This document shows positions 1 through 64,000 of a stretch of DNA of 64,000 bases, piece by piece (positions within the stretch are counted from its first letter, which is position 1; each line of letters starts with the position of its first letter). The notes under the pieces are model-generated. The model made no database searches, was not told the origin of the DNA, and saw only the letters and a program-made list of their open reading frames with translations. The stretch is taken from contig NZ_JACJUD010000001.1 in assembly GCF_014174475.1 (NCBI RefSeq), positions 496,001-560,000 on the forward strand. Direction: 5' to 3'. This stretch comes from Aquipseudomonas ullengensis (GTDB lineage: Bacteria; Pseudomonadota; Gammaproteobacteria; Pseudomonadales; Pseudomonadaceae). The position numbers were made by a program, and so were the translations under genes.

Positions 1-352
1 AAGCCTGCGGGCTTTCCGCGTCGACTTCGATGTCGAACACGTCGACACCGGCGAAGCGCTTGAACAGCACGCCCTTGCCTTCCATGACTGGCTTGGATGC
101 CAGCGGGCCGAGGTTACCCAGGCCGAGGATCGCGGTGCCGTCGGAAATCACTGCAACCAGGTTGCCCTTGCCGGTGTAGCGGTAGGCCAGCTCGGCATCG
201 CGGGCAATTTCACGCACTGGCTCGGCCACACCCGGGCTGTACGCCAGGGACAGGTCGCGCGCGGTGGCGGTTGGCTTGGTCAGCTCGACGCTCAATTTGC
301 CCGGACGGGGATGAGCGTGGTACTCGAGAGCGGCTGTTTTCAGATCAGACAT
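1..352 (-). CDS. maeB: NADP-dependent malic enzyme, N-terminal part (runs off the window)
   Basis: Malic enzyme decarboxylates malate to pyruvate in the cytoplasm, supplying NADPH and pyruvate. Only the first 117 residues are inside the window; the gene continues past base 1. The start ATG is at 352-350 and the protein begins [20 protein letters not shown]. Family motifs visible are AYSPGVAEP (residues 37-45), YTGKGN (59-64) and [13 protein letters not shown] (70-82), followed by the [15 protein letters not shown] stretch typical of bacterial malic enzymes. The following intergenic 353-446 shows no gene. Whether a C-terminal phosphotransacetylase-like domain is present, as in E. coli MaeB, cannot be judged here. 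Confidence 0.9.
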
Positions 353-446
353 GTTGGCTATTTCCGCTTTTGCTGTGAAACGCAGGCGAGCGAGCATACG
401 CAAGAAGGCACCGCCCCACAAGCCGGCCTGCGGGGGCTGCGGCCGC

Positions 447-1886
447 CTACCGCACCGTTTTCAGCCAGTCGCCAGGGCGCGCCTGGCCATCCGGATAGAG
501 GCCATTGAGCAGACGCAAGCGCACCAGCTGATCGTCCTCGCCATTCATCTGCGCGCTCAACGTCTGCAGGCTCTCCCCGGCTTTCAGCTGCACCAGGTGC
601 AGGCGCCGTGGCTCGCCCAGTTGCTTCTCGGCAGCCTGCAAGGGACGAAAGCTGCGAACCACCTCCATGAAGCGCTCGTCCTGACTCTCCAGCGAGGCAT
701 GCCCTTTGACCCCGGCGACGAACAGGAAGGCCTGGCGGTCGCGAACGATCACCGCCACCCGCTTGGCCGCCGAACCCGGCACCACCGCGCTGGCAACATC
801 CAGATCGGCCTGACGGAAGCTGTCCTGCTGCACCAGCTGCTGACGACCGGCACGCTGACGCAGGTACTGCTCGGCGCTCATCGCCTGCGCCAGGGTTTGC
901 ATGCTCATGACCAGCACGGCCTGCTGGTCGGCACTGTGGACAACCAGTGCATCGGGCCGATTGATCAGCCCCCAGCCCGCCGGCAGCGCCAGGGTGAAGT
1001 CCAGCCCGACATGGTAGAAGCGCTGGCCGCGACGCACGCCGGCATCCGCCGAGTCACCAAAAGGCAGGCCTTCGAGGTGCTGCAGATAGGTATCGCGCCC
1101 GACTTCACCCTGCCCTGGCGACAGCGAGCCCGCCGCGGTCACGACCTGATGCAGGCGCGTGTCATTGTCCGGATGGGTGTCGAACAGGCCGTGGTAGCCG
1201 CTTGCCGGCGCGTCCTCGCCCTTGGCCCCAGCCTGATCGCGGGCGAAGTCTTCCTGGCTCTTGAGCACCTTGACCACCTCGATCATCGCCTGCGGATCAT
1301 AGCCGCTGCGCGCCAGGTACTGGGCGCCGAGGCCATCCGCCTCCAGCTCCATGTCACGGCCATAACCGCGCACGAAAGCATTACCCATGGCGCTGGTCAG
1401 GTCGCCGGCGGCGCCCACCCCGGTACCGATTGCCAGGGCCTGACCGAGCAGGCCCCAGGCCGTCGACTGGCTCTGCTGGCGCACACTGTGGCGCGCCGTA
1501 ACGTGGCCCACCTCATGCCCCAGCACGGCCGCCAGCTCGGCCTCGGAGCTGAGATAGGCCATCAAGCCGCGATGGATATAGATGTGCCCGCCGGGCAGCG
1601 CGAAGGCGTTGATGTCCGGCGAGTCGATCACCGTGAAGCTGTACGCCAGATTGCCGCGATGGGAGTTGCGCGCGACCCGCTGGCCAACCTGCTGCACGTA
1701 GGCCTGCAGCTTCTCGTCGGCATAGCGCGAGTATTGCTGGAGGATTTCCTGACTGGCGCGCTGCCCCAGGGCGATTTCCTCGCGTTCGCTCATCATCACG
1801 AAATCGTTGTTGCCGGTCACCGGATTGACCGCACAGCCAACCAGCTGGGCGAGCAGCACCAGCAGCAACGTCATACGCACCATCAT
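447..1886 (-). CDS. M48 family metalloprotease, outer-membrane/periplasmic lipoprotein
   Basis: A 479-residue zinc peptidase. The N-terminus is a lipoprotein signal with lipobox LVGC (Cys18). The zinc motif HEVGH is at about residues 124-128, preceded by the conserved [16 protein letters not shown] segment, and the third ligand is the Glu in LEAD near 182. This is the architecture of the BepA/YfgC quality-control proteases, but the C-terminal part here is not an obvious TPR array; it ends with a LysM-like stretch (about 425-479, containing AGESLQTL and PGDWLK). It overlaps the upstream nuclease gene by 4 nt (ATGA), so the two are translationally coupled. The exact substrate is unknown. Confidence 0.88.
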
Positions 1887-2680
1887 GGCAGCACCTCGAT
1901 CATGGCTGGATGGGTCAGCGCTAGCATCCAGCGCGCCTGTTTGGCATTGCCACCGCCGCGCTTGGCGCGGTCGATCACCCAGCCACGCGCCTCGACCCGG
2001 CGCCCGGCCAGCGCTTGTATGTCCGGCAGATCGAAACGCGCCTGCAGCGCCGGCTCGATCCGTAGCACCAGGCCGCCTTGCAGCTCCAACCAGACACCGC
2101 CGCGATTGCGCTGCACCCGCTCGACGCGGCCATGCACCAGGGCGAAACCGGACTGACGCAAATCCGCCGGCGCCAACGGCACCGCACGCGCCCAGAGCCC
2201 GGCACGCTGTTCACGCGCAGCGGCCTCGGCCGCCTGCTGACAGGCGACCAGTTCGTCCGCCTCGAAAGCCACCTGGTAGCCCAGGCCCTCGGCCAGCAGT
2301 TGCGCCTCCAGGTTACGCCCACGCGCATCGTAGAGATGCGCCAGGGTGCGGCCGTAGTGATCCTTGCTACGCGCGCCCAGGCGCATGCCGACTCGCCCGT
2401 CATTGGCCGCGACCAGCGCCTGCAAGCGCTTGCGCGCCGCCTCGGCGAAGGGTTCGACGGGGCGTCCGTGATGGGCCGTCTCCGGCGCATTGATACCGAT
2501 CAGGCGCACGCTGCGGCCGTCGACCAGGCGCAGGGTGTCGCCGTCGACCGTGCGCTCGACGCGCACCTGCGGCAACGGATCGGCCAGCGGGCAGAAGGCC
2601 TGCGCGGATAAAAGCCAAAACGCGGAAACGAAAAAGGCGCCCACTGGGGACGCCTTTTTCAACAACGCGGAAAAGCCCAT
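1883..2680 (-). CDS. Secreted thermonuclease-family (SNase-like) nuclease
   Basis: A 265-residue protein with an N-terminal signal peptide ending near SAQAFC, then a staphylococcal-nuclease fold. Motifs visible are VDGDTLRL (about 45-52), the catalytic-type RLIGINAPE (Arg59 and Glu67, equivalent to SNase Arg35 and Glu43), and DHYGRTLAHLY carrying the second catalytic Arg. Predicted role is calcium-dependent cleavage of nucleic acid in the periplasm or outside the cell. The ATG at 2680 was chosen because the signal peptide needs it. Codons for residues about 8-17 (KKASPVGAFF) are at the same time the terminator hairpin of rpmE upstream. The 3' end overlaps the M48 protease gene by 4 nt. Confidence 0.82.
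   Translation of the reverse strand: MGFSALLKKASPVGAFFVSAFWLLSAQAFCPLADPLPQVRVERTVDGDTLRLVDGRSVRLIGINAPETAHHGRPVEPFAEAARKRLQALVAANDGRVGMRLGARSKDHYGRTLAHLYDARGRNLEAQLLAEGLGYQVAFEADELVACQQAAEAAAREQRAGLWARAVPLAPADLRQSGFALVHGRVERVQRNRGGVWLELQGGLVLRIEPALQARFDLPDIQALAGRRVEARGWVIDRAKRGGGNAKQARWMLALTHPAMIEVLP
2631..2659 (-). terminator. Rho-independent terminator of rpmE, inside the nuclease reading frame
   Basis: Read on the minus strand, AAAAAGGCG pairs with CGCCTTTTT around a GC-rich loop, giving a stem with a U-run just after the rpmE stop. It lies within the first codons of the nuclease gene, so transcription of the nuclease from the rpmE promoter would have to read through it. Confidence 0.75.
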
Positions 2681-2706
2681 AAGGTTTCCCGTGGTAGCTC
2701 GGACGC

Positions 2707-2919
2707 TTACTTGGCGCCGAACATGCCGAAACGCTGCTTGAAACGGTCAACACGGCCGCCGGTATCCAGCATTTTCTGCTTGCCGGTGTAGAACGGGTGG
2801 CACTCGGAGCAAACGTCCAGGCTCATCGGCTTGCACAGAGTCGAACGGGTTTTGATCACGTTGCCACAGCTGCAGGTTGCAACCATTTCTTCGTACTGCG
2901 GATGGATATCGGCTTTCAT
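2707..2919 (-). CDS. rpmE: 50S ribosomal protein L31, zinc-binding (C+) form
   Basis: A 70-residue protein beginning [20 protein letters not shown]. Cysteines at about 16, 18, 37 and 40 (CSC and CSEC patterns) form the zinc-binding ribbon that distinguishes the C+ L31 from the zinc-independent paralogue made under zinc starvation. L31 is at the 50S/30S bridge of the ribosome. It is divergent from priA, the same neighbourhood as in E. coli. The 160-bp divergent region 2920-3081 must contain both promoters; no operator was recognised there. Confidence 0.97.
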
Positions 2920-3081
2920 CGTATTTTCCTCGGTTTAAGTGTGCCGCCACTTGGCTTGCTGCCAAGTACCGCACGGAAATAGGCCGCGGATCATACCAGA
3001 GCACGGCAACTGCGCAAGCCACCGACAAATCTCGGCGACGTGCGGCCGTGTTAGCATCGCCGCACTGATCTGGAGCCCCCT

Positions 3082-5301
<2,220 letters not shown>

Positions 5302-5310
5302 CCGCTCTCT

Positions 5311-5374
5311 GTAGGAGCGAGCTTGCTCGCGATGCTTTTGCGCAGGCATTGATCGCGAGCAAGCTCGCTCCTAC
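5311..5374. repeat. REP-type palindromic element (GTAGGAGCGAGC family)
   Basis: Two inverted copies of GTAGGAGCGAGCTTGCTCGC flank a short centre between priA and argS. The outer arms pair almost perfectly, and each arm is itself a small hairpin (GAGCGAGC/GCTCGC). Related copies are at 28047-28111, 50110-50188 and 52887-52961. This is a typical pseudomonad REP pair. Confidence 0.85.
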
Positions 5375-5466
5375 AAAGAGATTTAGGCGGCCCTGCGGGT
5401 TGCCGCACTCTCCTGCCACGCCGATAATGCCCAGTTTTCGACCCGCCACGGCCGACCGAGCAGACC

Positions 5467-7206
5467 ATGAAAGACACCATTCGCCACCTGATTGAGCAAG
5501 CCCTGACCCGCCTCACCGCCGAGGGCGTACTGCCCGAAGGCCTGACGCCGGCGATTCAGGTGGAGAACACCAAGGACAAGAGCAACGGCGACTTCGCCAG
5601 CAACATTGCCTTGATGCTGGCCAAGCCCGCCGCCATGAAGCCGCGCGACCTGGCCGAGAAGCTGGTCGCCGCCCTGCCCGCCGATGACGGCATCAGCAAG
5701 GTCGAGATCGCCGGCCCCGGCTTCCTCAACTTCTTCCAGAACAGCGACGCCCTGGCCCAGCGCCTGGAAGCCGCCCTGGCCGACGCCCAGCTCGGCGTGC
5801 GCAAGGCCGGCTCGGCACAGCGCGTGGTGGTCGACCTGTCGGCGCCCAACCTGGCCAAGGAAATGCACGTCGGCCACCTGCGCTCGACCATCATCGGCGA
5901 CGGCGTGGCGCGCGTGCTGGAGTTCCTCGGCGACGAGGTGATCCGGCAGAACCACGTCGGCGACTGGGGCACCCAGTTCGGCATGTTGCTGGCGTATATG
6001 CAGGAAAACCCGGCCGCCGCCGAGAGCGAGCTTTCCGACCTGGAAAACTTCTACCGCGCGGCGAAGAAACGCTTCGACGAGTCGCCGGAATTCGCCGACC
6101 GCGCCCGCGAGCTGGTGGTGCAGCTGCAGGCCGGCGACGCCGAGTGCCTGCGCCTGTGGCACCGCTTCAACGATATTTCCCTGAGCCACTGCCAGGCGCT
6201 GTACGACCGCCTCGGCGTCAAGCTGAGCATGGCCGACGTGAAGGGCGAGAGCGCCTACAACGACGACCTGGCCAATGTGGTCGCCGACCTCAAGGCCAAG
6301 GGCCTGCTCAGCGAAAGCGAAGGCGCCCAGTGCGTGTTCATGGACGAGTTCAAGAATGCCGAAGGCAACCCGCTGCCGCTGATCGTGCAGAAGGCCGGCG
6401 GCGGCTACCTGTACGCCACCACCGACCTGGCCGCCACCCGCTACCGCGCCAACGTATTGAAGGCCGACCGCGCGCTGTACTTCGTCGACCAGCGCCAGGC
6501 CCTGCACTTCCAGATGGTCTTCGCCGCCGCGCGCCTGGCCGGCTTCGTCCCGGCCAGCATGCAGCTCGAACACATGGGCTTCGGCACCATGAACGGCGCC
6601 GACGGCCGCCCGTTCAAGACCCGCGATGGCGGCACGGTGAAACTGGTCGACCTGCTCAATGAGGCCGAAGAGCGCGCCTACAGCCTGGTCAAAAGCAAGA
6701 ACCCCGACCTCGACGACGCCGAGCTGCGCCAGATCGCCCGCGCGGTAGGCATCGGTGCGGTGAAGTACGCCGACCTGTCCAAGCACCGCGCCAGCGACTA
6801 CAGCTTCAACTTCGAGCTGATGCTGAGCTTCGAGGGCAACACCGCGCCCTACCTGCTGTACGCCTACACCCGCGTGGCCAGCGTATTCCGCAAGCTGGGC
6901 AAGGGCATCGAGGAAATCGGCGGGCAGATCAGCCTGGACGCCGAGCAGGAGCATGCCCTGGCCGGCAAGCTGGCGCAGTTCGGCGAGCTGCTCAACAACG
7001 TCGCCGACAAAGGCACGCCGCACCTGCTGTGCGCCTACCTGTATGACCTGGCCGGGCTGTTCTCCAGCTTCTACGAGAACTGCCCGATCCTCTCCGCCGA
7101 AGACGAAGCCGTGCGCAATAGCCGCCTGCGCCTGGCGGCGCTGACCGGCCGCACCCTCAAACAAGGCCTGCAACTGCTCGGCCTGGATACCCTGGAGCGC
7201 ATGTAA
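5467..7206 (+). CDS. argS: Arginyl-tRNA synthetase
   Basis: A 579-residue class I aminoacyl-tRNA synthetase that charges tRNA-Arg. The start is ATG at 5467 ([16 protein letters not shown]). The ATP-binding HIGH motif appears as HVGH (about 134-137) within [17 protein letters not shown]. The ArgS-specific [13 protein letters not shown] segment replaces a canonical KMSKS. The C-terminal DALR anticodon-binding domain ends in [12 protein letters not shown]. The stop at 7204-7206 directly abuts the GTG of the next gene, indicating an operon with ftsN. Confidence 0.98.
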
Positions 7207-7896
7207 GTGGCGGCGAAGAAAAAACCGGCACCCAAGCGCGGCGCCAGCCGCTACCAGGCACCCCCGAAAAAACCGGTACCCGGCTGGGTATGGCTGGCCT
7301 GTGGCCTGGTGATTGGCGGCTTCATGGTGTTCCTGTTCAGCCTCGAACCCGGCCGCGGCGACGTCAAACGCGCCAAGCCGGATGAACAGGCGCGCGCCAG
7401 CAGCAAGACCGTCGAGCAGAAGAAGACCCCGGCGACCCAGGAACCGGTCAAGCCCAAGTACGACTTCTACACCCTGCTGCCGGAATCCGAGGTCATCGTG
7501 CCGCCGGACGCCATGCAGCAGGAAACCCCACCTACGCCGCCGACCACCCCGGTGACCCCGGAGGAAGCCGCGAAGATCGACGCCGCCCGTGCCGAAGCCC
7601 TGCTCAACGGCCAGACCCCGCCACCGCCACCCACCGTGGCCATGGCGCCGGTCACCACCCAGTTCTTCCTCCAGGCCGGCTCCTTCCGCAAGCGCGAAGA
7701 CGCCGACAAGGTGCGCGCCCAGCTGATCCTGCTCGGCCAGAGCGTGCAGGTGGAGTCGGGCAAGGTGCGCGAAGAAACCTGGTTCCGCGTACTGGTCGGC
7801 CCCTACGCCAGCCGCGAAGCACTGGCCAGCGCGCAGAAACAGCTGGCTGCCAGCGGCTATAGCAACCTGTTGTTACAGCAGCGCCAAAGTCGCTGA
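7207..7896 (+). CDS. ftsN: SPOR-domain cell division protein, FtsN-like
   Basis: A 229-residue bitopic inner-membrane protein starting at GTG immediately after argS. It has a basic, proline-rich cytoplasmic N-terminus (KKKPAPKRGASR), one transmembrane helix (about 27-46), a Pro/Thr-rich periplasmic linker, and a C-terminal SPOR domain (about 150-225; FFLQAGSFRKREDADKVRAQ and VLVGPYASREAL) that binds denuded septal peptidoglycan. The position next to hslVU near priA and rpmE is the ftsN position in E. coli, which supports the assignment beyond the domain alone. A hairpin without a U-run at about 7907-7937 separates it from hslV. Confidence 0.85.
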   Translation: MAAKKKPAPKRGASRYQAPPKKPVPGWVWLACGLVIGGFMVFLFSLEPGRGDVKRAKPDEQARASSKTVEQKKTPATQEPVKPKYDFYTLLPESEVIVPPDAMQQETPPTPPTTPVTPEEAAKIDAARAEALLNGQTPPPPPTVAMAPVTTQFFLQAGSFRKREDADKVRAQLILLGQSVQVESGKVREETWFRVLVGPYASREALASAQKQLAASGYSNLLLQQRQSR

Positions 7897-7906
7897 ACCG
7901 CTAATT

Positions 7907-7937
7907 GGCCTCGTCCGGTTGAAAAGCCGGACGGGCC
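7907..7937 (+). terminator. Possible weak hairpin between ftsN and hslV
   Basis: CGTCCGG pairs with CCGGACG within a GGCC-flanked stem-loop, but no U-run follows. It could be an attenuator or mRNA-stability hairpin. Confidence 0.35.
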
Positions 7938-7991
7938 ACCCCACCTAAGTCTTCATCAGGGCAATTCGCCCATCGTGTGGAGACGCTCCCC

Positions 7992-8522
7992 TTGACCACC
8001 ATCGTTTCAGTTCGCCGCAACGGCAAAGTCGTCATGGGCGGCGACGGCCAGGTATCCCTGGGCAACACCGTGATGAAAGGCAACGCCAAGAAAGTCCGGC
8101 GCCTCTACCACGGCCAGGTACTCGCCGGTTTCGCCGGCGCCACCGCCGACGCCTTTACCCTGTTCGAGCGCTTCGAAGGCCAGCTGGAAAAACACCAGGG
8201 CCATCTGGTGCGCGCCGCCGTCGAACTAGCCAAAGACTGGCGTACCGACCGCTCGCTCAGCCGCCTGGAAGCCATGCTGGCGGTTGCGAACAAAGATGCC
8301 TCGCTGATCATTACCGGCAACGGTGACGTGGTCGAACCCGAGCAAGGCCTGATCGCCATGGGCTCCGGCGGCGGCTTCGCCCAGGCCGCGGCCATGGCCC
8401 TGCTGCAGAAAACCGACCTCAGCGCGCGTGAAATCACCGAGGCGGCATTGAACATTGCCGGCTCCATCTGTGTCTTCACTAACCAGAACCTAACTATTGA
8501 GGAAGAAGACTGCGCTGAATAA
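7992..8522 (+). CDS. hslV: ATP-dependent protease subunit HslV (ClpQ)
   Basis: A 176-residue N-terminal threonine peptidase that forms the double hexamer degraded into by HslU. The start is set at the rare TTG at 7992: the product then begins [20 protein letters not shown], so that removal of Met exposes the catalytic Thr. A longer GTG start at 7977 would bury this residue and is rejected. A GGAG Shine-Dalgarno at about 7979-7982 fits the TTG. Conserved [20 protein letters not shown] and GAGGG-type glycine segments are present. It is followed by hslU 27 nt downstream, forming a heat-shock-type operon; no sigma-32 promoter could be confidently read. Confidence 0.96.
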
Positions 8523-8549
8523 GCGCGGCTTCCGTTGGAGCAAGCCTGC

Positions 8550-9890
<1,341 letters not shown>

Positions 9891-9897
9891 CCGGACT

Positions 9898-9926
9898 GGG
9901 TGGATAATGCCCGGCATTATCCACCC
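9898..9926. repeat. Perfect 13-bp inverted repeat after hslU
   Basis: The arms GGGTGGATAATGC and GCATTATCCACCC are perfectly complementary around a 3-nt CCG centre. There is no U-run. The sequence belongs to the same GGGTGGATNANGC family as the element at 40434-40504. It probably acts as an hslU mRNA 3' hairpin or is a mobile palindrome remnant. Confidence 0.75.
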
Positions 9927-9944
9927 GCCACCCGGAAGCTCCCC

Positions 9945-10316
9945 ATGCGCATGCCCACCGCCATCAAACTGCACAAGGCCTCGAAGCTCCTCGAGCTGGA
10001 GTACGACGGGCACAGCTACAGCCTCAGCGCCGAGTTCCTGCGGGTGCATTCACCCTCGGCCGAAGTGCAGGGCCACGGCAAACCTATCCTCCAGGTTGGC
10101 AAGCTCGGCGTGGGTTTGCAGGGCCTGGAACCGGCCGGCAACTATGCACTGAAATTGTGCTTCGACGACGGCCATGACAGCGGTTTGTTCACCTGGGATT
10201 ACCTCTATCAACTCGCCATCCGTCACGACGAACTGTGGACGGACTATCTGGCGCAGCTGGCGGCCGCCGGCAAATCCCGCGACCCGAACGAATCTGTGAT
10301 CAAGCTACTGCTCTAG
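9945..10316 (+). CDS. DUF971 / gamma-butyrobetaine-hydroxylase-like N-terminal domain protein
   Basis: A 123-residue protein (MRMPTAIKLHKASKLLELEY). The LEYDGHSYSLSAEFLRVHSPSAEV start and the FDDGHDSGLFTWDYLYQL core are the small DUF971 fold, which occurs alone in many proteobacteria and as the N-terminal domain of gamma-butyrobetaine hydroxylases. DUF971 proteins have been linked to iron-sulfur biology, but no metal-binding cysteines are evident here. It lies between hslU and phaC1 as in other pseudomonads. The role is not known. Confidence 0.8.
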   Translation: MRMPTAIKLHKASKLLELEYDGHSYSLSAEFLRVHSPSAEVQGHGKPILQVGKLGVGLQGLEPAGNYALKLCFDDGHDSGLFTWDYLYQLAIRHDELWTDYLAQLAAAGKSRDPNESVIKLLL

Positions 10317-10402
10317 CCCGCCCCTCCCGCAATATTTTCGTCACGCTTAGGGCGCACTTTCTAATCGCCCTCGGCATACTGCCGCGCGCCGTGCCATAGG
10401 GA

Positions 10403-10420
10403 TTTGCGCGCTTGCGCAAA
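10403..10420. promoter_or_regulatory. TTTGCGC/GCGCAAA palindrome in the phaC1 upstream region
   Basis: Perfect 7-bp arms with a 4-nt centre lie about 30 bp upstream of a possible sigma-54 promoter. It could be an activator or repressor site; no known regulator consensus was matched. Confidence 0.35.
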
Positions 10421-10445
10421 CGGGCAAACTCGGGTAACCAAGGAA

Positions 10446-10462
10446 CTGGCAGGTTCCATGCA
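10446..10462 (+). promoter_or_regulatory. Possible sigma-54 (-24/-12) promoter of phaC1
   Basis: CTGGCAGGTTCCATGCA has GG and GC separated by exactly 10 bp and agrees with the YTGGCACGNNNNTTGCW consensus except at two positions. It lies about 130 bp before phaC1. A sigma-54-type promoter upstream of phaC1 has been reported in P. aeruginosa, so the position is reasonable. The near-palindromic pair CTCGGGTAACC (10429-10439) and GGTAACCCGAG (10509-10519) flanks it. Confidence 0.45.
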
Positions 10463-10594
10463 TTTGCCTACTGCGAATGCGAAGAAGCGCGGAGCTTAAT
10501 CCGCACCCGGTAACCCGAGCAGTACCAGCCCTTCGCCCTGTGTCAGCACACAGCAACATGCCGGTATTCGTCTCAGGACAATGGAGCGTCGTAG

Positions 10595-12274
10595 ATGACC
10601 CAAAAGAATAATGAAGACCTGCAACGGCAGGCGTCGGAAAGCACACTGGGATTGAACCCGGTGATAGGCATACGCGGTAAAGATCTGCTTACTTCTGCCC
10701 GTATGGTCCTCGCCCAGGCCATCAAACAACCCTTCCATAGCGCCAAGCACATCACTCACTTCGCTTTCGAACTGAAGAACGTGCTGCTCGGCCAATCCGA
10801 ACTCACGCCCGAAGAAGGCGACCGCCGCTTCGCCGATCCGGCCTGGAGCCAGAATCCGCTGTACCGCCGCTACCTGCAGACCTACCTGGTGTGGCGCAAG
10901 GAACTGCACGACTGGATCGAGGACAGCAGCCTCTCCGAACAGGACACCAGCCGCGGCCACTTCGTCATCAACCTGATGACCGAGGCCATGGCGCCGACCA
11001 ACAGCATGGCCAACCCGGCTGCGGTCAAACGCTTCTTCGAAACCGGCGGCAAGAGCCTGCTCGACGGCCTCTCCCACCTGGCCAAGGACATCGTGCACAA
11101 CGGTGGCATGCCCAGCCAGGTCAACATGGACGCCTTCGAGGTCGGCAAAAACCTCGCCACCAGCGACGGCGCCGTGGTATTCCGCAACGACCTGCTGGAA
11201 CTGATCCAGTACAAGCCGATCACCGAGCAGGTGCAGGAACGTCCGCTGCTGGTGGTGCCGCCGCAGATCAACAAGTTCTATGTATTCGACCTGTCGCAGG
11301 AAAAGAGCGTGGCGCGCTTCCTCCTGCGCAACGGCATCCAGACCTTCGTGGTCAGCTGGCGCAACCCGACCAAGGCGCAGCGCGAGTGGGGCCTGTCGAC
11401 CTACATCGAGGCGCTCAAGGAAGCCATCGAGGTGATCCTGGCGATCACCGGCAGCAAAGACATCAACATGCTCGGCGCCTGCTCCGGCGGCCTGACCACC
11501 GCTTCCCTGCTCGGCCACTACGCCGCCATCGGCGAGCAGAAGGTCAACGCCCTGACCCTGCTGGTCAGCGTGCTGGACACCAAGCTCGACACCCAGGTCG
11601 CCCTGTTCGCCGACGAGAAGACCCTGGAGGCCGCCAAGCGCCGCTCCTACCAGTCCGGTGTCCTGGAAGGCAGCGACATGGCGAAGGTCTTCGCCTGGAT
11701 GCGCCCCAACGACCTGATCTGGAACTACTGGGTCAACAATTACCTGCTGGGCAACGAGCCGCCGGTGTTCGACATCCTCTACTGGAACAACGACACCACG
11801 CGCCTGCCGGCCGCCCTGCACGGCGAATTCATCGAGATGTTCAAGACCAACCCGCTGACCCGCGCCGGCGCGCTGGAAGTCTGCGGCACGCCGATCGACC
11901 TCAAGCAGGTGACCAGCGACATCTACTGCCTGGCCGGCACCAACGACCACATCACGCCGTGGGGCTCGTGCTACAAGTCGGCCCACCTGTTCGGCGGCAA
12001 GGTCGAGTTCGTGCTGTCCAACAGCGGGCATATCCAGAGCATTCTCAACCCGCCGGGCAACCCCAAGGCGCGCTACATGACCAACACCGACATGCCGTAT
12101 GACCCACGCGCCTGGCAATCCAGCGCGACCAAGCATGCGGACTCCTGGTGGCTGCACTGGCAGACCTGGCTGGCCGATCGCTCGGGCAAGCTGAAAAAGG
12201 CACCAGCCGCCCTCGGCAACAAGACCTACCAGGCAGGCGAGGCGTCCCCCGGCACTTACGTGCACGAACGCTAG
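10595..12274 (+). CDS. phaC1: Class II poly(3-hydroxyalkanoate) synthase 1
   Basis: A 559-residue medium-chain-length PHA synthase polymerising (R)-3-hydroxyacyl-CoA on granule surfaces. The catalytic triad is visible: Cys296 in the lipase-like box GACSGG, Asp451 in GTNDHITPWGS, and His479 in SGHIQSI. Length matches class II enzymes, which need no PhaE/PhaR partner. It starts at ATG 10595 with GGAG 9-12 nt upstream. It heads phaC1-phaZ-phaC2-phaD. A catabolite-repression type motif overlaps the first codons. The 10317-10594 leader contains no gene but holds a candidate promoter and inverted repeats. Confidence 0.98.
   Translation: MTQKNNEDLQRQASESTLGLNPVIGIRGKDLLTSARMVLAQAIKQPFHSAKHITHFAFELKNVLLGQSELTPEEGDRRFADPAWSQNPLYRRYLQTYLVWRKELHDWIEDSSLSEQDTSRGHFVINLMTEAMAPTNSMANPAAVKRFFETGGKSLLDGLSHLAKDIVHNGGMPSQVNMDAFEVGKNLATSDGAVVFRNDLLELIQYKPITEQVQERPLLVVPPQINKFYVFDLSQEKSVARFLLRNGIQTFVVSWRNPTKAQREWGLSTYIEALKEAIEVILAITGSKDINMLGACSGGLTTASLLGHYAAIGEQKVNALTLLVSVLDTKLDTQVALFADEKTLEAAKRRSYQSGVLEGSDMAKVFAWMRPNDLIWNYWVNNYLLGNEPPVFDILYWNNDTTRLPAALHGEFIEMFKTNPLTRAGALEVCGTPIDLKQVTSDIYCLAGTNDHITPWGSCYKSAHLFGGKVEFVLSNSGHIQSILNPPGNPKARYMTNTDMPYDPRAWQSSATKHADSWWLHWQTWLADRSGKLKKAPAALGNKTYQAGEASPGTYVHER
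10604..10611 (+). promoter_or_regulatory. Candidate Crc/Hfq (CA) motif at the start of phaC1
   Basis: AAGAATAA matches the AANAANAA motif bound by Hfq-Crc in pseudomonad mRNAs and lies at codons 4-6 of phaC1, where binding would block translation initiation. Crc control of PHA synthesis through phaC1 is known in P. putida. Confidence 0.5.
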
Positions 12275-12347
12275 GCCTCCCAGAGAACAACAGCGATACC
12301 CGTACACGCTGCACCTTGCGCAGTACTGCCCGCGGCAACTGGAAGTG

Positions 12348-12408
12348 CCGCCCGCCACCCCGGCCCATGTGGTCCGGGGCGGTGCTTGCCCACCAACCGG
12401 TGGGGCAC
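12348..12408 (+). other. Two GC-rich hairpins between phaC1 and phaZ
   Basis: The 189-bp gap 12275-12463 contains no gene. It holds CACCCCGG.../...CCGGGGCGGTG and TGCCCACC-AACC-GGTGGGGCA stem-loops without U-runs, plausible partial terminators or stability elements that set the phaC1/phaZ ratio. Confidence 0.45.
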
Positions 12409-12463
12409 TGGAGAGCCGCGCTGGATGTCGGCTCGCCACGGATCAAACCATAGGGCTTAGCGC

Positions 12464-13321
12464 ATGCCGCAACCTTTCGCATTTCGCACCATCGAACTGG
12501 ACGGCCAGACCATCCGTACGGCGGTCCGTCCGGGCAGCAGCAAGCTCACGCCGCTGCTGATCTTCAACGGCATCGGCGCCAACCTGGAGCTGGTGATGCC
12601 CTTCGTCCAGGCGCTCGACCCGGAACTGGAGGTGATCGCCTTCGACGTCCCCGGCGTTGGCGGCTCGTCCACGCCCAGCACGCCCTACCGCTTCCCCGGC
12701 CTGGCCAAGCTGGCCGCACGCATGCTCGACTACCTGGACTACGGCCAGGTCAACGCCATCGGCGTGTCCTGGGGGGGGGCACTGGCGCAGCAGTTCGCCC
12801 ACGACTACCCGGAGCGCTGCAAGAAACTGGTGCTGGCGGCCACGTCGGCAGGTGCCGTAATGGTGCCGGGCAAGCCCAAGGTGCTCTGGTGCATGGCCAG
12901 CCCGCGGCGCTATATCCAGCCGTCGTATGGCGTGCAGATCGCCCCGGAAATCTATGGCGGCGCCTTTCGCCGCGATCCCAAGCTGGCCCTGGCACACGCC
13001 AGCAAGGTCCGCTCGGGCGGTAAGATGGGTTACTACTGGCAGCTGTTCGCCGGCCTAGGCTGGACCAGCATCCACTGGTTGCACAAGATCAGACAACCTA
13101 CGCTGGTCTTGGCCGGCGACGATGACCCACTGATTCCGCTGGTCAACATGCGCCTGCTGGCCTGGCGCATCCCCAATACGGAATTTCACATCATCGACGA
13201 TGGTCACCTGTTCCTGGTGACCCGCGCCGAAGCGGTTGCCCCGATCATCATGAAGTTCCTTGAGGAAGAACGGCAGCGGGCCGTGATGCACCCGCAACCT
13301 ATGCCCGTTCGTGGTCACTGA
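12464..13321 (+). CDS. phaZ: Intracellular medium-chain-length PHA depolymerase
   Basis: A 285-residue alpha/beta hydrolase that hydrolyses stored PHA to 3-hydroxy acids. The nucleophile elbow is GVSWGG with Ser102; DDDP and DGHLF segments near 220 and 246 supply the acid and His. N-terminal ELDGQTIRTAVRPG matches the family. It lies between the two synthase genes, the standard class II arrangement. The Trp103-Gly-Gly codons are written as an uninterrupted run of nine G (12771-12779), which makes the catalytic motif prone to slippage. Confidence 0.96.
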   Translation: MPQPFAFRTIELDGQTIRTAVRPGSSKLTPLLIFNGIGANLELVMPFVQALDPELEVIAFDVPGVGGSSTPSTPYRFPGLAKLAARMLDYLDYGQVNAIGVSWGGALAQQFAHDYPERCKKLVLAATSAGAVMVPGKPKVLWCMASPRRYIQPSYGVQIAPEIYGGAFRRDPKLALAHASKVRSGGKMGYYWQLFAGLGWTSIHWLHKIRQPTLVLAGDDDPLIPLVNMRLLAWRIPNTEFHIIDDGHLFLVTRAEAVAPIIMKFLEEERQRAVMHPQPMPVRGH

Positions 13322-13342
13322 CCGCACAACTGTAGTGCTGCG

Positions 13343-13376
13343 CCGGCAGGATTGAGCCCGCTTCGGGCCCTGCCGG
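13343..13376 (+). terminator. Nested hairpin between phaZ and phaC2
   Basis: CCGGCAGG pairs with CCTGCCGG and encloses a second stem GCCCG-CTTC-GGGC. There is no U-run, so it may attenuate or stabilise rather than fully terminate. The 13322-13478 gap holds no gene. Confidence 0.5.
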
Positions 13377-13478
13377 AGTAAATGGATTTCTCGCGCGGCA
13401 GTCTGGAATGCGTTCCGGCGCGCCTTGGTACAAGCCTTGCTGTCATTGTTATGACGGTTTGACGACGGAGCCTGCCCC

Positions 13479-15161
13479 ATGCGTGAAAAGACTGCACCGG
13501 GATCACTGCCGGTACCCGCGAACTACATGAACGCGCAAAGCGCGATGGTCGGCCTGCGTGGCCGCGACATGTTTTCTACCATGCGTGGCCTGGCGTTCCA
13601 GGGCCTGCGCCAACCCGTACACAGCGCCCGTCATCTGCTTGCCCTGGGCAAGCAGCTCGGGCGCGTGATGCTCGGCGACACACCGCACAAGGTCAATCCG
13701 CAGGATGCGCGCTTCAGCGACCCATCCTGGCAACTCAACCCGTTCTACCGGCGCAGCCTGCAGGCTTACCTGGCCTGGCAGCAGCAGCTCAAGGCGTGGA
13801 TCGACGAGAGCGACCTGTCGCCCGACGACCGCACCCGCGCGCACTTCCTCTTCGCCCTGCTCAACGATGCGCTGTCGCCCTCCAACAGCGTGCTCAACCC
13901 GCTGGCGGTCAAGGAGCTGTTCAACAGCGGCGGCACCAGCCTGCTGCGCGGCGCACGCCACCTGTACGACGACATGCTGAACAACAGCGGCATGCCCAGC
14001 CAGGTCAACAAACAGGCCTTCGAGGTCGGTCGCAACCTGGCCCTGACGCCCGGTTCGGTGATCTTCCGCAACGAGATGTTCGAGCTCATCCACTACAAGC
14101 CGATGAGTGAAAAGCAGTACGCCAAGCCGCTGCTGATGGTCCCGCCGCAGATCAACAAGTTCTACATCTTCGACCTCAGCCCGGAGAAGAGCTTCGTCCA
14201 GTACTGCCTGAAGAATGGCCTGCAGGTGTTCATGATCAGCTGGCGCAACCCGGATGCGCGGCACCGTGAATGGGGCCTGTCCAGCTACGTGCAGGCGGTC
14301 GAAGAAGCCATGGACGTATGCCGCACCATTACTGGCAGCAAGGACGTCAACCTGATGGGCGCCTGCGCCGGCGGCCTGACCATCGGCGCCCTGCAAGGCC
14401 ACCTGCAGGCCAAGCGCCAGCTGCGCAAGGTCGGCTGCGCCACCTACCTGGTCAGCCTGCTGGACAGCCAGGTGAACAGCCCGGCAATGCTGTTCGCCGA
14501 CGAGCAGACCCTCGAATCGGCCAAGCGCCGCTCCTACCAGAGCGGCGTGCTGGATGGCCGCGACATGGCCCGGGTATTCGCCTGGATGCGCCCCAATGAC
14601 CTGGTGTGGAACTACTGGGTCAACAACTACCTGCTGGGCAAGGAACCGCCGGCGTTCGACATCCTCTACTGGAACAACGACAACACGCGCCTGCCGGCCG
14701 CCCTGCACGGCGACCTGCTCGACCTGTTCAAGCACAACCCGCTGACTCGCTCCGGTGGCATGGAAACCTGCGGCACGCCGATCGACCTGTCCAAGGTCAA
14801 CCTCGACAGTTTCAGCGTCGGCGGCATCAACGACCACATCACCCCGTGGGACGCGGTCTACCGCTCGACCCTGCTCCTGGGCGGCAACCGCCGCTTCGTG
14901 CTGTCCAACAGCGGGCATATCCAGAGCATTCTCAATCCGCCGGGCAACCCCAAATCCACCTACCTGGAAAACGGCAAGCTCAGCGCCGACCCGCGCGCCT
15001 GGTTCTACGACGCGAAGAAAGTGGAAGGCAGCTGGTGGCCGCAATGGCTGGAGTGGATCCAGGAGCGCTCCGGCGAGCAGAGCGAAAGCGTGTTCAGTGT
15101 CGGTAACAGCAAGTACCCGGCCATGGAAGCGGCGCCGGGCACCTACGTGCACATGCGCTAA
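13479..15161 (+). CDS. phaC2: Class II poly(3-hydroxyalkanoate) synthase 2
   Basis: A 560-residue paralogue of PhaC1 with the same catalytic layout: Cys296 in GACAGG, Asp452 in INDHITPW, His480 in SGHIQSI. Strong block identity with PhaC1 (for example FAWMRPNDLVWNYWVNNYL and FDILYWNND) shows a tandem duplication within the operon. ATG at 13479 follows a GGAG at about 13466. Both synthases typically differ in monomer preference; that cannot be read from the sequence. Confidence 0.97.
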   Translation: MREKTAPGSLPVPANYMNAQSAMVGLRGRDMFSTMRGLAFQGLRQPVHSARHLLALGKQLGRVMLGDTPHKVNPQDARFSDPSWQLNPFYRRSLQAYLAWQQQLKAWIDESDLSPDDRTRAHFLFALLNDALSPSNSVLNPLAVKELFNSGGTSLLRGARHLYDDMLNNSGMPSQVNKQAFEVGRNLALTPGSVIFRNEMFELIHYKPMSEKQYAKPLLMVPPQINKFYIFDLSPEKSFVQYCLKNGLQVFMISWRNPDARHREWGLSSYVQAVEEAMDVCRTITGSKDVNLMGACAGGLTIGALQGHLQAKRQLRKVGCATYLVSLLDSQVNSPAMLFADEQTLESAKRRSYQSGVLDGRDMARVFAWMRPNDLVWNYWVNNYLLGKEPPAFDILYWNNDNTRLPAALHGDLLDLFKHNPLTRSGGMETCGTPIDLSKVNLDSFSVGGINDHITPWDAVYRSTLLLGGNRRFVLSNSGHIQSILNPPGNPKSTYLENGKLSADPRAWFYDAKKVEGSWWPQWLEWIQERSGEQSESVFSVGNSKYPAMEAAPGTYVHMR

Positions 15162-15241
15162 CCCGCACACGCGAAACGACTGGCCGGGCAGCCCCCGGCC
15201 GGTTATCGTCGAGGCCCCTGCGGCCACTACAAGATCATGGA

Positions 15242-15856
15242 ATGAAGACCCGCGACCGCATCCTCGAGTGTGCCCTGAACCTGTTCAATCAGCAGGGCGA
15301 ACCCAACGTCTCCACCCTCGAAATCGCCACCGAGATGGGCATCAGCCCCGGCAACCTGTATTACCACTTCCACGGTAAAGAGCCGTTGATCATGGAGCTG
15401 TTCGAGCGCTTCCAGGCCGACCTGGCGCCGCTGCTCGATCCGCCGGAAGAGGCAGCCCTGGATGCCGAGGACTACTGGCTGTTCCTGCACCTGATCGTCG
15501 AGCGCCTAGCGCAGTACCGCTTCCTGTTCCAGGACCTGTCCAACCTCGCCGGGCGCCTGCCCAAGCTGGCTCGCGGCATCCGCCTGTGGCTCAACCAGCT
15601 CAAGCGCACCCTGGCCTCGCTGCTGGCGCGCCTTGGCGCACTCGGGCAATTGCGCAGCGGCACCCAGGCACTGGGACAACTGGTCGAGCAGGTCACCCTG
15701 ACCCTGCTGTTCTCCCTCGACTACCAGCGCATCGTCGGTGCCGACGGCGAAGTTCGTCTGGTGGTGTACCAGGTGATGATGCTGGTCGCCCCACACCTGA
15801 CCGACGACTCACGCACCGCCGCCGAACAACTGGCCCGACGCTACCTGGAAGTTTGA
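15242..15856 (+). CDS. phaD: TetR-family PHA regulator PhaD
   Basis: A 204-residue protein with a TetR N-terminal helix-turn-helix (MKTRDRILECALNLFNQQGE, then EIATEMGISPGNLYYHF, about 1-50) and a helical ligand-binding domain. In P. putida PhaD activates the pha promoters in response to a fatty-acid-derived ligand. It is last in the plus-strand pha operon and convergent with phaF. It ends at a strong bidirectional terminator. Confidence 0.95.
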   Translation: MKTRDRILECALNLFNQQGEPNVSTLEIATEMGISPGNLYYHFHGKEPLIMELFERFQADLAPLLDPPEEAALDAEDYWLFLHLIVERLAQYRFLFQDLSNLAGRLPKLARGIRLWLNQLKRTLASLLARLGALGQLRSGTQALGQLVEQVTLTLLFSLDYQRIVGADGEVRLVVYQVMMLVAPHLTDDSRTAAEQLARRYLEV

Positions 15857-15870
15857 CCGCCCAGAAACGC

Positions 15871-15897
15871 AAAAGCCCGGCACTAGGCCGGGCTTTT
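15871..15897. terminator. Bidirectional terminator between phaD and phaF
   Basis: AAAAGCCCGGC-ACTA-GGCCGGGCTTTT has a U-run on both strands, serving phaD (plus) and phaF (minus). Confidence 0.9.
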
Positions 15898-15913
15898 GCT
15901 GTCCTGGGAAAAC

Positions 15914-16735
15914 TCAGGACGGTGTAGCAGGTGCCACGGGGGCAGCTACCGGTGCAGCAGGTGCGGCCGGAGCAGCAGCCGGTGCGGCGGGCTTGGCAGC
16001 TACCGGTTTGGCAGCAGGCTTGGCGGCAGGCTTCTTCGCCGCTGGCTTGGCTGCCGGCTTAACTGCAGCTTTCACCGCAGGCTTGGCTGCAGGTTTGGCG
16101 GCGGGCTTAGCGGCCGGTTTGGCAGCGGCCTTGACCAGCGGTTTAGCTGCCGGCTTGGCTGCAGGTTTTGCAGCAGCCTTGGCCACTGGCTTGGCAGCCG
16201 GTTTGGCGGCGGGCTTAGCAGCTGCCTTGGCGACCGGCTTGGCTGCCGGCTTGACCGATTTCACCGAAACACCGGTGAGCTTCTCGATCTGCTTGGTCAG
16301 GGTATCGACCTTGGTCTGCAGCGATTTCACTTCGTTGCGGCTCGGTACACCGAGACGGGAAATGGCACTGTTCAGACGCTTATCGAAAGCCTCTTCCAGC
16401 TCGCCCCATTTGCCCAGCGCCTTGCCTTTGACTTCGTCGACTTTCGACTTGGCCGAACCGACGGTGGTACCCACCGACGACTTCACCACGTCCAGTTGCT
16501 TGTCAACTTCGGTCTTGGCTTGTTTCTCGGCTTTCTCGCCGTCCTTGACCAGACCGTCGAACAGCTTGGTGCCGTCCTTGCTGACCTTGGAATAGGCACC
16601 GAGACCGGCCAGCCAGATCTGACGCGAGTACTTCTCGATCTCGCCGATCCAGGAACCGCTTTCTTTCTTCGCTGCGGGTTTCGCGGCGGGTTTCTTAGCT
16701 GCTGGTTTAGCAGCGGTAGGTTTCTTGACAGCCAT
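15914..16735 (-). CDS. phaF: PHA granule-associated, histone-like phasin PhaF
   Basis: A 273-residue protein. The N-terminal half carries a phasin domain with WLAGLGAYSKVSKDGTKLF and a coiled-coil segment near 110-140; the C-terminal half is a long run of Lys-Pro-Ala-Ala repeats resembling histone H1. Known PhaF binds granules through the phasin part and DNA through the KPAA tail, segregating granules at division. ATG at 16735 follows an AGGAG; an upstream in-frame Met at 16780 is rejected because it lies inside the phaI end. It is 10 nt after phaI and so in the same operon. Confidence 0.96.
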   Translation of the reverse strand: MAVKKPTAAKPAAKKPAAKPAAKKESGSWIGEIEKYSRQIWLAGLGAYSKVSKDGTKLFDGLVKDGEKAEKQAKTEVDKQLDVVKSSVGTTVGSAKSKVDEVKGKALGKWGELEEAFDKRLNSAISRLGVPSRNEVKSLQTKVDTLTKQIEKLTGVSVKSVKPAAKPVAKAAAKPAAKPAAKPVAKAAAKPAAKPAAKPLVKAAAKPAAKPAAKPAAKPAVKAAVKPAAKPAAKKPAAKPAAKPVAAKPAAPAAAPAAPAAPVAAPVAPATPS

Positions 16736-16745
16736 CCTGCTCTCC

Positions 16746-17207
16746 TTATTGAGTACGCGCGACACGCTCAAGCAATGCATTCAACTCGTCCAGCTTAGCA
16801 GAGAGTGCCTCAACGTCTTGCTTGGAGGGAATACCCAAGCGATTCAGGCCGGCAGCGACGCGACCGTCGAAGGCTTTTTCGATCTTGTCGAACTGCCCTT
16901 CAACCTTGCCCTTCACTTCGGAGACGCTGGATTTGACGCTCGACTTGACGCTGGCAACCTGGGTTTCGAACTGGCTGTTGGCGGCTTCGACCTGCTTGGT
17001 CACCAGCTTCTTGCCTTCTTTCTCGACGCCTTCACCGGCCTTGACCAGGTCCTTGAAGTAATCGACGCCTTCGGCACCGGCTTTGGCGTAGGCGCCCAGA
17101 CCGGCCAGCCAGACCTTGCGGGCATAGGCTTTAACGTCGGTCAGAACGGTGGCTTTGCTTTCGACTACGGCTTCAACTTTCTTCTTGACGGCGGCTTTAG
17201 TGGCCAT
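16746..17207 (-). CDS. phaI: PHA granule-associated phasin PhaI
   Basis: A 153-residue small phasin homologous to the N-terminal half of PhaF (AYARKVWLAGLGAYAKAGAEG in both), lacking the KPAA tail. It coats PHA granules and controls their size and number. The start is ATG 17207 with GAGGTG upstream; the ORF could extend four codons further. It is the first gene of the phaI-phaF operon. The 17208-17327 upstream region holds the phaI promoter, with a short GTCC/GGAC palindrome at about 17250 that could be part of a PhaD operator. Confidence 0.94.
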   Translation of the reverse strand: MATKAAVKKKVEAVVESKATVLTDVKAYARKVWLAGLGAYAKAGAEGVDYFKDLVKAGEGVEKEGKKLVTKQVEAANSQFETQVASVKSSVKSSVSEVKGKVEGQFDKIEKAFDGRVAAGLNRLGIPSKQDVEALSAKLDELNALLERVARTQ

Positions 17208-17327
17208 GCGGCACCTCACGTTCAGAGTGATGAAAAGGTGGTCCTTTCACAGGACTTGAACGCAAGGTAGTTAGAAAAATTAGAAATCACATACTAGGCC
17301 GCGCGGATCGCCTGCGCGCCGTACGCC

Positions 17328-17606
17328 TCAACCCTGCAAGTGCTTGTCCAGGGTCTCTTCGATTTCGCGCTTGATGGTGCCGCCCAGGGCAGACAGCAAC
17401 AGGCCCAGCTTGAGGCTGACGCGCACCAGTTCGTCACTCACCTCGATGCTGCCATCGGCACCGCTGCGCTTGAACTCCAGCGTGTCGCCAACCCAGCGGT
17501 ACTTCACGGCGTATTCACGGGCCAGGCGCTCGGCCAGCGCCTCGGCTTTTTCACGGGCGCTCGCGCGGCCCAGGGAATGCGAACGTTCAACGGTGATGCG
17601 ACTCAT
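17328..17606 (-). CDS. Polyhydroxyalkanoic acid system family protein (PHA_gran_rgn)
   Basis: A 92-residue protein (MSRITVERSHSLGRASAREKAEALAERLAREY) of the small family found next to pha genes. HSLGRASAREKAEALA, YRWVGDTLEFKRSGADG and the end GGTIKREIEETLDKHL are characteristic. The fold resembles small cyclase/dehydratase-like proteins and its exact role in PHA granules is unknown. It is upstream of phaI on the same strand, with 120 bp between. Confidence 0.85.
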   Translation of the reverse strand: MSRITVERSHSLGRASAREKAEALAERLAREYAVKYRWVGDTLEFKRSGADGSIEVSDELVRVSLKLGLLLSALGGTIKREIEETLDKHLQG

Positions 17607-17720
17607 GCATGGCTCCGACAGCGACCTGATGTCGCACGACTATAGCGCCCCGCCCAGTGCCAAGACAAAGGCAGGCCACGGGTTTAGAATGGCCGCCACT
17701 TTGATTCCGGTGACCGCGAC

Positions 17721-18491
17721 ATGAACGATCCGCGCAAGGCCCACGACAGCGAACCGACCACCCACTTCGGCTTTCAGGACGTTCCGGAAAGCCAGAAGGC
17801 CGGCAAGGTGGCCGAGGTGTTCCACTCCGTGGCCGCCAAGTACGACCTGATGAACGACCTGCTTTCCGGCGGTATGCACCGCCTGTGGAAGCGCTTCACC
17901 ATCGAGCTCTCGGGCGTGCGTCCGGGCAACCGCGTGCTGGATATCGCGGGCGGCACTGGCGACCTGGCACGCAAGTTCTCCAGCCTGGTCGGCCCGACCG
18001 GCGAAGTGGTGCTGGCCGACATCAACGAGTCGATGCTCAAGGTCGGCCGTGACCGCCTGCTCGACAAGGGCGTGGCCGGCAACGTGGTGTTCGTCCAGGC
18101 CGACGCGGAAAAACTGCCGTTCCCGGACAACCACTTCGACGTCATCACCATTGCCTTCGGCCTGCGCAACGTCACGAACAAGGAAGACGCCCTGCGTTCC
18201 ATGCTGCGCGTGCTCAAGCCCGGCGGCCGCCTGCTCGTGCTGGAGTTCTCCAAGCCGTCCAGCGCGCTGCTGTCCAAGGCCTACGACACCTACTCGTTCG
18301 CCTTCATGCCGCTGATGGGCAAGCTGATCACCAACGACGCCGAGAGCTACCGCTACCTGGCCGAGTCGATCCGCATGCACCCGGATCAGGACACGCTGAA
18401 AGCGATGATGGCCGAGGCCGGCTTCGAGCGCGTGACCTTCCACAACATGACCGGCGGCATCGTCGCCCTGCATCGCGGTATCAAACCCTGA
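17721..18491 (+). CDS. ubiE: Ubiquinone/menaquinone C-methyltransferase UbiE
   Basis: A 256-residue SAM-dependent methyltransferase that adds the C-methyl to the demethylated quinone ring. SAM motif I is [12 protein letters not shown] (about 74-85); the UbiE signature [24 protein letters not shown] is at about 34-57 and [20 protein letters not shown] near 149. The N-terminal 20 residues extend beyond the E. coli protein slightly. The stop TGA and the ATG of ubiJ overlap by 1 nt, giving an ubiE-ubiJ-ubiB operon. Confidence 0.97.
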
Positions 18492-19105
18492 TGCTGCTGA
18501 CCGGGCTGCTGGCAGGCGTCGAACACGGCCTCAACCGCGTCCTGGCGATGGACAGCACGGCACTGCCGCGGCTGGCCCGCCTGGAAGGCAAGGTCATCGA
18601 GGTCGACTGCCTGAGCCCGGCCCTGCGCCTGTTCATTCTGCCCGGTGCCGAGGGCCTGCAACTGGCCAGCCACTGGGATGCCGCCGACTGCCGACTGCGC
18701 GCCCCGGCCAGCAGCCTGTTGCGCCTGGCCCTGGCCAAGGACAAGACCGCCATCCTGCACCAGCCCGAGGTCGCCCTGGATGGCGACAGCGCCGTACTGC
18801 TGGAGCTGGCGGCGATCCTCCAGGACCTTGAACTGGACTGGGAATACGAGCTGTCACGCTGGCTCGGCCCGGTCGGCAGTCAGTTGCTCGGCAGCCACCT
18901 GCGCAGCCGCGTGCAGTGGGCCGGCGACAGCCTCGACAGCCTGCGCCTGACCCTTGCCGACTACCTCAGTGAAGAATCGCGCAGCCTGGTGGGTGAACGC
19001 GAAGCGCAGGCGCGCTTCAGCGAACTCGACCAGCTCAAGCTCGCCCTCGACCGCCTCGATGCCCGCATCGAACGCCTCGCCCGTAAGGCCAAAACCTCAC
19101 CATGA
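18491..19105 (+). CDS. ubiJ: Ubiquinone biosynthesis accessory factor UbiJ (SCP2-type)
   Basis: A 204-residue protein with an N-terminal sterol-carrier-protein-2 lipid-binding domain (about 1-110) and a helical, coiled-coil-like C-terminus rich in Glu/Arg ([18 protein letters not shown]). UbiJ with UbiK forms the assembly factor that holds ubiquinone intermediates for the cytosolic Ubi complex. Placement between ubiE and ubiB is the same as in E. coli (yigP). The stop overlaps the ubiB start by 4 nt (ATGA). Confidence 0.92.
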
Positions 19106-20694
19106 AGCTGCTTGCCGCCCGCCGCCTGATGCGCATCCTGCGCGTGATCATTCGTTACCGCCTGGATGACCTGCTGCTGAACCAGCCCCTGCCCGCCTGG
19201 ATGCGCGCCCTGCGCCTGATCCTGCCGTGGCGCTGGCTGCCACGCAAACCGTTGCAGCTGAGCCGTGGCGCGGCGCTGCGCCTGGCCCTGGAGGAACTCG
19301 GACCGATCTTCATCAAGTTCGGCCAACTGCTGTCCACCCGCCGCGACCTGTTGCCGCCTGACGTTGCTGACGAGCTGGCGCGCCTGCAGGACCAGGTGCC
19401 GCCGTTCGATTCGGTGCATGCCATTGCGCGCATCGAAGAGCAGCTCGGTGCCACGGTCGGCGAGGTCTTCGCCCGCTTCGACGTCGAGCCGCTGGCCTCG
19501 GCCTCGGTGGCGCAGGTGCATGCCGCGCAGCTGAAAAGCGGCGAGGAAGTGGTGGTCAAGGTGATCCGCCCGGGCCTGCGCCCGATCATCCGCCAGGACC
19601 TGGCCTGGCTGTTCCTCCTCGCGCGCATCGCCGAGAAGGCCTCCGCCGACGCCCGCCGCCTGCGCCCGATGGAAGTAGTCAGCGACTACGAGAAAACCAT
19701 CTACGACGAACTCGACCTGCTGCGCGAGGCGGCCAACGCCAGCCAGCTGCGGCGCAATTTCGACGGCTCCGACCTGCTCTACGTACCGCAGGTGTACTGG
19801 GACTGGTGCCGGCCCAAGGTGCTGGTGATGGAACGCATCTACGGCATCCCGGTGACCGATCTCGCGGTGCTCGCCGACCAGCGCACCAACATGAAACTGC
19901 TGGCCGAGCGCGGCGTGGAGATCTTCTTCACCCAGGTGTTCCGCGACAGTTTCTTCCACGCCGACATGCACCCCGGCAACATCTTCGTCAGCACCCGTAC
20001 GCCGTGGAGCCCGCAGTACATTGCCATCGACTGCGGCATCGTCGGCAGCCTCACCCCCGAGGACCAGGACTACCTGGCGCGCAACCTGATCGCCTTCTTC
20101 AAGCGCGACTACCGCCGCGTGGCGCAGCTGCACATCGACTCCGGCTGGGTACCGGCCGAAACCCGGGTGAATGATTTCGAAGCGGCGATCCGCACCGTCT
20201 GCGAGCCGATCTTCGAGAAACCGCTGAAAGACATTTCCTTCGCCCAACTGCTGCTGCGCCTGTTCCAGACCGCGCGCCGCTTCAACATGGAAGTGCAGCC
20301 GCAGCTGGTGCTGTTACAGAAGACCTTGCTCAACATCGAAGGCCTGGGCCGCCAGCTGTACCCGGACCTGGACCTGTGGAGCACCGCGCAGCCCTTCCTC
20401 GAACGCTGGATGCGTGAACGCATCAGCCCCATGCAGTTGCTGCGCAACCTGCAGCAGCAGGCCGAACAAGTACCGCACCTGTCACAGATGGCCCGCGACA
20501 CCCTGGAGCGCCTCAACCAGCCCCAGGCGCAAGCCGCACAGGCCACACCTGTCGCCAAGCACACCTGGGCCCTGCGCCTGCTGGGTGCGGCGCTGGTCGC
20601 CGGCGGCGTCAGCCAGGGCCTGGCACTGAGCCCGGCAGCGTGGGCCAGTTGGCTCAGCCTGGGGGCCGGCTTGCTGCTGGTCCTGCGCCGATAG
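19102..20694 (+). CDS. ubiB: Ubiquinone biosynthesis kinase-like protein UbiB
   Basis: A 530-residue atypical protein kinase-like ATPase of the UbiB/ADCK family. The family KxGQ motif is [14 protein letters not shown] (about 73), with [14 protein letters not shown] as the Ala-rich nucleotide loop and HADMHPGN as the catalytic-loop equivalent; DCGIVG takes the DFG position. Two C-terminal transmembrane segments (about 485-528) anchor it in the inner membrane. It is the last gene of the ubi operon. Confidence 0.97.
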
Positions 20695-20803
20695 CCAGTG
20701 CCGACGCCGGCTGGCACACTAGGGCGGTTCGGTAGAGGGCACTGCCTGGCCCACCGCGCAACGAATTGATCCGGCATGCTGCGCATGCCATGAGACGACC
20801 CTA

Positions 20804-21205
20804 ATGACTGATTGGCTCGACGAGATTCACTGGAACGAAGATGGCCTGCTCCCCGCCATCGCCCAGGACCACAAGACCGGCCGCATCCTGATGATGGCCT
20901 GGATGAACCGCGAAGCCCTGGCCCTGACCGCCAGCGAACAACGCGCCATCTACTGGTCGCGCTCGCGCGGCAAGCTGTGGCGCAAGGGCGAGGAGTCCGG
21001 CCATGTGCAAAAGCTGCACGAGCTGCGCCTGGACTGCGACGCCGACGTGATCGTGCTGCAGGTGGAGCAGATCGGCGGCATCGCCTGCCACACCGGCCGT
21101 GAAAGCTGCTTCTACCGCGTCTACGAGAATGGCGCCTGGAAGACCGTCGACGCCGTCCTCAAAGACCCGGATGCCATCTACCACGCAGGACACAGCCATG
21201 AGTAG
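20804..21205 (+). CDS. hisI: Phosphoribosyl-AMP cyclohydrolase
   Basis: A 133-residue enzyme for the third step of histidine biosynthesis, with zinc/metal-binding [21 protein letters not shown] including the conserved Cys residues and [17 protein letters not shown]. Monofunctional, as usual in Pseudomonas, with HisE encoded next. Its last codons overlap hisE by 8 nt. Confidence 0.97.
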
Positions 21206-21542
21206 CAGCGACACCCTCACCCGCCTGGCCGAGGTGCTGGAGTCGCGCAAGGGCGCGGCGCCGGACAGCTCCTACGTGGCCAGCCTGTACCACAAGGGCC
21301 TGAACAAGATCCTGGAGAAGGTCGGCGAAGAGTCGGTCGAAACCATTCTTGCGGCCAAAGACGCCGCCATCAGTGGCGACAACAGCGACGTGATCTACGA
21401 AACCGCCGACCTCTGGTTCCACAGCCTGGTCATGCTCGCCGCACTCGGCCAGCATCCGCAGGCCGTGCTGGACGAGCTGGATCGACGCTTTGGACTCTCC
21501 GGGCATGCTGAAAAAGCAGCCCGCCCGACTACTTCCGACTGA
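21198..21542 (+). CDS. hisE: Phosphoribosyl-ATP pyrophosphatase
   Basis: A 114-residue enzyme for the second step of histidine biosynthesis. The ATG at 21198 ([19 protein letters not shown]) is chosen over longer in-frame starts that lie inside hisI. MazG-like [16 protein letters not shown] and [14 protein letters not shown] carry the Mg-binding Glu residues. It sits 21 nt before tatA, so his and tat genes may be co-transcribed. Confidence 0.96.
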
Positions 21543-21563
21543 TTATTTACGAGGACTGATTAC

Positions 21564-21812
21564 ATGGGCATTTTCGACTGGAAACACTGGATCGTCATTC
21601 TCATCGTGGTAGTGCTGGTATTCGGCACCAAGCGCCTGAAAAACCTCGGCTCCGACCTGGGCGAGACCATCAAGGGCTTCCGCAAGGCGATGAACACCGA
21701 AGACGAAAAAACCGAAACACCGGCACCGGCCAGCACCACCGAGCAGCTGCACCAGCCGCAGACCATCGACGCCCAGGCGCAGAAAGTCGAAGAGCCGGCG
21801 CGCAAGGATTAA
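21564..21812 (+). CDS. tatA: Twin-arginine translocase subunit TatA
   Basis: An 82-residue pore-forming subunit with one N-terminal transmembrane helix ([13 protein letters not shown], about 10-22), the FG hinge in [16 protein letters not shown], then an amphipathic helix and charged tail. GAGG upstream at about 21551. The tatABC order is standard. Confidence 0.96.
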
Positions 21813-21815
21813 GCC

Positions 21816-22193
21816 GTGTTCGACATCGGATTTTCCGAACTGCTGCTGGTCGGCCTGGTTGCGCTGATCGTCTTCGGCCCCGAGCGCCTGCCCGCAGCGG
21901 CGCGTACCGCTGGCCTGTGGATCGGCCGGTTGAAGCGCAGCTTCAGTGCGATCAAGGCCGAGGTCGAGCGCGAGATCGGCGCCGACGATATCCGTCGCCA
22001 GCTGCATAACGAGCAGATCCTGCAGATGGAGCGCGAGCTCAAGCAGTCGATCCTGCCGCCGCAGCCGACGCCCAGCGAGCCTGCCGCTCCCGCTGCCGAA
22101 GTTCCAGCACCGACACCTGCCGCGGTCATCGCAGCGCCGATAGTCACCCCCGAAGCCTCCCCGGCCAACCCGGAGCCGCCGCGCCAGCCATGA
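21816..22193 (+). CDS. tatB: Twin-arginine translocase subunit TatB
   Basis: A 125-residue TatB with GTG start ([31 protein letters not shown]). The conserved Glu8, FGPERLP hinge and long charged helix followed by a Pro/Ala-rich tail are typical. TatB with TatC forms the signal-peptide receptor. The stop overlaps tatC by 4 nt. Confidence 0.96.
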
Positions 22194-22996
22194 GCCAGCA
22201 GTTACCCGATCCACACGCCGCAACGGATGCCGAAATGCCCCTGGTGGCGCACCTCACCGAGTTGCGCTCGCGCCTGCTGCGCTGCGTGATCGCCATCTTC
22301 CTGGTGTTCGCCGGCCTGTTCTATTTCGCCCAGGACATCTACACCATCGTCTCGGCGCCGCTGCGTGCCTACCTGCCGGAAGGCGCGACGATGATCGCCA
22401 CGGGGGTCGCCTCGCCGTTCCTCACGCCGTTCAAGCTGACGGCCTGGTGCGCGCTGTTCCTCGCCATACCGATCATCCTGCACCAGGTCTGGGGCTTCAT
22501 CGCGCCGGGCCTGTACAAGCACGAGAAGCGCATTGCCGTGCCGCTGCTGGTGTCCAGCATCTTCCTGTTCTACGGCGGCATGGCCTTCGCCTACTTCCTG
22601 GTGTTCCCGCTGATCTTCCACTTCTTCGCCAGCGTGACCCCGGAAGGGGTGGCGATGATGACCGATATCAACGAGTACCTGGATTTCGTCCTCACCCTGT
22701 TCTTCGCCTTCGGCGTGGCTTTCGAGATTCCGGTGGCGACCTTCCTGGTGGTGTGGATCGGCGTGATCGACATCCCCACCCTGAAGAAGAGCCGCCCCTA
22801 CGTGATCGTCGGCTGCTTCGTGGTCGGCATGATCCTCACCCCGCCGGACATCTTCTCGCAGACCCTGCTGGCCGTGCCGATGTGGCTGCTGTTCGAGATC
22901 GGCCTGTTCTTCGGCGGCCTGGTGCGCAAACGCAGCGAGCACGAAGAAGAGGCAGAAGCGGCCTCCGACGACCAGCCGCCCGCCCCGCTGCCGTGA
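22190..22996 (+). CDS. tatC: Twin-arginine translocase subunit TatC
   Basis: A 268-residue six-helix membrane protein that binds twin-arginine signal peptides. Conserved [11 protein letters not shown] at the N-terminus (about 21-31), [12 protein letters not shown] in the first periplasmic/cytoplasmic segment, and the [21 protein letters not shown] region are visible. The GA of its TGA overlaps the GTG start of rsmE. Confidence 0.97.
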
Positions 22997-23700
22997 ACCT
23001 GCTGCTGCTGGAAGACGCCGACTTCGTCGCTGCCGATCGTGTCGTCCTGCAAGGGCGGCGCCTCAAGCACCTGCATGAGGTTCATCGCGCCGAGGCCGGC
23101 GACAGCCTGCGCGTCGGCCGCCTCGGTGGCCTGATGGGCAGCGGCACCCTCGAGGTATTGGGCGCCGAACAGGCCGAGATCAGCGTCCACTTCGACCAGC
23201 CGCCACCAGCCAAGCTGCCGCTGACCCTGCTGCTGGCCCTGCCACGGCCGAAGATGCTGCGCCGCGTGCTGCAGACCGTCAGCGCCATGGGTGTGCCACG
23301 GCTGATCCTGCTCAACAGCTACCGGGTGGAAAAGAGTTTCTGGCAGACCCCCTTCCTCGATCCCGGTGCCGTCCGCGAACAACTGATCCTCGGCCTGGAG
23401 CAGTCGCGCGATACCGTGCTGCCCGAGGTCGTCATCGAGAAGCGCTTCAAGCCCTTTGTCGAGGATCGCCTGCCTGCCCTGGCCGCCGGCAGCCTCGGTC
23501 TGGTCGGCCACCCTGGCGACTTCCCCGCCTGCCCACGCGCGGTCGAGCAGGCCGTGACCCTGGCCATCGGCCCGGAGGGCGGCTGGATTCCCTACGAGGT
23601 CGAGAAACTGCAAGAAGCCGGGCTGAATCCCGTGCAGCTCGGCGAGCGCATCCTGCGCGTGGAAACCGCCGTCACCGCCCTGCTCGCCCGCCTGTTCTAG
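22993..23700 (+). CDS. rsmE: 16S rRNA m3U1498 methyltransferase RsmE
   Basis: A 235-residue SPOUT-family methyltransferase; GTG start ([20 protein letters not shown]) overlaps the tatC stop by 4 nt. The N-terminal PUA-like part is followed by the SAM-binding knot with [11 protein letters not shown] (about 190-200) and [11 protein letters not shown]. It is the last gene of this transcription unit before the chemoreceptor gene. Confidence 0.94.
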
Positions 23701-23788
23701 CTTCAGTTCCCGCCACGCCTGCCGATAAGCCGCGACAAGCCCGAAACTTCCGCATTCCCTGCCTTTCAGTTCGGTTAGGAGCTCTTCC

Positions 23789-25708
23789 ATGTTCAGCTGG
23801 CTCGGCAACCTCAGCGTCAAACTCAAGCTCACCCTCGGTTTCGGCCTGGTCCTGCTGCTCACCCTGCTGATCACCATGACCGGCTGGCACAGCCTGACCG
23901 CCACCATCGAGCGCGGTGACAAGCTCGGCGCCAGCGCACGCCTCAGCGACCTGACCAAGAGCCTGGACATCAGCCGCCTGCACTACCAGATGCAGCCTTC
24001 GCCCGCCACCGCCGAGCAGGTCAACAGCGACCTGCAAACCCTGATCGACGCCGGCAAGAGCCTCAAGAGCCTGCTCAGCGACCCGCAAGACCTCGAACTG
24101 ATGGACGAGCAAGCCTCGGCCACCGACGACTACCGCGCCACCTTCGCCAAGCTCGGCCAGGCCTACCAGGGCCGCGAAGCCGCACGCAGCACGCTCACCA
24201 GCAGTGCCGACGCGGCCATCAAACTGCTGGTCAGCATCGAAGAGCGCATTCTCAGCGACATCATCCTCGACGACGTCAGCCGCCTGGAGCAGTTCCGCCA
24301 GCTCAGCGTGCTACGCCTGGGCGTGCAGCAGGCGCGCTTCCAGACGCTGGGTTACACCTACAGCAGCGAAGCCAGCCAGGGGCAGGCGGCCGTCAGCGCG
24401 GTCGACGAAGCACTCAAGGGCTTGCAGGAGCTGAGTGCGACCATCGGCAGCGAAGACACCGACCTGATCAAGGCCGACAAGGCCCTGCGCAGCTACCGTG
24501 ATGCGATCGGCGCATTCCGCAGCGCCACCGACACCAGCACCGCGCAGATCGCCCAGCTGAGCCGTAACGGCGACCGCGTGCTGCAAGTCAGCAAGAAGCT
24601 CTTCGAGCGGCAGAGCGCCAAGCGCGTCAAGGACACCACCAGCGCCCGTACCCTGCTCGGTGGTGCCTCGGTACTGGCACTGCTGATCGGACTGAGTGCG
24701 GCCGTCATCATCACCCGGCAGATCCTCCTGCCGCTGCTGCAGGCCCTGAGCGGCGCCGAGCGCATCGCCTCCGGCGACCTCAGCCAGGACATTCGCGTCA
24801 ATCGCGGCGACGAACTCGGCCAGCTGCAACAGAGCATGCAGCGCATGACCCTGAGCCTGCGCGAGCTGATTGGCCATATCCGCGATGGCGTGACGCAGAT
24901 CGCCAGCGCCGCCGAGGAGCTTTCCGCCGTTACCGAGCAGACCAGCGCCGGGGTCAACAGCCAGAAGGTCGAGACCGACCAGGTGGCCACCGCGATGAAC
25001 GAAATGACCGCCACCGTGCAGGAAGTCGCGCGCAACGCCGAGGAAGCCTCCGAGGCGGCCAGCGCCGCCGACCGCCAGGCCAAGGAAGGCGAGACCGCGG
25101 TTAACGAGGCCGTTAGCCAGATGGACAAGCTGGCCGGCGAAGTCGGCCGTTCCAGCGACGCCGTGACGCACCTCAAGCAGGAAAGCGAGAAGATCGGCAG
25201 CGTGCTCGACGTGATCAAATCGGTGGCCGAGCAGACCAACCTGCTGGCGCTCAACGCCGCCATCGAAGCCGCCCGTGCCGGTGATGCCGGGCGTGGCTTT
25301 GCCGTGGTCGCCGACGAGGTGCGCGGCCTGGCCCAGCGCACGCAGAAATCCACCGAGGAAATCGAAGCGCTGATCGCCGCCCTGCAGAACGGCACCCAAC
25401 AGGCAGCCAGCCTGATGGACAACAGCCGCGAGCTGACCGAAAGCACCGTCGAACTGACCCGCCGCGCCGGCCGCCGCCTGGGCGCCATCGCCCAGTCCGT
25501 GTCGTCGATCCAGTCGATGAACCAGCAGATCGCCGCCGCCTCCGAGCAGCAAAGCGCCGTGGCCGAGGAGATCAATCGCAGCGTGATCAACGTGCGCGAC
25601 ATCTCCGAACAGACCTCGGCCGCCAGCGAGGAAACCGCCGCCTCCAGCGTCGAACTGGCGCGTCTGGGCAACGAACTGCAGATGCTGGTCAGCCGCTTCC
25701 GCGTCTAA
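23789..25708 (+). CDS. Methyl-accepting chemotaxis protein with helical bimodular-type sensor domain
   Basis: A 639-residue chemoreceptor. TM1 is at about 13-33, then a ~250-residue all-helical periplasmic region (about 40-285) much longer than a four-helix bundle, TM2 at about 289-309, HAMP to about 365, and the signalling hairpin with the invariant tip [18 protein letters not shown] (about 482-499). There is no C-terminal CheR-tethering pentapeptide. The length of the sensor region fits the HBM class (McpS, McpK). The same position in P. aeruginosa holds PA5072 (McpK, alpha-ketoglutarate), so that ligand is a good guess but not shown here. Confidence 0.88.
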
Positions 25709-25723
25709 CACCGCGCACACTCA

Positions 25724-25761
25724 AGGGCGTAGGATCAGCCACTGATCCCACGCCCTTTTTT
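25724..25761 (+). terminator. Strong terminator after the chemoreceptor gene
   Basis: AGGGCGTAGGATCAG pairs with CTGATCCCACGCCCT (one mismatch) over a 4-nt loop and is followed by a run of T. The next gene starts 8 nt later. Confidence 0.9.
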
Positions 25762-25768
25762 ATTGCCC

Positions 25769-26182
25769 ATGCGCCCACTGACCATCGACCTCGCCGAACT
25801 GGCCTTCGCCCTCAACAGCGAAGACCTCGACCATCATCTCGACCTGCTCAGCGGCAAGATCATCCTGCTGCTCGCCGAAGACGCCGATCCCGAGCTGGAG
25901 GCGCTGCTACGCGAGGAGCCGGAGCGCTTCGTCGCCATCGAGCCGTTGCCGGCGAGCGCCGGCCTGGGGCTGATGCAGGAATTCCTTCAGGAGGTTTCTC
26001 ACCCGCAGGCCTATATCGCCCTGGAGCAGGCCCTGGCCGGACGCAAAGCGGTGCGCACCTTCAACCACATCCTGATGGGCTACCCGCCCCTGCTGCAGGC
26101 CTGGCAGGACTTCGAGGCGGCGCGCCTGCACGAGCTGGCGCTGGACTGGCTGGACGAGCACGAACTGCAGCCCGCCAGCTGA
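25769..26182 (+). CDS. UPF0158 family protein
   Basis: A 137-residue acidic protein (MRPLTIDLAELAFALNSED). The FLQEVSHPQAYIALEQALAGRKAVRTFNHILMGYP and DWLDEHEL segments are the conserved parts of the UPF0158 family, whose function is unknown. ATG 25769 is preferred to an in-frame TTG at 25763. It begins only 8 nt after the terminator of the upstream gene, so its promoter must lie within or before the mcp 3' region. Confidence 0.75.
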   Translation: MRPLTIDLAELAFALNSEDLDHHLDLLSGKIILLLAEDADPELEALLREEPERFVAIEPLPASAGLGLMQEFLQEVSHPQAYIALEQALAGRKAVRTFNHILMGYPPLLQAWQDFEAARLHELALDWLDEHELQPAS

Positions 26183-26184
26183 GC

Positions 26185-26224
26185 CGTAGGGCGGGTGCAA
26201 CCCGCGGGTTTCACCCGCCCTACG
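26185..26224. repeat. Palindromic repeat (CGTAGGGCGGGT family)
   Basis: CGTAGGGCGGGTGCAACCC and GGGTTTCACCCGCCCTACG are near-perfect inverted arms around GC. Close relatives lie at 58138-58192, 59468-59486 (half) and 40530-40551 (half). Confidence 0.8.
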
Positions 26225-26246
26225 CATGCCGGCACTGCCAGAAACG

Positions 26247-26271
26247 AAAACCGCCACAGCAGTGGCGGTTT
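26247..26271. terminator. Bidirectional terminator between the UPF0158 gene and the ABC transporter ATPase
   Basis: AACCGCCAC-AGCA-GTGGCGGTT with A-rich and T-rich flanks, immediately downstream of the minus-strand ATPase gene. Confidence 0.8.
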
Positions 26272-26275
26272 GTCG

Positions 26276-27010
26276 TTACAGCACCTGGCGCAGGAAGGCC
26301 TGGGCCCTCGGGTCCTGCGGCTGGTCGAAGAACTGCGCAGGCGCGGCGTCCTCCAACAGCTTGCCGTGATCGAAGAACAGCACGCGGTCGGCCACTTCAC
26401 GGGCGAAACCCATCTCGTGGGTCACGCAGATCATGGTCATGCCTTCCAGGGCCAGCTGCTTCATCACGTCCAGCACTTCACCGACCATTTCCGGGTCGAG
26501 GGCCGAGGTCGGCTCGTCGAACAGCATGACCTTGGGCTCCATGCACAGCGCCCGGGCAATCGCCACGCGCTGCTGCTGGCCGCCAGACAGGCGCGAAGGG
26601 AACTCGTTGGCCTTCTGCGCGATGCCGACCTTGGCCAGCAGCGCCTGGGCCTTCTCCTCGCGCTCAGCCTTGCTGCGCTTGCGCACCACCTTCTGCGCCA
26701 AACACAGGTTTTCCAGCACGGTCATGTGCGGGAACAGGTTGAAGTGCTGGAACACCATGCCGACTTCACGGCGGTAGGCGTTCACATCGGTCTTGGGGTT
26801 GGCGAGGTCGACACCGTCGATGCTCACCGAGCCCGAGTCGAGCTCTTCCAGGCCGTTGAGGCAGCGCAGGAAGGTCGACTTGCCGGAGCCGGACGGGCCG
26901 ATCACCACCACCACTTCGCCACGCTCGACGCGGGTGGTGACATCGTCCACCGCACGCACTTCATGGCCACGGGCATCGAAGACTTTGATCAGGTTGCGGA
27001 CTTCAATCAC
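26276..27010 (-). CDS. Polar amino-acid ABC transporter, ATP-binding protein
   Basis: A 244-residue ATPase of the GlnQ/HisP group. Walker A is GPSGSGKST (about 36-44), the signature is [15 protein letters not shown], and Walker B is [14 protein letters not shown], ending with the H-loop VTHEMGFA. The GTG start at 27010 (product [20 protein letters not shown]) overlaps the permease stop by 8 nt; longer in-frame starts lie within the permease gene. It works with the adjacent permease and binding protein. Confidence 0.93.
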
Positions 27011-27965
27011 TTTTCCCGAGCCTCCGCTCCAGGCGACTGGCGATTTGCGACAGTGGCAGGTTGATGACCAGGTACAGCGCGGCGACGCAGAACCAGATTT
27101 CGAAGGTGGAGAACGAGGTGGTGATTGCCTCGCGGCCACTCTTGGTCAGTTCGGTGATGGCGATCACCGAGACCAGCGAGGTGTCCTTGACCAGGCTGAT
27201 GAACTGCCCAGCCAGCGGCGGCAGCACGCGCTTGAACGCCTGCGGCAGGATCACGTGGCGCATCGACTGCGCGGCGCTCAGGCCCAGCGAGCGGGCCGCC
27301 TCATCCTGGCCGCGGGTGATCGACTGCACGCCCGCGCGGATGATTTCACCGACATAGGCGCCGGTGAACAGCGCCAGCGCCGCCACCCCGGCGAACTCGC
27401 GGGACAGGTTGAGTACGGTGCCGATGAAGAAGTAGAAGATGAAGATCTGCACCAGCAGCGGCGTGCCGCGTACCAGCTCGACGTACAGCGTGGAGAGGTC
27501 GCGCAGGGTCGGGTTCTTCGACAGCCGGCAGAGGCCGGTGGCCAGGCCGATCAGCAAACCGAAGGCGCCGGACAGCACGGAAATCCACAGGGTAGTCCAC
27601 AAGCCCCAGAGCAACGGGCCGGCCGCCCAGTGGCGGGTCACGCCGATCACATCGCCTTCGGCGACATCGTCACCCTGGCTGAACTGCAGGCTGTCGCGGG
27701 CGACGCGCAGGATCTGCTCGGTGCCGGTTTCGTCGATCAGGGTCACGCGCGCGTCAGCGCCGTCGTCGGCAATCGCTTCGACCCGGCCATAGCCGCTGGC
27801 GTGCTGGGCAACTTCGGCATGGTAGACGAAGTACTGCGGCACGCGGTTCCAGCGCCACTCGTAGGAGATCAGCGAAGTGGAGCACCACAGGCAGCCGGCG
27901 ATCACGACCAGGATCAAACCGGTCAGCAGATGCCAGGGCCAGAGGGCTTTCTTCTGTTTAGCCAC
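27003..27965 (-). CDS. Polar amino-acid ABC transporter, permease (HisM type)
   Basis: A 320-residue inner-membrane permease. The core ([18 protein letters not shown] onward, with [22 protein letters not shown] as the EAA loop, about 215-240) is a standard HisMQ permease. Unusual for the family is an extra N-terminal TM (about 14-32) followed by a ~75-residue periplasmic stretch (about 35-110) before the permease core. GTG at 27965 is taken as the start; an in-frame TTG seven codons upstream is possible. Only one permease gene is present, so a homodimer is expected. Confidence 0.9.
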
Positions 27966-28046
27966 GATGAGTTTCCAAAATGACAACGCGCAGGCCGGAG
28001 CCTGCGCGCTGGTTGAACCAAGGCCGAATCACGACTTTGCACCTTT

Positions 28047-28111
28047 GTAGGAGCCAGCTTGCTGGCGATCGGTCGTTATCGCAACAGCATCGCCAGCAAG
28101 CTGGCTCCTAC
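28047..28111. repeat. REP-type palindromic element (GTAGGAGCCAGC family)
   Basis: Inverted copies of GTAGGAGCCAGCTTGCTGGCGAT lie in the 205-bp gap between the binding-protein gene and the permease gene on the minus strand. Such elements in an operon often set unequal mRNA levels of the upstream binding protein and the downstream transporter genes. Confidence 0.85.
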
Positions 28112-28170
28112 AGGGTGTGCGGCACGATGCACTCAATAACACGAGAGCGACGCGCAGCTGATCGTGGGGC

Positions 28171-28962
28171 TTACTCCATGTCTTTCAGCCAGTTGGTGTT
28201 TTCAAACCACTTGGCATGGATGCGATCGTAGGTGCCGTCTTTCTGGATCTGCAGCAGCCAGTTGTTGATCCAGTTGATGCTGTCGTAGTCGCCCTTCTTC
28301 AGGCCGAAAGCCAGCGGCTCATAGGTGAACGGCTCAGGCAGGTAAACCAGTTTGCCGGCGCCGGCCTTGTTCACCGCGACCACGTTGTACGGAGCATCGT
28401 AGATGAAAGCATCGGCCTTGCCGTTGACCACGTCCATCACCGCTTCCTGCTCGTTGTCGAAGCCGTGGTACTGGGCTTGGGCAATCAGCTTCTTGGCGAC
28501 CATCTCGCCGGTGGTGCCGATTTTCGAGGTGATGCGGTATTTGCTGGCGTTCAGGTCTTTGTAGGACTTGATCTCACCTTGCAGGTCCTTGCGGATCAGC
28601 AGGGTCTGGCCGACCACGATGAACGGCGAGGTGAAGTTGATGCGCAGGTTGCGTTCCTGGGTCAGGGTCATGCCGGAGCCGATCATGTCGAACTTGTCGG
28701 TCAGCAGGGCCGGGATGATGCCGTCGTAGGAGGTCGACACCAGTTCCAGCTTGACGCCCATGGCCTTGGCCATGGCTTTCAGCAGGTCGACTTCGAAGCC
28801 GATGATCTCGCCGCGCTTGTTGGTCATCTCGAACGGCATATAGGTCGGGTCCATGCCCACGCGCAGGGTGCCGCGCTTGACCGCATCGTCAACGGTGCCG
28901 GCGTGTGCCAGGCCGCTCAGGGCGCAGGCGGACAGCACGAGTGTGGCGAGAAACTTCTTCAT
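28171..28962 (-). CDS. Periplasmic polar amino-acid binding protein
   Basis: A 263-residue periplasmic binding protein with signal peptide (MKKFLATLVLSACALSGLAHA, cleavage near 21). The mature part starts GTVDDAVKRGTLRVGMDPTYMPFEM with the family's RVGxDPxYxPFE and the second-lobe IGTTGEMVAKKLI and DAFIYDAPYN segments, which place it in the SBP_bac_3 group. It is the first gene of the transporter operon. The exact amino acid is not deducible; Arg near the T-SPF-V motif suggests an alpha-carboxylate ligand. The 28963-29095 gap is empty. Confidence 0.93.
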   Translation of the reverse strand: MKKFLATLVLSACALSGLAHAGTVDDAVKRGTLRVGMDPTYMPFEMTNKRGEIIGFEVDLLKAMAKAMGVKLELVSTSYDGIIPALLTDKFDMIGSGMTLTQERNLRINFTSPFIVVGQTLLIRKDLQGEIKSYKDLNASKYRITSKIGTTGEMVAKKLIAQAQYHGFDNEQEAVMDVVNGKADAFIYDAPYNVVAVNKAGAGKLVYLPEPFTYEPLAFGLKKGDYDSINWINNWLLQIQKDGTYDRIHAKWFENTNWLKDME

Positions 28963-29095
28963 TACGAATCCTCGTTGGGAAAATGGGGCGTCGGTCGCAG
29001 ACCGCCGAACAAAATGTGCGGCGCATGCTAACCGGCATCAGCAAAGATGGCGAGTCGCGAGAAAGCAAGAGCCGCGCCAGCAGACGACCTGCAGG

Positions 29096-29533
29096 TCAGG
29101 ACTCGAGAAGAAAGGTCACCGGGCCGTCGTTGACCAGGTGCACCTGCATGTCCGCGCCAAACCGCCCGGTCGCCACCTGCGGGTGCTGCTGGCGGGCCCG
29201 CTCGACCAGCTGTTCGAACAGCGCCGCGCCCAGGGCCGGCGGCGCGGCACTGGAGAAGCTCGGCCGCAGGCCACTCTTGGTGTCGGCGGCCAAGGTGAAC
29301 TGCGAGACCAACAGCAAGCCGCCCTGCACATCCTTGAGCGACAGGTTCATCTTGCCGTTGGCATCGCTGAATACGCGGTAGTTGAGCAGTTTGTGCAGGC
29401 CCTTGGCGATGCTCGCGGCATCGTCCTGCGGTTCGATCCCGACCAGGGCCAGCAGGCCCTGATCGATGGCACCGACTATCTCGCCGGCGACCTCCACGCG
29501 TGCGCCACGCACGCGCTGGATCAGTGCCTTCAT
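29096..29533 (-). CDS. dtd: D-aminoacyl-tRNA deacylase
   Basis: A 145-residue enzyme that hydrolyses D-aminoacyl-tRNAs. The conserved SQFTLAAD motif (about 79-86) and the Gly-cisPro motif in NDGPVTF (about 135-141) are both present, and the length matches the family. It overlaps pip by 4 nt, giving a pip-dtd operon. Confidence 0.97.
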
Positions 29534-30501
29534 GCGTCTTCCAGGGGCAGGTCGAGCAGGCGCCGGGCAATCTGCTCGGCGGCACGCACCAGGGCATCGG
29601 CAATGCCGGTTTCGGCGGCGGCGTGGCCGGCGTCGCGGATGATCTGCAGCTCGCTGTTGGGCCAGGCCTGGTGCAGCGCCCAGGCGTTATCCAGCGGGCA
29701 GATCACGTCATAGCGGCCATGCACGATGACGCCCGGCAGGTGGGCAATCTTCGGCATGTCGCGCAGCAACTGGTCGTCATCGAGGAAGGCGTTGTTGACG
29801 AAGTAATGGCATTCGATGCGGGCAATCGACAGGGCGCGGTGCGGCTCGCTGAAACGGTCGACCACCTGCGGGTTGGGACGCAGGGTGGCGGTGCGCCCTT
29901 CCCAGGTAGACCAGGCCTTGGCGGCATGCATCTGGGCGATCTGGTCCGGCCCGGTGAGGCGCTTGTAGAAGGCCTGCACCAGGTCGCCACGCTCTTCGGC
30001 AGGAATCGGCGCCAGGTAGTCTTCCCAGTAGTCGGGAAACATGCGGCTGGCCCCTTCCTGGTAGAACCAGCGGATCTCCTGCGGCCGGCAGAGGAAGATG
30101 CCGCGCAGGATCAGCGCGTGCACGCGCTCCGGGTGCGCCTGGGCATAGGCCAGGGACAGGGTCGAACCCCAGGAGCCACCGAACAGCACCCACTTGTCGA
30201 TGCCCAGGTGCTGGCGAATCAGCTCCATGTCGGCGACCAGCGCTTGAGTGTTGTTGTTCTCCAGGCTGGCATGCGGGGTGGAGCGGCCGCAGCCACGCTG
30301 GTCGAAGGTGATGATGCGATAGAGATTGGGGTCGAAGTAGCGACGACTGGCGCCATCGCAGCCGGCACCCGGGCCACCATGGACAAACACCACCGGCAAG
30401 CCATCCGGCGATCCGCTCTCGTCCACGTAGAGGACATGCGGCGCCTGCACCGCCAATTCATGGCGGGCGTAGGGCTTAATCTCCGGATACAAAGTCTGCA
30501 T
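29530..30501 (-). CDS. pip: Proline iminopeptidase
   Basis: A 323-residue alpha/beta hydrolase (S33 family) cleaving N-terminal proline from peptides in the cytoplasm. The oxyanion motif HGGPGAGC (about 41-48), [11 protein letters not shown] and nucleophile elbow GGSWGSTL (Ser near 111) are intact; DVICP and AGHAA carry the Asp and His. Confidence 0.96.
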
Positions 30502-30593
30502 GCTGCACTCCCGCGTCTATGCGTAAGGTCTCAGGCAGTCACTGCCGAGCGTCTGCCGTGCCGGGCATCATAACCATGAAAGCGGAGTTGAGC

Positions 30594-31025
30594 ATGCCAG
30601 CCAAACGAATTGCCCTGCCTTTTCTGCTGATCTGCGCCCTGCTCGGCGGTTGTACCCCGAGCGACCCACAGGCCGCGCTGGAAGCTGCCGTGCAGCAATT
30701 GCAGGACAACCTGCAGGCCAAGAACACCGGCGACGTGCTGGAGCAGTTGCACCCGCAATTCAGCGCCCAGCAGCAGTACGACCGCGAATGGGCGCGGCGC
30801 ACCATGGCCCTGCTGTTCCTGCGCCACAAACAGGTCAAGGTGCTGGCCCTGGGCACGCGCAGCGAAATCGACCCGACCTACCGCAACAAGGGCCACACCC
30901 GCGCCGAGGTCGCCCTGACCGGCGCCGCAGGGCTGATTCCGGACAGCGCCAGCCACTACAGCGTGACGCTGGAGTGGTGGCTGGAGGATGACGAATGGAA
31001 ACTGGCGCGACTGGACTGGGAGTGA
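30594..31025 (+). CDS. Small uncharacterised lipoprotein
   Basis: A 143-residue lipoprotein (MPAKRIALPFLLICALLGGC) with lipobox LGGC at Cys20. The rest is a mixed alpha/beta fold ending in EWWLEDDEWKLARLDWE, similar to nuclear transport factor 2-like small secreted proteins. The start ATG at 30594 has a GGAG 8 nt upstream; an in-frame ATG at 30576 is possible. No function could be assigned. Confidence 0.8.
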   Translation: MPAKRIALPFLLICALLGGCTPSDPQAALEAAVQQLQDNLQAKNTGDVLEQLHPQFSAQQQYDREWARRTMALLFLRHKQVKVLALGTRSEIDPTYRNKGHTRAEVALTGAAGLIPDSASHYSVTLEWWLEDDEWKLARLDWE

Positions 31026-31031
31026 CGCGGG

Positions 31032-31604
31032 TTACGGCGTAATCGCCGACTCGGCCGTCCGCCAGATCAGCCCGGAGGTGTCATAGCCGCGTGCCCTGGC
31101 TTCGTCCAGCAACTGCGCCTGGGTCTGCGCCGAGACCTGTGGCGTGCGCGACAGCAGCCAGAGGTATTCGAGGTTGGGGTTGCCGACCAGGGCGGTCTGG
31201 TAGGACGCGTCTAGATAGAGCACCCAGTAATCGCCCTTGGTCAGGCCGGGGAACAGGTTGCTGAACCAGTTATCGAAACGCACCCAGAGCTTGTCCGTCT
31301 GCCCCTCGACCTGGGCCACCGCCTGGCCCTTGGCTTCCTGCCACTCACCCGCCTGGGTACGGCAGCGGTTGGTCACCGCGACGCTGCCGTCTTCCTGCAA
31401 CTGGTACTGCGCCTCGGACTGCGCGCAGTTGCGCTGGAAGAACATCGGCAGACGCGCCAGCTCGTACCAGGTGCCCTGATAACGCTGCAGGTCGACGGCG
31501 CCGGCCGTGCGCGGCGGCTCCGCGCTGCTGGCCGAAACCGCGTAACCGCTCAGCCCCGCGAACAGCAGGCTGAGCGCAAGACCGCGCAGGGTGACCTGAC
31601 TCAC
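31032..31604 (-). CDS. blc: Lipocalin family protein, Blc-like, without the lipobox cysteine
   Basis: A 190-residue lipocalin: GTWYELARLPMFFQRNC (about 44-60) is the first conserved lipocalin block, with a short connector and NLEYLWLLSRTPQ (Blc third block). Bacterial lipocalins are normally outer-membrane lipoproteins. Here the N-terminus reads LFAGLSGYAVSASSA: Tyr21 (codon TAC at 31544-31542) stands where LSGC would be the lipobox. A single G-to-A change would explain it. The product then looks like a soluble periplasmic protein cleaved near SSA-EPP. It overlaps a small lipoprotein gene at 31601 by 4 nt (ATGA). Confidence 0.85.
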   Translation of the reverse strand: MSQVTLRGLALSLLFAGLSGYAVSASSAEPPRTAGAVDLQRYQGTWYELARLPMFFQRNCAQSEAQYQLQEDGSVAVTNRCRTQAGEWQEAKGQAVAQVEGQTDKLWVRFDNWFSNLFPGLTKGDYWVLYLDASYQTALVGNPNLEYLWLLSRTPQVSAQTQAQLLDEARARGYDTSGLIWRTAESAITP

Positions 31605-31855
31605 TTCAGGCCCTCGCCGGAAAACATCATCACCTTGTCAGCGGCGAACTGCACGCTGATGAAGGATTTCTGATCGCCCCAGGTGCAACTGGTCAGGCCA
31701 ACGGCGCCCGAGCACTCGGTGGGGCTGCCGAGCAGGCTTTCCACTTCGGCCTTGGGCATGCCGGCCTTGAGCTTGGAATAGTTGTCCTGGTTGACCTTGC
31801 TGCAGGCAGCCAGCAGAACACAGAGGGCAACGACGGAAATAGTGCGCAGCGACAT
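31601..31855 (-). CDS. Small SmpA/OmlA-like (DUF3862-type) lipoprotein
   Basis: An 84-residue lipoprotein (MSLRTISVVALCVLLAACSK; lipobox LAAC). The NYSKLKAGMPKAEVESLLGSPTE region is the BamE/SmpA-like helix-helix motif, and the C-terminal part ends in a short beta segment with two cysteines that may form a disulfide. ATG at 31855 has an AGGAG 9 nt upstream, whereas the ORF extends another 10 codons. It precedes blc in the same operon. Confidence 0.8.
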   Translation of the reverse strand: MSLRTISVVALCVLLAACSKVNQDNYSKLKAGMPKAEVESLLGSPTECSGAVGLTSCTWGDQKSFISVQFAADKVMMFSGEGLK

Positions 31856-31885
31856 GAGGTAACTCCTAGGGAAATAAGGCATCAA

Positions 31886-32106
31886 GAGCTTGGCACAACC
31901 CCGGCTCTCCTGCGTTTTTTGGACGTCAGCGACCGAACCTGGTTCCCGTAGGAAACCTGGCGAGCTGAGAGCGAAATAGCGTAGATGAGGCGTTGCGGGA
32001 GAAACACCTGCCGCGGGCGATCAGCCGCCAACGGCGAGGTGCAACAGCCAGGCTGGCAGGCTCGGCAATCGCACCGAACCTGCACGGGCTTTCAGACCTG
32101 AAGAGC
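31886..32106. other. Intergenic 3' region of fbp
   Basis: There is no convincing gene in this 221-bp gap between fbp and the small lipoprotein operon. On the minus strand it contains a stretch (about 31975-32000) reading AACGCCTCATCTACGCTATTT, which resembles AACGCAGGCGATCTACGCTTTTT just after the DUF3999 gene (about 35300-35330). The shared sequence may be a short degenerate repeat in 3' regions. Confidence 0.4.
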
Positions 32107-33117
32107 TCAGGCCTGGTGGTAGGACGTGGCGCGCTCGACTTCTTCTTTCGAGCCGAGGAACACCGCAACGCGCTGGTGCAAGGACTCGGGCTGGATGTCG
32201 AGGATGCGCTGGGTGCCGTTGGTGGCAGCGCCGCCGGCCTGTTCGATGAGCATCGACATCGGGTTGGCCTCGTACATCAGGCGCAGCTTGCCCGGCTTCT
32301 CGGGCTCACGGGAGTCACGCGGGTACATGAACAGGCCACCGCGGGTGAGGATGCGGTGTACGTCGGCCACCATCGAGGCGATCCAGCGCATGTTGTAGTT
32401 CTTGCCCAGCGGGCCTTCCTTGCCAGCCAGCAGCTCGCCAACGTAGCGCTGTACCGGGGCTTCCCAGTGACGCTGGTTGGACATGTTGATGGCGAACTCG
32501 GCGGTGGTTTCCGGCACCTTGATGTTGTCGTGGGTAAGTACGAAGCTGCCCATTTCGCGATCCAGGGTAAAGCCCATCACACCGTCGCCCAGGGTCAGCA
32601 TCAGCATGGTCTGCGGACCGTAGATGGCATAACCAGCAGCGACTTGCTGGGTACCCGGTTGGAGGAAGGCCTCTTCGCCGAGCATGTCGTTCTGCGAGAA
32701 GGACTCGCTCGGGCAACGCAGCACGGAGAAGATGGTGCCGACCGAGACGTTGACGTCGATGTTGCTGGAACCGTCCAGTGGGTCGAACACCAGCAGGTAG
32801 GCACCTTTCGGGTACTTACCGGGAATCTGGTAGGCGTTGTCCATCTCTTCCGACGCCATGCCGGCCAGGTGGCCACCCCATTCGTTGGCTTCGAGCAGGA
32901 TCTCGTTGGAGATCACGTCGAGTTTCTTCTGCACTTCACCCTGCACGTTCTCGGTGCCCATGCTGCCGAGCACGCCGCCGAGGGCGCCCTTGGACACGGC
33001 ATGGCTGATTTCCTTGCACGCACGCGCGACTACTTCGATAAGGAAACGCAGATCGGCCGGGGTGTTGTGACTGCGGGTCTGTTCGATCAGATAGCGGCTG
33101 AGGGTGACGCGCGACAT
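32107..33117 (-). CDS. fbp: Fructose-1,6-bisphosphatase, class I
   Basis: A 336-residue enzyme hydrolysing fructose-1,6-bisphosphate, the gluconeogenic step in pseudomonads. The substrate and metal site [20 protein letters not shown] is complete, with [19 protein letters not shown] and [13 protein letters not shown] typical of class I. The start ATG at 33117 ([13 protein letters not shown]) has GGAG upstream. It is monocistronic between the lipoprotein and esterase genes. Confidence 0.97.
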
Positions 33118-33254
33118 GGAGGGGCTCCGGAAGGAAGAAAAATCGCCGGCAGTTTAACCGTTCCCAGGCTCTGGCGTCTCATCCGAGCCCAGAAGCTGAT
33201 GAGAGGACGTCATGGCGGGGAAAGTTCAGTACGCGCCACGCCCGGTGGACACGA

Positions 33255-33279
33255 ATGCGGCCCCATTGCGGGGCCGCAT
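33255..33279 (-). terminator. Hairpin downstream of estA
   Basis: Perfect 10-bp arms ATGCGGCCCC / GGGGCCGCAT, loop ATTGC, directly after the estA stop (minus strand). No long U-run follows, so termination may be partial. Confidence 0.55.
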
Positions 33280-33287
33280 GACAGTGC

Positions 33288-35198
33288 TTACAGATCCCAG
33301 GACAGGGACAGGTTCAGGCCCTGCTGGTCGGCATCCTCGACCTTGCGATAGCTATAGCTGGCACGCAGGGACAGGTCCGTCATCAGCTTGTGGCTGATGC
33401 CCAGGGTGGCGCGGGCGCTGTGGTCGTCCGGGGTATAGCCGTTGAGGGTGTATTCGAGGCTGGAGATGCTGTTGAGCGACATATCCACTTCCGTGGCGTC
33501 GTCCTCGTACTCACGCTCCACCGCTACTTCACCGAACAAGCGGGTCTGCTGGTTGAGGTCGACCAGCCCTTGCAGGCCGGCACCCAGGCGTTTGGAGGTG
33601 CTCTTCTGGTCGCCGAAGGTCAGCGCTGTAGCTTGCTGGCCATCTTCCGAGTAACCGTCGACTTCTACCCGTGCGTAATCGGCGCTGAGGAACGGGCTGA
33701 GGTGCCACTGGCTGCCCGGCTGGGCAATGTCGTAGCCGACACGACCGCTGAAGCCCCACATGTCGCCGTCGGTATCACCGCGCTCGGTACGGGTGGTGAT
33801 GCCCAGATCCAGCTTGCGCTTGAGGTCGTCATAGTCGAGGTAACCAGCGCTGGCTGCCAGCTCGCCCCACCAGCGGTTCTGCTGATACTGGGCGAAGACA
33901 GTACCGATGTAGCTGTTCAGGTCATAGTCGGAGTCGGCTGCACCGGCTTCCAGGCTCTGCTCGTACAGGCCGGCGGCCAGGCCCACGCGCCAGGCCTCGT
34001 CGAGGCGATAGCTGCCACCCAGGTTGATGTTGTAGCCGTCGCCATCCGCATCGGCGGCGTAGACGTCATAGCTCTGGCGCTGACCGCCAACGGTGGTGAA
34101 GGCACGCCATTCACCCACTGCCTGCCAGGCTTCCCAGTCGGCCTGCCACTGCGAACGCAGCTGGTCCTGGTGGGCACGCAGGGTGCCCTGGGCCATTTCC
34201 GGCAGCAGGCTGAGCTCCCACGGTGCGGCCAGCAGCGAATAGGTGTAGTCGGCGAAGATCTGCTGCACCGCAGTGGTCGGGTGCACACTGTCGTTGAACA
34301 TCAGCTTGGTTGGATCGGGCGTGGCGCTGTTGATGCCCCAGGTGGCGTTTTCGCTGCCGCAACCATCGAAGCAGGTCTTGATCAGGTCTTCGCCCAAGCT
34401 GGCATCGAAACCGAAGGCCGCCGCGTTCTGGTACACCTCGCTGAACATCAGCGGCGTGTTGAGCGGGATGATTTCGGCATCGATGGTGGCAAGCTCGCTG
34501 ACCAGCGAAGCGTTCATGTCACGGCCAAAGCCACCAATCAGCTCCGCCGCTGCCGCGTTTCCGGAGAGCGCAGGCGTGGTGCCCACGTTCGGCAACAGCG
34601 ACACCACGATGTACTTGGCGCCTGCTGACTGCAGGGCACGCACGCTATCGGCCAGGCGCACGCCGGCGGCCTGGGCACTCGGGGTGCTGAGAATCAGCCC
34701 CTGGAGGAAGTCGTTACCGCCGCCATTCACGTAGTACAGGGCATTGGGGTCGGCTTGAAAGTTGCGCTCGACCAGGTAGCCATCACGGGTACGGCCACCA
34801 ATGGAAGAACCGTTGTCACCGATAATCGAGTTGAGAATCTGGTCGGTGCGGTAGCCACCCACGGCCCAGTTATTGCCGTCTTTCGAGCCATCGGCAGGAT
34901 TGACCTCGGAGGTCGAGGCGCCGAGATCGGCCTCGCTGACACCGAGCATGCGACCCAGCATCATCGGCGCCGTGGAGCCGATGATCTCGCCACTGCCCGG
35001 CTGGTAGGTCGGGCCAACGCGGTTGGTGAAGCGCCGCGAAGCGCCCGCAGGGCCGTCCGCATCATTGAACTGCCCGGCATCGCTCAGGCTGTCGCCGAAC
35101 ACCACCAGGGTCGAATAGGGGGAACTGGCTGCTTGAGCCGGAAGAGCGACAGATGCCAGCAGGCAGGCTGCCGCGAGCGGGGTCAAAACACGCTTCAT
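33288..35198 (-). CDS. estA: Autotransporter GDSL esterase EstA
   Basis: A 636-residue type V autotransporter. It has a signal peptide (about 1-24), a GDSL-lipase passenger with the serine in VVFGDSLSDAG (block I), GGNDFLQ (block III) and DSVHPTT (block V), and a C-terminal beta-barrel of about 300 residues ending in LNLSLSWDL. P. aeruginosa EstA is anchored in the outer membrane and needed for rhamnolipid production and motility. The gene's codon use and neighbours (fbp) match the P. aeruginosa location, so this is very likely the ortholog. Confidence 0.94.
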   Translation of the reverse strand: MKRVLTPLAAACLLASVALPAQAASSPYSTLVVFGDSLSDAGQFNDADGPAGASRRFTNRVGPTYQPGSGEIIGSTAPMMLGRMLGVSEADLGASTSEVNPADGSKDGNNWAVGGYRTDQILNSIIGDNGSSIGGRTRDGYLVERNFQADPNALYYVNGGGNDFLQGLILSTPSAQAAGVRLADSVRALQSAGAKYIVVSLLPNVGTTPALSGNAAAAELIGGFGRDMNASLVSELATIDAEIIPLNTPLMFSEVYQNAAAFGFDASLGEDLIKTCFDGCGSENATWGINSATPDPTKLMFNDSVHPTTAVQQIFADYTYSLLAAPWELSLLPEMAQGTLRAHQDQLRSQWQADWEAWQAVGEWRAFTTVGGQRQSYDVYAADADGDGYNINLGGSYRLDEAWRVGLAAGLYEQSLEAGAADSDYDLNSYIGTVFAQYQQNRWWGELAASAGYLDYDDLKRKLDLGITTRTERGDTDGDMWGFSGRVGYDIAQPGSQWHLSPFLSADYARVEVDGYSEDGQQATALTFGDQKSTSKRLGAGLQGLVDLNQQTRLFGEVAVEREYEDDATEVDMSLNSISSLEYTLNGYTPDDHSARATLGISHKLMTDLSLRASYSYRKVEDADQQGLNLSLSWDL

Positions 35199-35337
35199 CG
35201 GGGAGGTCCTTGTGATTGTTATTGGACTTATTCACACCCGGGCGAATCTAGCGCGATTTGTAGGCCAGTTCACTTATTTATTGTTCGATCGGCTGCAAAA
35301 AGCGTAGATCGCCTGCGTTAGCCGCCTGATCGACGCA

Positions 35338-36699
35338 TCAATCCCCCTGCGCCGCATTCGGCTTGCGCAGCAGGCTGAACGCCATGCCGCCCAGCAGCGC
35401 CACGCCGGCCAGCAGTACCGCCCACAGGCCGATGCGCTGCCAGTCGCTGCCCACCTGCGCAGCCACTTCATGCTCCAGCCGTTGCGGCAGCTCGGCAGGG
35501 ACTGTCGCTACACCCAGCGTGGCCAGCCGCGCCGGCTCGTAACCGGGAATCAGCGTGCCCAGCGGCAAGGCTGCCGACTGCCCGGCCAGCTGCCCCAGCG
35601 CCAGTTGATAGGGCGCCGAACCCCGCGCCAGGAACACCACCTGCGTCGCCCGCATGGCCACCTGCAGTTGCGGTTGCTGGGTGCCCAGGCCTCCGCCGCG
35701 CGGGTCGACCTGCAGGCGCAGTTGCTGGATCGGATAGCCCGACAGCTCGATCTCATCGTGTAGCACGTCCTTGCCGTCCTGCGGCAGGCGATAGAGCAGT
35801 CCGCGACCCAGCGGCTGCCACTGCGGACTGCCCTGCAGGCGCGCGGAGAGGCTGACCGGTGCCAGCGTGTTGGCCTGCGGCAAGGCGACCTTGATCCGCT
35901 CCAGCGGCAGGCTCAGCGGCAGTTCCCAGCTGAACTCACCCGGCTTGCCGGGCTGCCCGGTCAGCGCCTGGGACCACACCAGCGGCGGCACCGCCGCCGA
36001 GCGCTCGATGCTCACCGCGTGTGCCGACACCAGGGCCGGTGCCTGCTGCGGCGCCAGCCACAGCAGGCGCAGGTAGCGGGCCTTGGTGCCTGGCAGCTCG
36101 ACCTCACGCTGGTCGATGCGTTCGTTGGCAAAACTCAGGCGCGCGATCTGCCCTTCGCCCCAGTTGCTCCAGTGCTGCAGGTCGTCGCTGGCCTCGATGC
36201 TGAAACGCTGGAAGCCCTCTGCTTCGCTGCTCCAATCCAGGCGCAGGCGGTGCAATGGCTGGTCGAACGTGCTGACGTCCAGCAACCAGCCACGGCGCAC
36301 CTGTTCAGCGGCGCCCTGGACCTCCGGAGTCACCTCCACCAGGGTGCCCGTGGTGCTGCGTTGCACGCGAATGGCCGGGGCTGCCTGGTCTGCCGCCCCC
36401 AACAGAGGAAACCACTTGAGCGCCGCCTCCTGGCGTTTCTCGGTCGGTAGCGCGCTGGCGGGTGTCAGGGCATAGGCCAGGGCCTCGCCCTCGGCATTGA
36501 ACACGCGCAGGTCACGCAGATCGGCATGTCGCGCCGCCAGCTGCAGCGCCATCGGCACTTCCAGGCGATACCAGGGGCCCGTACCACTCAGCTGCAGCGG
36601 CACCTGTTCGCTGTAGTCCGCCGCCTGCTCGGCCAGCGCCCAAGGCGCGCCAAGCAATGCGCTCAACAACAGGCAATAACACCACGATGACTTGTTCAT
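35338..36699 (-). CDS. DUF3999 family membrane-anchored protein
   Basis: A 453-residue protein (MNKSSWCYCLLLSALLGAPWALAEQA) with a signal peptide, a large periplasmic region with repeated beta-rich segments (SFVxxx, VEVTPEVQGAAEQVRRGWLLD), and one C-terminal TM (about 421-442) followed by a short basic tail (RKPNAAQGD). The DUF3999 family has no known function. It overlaps the DUF2339 gene by 4 nt, so the two are likely made and work together. The long in-frame ORF upstream of 36699 is out-of-frame DUF2339 sequence and was excluded. Confidence 0.8.
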   Translation of the reverse strand: MNKSSWCYCLLLSALLGAPWALAEQAADYSEQVPLQLSGTGPWYRLEVPMALQLAARHADLRDLRVFNAEGEALAYALTPASALPTEKRQEAALKWFPLLGAADQAAPAIRVQRSTTGTLVEVTPEVQGAAEQVRRGWLLDVSTFDQPLHRLRLDWSSEAEGFQRFSIEASDDLQHWSNWGEGQIARLSFANERIDQREVELPGTKARYLRLLWLAPQQAPALVSAHAVSIERSAAVPPLVWSQALTGQPGKPGEFSWELPLSLPLERIKVALPQANTLAPVSLSARLQGSPQWQPLGRGLLYRLPQDGKDVLHDEIELSGYPIQQLRLQVDPRGGGLGTQQPQLQVAMRATQVVFLARGSAPYQLALGQLAGQSAALPLGTLIPGYEPARLATLGVATVPAELPQRLEHEVAAQVGSDWQRIGLWAVLLAGVALLGGMAFSLLRKPNAAQGD

Positions 36700-39600
36700 G
36701 CACTCACCTGCTCGGCGTCGCTTTTGCGCGGTGGCAAGGGGGCGAAGTAGCCCACCACCAGCAACAGCACGCCCACCCCGATAAAAGAAATGATCCGCTC
36801 CAGGCCGCCACGGTTGCCCAGTTCGACAAAGAACAGCTTGGCCACCACCACGCCGATCAGCGCTGCCCCGACCAGCCACAACTCGCGCCGCCCGCGCAGG
36901 TGGCCGACGATCATCAGCGGCAGGGCAATCAGCGTCCAGACGATCGACAGGCCGGCCTGCACCAGCATCGAGTCGAGCAGCAGATCCAGCTGATAAGGCA
37001 CCCCGCCCCAGTGATGGGCGGCGCGGAACACCGCTGCGGTGAACAGGGCAAACAGCGAGATCCCCGCCACCAACTGCGCCACCCGCTCCACCAGCACCCT
37101 GGTCAAGCCCAGTTGCGGCAAGCCGCTGCGCAGCCAGCTGTATACGGCCAACAGCACCAGCAGCAGGCCCAACTCCAGCGGGTTGATCAGTGGCAGGTAC
37201 GGCAGCGGCTCGGCATTGCCGTCGCTGGCGATATTGGCCAGCCAGAACCAGGCGAGCATCAGTGCTGCCAGCGGCGCGGCAGCCAGCACGCGGTACTCGC
37301 GCGGGTAGGCCGCCACCGGCCAGGGCCACTGGCGCGGTGCCGCCATCAGCAGCAGGAAGGCGCTCGGCAGCAGCGCCCAGCCCAGCCAGCGCCAGGCGTT
37401 GTACTGCTCGGCCAGAAGCATCAGCAGGTAGCGCAGCTCCAGCGCCAGCACGCCGAGAATCAACCAGCAGCCGAGCACATGGGCCGCGCTCAACGCGCCC
37501 TTGGGCAACAGCGCGGCCAGTCGACGCAAGGCGAACAGGTGCACGGCAAACACCAGGCCCCAGCCCAGCCAACCGAAATTGGCCGCCGGGTGATAATTGA
37601 ACTCGGCCAGGTGCAGCAGGATGGCCGCCGCCAGAGGCACCAGCAGGCAGCACAGCAGGGCCAGGGCACGCCAGCGCAGCCGCGCCGCCAGCACACTCCA
37701 GAGCGCCACACTGAGCGCCGCGGCACTCAACAGCAGAGCGCCCTGCAACTCAGGCGCAGCAAAGCGCAGCACCTCGTCAGCCCAGGCCAACGCCCACCAG
37801 GCCGCGCCCCACACCAGCAGCACCTGCGACAAGCGTTGCAGGCTCAGGCTGCCCAGCGCACCCGCCTGCTGGCGCAGCAGCACATGGCGCAGACGCCAGG
37901 CGCCGATCTGCGCGGCGATGGCCAGCACCAGCGGCGTCCAGAAGCCGGCATGGGCCAGCGGGCGCAGACCCTCGCTGGGCAACTCACCCAGCAGCAAGGG
38001 ACTGCCGGCGAGGAAGGCAATGCCGCCGACTACCTGTGCCAGCAGGCCGAAGAAGAAACTGGCGCGCAGCTGCAACCGCAGGCTCAGCCAGATGATCAGC
38101 AGACCGCTACCCGCCCACACCGCACTGGCGCTCTGCCAGGACAAGACGAACAGCGCCGCCAGGTTGATGAACAACAGCCCCACCAGCAGCACCAGGGACA
38201 ACCCGCGCATCAGTCGACGATCCTGGCTGACCAGCTTGTCGCGGGCGGCGATCAGCATCCCGGCCACCAGTGCCAGACCGATCAGCGAGCAGACCAGCAA
38301 GCCGCGCCAGCCCGAATCGAGCACGCCCGCGCCACCTGCATCGGCACCGCGCAGTCGCGCGAGGAACAGCACGCCGCCGAGTAGCTGGATGGCAAAGGCG
38401 CTGAACAGGAAAGTGCGCGACTGCAGGCGCAGGCCGGCAAACAGGGTCGCCAGACCGGCCAGCGCCCAGGCGATGGCGGTGCCTTCGGCGCCCAGGCACA
38501 GCGGCGCGATCAGATAGAGAAAGCCCAGCCCTGCCGCCGCCAACAGCGGCAGGCCACGACGCTCCCAGGCCCGGGTAACGTCATCCGGCGCCTGGCGCAG
38601 TTGCCAGAAACTGAACAGCAGCGCCATGCCGAGCATCAACGCCCCCAGTGGCGCGCCATCGAGCACCGTGGCACTGGGGATGCTGAAGTCGAGCTCGCCG
38701 AGGAAGGCCAGCGCGGCGCCGAACTGCAGGAGCAAGGCAAACGCCCGCGCCAACGGCCGTCCCTGACGCAGGCCGAGCCAGTACAGACCGGCGCCCTCCA
38801 CCGCCCACGCGGCGGACGTCCAGCGCGCATCCAGGCCCAACGGGATGGCCAGGGTGCCGAACACCACACCCAGCGCCAGGCAGGTTTCCACCAGCAGCAG
38901 CGCTCGCCCCGGCGCCCGGCCATTGAGCAGGCGCGCCAGCAGCATGTAGAACAGCCCCAGCGCCAGGGCGCTGAACGCCGCCGCGAACTCGAGGTGTTGC
39001 ACCAGCGCGTACTGCAGGCCAAAGCCAACCAGCGGCGGGCCGAACAGCACGGTGCCGTCGACGTAGTCCGCCTTGCTCGCCGACCAGCGCAGCAGTTGCT
39101 CGCGCCCGGCCGGCGCATCGTCCGCCTCCCGCAATTTGCGCCGGGCGAACAGCAGGCCGATGGCCACGTACATCAGGAAGAACACCAGCAGGAACGGCTC
39201 GGTGCTGGCCAGCAGTTCCGGCTGATAGGAGCGCAGGCCCCAGGCGAAACCGATACCGAAGGTGCCGACGAAACCAACCAGGTTGAGCAGGCGCCAGGCC
39301 TTGAACCAGGCGATGGCGAGGATGCCGCTGTTGAGCAGGATGAAGTAGGAGAACAGCGCCACATGGTTGCCGCTGCCGGTCGAAGTAAGGATCGGCGCGG
39401 CGAAACCGCCCAGCGCCGCTGCCACCGCCAGGCCCAGGGCGTTCTGCGCCACCGCAAGGATCGCCGAGAAGGCCGTCACCAGCACCAGCAGGGCCAGCGC
39501 CATCTGCGGGTCGAGCAGCGGATGCAGGCGCATGGCGGCGAACGTGGTCAGGTAGATCACCGCAATCCCGGTGCCCTGCAGCATCAGCCCGTAGTTCTCG

Positions 39601-40277
39601 TTGCGCTTGCGCAGCCACCAGCCCAGGCCAAGCAGGACGATGGCGCTGGCCGCAACGCCGGCGTAGCGCAGGGCAACCGGCACCACCATGCCTTCGGTGG
39701 CGTAGCGCAGCAGGAAGGCCAGGCCAAGGAACAGCAACACCACGCCGACGCGCAGCACCGTATTGCCGCCCAGCAGCAAGGCCTGGGCGATGTCGATGGC
39801 CGACGGTTCGCGCGGTACAACCACACGCGGCGGTGCAGGACGGACCGGCTCAGACCACGACGACTCGGGCTTCGCGACCGCTGCAGGCTCGGTGGCCGCG
39901 GGTGTGGGCGGCAGCTCCCAGACCAGCTCCGCATCCGCTGCGGGGGCGGCTGCAAGCGGCAGCTCGGCTGGAGCCTCGAGGGTCTGTACCAAGGCCGGTT
40001 CCGGCTCGGCCGGCTCCTCTACGTGAGCTGGCGTCGACACCGGCCCACCCTGCTCCACCTTGAGCAGGCGCTCGTGCATGGCCGTGGTACCGCGCTCGAA
40101 ACGCTCGGCAAAGCCCTTCAGCTCGCCGCGCAAGGTCGCATTCTCCGCGCCCAGGCTATGCAGGCGCAGCGCCTGGCCCAGCCCCAACCCGATCAGACCA
40201 CCGAGCAAGGCACTGGTGACCGATTCACCGGCCAGTGCACCGAGCACCAGACCGACCAGCATGAAAATCCATTGCAT
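36696..40277 (-). CDS. DUF2339 family giant polytopic membrane protein
   Basis: An 1193-residue protein. It has a membrane hairpin (MQWIFMLVGLVLGALAGESVTSALLGG, about 1-35), a coiled-coil stretch with ENATLRGELKGFAERFERG (about 46-80), an Ala/Glu/Pro-rich linker to about 165, then well over twenty predicted transmembrane helices to the C-terminus. Pseudomonads carry it with the DUF3999 partner directly downstream. No catalytic motif could be recognised; transport or envelope polymer export would be guesses. The ATG at 40277 has GGAAG upstream; longer in-frame starts lack this. Confidence 0.82.
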   Translation of the reverse strand: MQWIFMLVGLVLGALAGESVTSALLGGLIGLGLGQALRLHSLGAENATLRGELKGFAERFERGTTAMHERLLKVEQGGPVSTPAHVEEPAEPEPALVQTLEAPAELPLAAAPAADAELVWELPPTPAATEPAAVAKPESSWSEPVRPAPPRVVVPREPSAIDIAQALLLGGNTVLRVGVVLLFLGLAFLLRYATEGMVVPVALRYAGVAASAIVLLGLGWWLRKRNENYGLMLQGTGIAVIYLTTFAAMRLHPLLDPQMALALLVLVTAFSAILAVAQNALGLAVAAALGGFAAPILTSTGSGNHVALFSYFILLNSGILAIAWFKAWRLLNLVGFVGTFGIGFAWGLRSYQPELLASTEPFLLVFFLMYVAIGLLFARRKLREADDAPAGREQLLRWSASKADYVDGTVLFGPPLVGFGLQYALVQHLEFAAAFSALALGLFYMLLARLLNGRAPGRALLLVETCLALGVVFGTLAIPLGLDARWTSAAWAVEGAGLYWLGLRQGRPLARAFALLLQFGAALAFLGELDFSIPSATVLDGAPLGALMLGMALLFSFWQLRQAPDDVTRAWERRGLPLLAAAGLGFLYLIAPLCLGAEGTAIAWALAGLATLFAGLRLQSRTFLFSAFAIQLLGGVLFLARLRGADAGGAGVLDSGWRGLLVCSLIGLALVAGMLIAARDKLVSQDRRLMRGLSLVLLVGLLFINLAALFVLSWQSASAVWAGSGLLIIWLSLRLQLRASFFFGLLAQVVGGIAFLAGSPLLLGELPSEGLRPLAHAGFWTPLVLAIAAQIGAWRLRHVLLRQQAGALGSLSLQRLSQVLLVWGAAWWALAWADEVLRFAAPELQGALLLSAAALSVALWSVLAARLRWRALALLCCLLVPLAAAILLHLAEFNYHPAANFGWLGWGLVFAVHLFALRRLAALLPKGALSAAHVLGCWLILGVLALELRYLLMLLAEQYNAWRWLGWALLPSAFLLLMAAPRQWPWPVAAYPREYRVLAAAPLAALMLAWFWLANIASDGNAEPLPYLPLINPLELGLLLVLLAVYSWLRSGLPQLGLTRVLVERVAQLVAGISLFALFTAAVFRAAHHWGGVPYQLDLLLDSMLVQAGLSIVWTLIALPLMIVGHLRGRRELWLVGAALIGVVVAKLFFVELGNRGGLERIISFIGVGVLLLVVGYFAPLPPRKSDAEQVSA

Positions 40278-40433
40278 GCATTTCTTCCCTAGCCATTGAG
40301 GCGAAATCCCTTCCGCATCGCAGCCCTGGCTGCCCGTGCGACCGGGGATGGCCGAGTATATCGGCGCGCTCACCTGACCATACAGAGACGATTGCCAACT
40401 GGGCCACAGGCACATGTACCGGCTGGCTAACCT

Positions 40434-40504
40434 AGGGTGGATCACGCTTCACCGATCCGCCGAGCGAGGCCACTGGTGGATGAGCAGAGCGTCATCCACC
40501 CTAC
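40434..40504. repeat. Palindromic repeat (TAGGGTGGATCACGC family)
   Basis: TAGGGTGGATCACGCT at the left and AGCGTCATCCACCCTAC at the right are inverted copies around a 38-bp centre that contains a further CACTGGTGGATGAGC half. Same family as 9898-9926. Confidence 0.8.
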
Positions 40505-40583
40505 ATCTGCTGCCCCCCACGCATTGGCAACGCGGGTTTCACCCGCCCTACAGATGGTTCTGCGTACGGAAAATCACAGGCAT

Positions 40584-40611
40584 AAAAAAGCCCCGCAAAA
40601 GCGGGGCTTTC
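40584..40611 (-). terminator. Terminator of the acyl-CoA dehydrogenase gene at 40764-42542
   Basis: On the minus strand: GCCCCGC-TTTT-GCGGGGC followed by six T. It lies about 150 bp after the stop codon, so the mRNA would have a long 3' UTR. Confidence 0.85.
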
Positions 40612-40763
40612 GTCTCGACGCCGAATCGGATCGAGGATCTCGCGAGCTAGAGCCAGGCTAGGCGAGGTCGGGTGAAGAAGCACAGTTCACATCAAGTGAA
40701 TGAGCATTCTGAACCCGACCTCAACGACGCCTGGCCGACGCGCAGCAGATCGTCGGCCGATTC

Positions 40764-42542
40764 TCAGAACTGAGCGGCATCCAGCAGGAACAACGACTCG
40801 CTACCCGCCTTGACCGAAGCGGTCAGCGAGTGGATACGCGGCAACAGGCGGGCAAAGTAGAAGCGCGCGGTACCCAGCTTGCTCACGTAGAAGTCGTCCT
40901 GATCCTGTTTGGCCAGTGCGGTACGCGCCATCAGGGCCCACATGTAGGCGTAGGCGGTGTAGCCGAATACCTGCAGGTACTCGACCGAGGCGGCGCCGAC
41001 TTCGTTCGGGTTGGCCTTGGCGCGTTCCAGCAGGTCGGCGGTCATCAGCTCCAGGTTGGCGATGGCGCCTTTCAGCGGCTCGATGAACTCGGCCAGCGAC
41101 GCATCGGCGCTGTCGGTGAAGGCTTTAACCTCCTCGGCGAAGTGCTTGTAGAACGCACCGCCACTACCCACCACTTTGCGCCCGACCAGGTCGAGGGCCT
41201 GGATGCCGTTGGTGCCTTCGTAGATCTGGGTGATGCGGCAGTCGCGGATCAGCTGCTCCTGGCCCCACTCACGGACGAAGCCGTGGCCGCCGAAGATCTG
41301 CTGGCCATGCACGGTGGTTTCCAGCGCCATGTCGGTGAGGAAGGCCTTGGCTACCGGAGTCAGCAGGGCAACCAGCTCTTCCGCACGCTTGCGAGTGGCG
41401 GCGTCTTCGCTGTACTTGGCGGTGTCGAGCTGCATGGCGACGTAGCTGGAGAAGGCACGACCGCCTTCGTTCAGCGCCTTCATGGTCAGCAGCATGCGAC
41501 GCACGTCCGGATGCACGATGATCGGGTCGGCAGCCTTGTCCTTGTTCACCGGGCCGGTCGGCGCGCGGCTCTGGATGCGGTCACGGGCGTATTCCACCGC
41601 GTTCTGATAGCTGCGTTCGCCCAGGGACAGGCCCTGGATGCCCACGCCCAGACGCTCGTAGTTCATCATGGTGAACATCGCGGCCAGACCTTTGTTCGGC
41701 GCATCAACGATCCAGCCGGTGGCGCCGTCGAAGTTCATCACGCAGGTGGCCGAGGCCTTGATGCCCATCTTGTGCTCGATCGAACCGCAACCCAGGCTGT
41801 TCTTCTCACCCAGCGAGCCGTCGGCATTGACCATGAACTTCGGCACCAGGAACAGCGAGATGCCTTTCGGGCCAGCCGGCGCGTCGGGCAGCTTGGCCAG
41901 CACCAGGTGGATGATGTTCTCGGTCAGGTCGTGCTCACCACCGGTGATGAAGATCTTGGTGCCGGAAATCTTGTAGCTGCCGTCAGCCTGCGGCTCCGCC
42001 TTGGTGCGGATGATGCCCAGGTCGGTACCGGCATGCGGCTCGGTCAGGCACATGGAGCCCGCCCAGCTGCCGCCGTACATGTTCGGCAGGTATTTCTCTT
42101 TCAGCTCTTCGCTGGCGTGGGCGTTGATCGACAGGCAGGCGCCGGCGGTCAGCATCGGGTACAGGCCGAACGACAGGTTGGCCGAGTTGACCATTTCTTC
42201 GACCTGGGCCGAGATCACCTTGGGCATGCCCATGCCGCCGAACACCGGGTCACCACCCACGCCAACCCAGCCGCCGTCGGCGTAGGTCTGGTAGGCCTCG
42301 GGGAAGCCGGCCGGGGTTTTCACCGCGCCGTCGGTCCAGGAGCAGCCTTCTTCGTCGCCGCTGCGGTTCAGCGGGGCGATGGTGCCGGCAGTGACTTTGC
42401 CCGCCTCTTCGAGGATGGCGGCGGCGGTCTCTTCATCGACCACTTCGGCCAGGCCCGGCAGCTGTGCCCACAGCTTGGACACTTCAAATACTTCATTGAG
42501 CACGAAGCGCATATCGCGCAGGGGAGCTTTGTAGTCAGCCAT
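40764..42542 (-). CDS. Acyl-CoA dehydrogenase (DmdC/FadE-like, paralogue 1)
   Basis: A 592-residue flavin enzyme oxidising acyl-CoA in beta-oxidation. The N-terminus MADYKAPLRDMRF is the AcylCoA_DH_N extension of this family; GSMCLTEPHAGTDLG, ISGTKIFITGGEHDL and YEGTNGIQALDL (catalytic Glu in the YEGTN segment) follow, with an extra C-terminal domain ending near residue 590. The start is ATG 42542 (the ORF extends 13 codons further). Paralogues are at 42798 and 46175. The chain-length preference cannot be read from the sequence. Confidence 0.94.
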   Translation of the reverse strand: MADYKAPLRDMRFVLNEVFEVSKLWAQLPGLAEVVDEETAAAILEEAGKVTAGTIAPLNRSGDEEGCSWTDGAVKTPAGFPEAYQTYADGGWVGVGGDPVFGGMGMPKVISAQVEEMVNSANLSFGLYPMLTAGACLSINAHASEELKEKYLPNMYGGSWAGSMCLTEPHAGTDLGIIRTKAEPQADGSYKISGTKIFITGGEHDLTENIIHLVLAKLPDAPAGPKGISLFLVPKFMVNADGSLGEKNSLGCGSIEHKMGIKASATCVMNFDGATGWIVDAPNKGLAAMFTMMNYERLGVGIQGLSLGERSYQNAVEYARDRIQSRAPTGPVNKDKAADPIIVHPDVRRMLLTMKALNEGGRAFSSYVAMQLDTAKYSEDAATRKRAEELVALLTPVAKAFLTDMALETTVHGQQIFGGHGFVREWGQEQLIRDCRITQIYEGTNGIQALDLVGRKVVGSGGAFYKHFAEEVKAFTDSADASLAEFIEPLKGAIANLELMTADLLERAKANPNEVGAASVEYLQVFGYTAYAYMWALMARTALAKQDQDDFYVSKLGTARFYFARLLPRIHSLTASVKAGSESLFLLDAAQF

Positions 42543-42752
42543 GGGCAAATCCTCGAACGATCCAACAAATATGCCGATCATTGAAAACCATGGGGTTCGG
42601 CCGAAGGCTCTGAATCAGCCTTGCCCAGCCTTTTCCCGGTGTATTTCTCAACGATCTGGGGTGGTCGGCCGAGTTTACTCGAACAACTTTTCAGACACAT
42701 AGGGTCGTGTCGTGACCAAAAAGTCACCAACCACTCACGAAGCGCCCAAACG

Positions 42753-42776
42753 AAAAAACCCGCCATTTGGCGGGCT
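42753..42776 (-). terminator. Terminator of the acyl-CoA dehydrogenase gene at 42798-44594
   Basis: On the minus strand CCCGCC-AAAT-GGCGGG followed by six T, 20 bp after the stop. The rest of the 255-bp gap 42543-42797 contains the promoter region of paralogue 1; no operator was recognised. Confidence 0.85.
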
Positions 42777-42797
42777 CTTACGTCACTCAACCGCTGG

Positions 42798-44594
42798 TCA
42801 GAGAGCGAAATGCTCCGCCGGCAGGCTCATCAGGTTCTCGCTGCCGGCCTCGACTCCGGCCAGGTGACTGGCGGTACGTGGCAGCAGGCGCTTGAAGTAG
42901 AACTCGCAGGTCGCCAGCTTGGCCTGGTAGAAAGCCGCCTCGCCGTTTCCGGCCGCCAGCTTGGCATCGGCCACCAGGGCCATGCGCAGCCAGAAGTAGG
43001 CCAGGACCACGTAGCCGGAATACATCAGGTAGTCCATCGACGCGGCGCCGACTTCGTCCGGGTTCTTCATCGCGGCCATGCCGACCTTCTGGGTCAGCTC
43101 GCCCCACTGCTTGTTCAGCGTCGCCAGCTGCGCCACATGCCCCTTGAGCTGCGGATGCTCGGCCTGGGCCTCGCAGAACTTGTGGACGATCTTGGTGAAG
43201 CCGCGCAGCAGTTTGCCCTGGCTGCCGAGCACCTTGCGCCCGAGCAGGTCGAGGGCCTGGATGCCGTTGGTGCCTTCATAGATAGGCGCGATGCGACAAT
43301 CCCGAACAAGCTGCTCCATGCCCCACTCGCGGATGAAACCGTGGCCGCCGAACACCTGCATGCCGTGGTTGGTCACCTCCAGGCCGGTCTCGGTCATGAA
43401 GGCCTTGCAGATCGGCGTGAGGAAGGCCAGCAGGCTTTCCGCTTCCTCGCGAGCCTCGACGCTGTCGGCACGATGGGCCTGGTCGAGCAGTTGCGCGGTG
43501 AAATAAGCCAGCGCGCGATTGCCTTCGTTGAAGGCCTTCATGGTCAGCAGCATGCGTCGCACGTCGGGGTGGACGATGATCGGGTCGGCGGATTTGTCCG
43601 GCGCCTTGGGCCCGGTCAGCGCGCGCATCTGCAGGCGCTCGGTGGCGTACTTGATGGCGCCCTGGAAGCTGGTTTCACCCAGACACAGGCCCTGCATGCC
43701 GGTACCCAGGCGCGCGTGGTTCATCATGGTGAACATGCAGTTGAGGCCCTTGTTGGCCTCGCCGATCAGGTAGCCGGTGGCGCTGTCGAAGTTCATCACG
43801 CAGGTGGCCGATGCCTTGATGCCCATCTTGTGCTCGATCGAGCCGCAGGAAACGGCGTTGCGTGAACCGACGCTGCCGTCTGCGTTGACATTGAACTTCG
43901 GCACGATGAACAGCGAGATGCCCTTGGTCCCGGCCGGCGCGTCGGGCAGCTTGGCCAGCACCAGGTGAACGATGTTCTCGCTCATGTCGTGCTCGCCGGC
44001 GGAGATGAATATCTTGCTGCCGCTGACCGCGTAGCTGCCGTCGGCCTGTGGCACGGCGCGGGTCTTGATCAGGCCCAGGTCGGTGCCGCAGTGGGCCTCG
44101 GTCAGGCACATGGTGCCGGTCCAGCGGCCCTCGGTGAGCTTGCTCAGGTAGGTCTGCTTCTGCGCTTCGCTACCGTGAGCGTGGATCGCCGACATGGCGC
44201 CGTGGGTCAGGCCCGGGTACATGCCCCAGGAGGTGTTGCTGGCACCGACCATCTCGCTGATCAGCAAGCCGAGGGAATGCGGCAGGCCCTGGCCGCCGTA
44301 GGCCGGGTCGGCCGCCAGGCCGTTCCAGCCGCCCTCGACGTACTGGGCGAAGGCCTCCTTGAAGCCTTTCGGGGTGGTCACCACACCGTTGTCGAACTGG
44401 CATTCCTCTTCGTCGCCACTGCGGTTCAGCGGGGCGATGACCTGCTCACAGAAGCGCGCGCCCTCTTCGAGGATGGCGTTGACCATGTCCGGGGTGGCAT
44501 CGGTGGCGCCCATCGCGGCGTAGCCGGCATGAAAGTCGAAGACGTCATCGATCAGAAAGCGCATATCGCGCAGGGGCGCTTTGTACTCGGGCAT
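42798..44594 (-). CDS. Acyl-CoA dehydrogenase (DmdC/FadE-like, paralogue 2)
   Basis: A 598-residue enzyme beginning [20 protein letters not shown], with [30 protein letters not shown] and YEGTNGIQALDL. It is closely related to the paralogue at 46175. ATG start at 44594. The gap 44595-44705 upstream contains a short TAGGGGC/GCCCCCTA palindrome (44613-44635). Confidence 0.94.
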   Translation of the reverse strand: MPEYKAPLRDMRFLIDDVFDFHAGYAAMGATDATPDMVNAILEEGARFCEQVIAPLNRSGDEEECQFDNGVVTTPKGFKEAFAQYVEGGWNGLAADPAYGGQGLPHSLGLLISEMVGASNTSWGMYPGLTHGAMSAIHAHGSEAQKQTYLSKLTEGRWTGTMCLTEAHCGTDLGLIKTRAVPQADGSYAVSGSKIFISAGEHDMSENIVHLVLAKLPDAPAGTKGISLFIVPKFNVNADGSVGSRNAVSCGSIEHKMGIKASATCVMNFDSATGYLIGEANKGLNCMFTMMNHARLGTGMQGLCLGETSFQGAIKYATERLQMRALTGPKAPDKSADPIIVHPDVRRMLLTMKAFNEGNRALAYFTAQLLDQAHRADSVEAREEAESLLAFLTPICKAFMTETGLEVTNHGMQVFGGHGFIREWGMEQLVRDCRIAPIYEGTNGIQALDLLGRKVLGSQGKLLRGFTKIVHKFCEAQAEHPQLKGHVAQLATLNKQWGELTQKVGMAAMKNPDEVGAASMDYLMYSGYVVLAYFWLRMALVADAKLAAGNGEAAFYQAKLATCEFYFKRLLPRTASHLAGVEAGSENLMSLPAEHFAL

Positions 44595-44705
44595 GCTGGC
44601 TTCTCCGTCAGCTAGGGGCGTGGATTAGCCCCCTACGCTACGACCGGTACCGCCCGCCAACAATCATCCTGCGCCTGCTGAATACAGCGCCATTACCCGG
44701 CGGCG

Positions 44706-45992
44706 TCAGCTGTTCGCCGCTTCCAGCTTGACCGCGCCACGCCGCTGGCCGGGGCTACGGATACAGTTGCGCCCGGCGCTCTTGGCGCTGTAGAGCGCCT
44801 TGTCGGCGGCCTTGATCACCTCTTCCGGCGTGCCCTGCTGGCCACGCTCGGCCACACCGATGCTGACGGTCACCGACACTTCCGAGGCCGCGCCACCAGA
44901 GCGGCGCTGTTTGCCCTGTTTGTCGCTGCGCGGGCGCTGCTGCTTGTCACGCAACTGGATGCGGTAGACCTCGATGGCCTGGCGTACCACTTCGAGGTGC
45001 GGCAAACATTCCTCCAGGGTCTTGCCGGGGAACACCAGGGTGAATTCCTCGCCGCCATAGCGATACGCTCGGCCGCCACCACCGATCTTGCGCAACTGGG
45101 CGGCGACCAGACGCAACACCTGGTCGCCGACATCGTGGCCGTGGGTGTCGTTGAACTTCTTGAAGTGGTCGACGTCGGCCATGGCGATCACATAATTGCG
45201 CCCCAGGCGCTGCAGGCGCTCGTTCAGCACGCGACGCCCCGGCAGACCGGTCAGCTCGTCGCGGAAGGCCATCTGGTAAGCCTCCTGCGCCACCGCAGCG
45301 ATGACCACCAGCATGCTCAGGCTGGTCATCACCTGCAGGGCGTGGGGCAACAGGAAGGTCTTGGGCAGCATCCACAGCAGGCCGAACAGCCCCAGTAGCA
45401 ACGCCGCATGCACCGGACGCGGCTGACGCAGGTACTGCACCAGCAACAGCACGGCGGCGATCAGGAACAGCGGGTAGGTCGGCTGTAGCAGGGTCATCCA
45501 CTCGCCGTGCCAGAGCGGCCACTGCAAACCGCCGAGCCAGGCCTGCAGCTCCTGCGGGAAGCGCTTGGCCAGGGCCAGGGTGACGCTGCCCAGGGCCAGC
45601 AGCACGGCGGCACGCGCCACCAGGTCTTGCAGCAGATGGCTGCGTTCACGCCAGGCGCCATACAGGCCATACAGCAGCGGCAGCAGCAGGCAGCACAGGT
45701 GGAACACCAGCACCGCGTCCTCGCGCACCTTGCCTTGGGCGCGGAAGTAATCGGTCTGCGTATCCAGCAGGAAATAGGCGAGGTACACCGCCACCAGCAG
45801 GGACAGCTCGCGCTGGCGGCCGTAGCCCACGCAGAAGGCGCCACCGAGCAGCAACAGCAGGGTCGGCAATACATTGAACAGCGACAGGAAGAATTCGTTG
45901 AGCGCCGTCAGCTGCGCAACCAGCACCCCGGCGACGAGCAACAACAACGTCGGCAGAAAATGACTGAGGCGAACGGCGGCGAGGATGGGCAA
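44706..45992 (-). CDS. Membrane-anchored diguanylate cyclase (GGEEF)
   Basis: A 428-residue protein making cyclic di-GMP. About seven transmembrane helices span residues 8-235, followed by a C-terminal GGDEF domain with the DELTGLPGRR start, DVDHFKKFNDTHGHDVGDQVL and active site YRYGGEEF. The segment before it (GGGGRAYRY) lacks the RxxD inhibitory I-site. A Lys/Arg/Gln-rich insertion (RDKQQRPRSDKQGKQRR) interrupts the domain before VTVSIGVAER. The start is taken as TTG 45992, which has GGAG 8 nt upstream; no in-frame ATG is nearby. It lies between two acyl-CoA dehydrogenase genes. Confidence 0.88.
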   Translation of the reverse strand: MPILAAVRLSHFLPTLLLLVAGVLVAQLTALNEFFLSLFNVLPTLLLLLGGAFCVGYGRQRELSLLVAVYLAYFLLDTQTDYFRAQGKVREDAVLVFHLCCLLLPLLYGLYGAWRERSHLLQDLVARAAVLLALGSVTLALAKRFPQELQAWLGGLQWPLWHGEWMTLLQPTYPLFLIAAVLLLVQYLRQPRPVHAALLLGLFGLLWMLPKTFLLPHALQVMTSLSMLVVIAAVAQEAYQMAFRDELTGLPGRRVLNERLQRLGRNYVIAMADVDHFKKFNDTHGHDVGDQVLRLVAAQLRKIGGGGRAYRYGGEEFTLVFPGKTLEECLPHLEVVRQAIEVYRIQLRDKQQRPRSDKQGKQRRSGGAASEVSVTVSIGVAERGQQGTPEEVIKAADKALYSAKSAGRNCIRSPGQRRGAVKLEAANS

Positions 45993-46120
45993 GACGAATA
46001 CTCCACCCCGGCTGGGGGCTGGACGACGAGATGCGGCATTTTGCCTGCATGACGACGGCGCGGCATCTGCATTTGCGTAGAAAGTGCACGACTTTGCGAC
46101 CAGTTGCGGTTTTCCAGGCG

Positions 46121-46154
46121 AAAAAAAACCGCAGCTCGAAAGCTGCGGTTTTTC
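46121..46154. terminator. Terminator between an acyl-CoA dehydrogenase and the diguanylate cyclase gene
   Basis: AAAACCGCAGCT-CGAA-AGCTGCGGTTTTT has eight A on one side and five T on the other; on the minus strand it ends the 46175-47980 gene. Confidence 0.9.
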
Positions 46155-46174
46155 TGACCTGAGGTCGGAAGGGC

Positions 46175-47980
46175 TTAGTAGCCCAGGTCGAAGTGGGCTT
46201 CGTCCATTTCCATCAGGTTGTTGGCGCCGGACAGCATCGCTTCGACGTGCGCGCGGGTACGCGGCAGGATACGGGCGAAGTAGAAGCGTGCGGTCTGCAG
46301 CTTGGCCTTGTAGAAGGCTTCGTCAGCAGTACCAGCAGCGATCTTCTCGGCAGCCAGGCGAGCCATGTCGGCCCAGAAGTAGGCCAGGCAGGCGTAACCG
46401 GAGTACATCAGGTAGTCCACCGAAGCGGCACCGACTTCTTCGCGGTCTTTCATCGCGGCCATGCCCACTTTCATGGTCAGGTCGCCCCACTCTTTGTTCA
46501 GCTTGGCCAGCGGCTCGACCAGGCCTTTGATGGCCTCGTTGCCTTCGTTGGTCTGGCAGAACTTGTGCACGATCTTGGTGAAGCCTTTGAGCGCTTCGCC
46601 CTGGGTCATCAGAACTTTACGACCCAGCAGGTCGAGAGCCTGAACACCAGTGGTGCCTTCGTACAGCATGGAGATACGGCTGTCGCGAACGTTCTGCTCC
46701 ATGCCCCACTCGGCGATGAAGCCGTGGCCGCCATAGATCTGTACGCCGTGGTTGGCCGCTTCGAAGCCGACCTCGGTCATGAACGCCTTGGCGATCGGAG
46801 TGAGGAAGGCCAGCATCGCGTCAGCGGCTTTCTTCTCTTCTTCGTTCTGGCTGTGCTGGACGATGTCGACCTGCTTGGCGGTGAAGTACACCATCGCGCG
46901 GTTGCCTTCAGCGAAGGCTTTCATGGTCAGCAGCATGCGACGCACGTCCGGGTGGACGATGATCGGGTCAGCGGCTTTGTCCGGCGCTTTCGGGCCAGTC
47001 AGAGAGCGCATTTGCAGACGCTCGCGAGCGTACTTCAGGCCACCCTGGAAACCGATTTCGGCGTGGGCCAGGCCTTGCAGCGCGGTACCCAGGCGAGCGG
47101 TGTTCATGAAGGTGAACATGCAGTTCAGGCCTTTGTTCGCTGGGCCGATCAGGTAACCGATGGCGCCGTCGAAGTTCATCACGCAGGTGGCGTTACCGTG
47201 GATGCCCATCTTGTGTTCGAGCGAGCCACAGGAAACGGCGTTGCGCGCGCCAACGGTGCCGTCAGCGTTAACCGAGAACTTCGGCACGATGAACAGCGAG
47301 ATCCCTTTGGTGCCTTGCGGCGCGTCGGGCAGGCGGGCCAGCACGATGTGGACGATGTTATCGGCCATGTCGTGCTCACCAGCGGAGATGAAGATCTTGG
47401 TGCCGGAAACCTTGTAGGAACCGTCAGCCTGAGGCTCTGCCTTGGTGCGCAGCATGCCCAGGTCGGTACCGCAATGCGGTTCGGTCAGGCACATGGTGCC
47501 AGTCCACTCGCCGGATACCAGCTTGGTCAGGTAGGTGTGCTTCTGCTCGTCGGTGCCGTGCTCGGAGATGGTGTTCATCGCACCGTGCGACAGGCCCGGG
47601 TACATGCCCCAGGACCAGTTGGACTCGCCAACCATTTCGCTGACAGCCAGACCCAGGGACTCCGGCAGGCCTTGGCCACCGTGTGCAACGTCGTGGGCCA
47701 GGGACGGCCAGCCGCCTTCGACGAACTGCTTGTAGGCTTCCTTGAAACCAGTCGGGGTTTTCACGCCTTCCGGAGACCAGGTGCAACCTTCCAGGTCACC
47801 CACACGATTGAGGGGGGCGATTACCTGCTCACAGAACTTGGCGCCTTCTTCCAGGATGGCGTCAACCATGTCCGGGGTGGCGTCTTGGCAGCCAGGCAGG
47901 CTCTGATAGTGCGCTTCGTAGCCGAGCAGTTCGTCGCGAACGAAGCGGATATCACGCAAGGGGGCCTTGTACTCAGGCAT
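46175..47980 (-). CDS. Acyl-CoA dehydrogenase (DmdC/FadE-like, paralogue 3)
   Basis: A 601-residue enzyme ([20 protein letters not shown]) with [30 protein letters not shown] and [12 protein letters not shown]. The catalytic Glu segment reads YEGTT in this copy rather than YEGTN. ATG start at 47980; a tandem PsrA-type operator lies about 110-135 bp upstream, which would make it fatty-acid inducible. Confidence 0.95.
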
Positions 47981-48087
47981 AGCGGTAAACCTCTACGGTG
48001 GATTCCTTGATTTTGTGTGACCGGAACAATCACGGTCGTCTGTGGGATTTCTCCCAGCGCCCGGCAGCCATGAGCTGGCGCAGCAAT

Positions 48088-48114
48088 CAAACAGGCGTTT
48101 GAAACATACGTTTA
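48088..48114. promoter_or_regulatory. Tandem PsrA-type operator upstream of acyl-CoA dehydrogenase paralogue 3
   Basis: CAAAC-AGGC-GTTTG (48088-48101) is a perfect match to the PsrA consensus (C/G)AAAC-N2-4-GTTT(G/C). It is directly followed by a second, overlapping copy GAAAC-ATAC-GTTTA (48101-48114) with one deviation at the last base. PsrA is a TetR-type repressor released by long-chain acyl-CoA and controls beta-oxidation genes in Pseudomonas. The rest of the 225-bp gap 47981-48205 has no gene. Confidence 0.65.
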
Positions 48115-48205
48115 CGCCCCAACCTTGTCAAGCATCCGCCGGTCGCCTGTCAGAACCGTCTTACGATCTTCTGTCCGTCGGCAATACCGCGTTGAAAGCA
48201 GGTTC

Positions 48206-48970
48206 TCAGGCGCGCAGATCGACTGCCGCAGCCGGCTCTTGCAACTGGGAAAGGTTGCGGTACACCTCAAGACTAGGCGTAGAAGCGACAGGCTGCTGGG
48301 CGGGCTCTTCCCCTTCCGCGCTCGCGGCCTCCTCTTCCTTGCTCTCCTCCTCACGCAGACGCCGCTCCTCGGCAGCCGCCACGGCTTCCTCGCGCCGCTG
48401 CTGGGCAATTTGCGCGCGCGCTTCAGCCGCCTGGGCTTGGGCCTGGGCGGCGACACTGCGATCCTGCGCAGACGGTTCGGCCGGCGCCAAAGCGGCGCGC
48501 TGCACCACTTCCATCTTGCGCAGGGTGGCTTCGGGGTCGTTGGGAATCGGGCTGACGTCGATACCAACCTCGCCGCCTACCGCATAGGAACGGCCGTCCG
48601 GGCCACGCTTGAAGGTATAGGTTGGTGCCCCGGCATAAGCGCCGCCCACCGAGGCATGGGCCTGCTCGTGGGTGCGCACCTCACGGTCGCGGCCGGCCAG
48701 TTCGGCGATCTGCGCCTGCTCCTGGCGCAGCTTCTCGGCCTCGCCGGGCGGGGCCTTGCGGTTGTCGGTTTTTTGTTCCGGGCTGTCAGCCTCTTCGCGC
48801 AGCGAAGTCTGCTCGCCGGAAGCGGAAGACGGTGTGGGGGTGGCGGGAGCCTGGTTGGTGCGATTCAGGTCGGGGGAGGAAGGCCCGGCAAATTCAGCGG
48901 ACGACACGGCACGCGCCGACAAGGCTGCCGGCGAAGGCGCGACATAGGACGTGGCGCTGCCGATCTGCAT
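48206..48970 (-). CDS. SprA-related putative metalloprotease (CJM1_0395 family)
   Basis: A 254-residue protein with low-complexity N-terminus, a conserved core REVRTHEQAHASVGGAYAGAPTY (containing HEQAH, a HExxH-like motif, residues about 100-104) and GPDGRSYAVGGEVGIDVSPIPNDP, and a long Ala/Glu/Arg-rich coiled-coil C-terminus. Members are annotated putative metalloproteases; activity has not been shown to my knowledge. No signal peptide. The gene ends before 48205. Followed upstream by a small uncharacterised gene. Confidence 0.82.
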   Translation of the reverse strand: MQIGSATSYVAPSPAALSARAVSSAEFAGPSSPDLNRTNQAPATPTPSSASGEQTSLREEADSPEQKTDNRKAPPGEAEKLRQEQAQIAELAGRDREVRTHEQAHASVGGAYAGAPTYTFKRGPDGRSYAVGGEVGIDVSPIPNDPEATLRKMEVVQRAALAPAEPSAQDRSVAAQAQAQAAEARAQIAQQRREEAVAAAEERRLREEESKEEEAASAEGEEPAQQPVASTPSLEVYRNLSQLQEPAAAVDLRA

Positions 48971-49017
48971 CTCACTCCTCCTCGCCCGATGGCGGGCGAG
49001 CCCTGCTGACTACTCGA

Positions 49018-49314
49018 TCAGGCGCGAGTATCGATCAGGGTACCCAGAACTTCGTCAGCGGTTTCCACGACCTTGGCGCCGGCTTGCGCCTCGGTCTTGC
49101 CGATGGTCAAGGCCACCAGGCTCTGCGCCAGGTCGGCCTGGGAGTTCTGCTCCAGCGCCTGGCTCTGGTTGACCTGCTGCGACTGCGAGGCCTGCTCCGG
49201 CGGCTGTGGTGCCACGGCATTGCCGGCGATATCGACGGCCGCCTGGTCGACACGGCGCTGCCCAGCCTGAATCGCGTTCAGGCCTGAATTGAAGGCGCTA
49301 CCGGTGATTTCCAT
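49018..49314 (-). CDS. Small protein with a flagellar-rod-like N-terminus
   Basis: A 98-residue protein (MEITGSAFNSGLNAIQAGQR). The N-terminal SAFNSGLNAIQAGQRRVDQAAVDIAGNAV pattern resembles the SGLxAxQxRLDVxAxNIAN box of flagellar rod and hook proteins, but the rest (Gln-rich, then ALTIGKTEAQAGAKVVETADEVLGTLID) does not fit a rod subunit. It is 47 nt upstream of the SprA-like gene on the same strand. The function is not known. Confidence 0.7.
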   Translation of the reverse strand: MEITGSAFNSGLNAIQAGQRRVDQAAVDIAGNAVAPQPPEQASQSQQVNQSQALEQNSQADLAQSLVALTIGKTEAQAGAKVVETADEVLGTLIDTRA

Positions 49315-49408
49315 ACTGCTACTCCCTGCGGAGACGGAATGACTGGGTCAATTGAAGCAGAAAATGCTCAAAAAACGTACAAGCAAAAGGCTATGGCCGA
49401 CTGATGGC

Positions 49409-50098
49409 TTATATCTGCCCACTCAGTGGCGCCAGATCAAGGTACGCCGCCACAGCTGCCGGCGAGGCCTCGGCCAGGTGCGCGACCCGCCCCAGGCAAG
49501 GTGCGTCCAGGCGCTCGGCGAGGGTGGCCAGGTTCTCTTCCAGGCGCGAGGTGTGCGGGTCGACGATATTCGCCACCCAACCGGCCAGATGCAGGCCATC
49601 GCGGGCAATGGCTTCGGCCGTGAGCAGCGCGTGGTTGATGCAGCCCAGGCGCACGCCCACCACCAGAATCACCGGCAAACCGAGCGCGATGGCCAGGTCG
49701 GACAGGCTTTCGCGACCCGCCAATGGCACGCGCCAACCGCCGGCGCCTTCGACCAGAGTGAAGTCCGCGCCCTTGCCGAGGATATGCCGTACCGGCCCGA
49801 CCAGCGCCGCCACGGTCAACTCCACGCCCACTTCGCGGGCCGCCAGGTGCGGCGCGATGGCCGGTGCGAAGGCGAAGGGATTGACCTCGGCATAGTCCAG
49901 CGCCAGCGAGCATTCGCCGAGCAACGCCAACGCATCGCTGTTGCGCAGCCCCGCGGCGCTCGGCTCGCAGCCGGATGCCACCGGCTTGGCCGCCGCCGTG
50001 CTCAGCCCGGCCAGGCGCGCGGCATGCAGCAGGCCCGCGGCAATGGTGGTCTTGCCGACTTCGGTGTCGGTGCCGGTGACGAAATAGGCCTGCGTCAT
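49409..50098 (-). CDS. bioD: Dethiobiotin synthetase
   Basis: A 229-residue enzyme converting 7,8-diaminopelargonate to dethiobiotin. P-loop GTDTEVGKTT (about 8-17), KPVASG and EGAGGWRVP are the family motifs. The start ATG is 50098; a longer in-frame ORF runs into bioC and is rejected. It is the last gene of the biotin operon. No bioA (diaminopelargonate aminotransferase) is in the window, so it lies elsewhere. Confidence 0.96.
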   Translation of the reverse strand: MTQAYFVTGTDTEVGKTTIAAGLLHAARLAGLSTAAAKPVASGCEPSAAGLRNSDALALLGECSLALDYAEVNPFAFAPAIAPHLAAREVGVELTVAALVGPVRHILGKGADFTLVEGAGGWRVPLAGRESLSDLAIALGLPVILVVGVRLGCINHALLTAEAIARDGLHLAGWVANIVDPHTSRLEENLATLAERLDAPCLGRVAHLAEASPAAVAAYLDLAPLSGQI

Positions 50099-50109
50099 AT
50101 CTGCCTTCC

Positions 50110-50188
50110 GTAGGAGCGAGCTCTGCTCGCGAAGCTTTTGTGGTGTCCGATTCGCGAGCAGAGGACTCGGCGTCCCCCTCGCGCCTAC
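50110..50188. repeat. REP-type palindromic element between bioC and bioD, containing the bioC stop
   Basis: GTAGGAGCGAGCTCTGCTCGCGA at the left pairs with TCGCGAGCAGAGG...CGCGCCTAC at the right. The terminal CTAC at the right end includes, on the minus strand, the TAG stop codon of bioC (50187-50185). The repeat therefore sits inside the bio operon. Confidence 0.85.
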
Positions 50189-50988
50189 AGGGGCTTTTGC
50201 AGCACGCCGTAGACCACCTGATAGGTCGCTGGCAGGCCCTGCGGCTGGCGGAACTGCTCGTAGGCCTCGACCAGTGCACGAATACGCGCGCGCCCGGTGA
50301 GGCCATCGGGACGCCCCGGATTGAGGTTGTGCGCACCGAGCGCCTTGAGCTCGTGGGTGAGCTGGCGCAGGTCGCTGAAATGCAGGCTCTGCGCCTTGCG
50401 CTCCAGGCCGAGCAGCTGCAGGCCGCTGTCGGCACACAGCTGCTGATACTCGCTGAAACGGCGAAAGCGATTGACGTGGACGAAGCCATCCACCGCCTGC
50501 CAGCTGTCACGCAGCTCCTGCAGCGTGCCGACGCACAGGCTGCTGAACGCCAGCACGCCGCCTGGTTTGAGCGCACGCCGCGCCTCGCCGAGCACGCTGG
50601 TGAAATCCGCGCACCACTGCACCGCCAGGCTGGAGAAGATCAGGTCAACGCAGCCATCACGCAGCGGAAGGCTTTCGGCATCCCCGGCGACGAAACGCCG
50701 GGCGCCGCCCAGCGGCCGCGCATGGCGCAGCATGCCTTCGGCCAGGTCGAGGGCCACCCCTTCGGCCTGGGGATAACGGGCGGCCAGCACCCGGCTGAAA
50801 TGCCCCGTGCCGCAGCCCAGATCCAGCCAGCGCTGCGGTGCCAGTTGCACCGGCAAACGCGCCAGCAGTTCGATGCCGACCGAGCGCTGCAAGGCGGCCA
50901 CGCTGTCGTAACTGTCCGCCGCGCGGGAAAAGGACGCGGCGACCCGGCGCTTGTCCGGCAAGCTGCCCTGCTCGTGCCACTCAGTCAT
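50185..50988 (-). CDS. bioC: Malonyl-ACP O-methyltransferase BioC
   Basis: A 267-residue SAM methyltransferase that methylates malonyl-ACP to start pimeloyl synthesis. The start [28 protein letters not shown] matches BioC; motif I is [12 protein letters not shown] (about 51-62), followed by [24 protein letters not shown]. It overlaps bioH by 8 nt. Its stop codon TAG is within the REP element. Confidence 0.95.
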
Positions 50989-51712
50989 CGCCCACCTCGT
51001 GCAGGAAGGCCTGGATCGCCGCCGCCACTTCGTGCGGACGCTCGACCGGGAAGGCATGGCTGCAGGCGCCGAGCAGCCCGGTTTCGACATCACCCAGCAG
51101 GCTCTGCAGCTCGCCGGCAGCCGCCGCCGGCACCAGCGCATCGGCAGCGGCAAACAGGTGCAGTTGCGGACCGTTGAAAGCCTGCAGCGCCGCGCGGGTG
51201 TCCAGCGCGGCCAGCACATCCAGCCCGGCCAGCAGCTGCTCGGCGCCGGTGTTCGGCGCGCCACCGAACAGCAGGCGACCGAGCGCGCGCGGCTCTGCGC
51301 TGCCCTGGGTGCAGAGCAGGGCGAAGCGTTTCAAGGTGGCCTGGGCATCTTCGGCGCAGCCACTGCGAAACAGCTCGAAGGTCTCAGCCGGCATCGCCGC
51401 CGGCCACTCGGTCGACGCCACGAAGCGGGGATTGCTGGCCAGGGTCAACAGCCCGCGGCAGCGCTCGCCACGGCGTGCCGCCAACTCGGCCGCGAGCATG
51501 CCGCCGAGCGACCAACCGCCCAGCCAGCAGTCCTGCGGCAGGCGTGCATCCAGCTCGTCCAGCCAATCCGCAGGCGCGCTACTGGCCAGCTCGGGCAGCA
51601 GTTCGAGCTGGATCTGCAGGTGCGGGTCCAGCCCCTGCAGCGCGGCAACCAGCGGTTGCAAGGGCGCGGTGCCCAAGCCCCAGCCAGCCAGAAGGATCAG
51701 TCGCTCACGCAT
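50981..51712 (-). CDS. bioH: Pimeloyl-ACP methyl ester carboxylesterase BioH
   Basis: A 243-residue alpha/beta hydrolase that cleaves the pimeloyl-ACP methyl ester. The nucleophile elbow GWSLGG (Ser near 71), oxyanion [11 protein letters not shown] at the N-terminus, Asp in AADALVPAA and His in [10 protein letters not shown] complete the triad. It overlaps bioF by 8 nt and bioC by 8 nt, a tightly coupled bioFHC unit. Confidence 0.93.
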
Positions 51713-52874
51713 CGCCAGCCACCTGCGGCCAGCACTCGGCCAGCGCCTCGATCAAGTGTTCCAACTGCGCCTCGCTGTGCGCGGCAGACAGCGTCACTCG
51801 CAGCCGCGCGCTACCCGCCGGCACCGTCGGCGGACGAATGGCGCCGACCAGCAGGCCGCGCTCCTTCAACAGCGCGGAGAGTTTCAGCGCACGCTCGCTG
51901 TCGCCGATCAAAATCGGCTGGATCGGCGTCGGGCTGTCCATCAGGTTCAGGCCGATCTCGGCCGCTCCCTGGCGGAAACGTGCGATCAGTTTGTTCAGGT
52001 GCTCGCGGCGCCAGCCTTCGCTGCGCAGCAGCTCCAGGCTCTTCAACGTGGCGCAGGCCACCGCTGGCGGCTGGCTGGTGGTGTAGATGTAGGGCCGGGC
52101 GAACTGGATCAGTGTTTCGATCAGCGCCTCGCTGCCGGCCACGAAGGCCCCGGCGGTGCCGAACGCCTTGCCCAGGGTGCCGACCAGCACCTGCACCTCG
52201 TCAACGCCCAGACCGAAGTGCTCGACGATGCCGCCGCCCGTGGCGCCCAGCGGGCCGAAGCCGTGGGCGTCATCGACCATCACCCAGGCGTCTTTCAGCC
52301 GCGCCTCGGCACACAGTGCAGGCAGGTCGGCGAGGTCGCCATCCATGCTGAACACGCCGTCGGTAACCACCAGGGTATTGCCCTCGGCCTTGCGCAGGCG
52401 GTTGCTCAGGCTCACCGCATCGTTGTGCAGGTAACGCGAGAAACGCGCCCCGCTGAGCAGGCCGGCATCCAGCAGGGAAGCATGGTTGATGCGGTCTTCC
52501 AGCACCGTATCGCCCTGCCCGACCAGCGCAGTGACCGCCGCCAGGTTGGCCATGTAGCCGGTGGAAAACAGCAGCGCGCGCGGTCGTCCGGTGAAGTCGG
52601 CCAGGGCCTCTTCCAGCTCGTGGTGCGGGGTGCTGTGGCCGATCACCAGGTGCGAGGCGCCGCCGCCGACACCCCACTTTTCTGCGCCCTGCTGCATCGC
52701 GCGGATCACCTCGGGGTGATTGGCCAGGCCCAGGTAGTCATTGGAGCAGAAGGCCAGCAACTGGCGGCCGTCGACCTGTACCAGCGGGCCTTGCGGGCTG
52801 TCCAGCAAGGGGCGTTGGCGATAGAGATGAGCAGCGTGGCGTTCGGCGAGGCGAGCGGCGAGATCGAAAGGCAT
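51705..52874 (-). CDS. bioF: 8-amino-7-oxononanoate synthase
   Basis: A 389-residue PLP enzyme joining pimeloyl-ACP and alanine. The PLP lysine lies in GTLGKAFG, with [19 protein letters not shown] and DGVFSMDGD as family blocks. The start ATG is 52874; the longer ORF includes REP sequence upstream and is rejected. Confidence 0.96.
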
Positions 52875-52886
52875 GAGCAATACCCG

Positions 52887-52961
52887 GTAGGAGCCAGGGG
52901 GACGCCTAGTCCTTGCTGGCGATCCGTCGTGTCGACCAATCGCCAGCAAGCTGGCTCCTAC
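52887..52961. repeat. REP-type palindromic element between bioB and bioF
   Basis: GTAGGAGCCAGGGGGACGCC at the left faces CGATCGCCAGCAAGCTGGCTCCTAC at the right; the left arm is degenerate. It separates the first gene of the operon (bioB) from bioF. Confidence 0.75.
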
Positions 52962-52973
52962 ATAAAGAGCGGT

Positions 52974-54032
52974 TTAGGCCGAAGCGGCGTTGTAGAACAG
53001 CTTGGAATCGCGCTGCTCGACCAGGGCCTGCTCGATGGCGGCCTGGTGCACTTCGTCGGCGTGTTCTTCGCGCTCTTCCGGCTTGATGCCGAGACGGGCG
53101 AACAGCTGCATGTCCTTGCTCGCCTGCGGGTTGGCGGTGGTCAGCAGTTTCTCGCCGTAGAAGATCGAGTTGGCGCCGGCCATGAACGCCAGGGCCTGCA
53201 TCTGCTCGTTCATCGCCTCGCGGCCGGCGGACAGGCGCACGTGGGATTTCGGCATCATGATGCGCGCCACGGCGAGCATGCGGATGAAGTCGAACGGGTC
53301 GACGTCCTTCTCCTGCGCCAGCGGCGTGCCCTCGACCTTGACCAGCATGTTGATCGGTACGCTTTCCGGGTGCTCGGGCAGGTTGGCCAGCTGGATCAGC
53401 AGGCCGGCGCGGTCATCCAGCGACTCGCCCATGCCGAGGATGCCGCCGGAACAGATTTTCATCCCCGACTCGCGCACGTAGGCCAGGGTCTGCAGGCGCT
53501 CGCTGTAGGTGCGGGTGGTGATGATGTTGCCGTAGAACTCCGGCGAGGTGTCGAGGTTGTGGTTGTAGTAGTCGAGGCCGGCCTCGGCCAGGGCGCGGGT
53601 CTGCTCCTGGTCGAGTTTGCCGAGGGTCATGCAGGTTTCCAGGCCGAGCTTCTTCACGCCCTCGACCATTTTCAATACGTAGGGCATGTCCTTGGCCGAC
53701 GGGTGCTTCCACGCCGCGCCCATGCAGAAGCGGGTCGAACCGATGGCCTTGGCCTCGGCGGCGGCCTCCAGCACCTTCTGCACTTCCATCAGCTTCTGCT
53801 TGTCCAGGCCGGTGTTGTAGTGGCCGGATTGCGGGCAGTACTTGCAGTCTTCCGGGCAGGCGCCGGTCTTGATCGACAGCAGGGTCGAGACCTGCACGCG
53901 GTTGGCGTCGAAATGCGCGCGGTGCATGGTCTGGGCCTGGAACAGCAAGTCGTTGAACGGCTGTTCGAACAGCGCCCGAACTTCGGCAAGAGACCAATCG
54001 TGACGGGTGACGGAAGTGGTGCTGGCGCTCAT
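52974..54032 (-). CDS. bioB: Biotin synthase
   Basis: A 352-residue radical-SAM enzyme inserting sulfur into dethiobiotin. The radical-SAM cysteines are in [15 protein letters not shown] and the [2Fe-2S] ligands in the TCMTLG, CSGG and SAGREAMN segments. ATG at 54032 has AAGGA 7 nt upstream. It is the first gene of bioB-F-H-C-D, driven by a promoter overlapping the BirA-type operator at 54106-54136. Confidence 0.97.
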
Positions 54033-54082
54033 GGGCGATTCCTTGTTCTGGTCTTGCTAATCTGGCAACACGGCTGTTCGGC

Positions 54083-54111
54083 ATCGTCAGGGAAGGACCA
54101 TGCGCTGTCAA
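54083..54111 (-). promoter_or_regulatory. Predicted bioB promoter (-35/-10)
   Basis: On the minus strand TTGACA (54111-54106) is followed after exactly 17 bp by GACGAT (54088-54083), giving a good -35 and a moderate -10. The -35 is the left half of the BirA-type operator, so repressor binding would block polymerase. Confidence 0.55.
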
Positions 54112-54837
54112 CCAAAGGACGACAACCAGGTTTACATCTGGTCAAAAAACAAACAACCCTGCCTGCTGTGCGACGAACGCAGCGACACCTCGTACCCGCT
54201 GTGCAGCGCCTGCGAGGGCGACCTGCCGTGGCTGGGCGGGCATTGCCGGGTCTGCGCCCTGCCCTTGCCGAGCGAGGGGCTGGTCTGCGGCGAATGCCTC
54301 AAACGGCCGCCAGCCTTCGAGCGGGTGGAAACGCCGTGGCGCTATGCCTTCCCGGTCGACAGCCTGGTCACGCGCTTCAAGCATCAGGCGCGTTGGCCAT
54401 TGGGACGTCTGCTGGCCACCCTGCTGTCACATCACCTGCAACATGCCTTCGACGAAGGCCTGCTGCGGCCCGACCTGCTGCTGCCGGTGCCGCTATCGGC
54501 CCAGCGCCTGCGCCAGCGCGGTTTCAACCAGGCCGCGATGCTCGCCGACTGGCTTGGCGCCCGCCTAGCCCTGCCAGTGCAGCCACACTGGCTGCAACGC
54601 CCAGAGGACAGCGCGCACCAGCAGGACCTCGACGCCGCCGCGCGCAAGCGCAACCTGCGCCGCGCCTTCGCCCTGAATGCCCAGGCGCAGCTCGCCGGGC
54701 GCCACGTGGCGGTAATCGACGACGTGCTGACCACAGGCGCCACCGCCGAAGCCATCGCCCGCCTGCTGCGCAAGGCCGGTGCCGCGCGGGTGGATATCTA
54801 CTGCCTGGCGCGTACGCCCAAGCCCGGCGAGCGTTGA
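54100..54837 (+). CDS. ComF family phosphoribosyltransferase
   Basis: A 245-residue protein. It has an N-terminal zinc-ribbon-like region with cysteine pairs (CLLCDE, CSACEG, CRVCALP, CGECL; about 21-68) and a C-terminal phosphoribosyltransferase domain with VAVIDDVLTTGATAEA (PRPP-binding loop, about 206-221) and PVPLSAQRLRQRGFNQA. ComF proteins act in DNA uptake in naturally competent bacteria. The ATG at 54100 has a GGAA/AAGGA close upstream; no later ATG in frame is plausible. Its first codons overlap the BirA operator. Confidence 0.88.
   Translation: MRCQPKDDNQVYIWSKNKQPCLLCDERSDTSYPLCSACEGDLPWLGGHCRVCALPLPSEGLVCGECLKRPPAFERVETPWRYAFPVDSLVTRFKHQARWPLGRLLATLLSHHLQHAFDEGLLRPDLLLPVPLSAQRLRQRGFNQAAMLADWLGARLALPVQPHWLQRPEDSAHQQDLDAAARKRNLRRAFALNAQAQLAGRHVAVIDDVLTTGATAEAIARLLRKAGAARVDIYCLARTPKPGER
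54106..54136. promoter_or_regulatory. BirA-type biotin operator
   Basis: TGTCAACC-N15-GGTTTACA fits the BirA operator seen in E. coli and predicted in pseudomonads (TTGTAAACC-N15-GGTTTACAA). It lies 74-104 bp upstream of the bioB start and inside codons 3-12 of comF on the plus strand. Confidence 0.8.
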
Positions 54838-54865
54838 CCAACGCCGACGAATCGCGCATCGTGCC

Positions 54866-54891
54866 TCGCTATATAGAAAACTATATTGCGA
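54866..54891. promoter_or_regulatory. ModE-type operator at the modE start
   Basis: TCGCTATATA-N6-TATATTGCGA is an inverted repeat (one base off perfect) that closely resembles the E. coli ModE site ATCGNTATATA-N6-TATATANCGAT. It ends 4 bp before the ATG of modE (54896) and would give autorepression of the modE-modA-modB unit by molybdate-loaded ModE. Confidence 0.8.
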
Positions 54892-54895
54892 AACC

Positions 54896-55660
54896 ATGAG
54901 CCAGCTGAGCAACCTCGCCCAACACATCGCCCGCCGCCCGCAGCGCATTGCCCTGCTGCAGCAGATCGCCGCCCAGGGTTCGATCACCCAGGCGGCCAAG
55001 GCTGCCGGCATCAGCTACAAGTCGGCCTGGGATGCCATCGACGAGCTGAACAACCTCGCCGGCCAGCCGCTGGTCGAGCGCAGCATCGGCGGCAAGGGCG
55101 GTGGCGGCGCACGCCTGTCACCCACCGGAGAACGCCTGGTGCAGCTCTATCAACGCCTGGAAAGCCTGCAAGCCCAGCTGCTCAGCGCCGCCGAACAGGC
55201 CGACGACCTGCAACTGCTCGGCCGCCTGATGCTGCGTACCAGCGCGCGCAACCAGCTCAGCGGCCAGGTCGTCGCCATCCACCCGCAGGGGCGCAACGAC
55301 CTGATCGAGATCACCTTCGACGCCCATGCCCGGCTGCTCGCGCAGATCACTCGCGACAGCACCGAGCTGCTGGAGTTGGCCCCGGGCAAGCCGGTGGTCG
55401 CCCTGTTCAAGGCCGGCAGCCTGCAGCTGCACCCCGCAGACAGCACCATCGCTGCCGCAGATAACCCGCTGGCCGGGCAGATCGAGCAGGTGCTCGACGA
55501 TGCCGACGGCCCCGCCGAGGTGCGCATCAGCCTGCCATCCGGGCAGACCCTGTGCGCCCTGCTCGAGCGCAGCGAACTGCAACGCCTCGGCCTCCTGCCC
55601 GGGCAAGCGGTGCTCGCCAGCATTGCCCCTGCGCAGATCCTGCTGGGCAGCCCGACCTGA
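54896..55660 (+). CDS. modE: Molybdate-responsive transcriptional regulator ModE
   Basis: A 254-residue regulator. The N-terminal LysR-like winged helix (about 15-80; GSITQAAKAAGISYKSAWDAI and GGKGGGGARLSPTG) is followed by two molybdate-binding TOBE domains (SARNQLSGQVVAIHPQGRNDLIEI and RISLPSGQTLCALLERSELQRLGLLPGQAV). ATG 54896 (MSQLSNLAQHIARR) is the family-typical start, although the ORF is open upstream. It lies 17 nt before modA. Confidence 0.95.
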   Translation: MSQLSNLAQHIARRPQRIALLQQIAAQGSITQAAKAAGISYKSAWDAIDELNNLAGQPLVERSIGGKGGGGARLSPTGERLVQLYQRLESLQAQLLSAAEQADDLQLLGRLMLRTSARNQLSGQVVAIHPQGRNDLIEITFDAHARLLAQITRDSTELLELAPGKPVVALFKAGSLQLHPADSTIAAADNPLAGQIEQVLDDADGPAEVRISLPSGQTLCALLERSELQRLGLLPGQAVLASIAPAQILLGSPT

Positions 55661-55677
55661 CTGAAAAGGAGTTCCCC

Positions 55678-56424
55678 ATGCGCCCTCTGCTGCAACCCCT
55701 GACCCTGCTGGCCCTGCTCAGCGCACCCCTGGCCCAGGCCGCCGAACCGGTACGCATCGCCGTGGCCGCCAACCTGCTGCCGCTGATGGAGCAACTGGTG
55801 CAGCGCTATGAACAGCAGAGCGGCGCCCAGGTGGACATCGCCGGCGGTTCCAGCGGTGCGTTCTACGAGCAGATCCAGCGTGGCGCGCCGTTCGACCTGT
55901 TCTACTCGGCCGATGCCGAGCGCCCGGAAAAACTCGCCGCCGCCGGCCTCAGCGAAGCCGCCAGGCCCTACGCCTGCGGCCGCCTGGCGCTGTGGACGCC
56001 ACATGCCACGCCAGCGCTGAACGCCCTGCCGGACGGCAAGGTAGCCATCGCCCAGCCGGATACCGCGCCCTACGGCAAGGCAGCCCTGCAAACCCTGGAG
56101 AACAGCGGCCAGCTGGCCGCGGTCAAGCCGCGCCTGGTCTACGCCCAGGACATCGGCCAGGCCTTCCAGTTCGTCACCAGTGGCAATGCACCGAGCGGCT
56201 TTGTCGGGCTCAGCCAGCTCATGGCAGCGAACACCCCGGCCGGCCAGTACAGCCAGGTGGACAGCGCCCTCTATGCGCCGCTGGTGCAAAAACGCGTGCT
56301 GCTGGCCAAGGGCGAACGCAAGGCCGCGGCCGAAGCCTTCGCGCAGTTCTTCGACGCCCAGCAGAGCAGCCTGAAAAGCGCTGGCTATGCCCTACCCGGC
56401 GAGGCTGGCTGTGCTGCTGACTGA
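55678..56424 (+). CDS. modA: Molybdate ABC transporter substrate-binding protein
   Basis: A 248-residue periplasmic binding protein with signal peptide (ending ALLSAPLAQAA) and family segments IAVAANLLPLMEQL, GGSSGAFYEQIQRGAPFDLFYSADAERPE, and ALYAPLV. AAGGAG upstream of the ATG. It overlaps modB by 14 nt. Confidence 0.94.
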   Translation: MRPLLQPLTLLALLSAPLAQAAEPVRIAVAANLLPLMEQLVQRYEQQSGAQVDIAGGSSGAFYEQIQRGAPFDLFYSADAERPEKLAAAGLSEAARPYACGRLALWTPHATPALNALPDGKVAIAQPDTAPYGKAALQTLENSGQLAAVKPRLVYAQDIGQAFQFVTSGNAPSGFVGLSQLMAANTPAGQYSQVDSALYAPLVQKRVLLAKGERKAAAEAFAQFFDAQQSSLKSAGYALPGEAGCAAD

Positions 56425-57100
56425 CGGCGACTGGCAGGCGCTGGGGATTACCCTGCGCCTGGCCGCGACCTCCACCCTGCTGCTGTTGCTGATCGGCCTG
56501 CCGCTGGCCGCCTGGCGCGTGCGCAAGCAGACCCGCCTGCGCCAGGTGCTGGATGCGGTGCTGGCCCTGCCGCTAGTGCTGCCGCCGACCGTGCTGGGCT
56601 TCTACCTGCTGGTGCTGTTTGCCCCGCAAACCAGCCTCGGCAGCGCCTGGATCTGGCTGACCGGGCACGGCCTGGTGTTCAGCTTTACCGGGCTGGTGCT
56701 CGGCTCGGTGATCTATTCGCTGCCCTTCGTGGTGCAGCCGCTGACCGTGGCCATGCGTGAAATCCCGCCAAGCCTGCTGGAAGCCGCCGCCAGCCTCGGC
56801 GCCAGCCGTTGGGAGCGGCTCTGGCGCGTGGTCCTGCCGTTGCTGCGGCGTGGCCTGCTGGTGGCCACCACCCTGGGCTTTGCCCACACCATGGGCGAGT
56901 TCGGCGTGGTGCTGATGCTCGGCGGCAGCATTCCCGGGCAGACCCAGGTGGTCTCCATCGCCCTGTTCCAACATGTCGAAGCCATGCGCTACGCCGAGGC
57001 CCACCACCTGGCGGCCTGCCTGCTGGGCCTGTCCTTCCTGCTGCTGTTGCTGGTCTACGGCCTGGGCGACTCGCGCCGCACGACACCAATGCGTTCATAG
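56411..57100 (+). CDS. modB: Molybdate ABC transporter permease
   Basis: A 229-residue inner-membrane permease with about five TM helices and EAA loop EAAASLGASRWERLWRVVLPLLRRG (about 130-155). Full length for the family. The GTG at 56411 has a GAGG nearby; an in-frame ATG at 56387 is an alternative. The gene that should follow, modC (ATPase), is not present: the next ORF is srkA. Confidence 0.92.
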   Translation: MLLTDGDWQALGITLRLAATSTLLLLLIGLPLAAWRVRKQTRLRQVLDAVLALPLVLPPTVLGFYLLVLFAPQTSLGSAWIWLTGHGLVFSFTGLVLGSVIYSLPFVVQPLTVAMREIPPSLLEAAASLGASRWERLWRVVLPLLRRGLLVATTLGFAHTMGEFGVVLMLGGSIPGQTQVVSIALFQHVEAMRYAEAHHLAACLLGLSFLLLLLVYGLGDSRRTTPMRS

Positions 57101-57144
57101 TGGTGCCAGGGCGCTACACTCTGCGCCCCGAACCGGAGTCCCCC

Positions 57145-58119
57145 ATGTCGCATCCCTTCGCCACCCTCACTCCCGACCTGGTGCTGGACGCCGTGGAAAG
57201 CCTCGGCTACCTCAGCGACGCCCGCGTGCTGGCGCTGAACAGCTACGAGAACCGCGTCTACCAGGTGGGCATCGAGGACGAGCAGCCACTGATCGCCAAG
57301 TTCTACCGCCCGGGGCGCTGGAGCGACGCGGCGATCCGCGAAGAGCACAGCTTCAGCCAGGAGCTGGCCGAGTGCGACGTGCCGGTGGTGGCGCCGCTGC
57401 AGCGCGACGGCGAAAGCCTGTTCGAACATGCCGGTTTCCGCTTCGCCCTGTTTCCCCGCCGTGGCGGCCGCGCGCCGGAGCCGGGCAACCTCGACCAGCT
57501 GTACAGCCTCGGCCAGTTGCTCGGACGCCTGCATGCGGTCGGCGCCAGCCGCCCGTTCGCCGAGCGCGAAACCCTCGGCGTACAGAACTTCGGCCACGAC
57601 TCGCTGAGCACCCTGCTCGACGGCGGCTACGTGCCTCGCAGCCTGTTGCCAGCCTACGAGTCGGTGGCCCGTGACCTGCTCACGCGCATCGACCAATTGT
57701 TCGCCGGCGTGCGCTACACACCGATCCGCGTGCACGGTGACTGCCACCCGGGCAACCTGCTGCACCGCGACGACGCCTTCCATGTCGTCGACCTCGACGA
57801 CTGCCGCATGGGCCCTGCCGTGCAGGACCTGTGGATGATGCTCGCCGGCGATCGCCAGGAGCGCCTGGGGCAACTGGCCGAACTGGTCGACGGCTACAAC
57901 GAATTCCACGACTTCGACAGCCGCGAGCTGCCGCTGATCGAAGGCCTGCGCGCCCTGCGCCTGCTCCATCACAGCGCCTGGATCGCCCGCCGCTGGGACG
58001 ACCCGGCCTTCCCCCGTGCCTTCCCCTGGTTCGCCAACGAGCGCTACTGGGGCGACCAGATCCTCGCCCTGCGCGAACAGCGCGCGGCACTGGATGAAGA
58101 ACCGCTCAAGCTGTTCTGA
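57145..58119 (+). CDS. srkA: Stress response kinase A (YihE family)
   Basis: A 324-residue Ser/Thr-type small-molecule kinase-like protein (MSHPFATLTPDLVLDAVESLGY). The N-lobe motif NSYENRVYQVGIED, catalytic loop VHGDCHPGNLLH and metal-binding DLDDC are present. In E. coli SrkA counteracts envelope and oxidative stress-linked cell death. It is 45 bp after modB and may be co-transcribed with it. Confidence 0.93.
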   Translation: MSHPFATLTPDLVLDAVESLGYLSDARVLALNSYENRVYQVGIEDEQPLIAKFYRPGRWSDAAIREEHSFSQELAECDVPVVAPLQRDGESLFEHAGFRFALFPRRGGRAPEPGNLDQLYSLGQLLGRLHAVGASRPFAERETLGVQNFGHDSLSTLLDGGYVPRSLLPAYESVARDLLTRIDQLFAGVRYTPIRVHGDCHPGNLLHRDDAFHVVDLDDCRMGPAVQDLWMMLAGDRQERLGQLAELVDGYNEFHDFDSRELPLIEGLRALRLLHHSAWIARRWDDPAFPRAFPWFANERYWGDQILALREQRAALDEEPLKLF

Positions 58120-58137
58120 AGCACACACGCCGCTGCA

Positions 58138-58192
58138 CGTAGGGCGGGTGAAACCCGCGTTCGGCCACTGCGCGGGTTGCGCCCGCCCTACG
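58138..58192. repeat. Palindromic repeat (CGTAGGGCGGGT family)
   Basis: Arms CGTAGGGCGGGTG and CGCCCGCCCTACG flank inner CGCG-type inverted segments. Same family as 26185-26224. Confidence 0.75.
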
Positions 58193-58241
58193 CCGCCTGC
58201 GCACGCTTGATCGCCCAGCACCCATCTAAACAACACCTCGT

Positions 58242-58317
58242 CGTCCTCGCGAAGGCGGGGACCCAGTGGGCCGGCTCGGTGATGCGCCCCTGGATTCCCG
58301 CCTTCGCGGGAATGACG
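58242..58317. repeat. Inverted repeat with CGCGAAGGCGGG arms
   Basis: The left arm (CGTCCTCGCGAAGGCGGG) is inverted at 58290-58317 (CCCGCCTTCGCGGGAATGACG). This is a widespread interspersed proteobacterial palindrome. Confidence 0.7.
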
Positions 58318-58542
58318 GAGAGTTGAGCGTTCCCGCACTCGGCGTGGCGGCCACAATGACTGCCGCAGGCTGCGCTTGAGCGCAGCGAAACCCAACAGGT
58401 CCCGCACCTTGGCGCCGCTGTAAAACCTTTCTTACGCTTATCGAACCCAGGCACCCGGCACAAAAGCTGAACACGCAGACAAGTCCGGGTGCCTGCGACT
58501 AGAATTCGCTGCTTTAGTTAGCTGCCTAAGCAAGGACCCTCC

Positions 58543-59439
58543 ATGGCCACCGCCAACCCGCGGCGCGGGTACATTCTCGGCCTGATCGCCTACACCATCT
58601 GGGGCCTGTTCCCGCTCTACTTCAAGGCCATCGCGGCCGTGCCGGCGCTGGAGATCATCGTCCACCGCGCGCTCTGGTCGGCGCTGTTCGGCGCTGCGCT
58701 GCTGCTGTTCTGGAAACACCCGGGCTGGTGGCGCGAGCTGCGCGACAATCCGCGGCGCTTTGCCGTGCTGGGCTGCAGCGGCCTGCTGATCGCCAGCAAC
58801 TGGCTGGTGTATGTATGGGCGGTGAACAACGGGCGCATGCTCGAAGCCAGCCTGGGCTACTACATCAACCCGCTGATCAACGTGCTGCTCGGCCTGCTCC
58901 TGCTCGGCGAGCGCCTGCGTCGCCTGCAATGGCTGGCCGTGGGCCTGGCCGCGCTGGGCGTGTTGCAGCAAGTGTGGCAACTGGGCAGCCTGCCCTGGGT
59001 GTCGCTGGTGCTGGCGCTGACCTTCGGCTTCTACGGGCTGATCCGCAAACAGGCGCCGGTGGCGGCATTGCCCGGCCTGGTGGTGGAAACCTGGCTGCTG
59101 TTGCCGCTGGCCCTCGGCTGGCTGCTGTTGCACCCTGCGGCGATGACCAGCCAGGCCAGCTTCTGGAGCACGCCGGAAGCTTTCTGGCTGATCGCCGCCG
59201 GCCCCATCACCCTGGTGCCTCTGGTGTGCTTCAACGCAGCCGCGCGGCACCTGCCGTACACCACGCTGGGCTTCCTGCAGTACCTGGCGCCAACCCTGGT
59301 GCTGCTGCAGGCGATCTTCCTGTTTGGTGAGCATTTCGCGCCGGCCACCCTGGCCTCCTTCGTCTGCATCTGGGCCGGGCTGCTGGTGTACAGCGTGGAT
59401 ATCTGGCTGAGCCTGCGCCGCCGTGGGCAGAGCGTCTAA
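58543..59439 (+). CDS. rarD: EamA family transporter RarD
   Basis: A 298-residue inner-membrane protein with ten predicted TM helices (two EamA repeats). The N-terminus RRGYILGLIAYTIWGLFPLYFKAI and the ASNWLVYVWAVNNGRMLEASLGYYINPL segment match RarD. Annotated in E. coli as a chloramphenicol-sensitivity/exporter protein; the substrate is not established. Confidence 0.9.
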   Translation: MATANPRRGYILGLIAYTIWGLFPLYFKAIAAVPALEIIVHRALWSALFGAALLLFWKHPGWWRELRDNPRRFAVLGCSGLLIASNWLVYVWAVNNGRMLEASLGYYINPLINVLLGLLLLGERLRRLQWLAVGLAALGVLQQVWQLGSLPWVSLVLALTFGFYGLIRKQAPVAALPGLVVETWLLLPLALGWLLLHPAAMTSQASFWSTPEAFWLIAAGPITLVPLVCFNAAARHLPYTTLGFLQYLAPTLVLLQAIFLFGEHFAPATLASFVCIWAGLLVYSVDIWLSLRRRGQSV

Positions 59440-59577
59440 GCCGACGAGGCAACCCGCGCCCACCGCGCGGGTTGCACCCGCCCTACCCGGTAGGAGCAGT
59501 CCATGTCGGGCTGGGTGAAAAACACTCAATCCGCCGCAACCCGCGCCAGTGCTCGCGCTGCGCCAGCCATCCCCGTG

Positions 59578-59586
59578 TTATCCACA
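59578..59586 (+). promoter_or_regulatory. DnaA box 1 (TTATCCACA)
   Basis: Exact match to the bacterial DnaA box; followed at +4 by ATCCCCGG and by the palindrome TTGTGCACAA at 59603-59612. Opens module 1. Confidence 0.7.
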
Positions 59587-59689
59587 GAAGCATCCCCGGC
59601 ATTTGTGCACAAGCCGTTGAAACTGCTTCTTTTTTAGCCATAGCACGGAGAGCCTCGGGGCACTAGGTGCCGGGCTTTGCCTCCCCAGC

Positions 59690-59698
59690 TTATCCACA
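59690..59698 (+). promoter_or_regulatory. DnaA box 2 (TTATCCACA)
   Basis: Exact match, same orientation as box 1 and 112 bp after it; followed at about 20 bp by CCGGGGATAT. Closes module 1. Confidence 0.7.
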
Positions 59699-59852
59699 GC
59701 ACCATCCACGCGAACCGGGGATATCGTCGGTGCATAACCTGTACAGGCGCCCGGCCCGCCAACGGCCTCCTGCCCCCATCGCCACCTGAGCAGAAAACAA
59801 CCAGATCGCTACAGGCCCCGCCAGCACCAGCCTGGAGCAGACTACCCCCGGC

Positions 59853-59861
59853 TTATCCACA
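59853..59861 (+). promoter_or_regulatory. DnaA box 3 (TTATCCACA)
   Basis: Exact match, 275 bp after box 1 in the same orientation; followed by GTCCCCGG and TTGTGCACAA (59878-59887). Opens module 2. Confidence 0.7.
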
Positions 59862-59964
59862 GAAGCGTCCCCGGCGTTTGTGCACAACTGTTTGAATCCG
59901 CTGCATTTTTGATCAGGCAAAGAAAAGCCCCGGGGCACTAGTGCGTGCGCCGGGGCTCCCCAGA

Positions 59965-59973
59965 CTATCCACA
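59965..59973 (+). promoter_or_regulatory. DnaA box 4 (CTATCCACA, one mismatch)
   Basis: 275 bp after box 2 and 112 bp after box 3; followed by ATCCCCG-GCAAA-CGGGGAT, a perfect 7-bp hairpin. Closes module 2. Confidence 0.6.
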
Positions 59974-60007
59974 GCTTCATCCCCGGCAAACGGGGATATG
60001 TCTGCGG

Positions 60008-60526
60008 CTACTCGTCGGTGCGCAGGTTCAACTCCACCATCAGGTCGTCGGCCAGGCCTTCGAGCTTGTCGCGCAGCAGGTCGAGTGACAGGGTCAGCGG
60101 CACGGCCAGCACGGCCACGGCATGGAACAACGGCTCGCTGCTCATCGGCGCGGGCGCCACTTCGGTGGTCAGGCTTTCCAGGTTGACACCCTGCTCGGCC
60201 AGCAGGCGGGTGATGTCGCGCACGATCCCGGGGCGGTCGTTACCGACCAGGTCCAGGTGAATCGGTTTCCAGGTGCACGACGGCTCGATGCCGCTTTCTG
60301 CCAGCAGCACGCGGATGCCGTGGGCGCTGAGCCCCTGCAGGCCTTCCACCAGTTCGTCGTAGCCTTCGGCCGGCACTGCCACGCGCAAGATCCCGGCGAA
60401 CTGGCCGGCCATGCGCGACATGCGGCTTTCCAGCCAGTTACCGCCGTGGGCGGCGATGCACTGGGCGATACGCTCGACCAGGCCGGGCTGGTCCGGGGCG
60501 ATAACGGTGAGTACCAGATGATCCAT
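60008..60526 (-). CDS. Glycine cleavage system repressor-like protein (two ACT domains)
   Basis: A 172-residue protein with two ACT domains: MDHLVLTVIAPDQPGLVERIAQ (about 1-22) and HLDLVGNDRPGIVRDITRLLAEQGVNLESL (about 89-118). GcvR in E. coli modulates GcvA by glycine binding. ATG 60526 has GGGG upstream; the ORF is open for another 16 codons. The gap 60527-60634 has a CCGGAGC/GCTCCGG palindrome (60553-60584) and no gene. Confidence 0.82.
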   Translation of the reverse strand: MDHLVLTVIAPDQPGLVERIAQCIAAHGGNWLESRMSRMAGQFAGILRVAVPAEGYDELVEGLQGLSAHGIRVLLAESGIEPSCTWKPIHLDLVGNDRPGIVRDITRLLAEQGVNLESLTTEVAPAPMSSEPLFHAVAVLAVPLTLSLDLLRDKLEGLADDLMVELNLRTDE

Positions 60527-60634
60527 GGGAAACCCCCTGTTCTTGTTAAATGCCGGAGCGAAGCCTGCTCGCAAATGGCTCCGGGGTGACGGATTGGTGA
60601 GCAGCGCTTGGCTGCTACAGGTGCCCGTGCCGAC

Positions 60635-61084
60635 TCAGGACTTGAGGTCGAGCCAGTAGGTATAGAACACCTCATCGCGCACATAACCAAGCTTTTCATA
60701 GAGCGCCTGGCCGCCCAGGTTGCTCTTCGCGGTTTCCAGCTGCAGGCCGCAGGCGCCGGTGGCCACGCCATGCGCGCGGGCGGCATTCATCAGCGCTTCG
60801 GCCAGGCCCTGGCGGCGCGCCTCGGGGGCCACATACAGGTCACTGAGCAGCCAGGCCGGCGCCAGGTGCAGCGAGGCGTAGAACGGGTAGAGCTGCACGA
60901 AACCCAGCGCCACGCCCCGGGCATCACGGGCAATGAACAGTGTCGAGTCGCCGCCCTGCAGGCGGGCGCCGAGGAACGTGGCAATCTCCCCTGCCGGCTT
61001 GGGCACTTCATAGAAGCTCAGGTAGGCGGCAAACAGCCCCACCAGCTCATCCAGATCATCGACACCTGCACGTACGACCGGCAT
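60635..61084 (-). CDS. GNAT family N-acetyltransferase
   Basis: A 149-residue GNAT. The acetyl-CoA-binding motif is LSDLYVAPEARRQGLAEALM (V/A-P-E-x-R-x-x-G, about 79-98) and the C-terminal LYEKLGYVRDEVFYTYWLDL is typical. The substrate is unknown. ATG 61084 has GGAG upstream. The much longer ORF that reaches 63397 is antisense to glcB and was discarded. Confidence 0.88.
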   Translation of the reverse strand: MPVVRAGVDDLDELVGLFAAYLSFYEVPKPAGEIATFLGARLQGGDSTLFIARDARGVALGFVQLYPFYASLHLAPAWLLSDLYVAPEARRQGLAEALMNAARAHGVATGACGLQLETAKSNLGGQALYEKLGYVRDEVFYTYWLDLKS

Positions 61085-61180
61085 AACCCTCTCCTTCGGT
61101 AATGGAGCCCGCAGTATAGCCAGGCCCCCGGCGCCATCCGGCAGGCGGTCACAGCCCGTGACTGATTTTTTCGTTTGAGT

Positions 61181-61210
61181 CATGTAGTATTCCGCGGCTC
61201 TTACTACATG
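61181..61210. promoter_or_regulatory. Perfect 9-bp inverted repeat upstream of glcB
   Basis: CATGTAGTA at 61181-61189 and TACTACATG at 61202-61210 are separated by 12 bp and lie 49-78 bp before the glcB start. The dyad suits a dimeric repressor or activator; no known consensus was matched. Confidence 0.6.
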
Positions 61211-61258
61211 GCCGTCCGGCCCGGATCTAGAGCTGTCTGTAATCAAGTGAGGCAAGCA

Positions 61259-63436
61259 ATGACTGAGCGCGTTCAAGTCGGTGGCCTGCAGGTCGCCAAA
61301 GCCCTTTACGACTTCATCAACAACGAAGCCATTCCCGGTACCGGCATTGCTGCCGACGTGTTCTGGGCTGGCGCTGAAGCCGTGATCAACGATCTGGCCC
61401 CGAAAAACCGCGCCCTGCTCGCCAAGCGTGACGACTTCCAGGCCAAGATCGATGCCTGGCACCAGGGTCGTGCCGGCCAGGCGCATGACGCCGCCGCGTA
61501 CAAGGCCTTCCTCCAGGAAATCGGCTACCTGCTGCCGGAGCCGGCTGACTTCCAGGCCACCACGCAGAACGTCGACGAAGAAATCGCCCGTCTGGCCGGC
61601 CCGCAGCTGGTCGTCCCGGTGATGAACGCGCGCTTCGCCCTGAACGCCTCCAACGCCCGTTGGGGCTCGCTGTACGATGCCCTGTACGGCACCGACGTGA
61701 TCAGCGAAGAAAACGGCGCAGAGAAAGGCCGTGGCTACAACAAGGTCCGTGGTGACAAGGTCATCGCCTTCGCCCGCGCCTTCCTCGACGAAGCCGCGCC
61801 GCTGGAAAACGGTTCGCACGTCGACGCCACCGCCTACACCGTGAACAACGGCAACCTGGCCGTGAGCCTGAAAGACGGCAGCACCAGCGGCCTGCAGAAC
61901 GCCTTCCAGTTCATCGCCTTCCAGGGTGAAGCTGCTGCACCGATCGCCGTGCTGCTCAAGCACAACGGCCTGCACTTCGAAATCCAGATCGACGCCTCCA
62001 GCCCGATCGGCAGCACCGACGCCGCCGGCGTCAAAGACGTGCTGATGGAAGCCGCGCTGACCACCATCATGGACTGCGAAGACTCGGTTGCCGCCGTCGA
62101 TGCCGACGACAAGGTTGTGGTCTACCGCAACTGGCTGGGCCTGATGAAGGGCGACCTGGCTGAAGAAGTCAGCAAGGGCGGCCAGACCTTCACCCGCACC
62201 ATGAACCCGGACCGCGTCTACACCAAGGCCGACGGTAGCGAGCTGACCCTGCACGGCCGCAGCCTGCTGTTCATCCGCAACGTCGGTCACCTGATGACCA
62301 ACCCGGCGATCCTCGATGCCCAGGGCAACGAGATTCCGGAAGGTATCCAGGACGGCCTGTTCACCAGCCTGATCGCGGTGCACAACCTCAACGGCAACAC
62401 CAGCCGCAAGAACACCCGTACCGGCAGCGTGTACATCGTTAAGCCGAAGATGCACGGCCCGGAAGAAGTCGCCTTCACCAGCGAAATCTTCAGCCGCGTC
62501 GAAGACGTCCTCGGACTGACTCGCAACACCCTGAAAGTCGGCATCATGGACGAAGAGCGCCGCACCACCGTCAACCTGAAAGCCTGCATCAAGGCCGCCA
62601 GCGAGCGCGTGGTGTTCATCAACACCGGCTTCCTCGACCGTACCGGTGACGAAATCCACACCTCCATGGAAGCCGGCGCCGTGGTGCGCAAAGCCGCCAT
62701 GAAGGCCGAGAAGTGGATCGGCGCCTACGAGAACTGGAACGTCGACATCGGCCTGGCCACCGGCCTGCAGGGTCGCGCCCAGATCGGTAAAGGCATGTGG
62801 GCCATGCCCGACCTGATGGCCGGCATGCTCGAGCAGAAGATCGCCCACCCGCTGGCCGGTGCCAACACTGCCTGGGTGCCGTCGCCGACCGCCGCCTCGC
62901 TGCACGCCCTGCACTACCACAAGGTCGACGTGTTCGCCCGCCAGGCCGAACTGGCCAAGCGTGAGCGCGCGTCCATCGACGACATCCTGAGCATCCCGCT
63001 GGCGCCGAACACCAACTGGTCGGCCGAGGAAATCCAGAACGAACTGGACAACAACTCGCAGGGCATCCTCGGTTATGTGGTGCGCTGGATCGACCAGGGC
63101 GTCGGCTGCTCCAAGGTGCCGGACATCAATGACGTCGGCCTGATGGAAGACCGCGCCACCCTGCGCATCTCCAGCCAGCTGCTGGCCAACTGGCTGCGTC
63201 ATGGCATCGTCACTGAAGAGCAGATCGTTGCCAGCCTCAAGCGCATGGCGCCGGTGGTTGACCGTCAGAACGCGGGCGACGCGCTGTACCGTCCGCTGGC
63301 GCCGAACTTCGACAGCAACATCGCGTTCCAGGCTGCCCTGGAACTGGTGGTCGAAGGCACCAAGCAGCCGAACGGCTACACCGAGCCGGTGCTGCACCGC
63401 CGCCGCCGCGAGTTCAAGGCCGCCAACGGTCTGTAA
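61259..63436 (+). CDS. glcB: Malate synthase G
   Basis: A 725-residue monomeric enzyme condensing glyoxylate with acetyl-CoA to malate in the glyoxylate/glycolate route. The ATG at 61259 ([19 protein letters not shown]) is preferred over an upstream in-frame GTG. Isoform G length and segments [24 protein letters not shown] and [20 protein letters not shown] are present. The P. aeruginosa ortholog is also single. A terminator follows. Confidence 0.98.
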
Positions 63437-63451
63437 TTCGCTGCTGCTGTG

Positions 63452-63480
63452 AAAAAGCCGCCCTCCGGGGCGGTTTTTTT
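63452..63480 (+). terminator. Terminator of glcB
   Basis: AAAAAGCCGCCC-TCC-GGGGCGG followed by seven T, 15 bp after the stop. Confidence 0.9.
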
Positions 63481-63834
63481 ATGCCCGCGATTGGTGCGCC
63501 GGGGGTCGACTGCTTATCGAGATAACCCCAGGTTATGCGCCAGGCAAGCCGCTGCCTGTTTCCGCACGAACACACTAAGTCACTCTTATATAAAGACTTT
63601 CCCTCCAAGCCAAGTCACCCTGGCGCGCGTTTTTCCGCGCCACGGCCGGCACTCGCTCAGCACGCGCCGGACCGACCTCACCTTTGGCTATGGGCATAAG
63701 GATTATTCAGAAGTCAGGACGATGACAGCCACCTAGGATGCCCCGGCACCTGAACACAGGCTGCGTTGAAGATGCAGGCCTTGCGGCGACTGCCGCGGGT
63801 GCCTTTTCAAGCAGGTTCTAAGGCGGAGACGATC
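63481..63834. other. 354-bp intergenic region before the DUF1302 gene
   Basis: No gene seen. It holds a small ATAACC-CCA-GGTTAT palindrome at 63522-63536 and presumably the promoter of the following gene; no promoter could be read with confidence. Confidence 0.4.
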
Positions 63835-64000
63835 ATGACAAGAACAACAACAGGCGCGGAGACTTTGTATCCCCACGCCCTGGCCCTGGCTGTAGCGCTG
63901 GCCAGCGCACTTCCGGCACAGGCCGCCAGCTTCACCATCGGGGAAATCGAAGGACGCCTGGATTCGTCCCTGTCCATCGGCGCCAGCTGGGCCATGGACG
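63835..64000 (+). CDS. DUF1302 family outer-membrane-type protein, N-terminal part (runs off the window)
   Basis: The first 55 residues show a signal peptide (MTRTTTGAETLYPHALALAV, cleavage after ALPAQA) and the family start ASFTIGEIEGRLDSSLSIGASW. DUF1302 proteins are large secreted proteins often encoded before a DUF1329 lipoprotein gene. GGAG lies 7-10 nt upstream of the ATG. The remainder lies beyond base 64000. Confidence 0.75.
   Translation, partial: MTRTTTGAETLYPHALALAVALASALPAQAASFTIGEIEGRLDSSLSIGASWAMD

Follow-up and report, generated by a model that had tools for sequence, protein, structure and literature searches.

The DnaA-reactivating sites of Escherichia coli, DARS1 and DARS2, share the spacing of their DnaA boxes, with box I in the orientation opposite to that of boxes II and III, according to a review (PMC5742627). 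The same review reports that the DARS2 spacing, together with IHF and Fis, is conserved in beta- or gamma-proteobacteria proximal to E. coli (PMC5742627), which counts against the novelty of a site of this type elsewhere. A second paper describes conservation of the DARS2 core among gamma-proteobacterial relatives of E. coli, and places its IBS1-2 3 bp apart (PMC4245941); the same gap separates two IHF-like sites that we found in E. coli DARS2. Three further papers describe datA as requiring boxes 2, 3 and 7 plus one IHF site, at fixed spacing (PMC10950094, PMC4585315, PMC10380432). DARS sites as such are already known. Among the matches listed in the open-licence literature, no DARS or datA locus is described in Pseudomonas and no array of cores paired at 112 bp is described at all, so that both appear to be new within that scope; the papers in which the word Pseudomonas was looked for do not mention it.

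Here we analyse an intergenic locus found in a stretch of DNA of 64,000 nucleotides (the window). The window contains four DARS-core-like triads arranged as two 112-bp pairs, and we compare their geometry, conservation and surroundings with those of the E. coli sites.

Results

Four DnaA boxes, each starting a triad

The locus carries four DnaA boxes on the plus strand, three copies of TTATCCACA and one of CTATCCACA, which has one mismatch (Table 1). Their start-to-start spacings are 112, 163 and 112 bp, which gives a module-to-module distance of 275 bp. An earlier note on this DNA, which had described a duplicated module of DnaA boxes, was exact in the positions and strand of the four boxes and in the spacings of 112 bp within and 275 bp between modules. 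The order it gave for the shared elements (box, [A/G]TCCCCGG, TTGTGCACAA, GC-rich stretch, box, CGGGGATAT) is present in both modules, with ATCCACG following the second box in module 1. What that note did not contain is the triad as a unit. Each box starts a triad formed by a box (+) at 0, a weaker site (+) at 12 and an inverted box (-) at 26, and it is TTGTGCACAA and CGGGGATAT that occupy the inverted-DnaA-box position, 26 bp past each box. The middle site, site II, is weak in the window triads, with 4-6 of 9 consensus letters (triad 4 counted by eye). Ahead of each triad, at offset -11, stands one more conserved box-like site (TCATCCC or CTCCCCA), the fourth.

Table 1. Features of the locus and its neighbours (positions in the window; triad scores are letters matching the consensus in DARS geometry).
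Feature	Position	Strand	Details
rarD, EamA-family transporter gene	58543..59439	+	Left neighbour; NCBIfam model TIGR00688 above cut-off
Triad 1	59578..59612	+	21/27, kept in relatives; TTATCCACA 59578-59586 (+), weak GCATCCCCG 59590-59598 (+), inverted site 59604-59612, TTGTGCACA on -
IHF-like site TTTCAACGGCTTG	59610..59622	-	1 mismatch to WATCAANNNNTTR; between triads 1 and 2; adjoining T6 tract 59630-59635
Triad 2	59690..59724	+	21/27; TTATCCACA 59690-59698 (+), CCATCCACG 59702-59710 (+), inverted CGGGGATAT 59716-59724, ATATCCCCG on -
Triad 3	59853..59887	+	20/27; TTATCCACA 59853-59861 (+), GCGTCCCCG 59865-59873 (+), inverted TTGTGCACA 59879-59887 (-)
IHF-like site ATTCAAACAGTTG	59885..59897	-	1 mismatch to consensus; between triads 3 and 4; T5 tract 59906-59910
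GC-rich hairpin, then UUUG	59922..59961	-	Inside module 2
Triad 4	59965..59999	+	20/27, counted by eye; CTATCCACA 59965-59973 (+), TCATCCCCG 59977-59985 (+), inverted CGGGGATAT 59991-59999 (-)
Double-ACT-domain protein gene, gcvR-like	60008..60526	-	Convergent neighbour

Such a layout had been considered too regular to arise by chance, and the counts bear this out. Boxes with up to one mismatch number 10 in the 64-kb window against 3.29 expected, and none of 100 shuffles reached 10. In the whole genome there are 23 exact copies of TTATCCACA (13 of the reversed control); three of the 23 fall at the locus, inside 284 bp, and form the densest exact-box group in the genome. The simulated probability that any three of 23 randomly placed boxes would lie inside 275 bp is 2.5e-5. 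Elsewhere in the window, at 9899-9925, two copies of TTATCCACC lie on opposite strands with their starts 18 bp apart.

The triad geometry was examined both across relatives and across the genome. In an offset scan of 58 box pairs from the genus and 30 from other genera, the strongest box-like position was (-)26 for both boxes and in both sets, followed by (+)12 and (+)-11 once palindrome echoes had been set aside. Around the 23 exact genome boxes, the arrangement (12+, 26-) was the best of 2,108 geometries, a set that contains mirror forms of one another, and it tied only with its own mirror form. Nine of the 23 boxes fit this DARS geometry with at least 20 of 27 letters, where the geometries average 0.20 boxes (sd 0.64), and the triad scores of the 23 boxes are nearly bimodal, with nine at 20-23, thirteen at 12-17 and one at 19. 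When the window locus is left out six boxes fit and the geometry is still top; when a second site in the same genome (L003, described below) is left out as well, five boxes fit and it is tied for top. Two relatives (L023, L025) have a perfect TTATCCACA at +12 of the right-hand triad, whose first box is degenerate, as in DARS1. The inverted site in several other genera is TTATCCAC plus one variable base.

Comparison with DARS and datA of E. coli

As reference we used stretches of MG1655 which we take to be DARS1, DARS2 and datA. These stretches carry no DARS or datA label in the MG1655 record; they were picked by map position and recognised by their boxes, as well as by the published datA neighbourhood and, for DARS2, by the two IHF-like sites 3 bp apart. 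On the reverse strand, the DARS1 and DARS2 cores have boxes at (+)0, (+)12 and (-)26, matching 24/27 and 22/27 letters, and the window triads resemble them in having three sites at 0/12/26 in the orientations ++-. Taking DARS to be defined by the spacing common to DARS1 and DARS2 and by the reversed orientation of box I relative to II and III, the array has the defining geometry, together with a site II that is weak at 4-6/9. The strongest box is III in the window array and II in E. coli DARS. Unlike E. coli DARS, the array consists of four tandem cores paired at 112 bp and is near oriC; no counterpart of the 112-bp pairing was seen in the E. coli DARS stretches. The neighbours also differ, being rarD and the gcvR-like gene at the array and bioD/uvrB or rppH/mutH at the E. 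coli sites, a difference in neighbourhood that concerns orthology with the E. coli loci and not the type of site.

Past box III of DARS2, two adjoining IHF-like sites begin at distances of about 58 and 74 bp; the corresponding distance from box III to the IHF-like site is 67 bp for triads 2 and 4 of the window. Of the 57 genus pairs, 39 have an IHF-like site with at most one mismatch at offset 32 on the minus strand (one of them without mismatch), and shuffles that preserve base composition only have such a site anywhere between the boxes in 2.5% of cases. Judging from these motifs, IHF is likely to be involved in the greater part of the genus. A universal role for IHF at the locus was not upheld in other genera, where three of 30 pairs have any IHF-like site and one of 30 has it at the genus offset.

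The nearest competitor is a datA-like function, in which IHF would bend the DNA between two boxes, ATP-DnaA molecules would meet, and ATP hydrolysis would inactivate DnaA after initiation. The array and E. coli datA have in common the order box (+), IHF-like site (-), box (+), inverted box (-); both are intergenic, with a terminator (a putative one at the array) nearby, and both lie about a fifth of the chromosome arm from oriC. The locus is far from dnaA, as had been noted: dnaA is at C1:1021687, 466 kb away. Among the matches listed, 43 genomes have module and dnaA on one contig (hand-copied coordinates, G119 left out), and the distance between them is 375-708 kb in 42 and 1,161 kb in the remaining one. 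The median distance is 0.18 of the half-chromosome in the 23 genomes for which a length was used, six of these lengths being rounded to 0.1 Mb. For E. coli, with rounded DARS coordinates, the corresponding values are 0.20 for datA (about 467 kb from oriC), 0.41 for DARS2 and 0.66 for DARS1. This datA-like position, 0.18 against 0.20, is the main evidence against reading the locus as DARS. The region is apparently syntenic among these genomes, and the position is therefore not independent evidence.

The internal architecture of datA is a different one. E. coli datA has no 0/12/26 triad, its best fit having 5 mismatches in box I, and the boxes that flank its IHF site (taken as boxes 2 and 3) are 162 bp apart, against 112/113 bp in the array. 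Judged from the boxes that flank the IHF site, with box 7 left unassigned, the array does not contain the combination by which datA is defined, boxes 2, 7 and 3 plus IHF at the E. coli spacing. In addition, most modules of other genera have no IHF-like site, yet their triads persist. We had initially favoured a datA site, given its box/IHF/box order and a similar distance to dnaA; that reading was demoted to a rival because the datA sequence failed the triad geometry while DARS1 and DARS2 showed it, and we consider it unlikely. The earlier note had proposed a DnaA-titration or replication-control locus, citing datA and DARS alike: that this is a conserved DnaA-related locus is well supported by the comparison, and of the two types the triad geometry fits DARS, not datA. 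In the same genome, the chromosomal oriC region that precedes dnaA has DnaA boxes too and a higher AT content than the locus; the stretch of it that was scanned has no triad even at up to 9 mismatches in 27.

Conservation and fixed spacing in relatives

The earlier note had named absence of the boxes from relatives as one of the results that would overturn it. The module is in fact kept across the genus, usually between rarD and the gcvR-like gene. With the 446-bp locus as BLASTn query, 125 of 199 genus genomes match at E <= 0.001. A strict composite pattern with free gaps allowed was found at 28 places in 25 of the 199 genomes (control 0), and the inner spacing was identical at 28/28. A sequence-only model (R1), built from 44 of the 45 collected modules with the second-site copy L003 omitted, matched 198/199 genomes at E <= 0.001. 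At E <= 1e-10 it matched 166/199, a hand count of matches not all confirmed at rarD-gcvR, which includes G001 (6.6e-11), a genome without a box beside its gcvR-like gene. Beyond the genus, the model matched 69 of 79 genomes in a family sample at E <= 1e-4 (7/79 being of the same genus) and 23 of 145 in an order sample at E <= 1e-3 (two of the same genus), many of these matches being partial, at model positions of about 56-162, and not to be counted as whole modules.

Stretches with an exact core (n = 52) were titled Pseudomonas in 50 cases and Gammaproteobacteria MAG in two. Within the fetched stretch, both rarD and the gcvR-like gene are present in 45 of them, one of the two in six and neither in one, and a 112/113-bp box pair is present in 36/52. 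The spacing of the 57 unique genus box pairs is 112 bp in 41 and 113 bp in 16, and every other same-strand spacing in the range 40-220 occurs at most twice. The same two distances dominate at 30 loci of which 27 come from other genera (26 from the family search, including three of the same genus, and four from the order search, with near-identical copies included): same-strand 112/113 was seen 34 times, opposite-strand 26 was seen 25 times and others up to 7 times, the rows counted here as elsewhere being related genomes and not independent events. When genomes were fetched at a known module or gcvR-like neighbour, both boxes stood at 112/113 bp in 19 of 20. Twenty further genomes were nearly all picked for weak or displaced matches; in seven, one or more boxes lie close to the gcvR-like gene, and in the other 13 no box with up to one mismatch was present in the roughly 1 kb fetched beside that gene, indicating that the locus is dispensable in some species.

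Arrays in the genus and at wider family loci contain one to four modules. At six loci of one genus with genomes of 2.7-3.4 Mb (L201-L204, L208, L209) there are two to four box pairs each, with near-consensus inverted boxes; the fetched DNA gave a rarD match in 5/6 and a gcvR match in 0/6. Two loci of one other genus (L075, L099) have 112/113 box pairs and neither a rarD nor a gcvR match.

A module number that varies from 1 to 4, and a cluster of exact boxes denser than any other among the mere 23 of this genome, could also be read as passive titration, in which the array would soak up DnaA and delay initiation until its sites were filled. A sink of this kind, however, has no need for fixed 112-bp and 26-bp phasing, and its sites would be few, the DnaA pool of a cell being large relative to those of the array. 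We regard titration as quite unlikely.

Neighbouring genes and the module-2 hairpin

The locus sits between convergent 3' ends. Of the two flanking genes named earlier, rarD holds (Table 1), and the other, proposed as gcvR-like, encodes a double-ACT-domain protein that is far under the GcvR cut-off. Each module had likewise been credited with a GC-rich hairpin. The GC-rich stretch is present in both, and a stable hairpin is present only in module 2, the one proximal to the gcvR-like gene, where it beats shuffles with -30.2 kcal/mol and z -3.98, against z 0.07 for the module 1 equivalent. The module-2 hairpin is possibly the terminator of the gcvR-like gene; a simple terminator scan found none at the locus.

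A stable hairpin on the gcvR strand, in the gene-proximal module and at convergent 3' ends, is what one would look for in a local transcription element, that is, a terminator or operator serving either rarD or the gcvR-like gene and regulated by DnaA. We consider this very unlikely for the locus as a whole. There is no sigma-70-like site within 59300-60300. Box pairs persist in G043, where the gcvR-like gene has no match, and in G192, G149 and G018, where that gene ends 0.8-1.8 kb from intact pairs, and loci of other genera have a rarD match with gcvR unmatched in the fetched DNA. Absent gcvR matches may represent diverged genes or genes outside the fetched DNA. The persistence of pairs without a nearby gcvR match argues that the unit is independent of the gcvR-like gene and disfavours a mere gcvR terminator.

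The earlier suggestion of a secondary replication origin, for which the boxes and the IHF-like site are origin-like and the genus conserves a T tract, is not supported by composition and appears extremely improbable: the locus lacks an AT-rich unwinding region, its AT content peaking at 57% over 40 bp where oriC reaches 72%, and the GC skew undergoes no lasting change of sign there within 124 kb. A small structured RNA, which a compact conserved intergenic block might encode, has hardly any likelihood, as the consensus fold is -1.4 kcal/mol with 0 covarying pairs (44 modules, plus strand) and the best Rfam matches (E 1.7 and 4.4) are far under gathering scores. A mobile element was discarded on finding no plasmid or phage match, in searches that are silent on dispersal within chromosomes.

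Further DARS-like triads and box patterns in the genome, the genus and the class

A pattern made from boxes II and I of E. coli DARS1, TTATCCACA-N6-GTGGATAA, is present in 195 of 199 Pseudomonas genomes, with 0 for the reversed control. Ten pattern places were fetched from nine genomes and all ten are full triads, with 23-24 of 27 letters (DARS1 24, DARS2 22); nine adjoin the gene of an FKBP-type isomerase and one lies between Lon-like protease and UPF0114 genes. Of the 274 genomes in a class sample, 116 carry the pattern, and the table of matches shows none for the control; the count refers to the pattern only and not to full triads. As the II/I pattern is nearly palindromic, another palindrome-binding protein is possible at the pattern sites.

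In the genome that contains the window, a DARS1-like triad is found downstream of the FKBP-type isomerase gene (G000:C7:612635-612669, L039/L228), as it is at L231-L235 and L237-L240. This FKBP-side triad is single, has a perfect box II and is closer to DARS1 than the array is. Two triads about 520 bp apart lie between the Lon-like protease and UPF0114 (YqhA-type) genes (G000:C7:193764-194318, L038/L227), and one relative (L236) has a triad between Lon-like protease and UPF0114 genes too. The second site mentioned above (G000:C1:604735-604769, minus strand, L003) is a triad of 22/27 about 49 kb from the array, with a YgjP-like peptidase gene and a cNMP-binding/rhodanese gene as neighbours; weak second matches were also seen in G028, G148 and G166. 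Finally, triads of 23/27 and 22/27 with a perfect box II are found near 311690 on C9 (L040) and near 186005 on C10 (L041).

Discussion

The boxes, their geometry, their pairing at 112 bp and their conservation are observed directly in the genomes compared. From them we infer, with a confidence only a little better than even, that the locus is a tandem DnaA-reactivation (DARS-type) array of paired cores. On a DARS-type array ADP-DnaA would assemble on a triad, occupying site III(+) at 0, II(+) at 12 and I(-) at 26 bp. The DnaA molecules on boxes I and II would meet head to head and ADP would be released; apo-DnaA would then depart and bind ATP. The 112-bp pairing may couple two cores, so that their activity is raised or timed, and where an IHF site exists, IHF would be expected to bend the DNA between paired triads. 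Since the array lies about a fifth of the chromosome arm from oriC, it would double early in replication. Taken at the level of sequence, this arrangement suggests that the locus helps set the timing of chromosome copying.

The triads outside the array allow a wider proposal, which we put forward tentatively and hold to be slightly short of an even chance. The Pseudomonadaceae may control DnaA via a set of DARS-type cores, consisting of a tandem array (2 to 8 triads, with direct-repeat partners 112 bp apart and a species-dependent copy number) plus a nearly universal single core, beside an FKBP gene at most of the places examined. The head-to-head I/II pair would then be widespread in the class and not a speciality of E. 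coli relatives.

To our knowledge, how DnaA is reset in bacteria other than E. coli is largely an open matter. If the triads act as DARS cores, Pseudomonas would provide a locus with a naturally varied core number, and with it a direct way to ask whether initiation timing is set by the number of cores. The sequence rule 0/12/26, ++- would be usable to seek DARS-type sites in other genomes, and cores coupled at 112 bp would represent a form of the DnaA-reactivating machine not described in E. coli.
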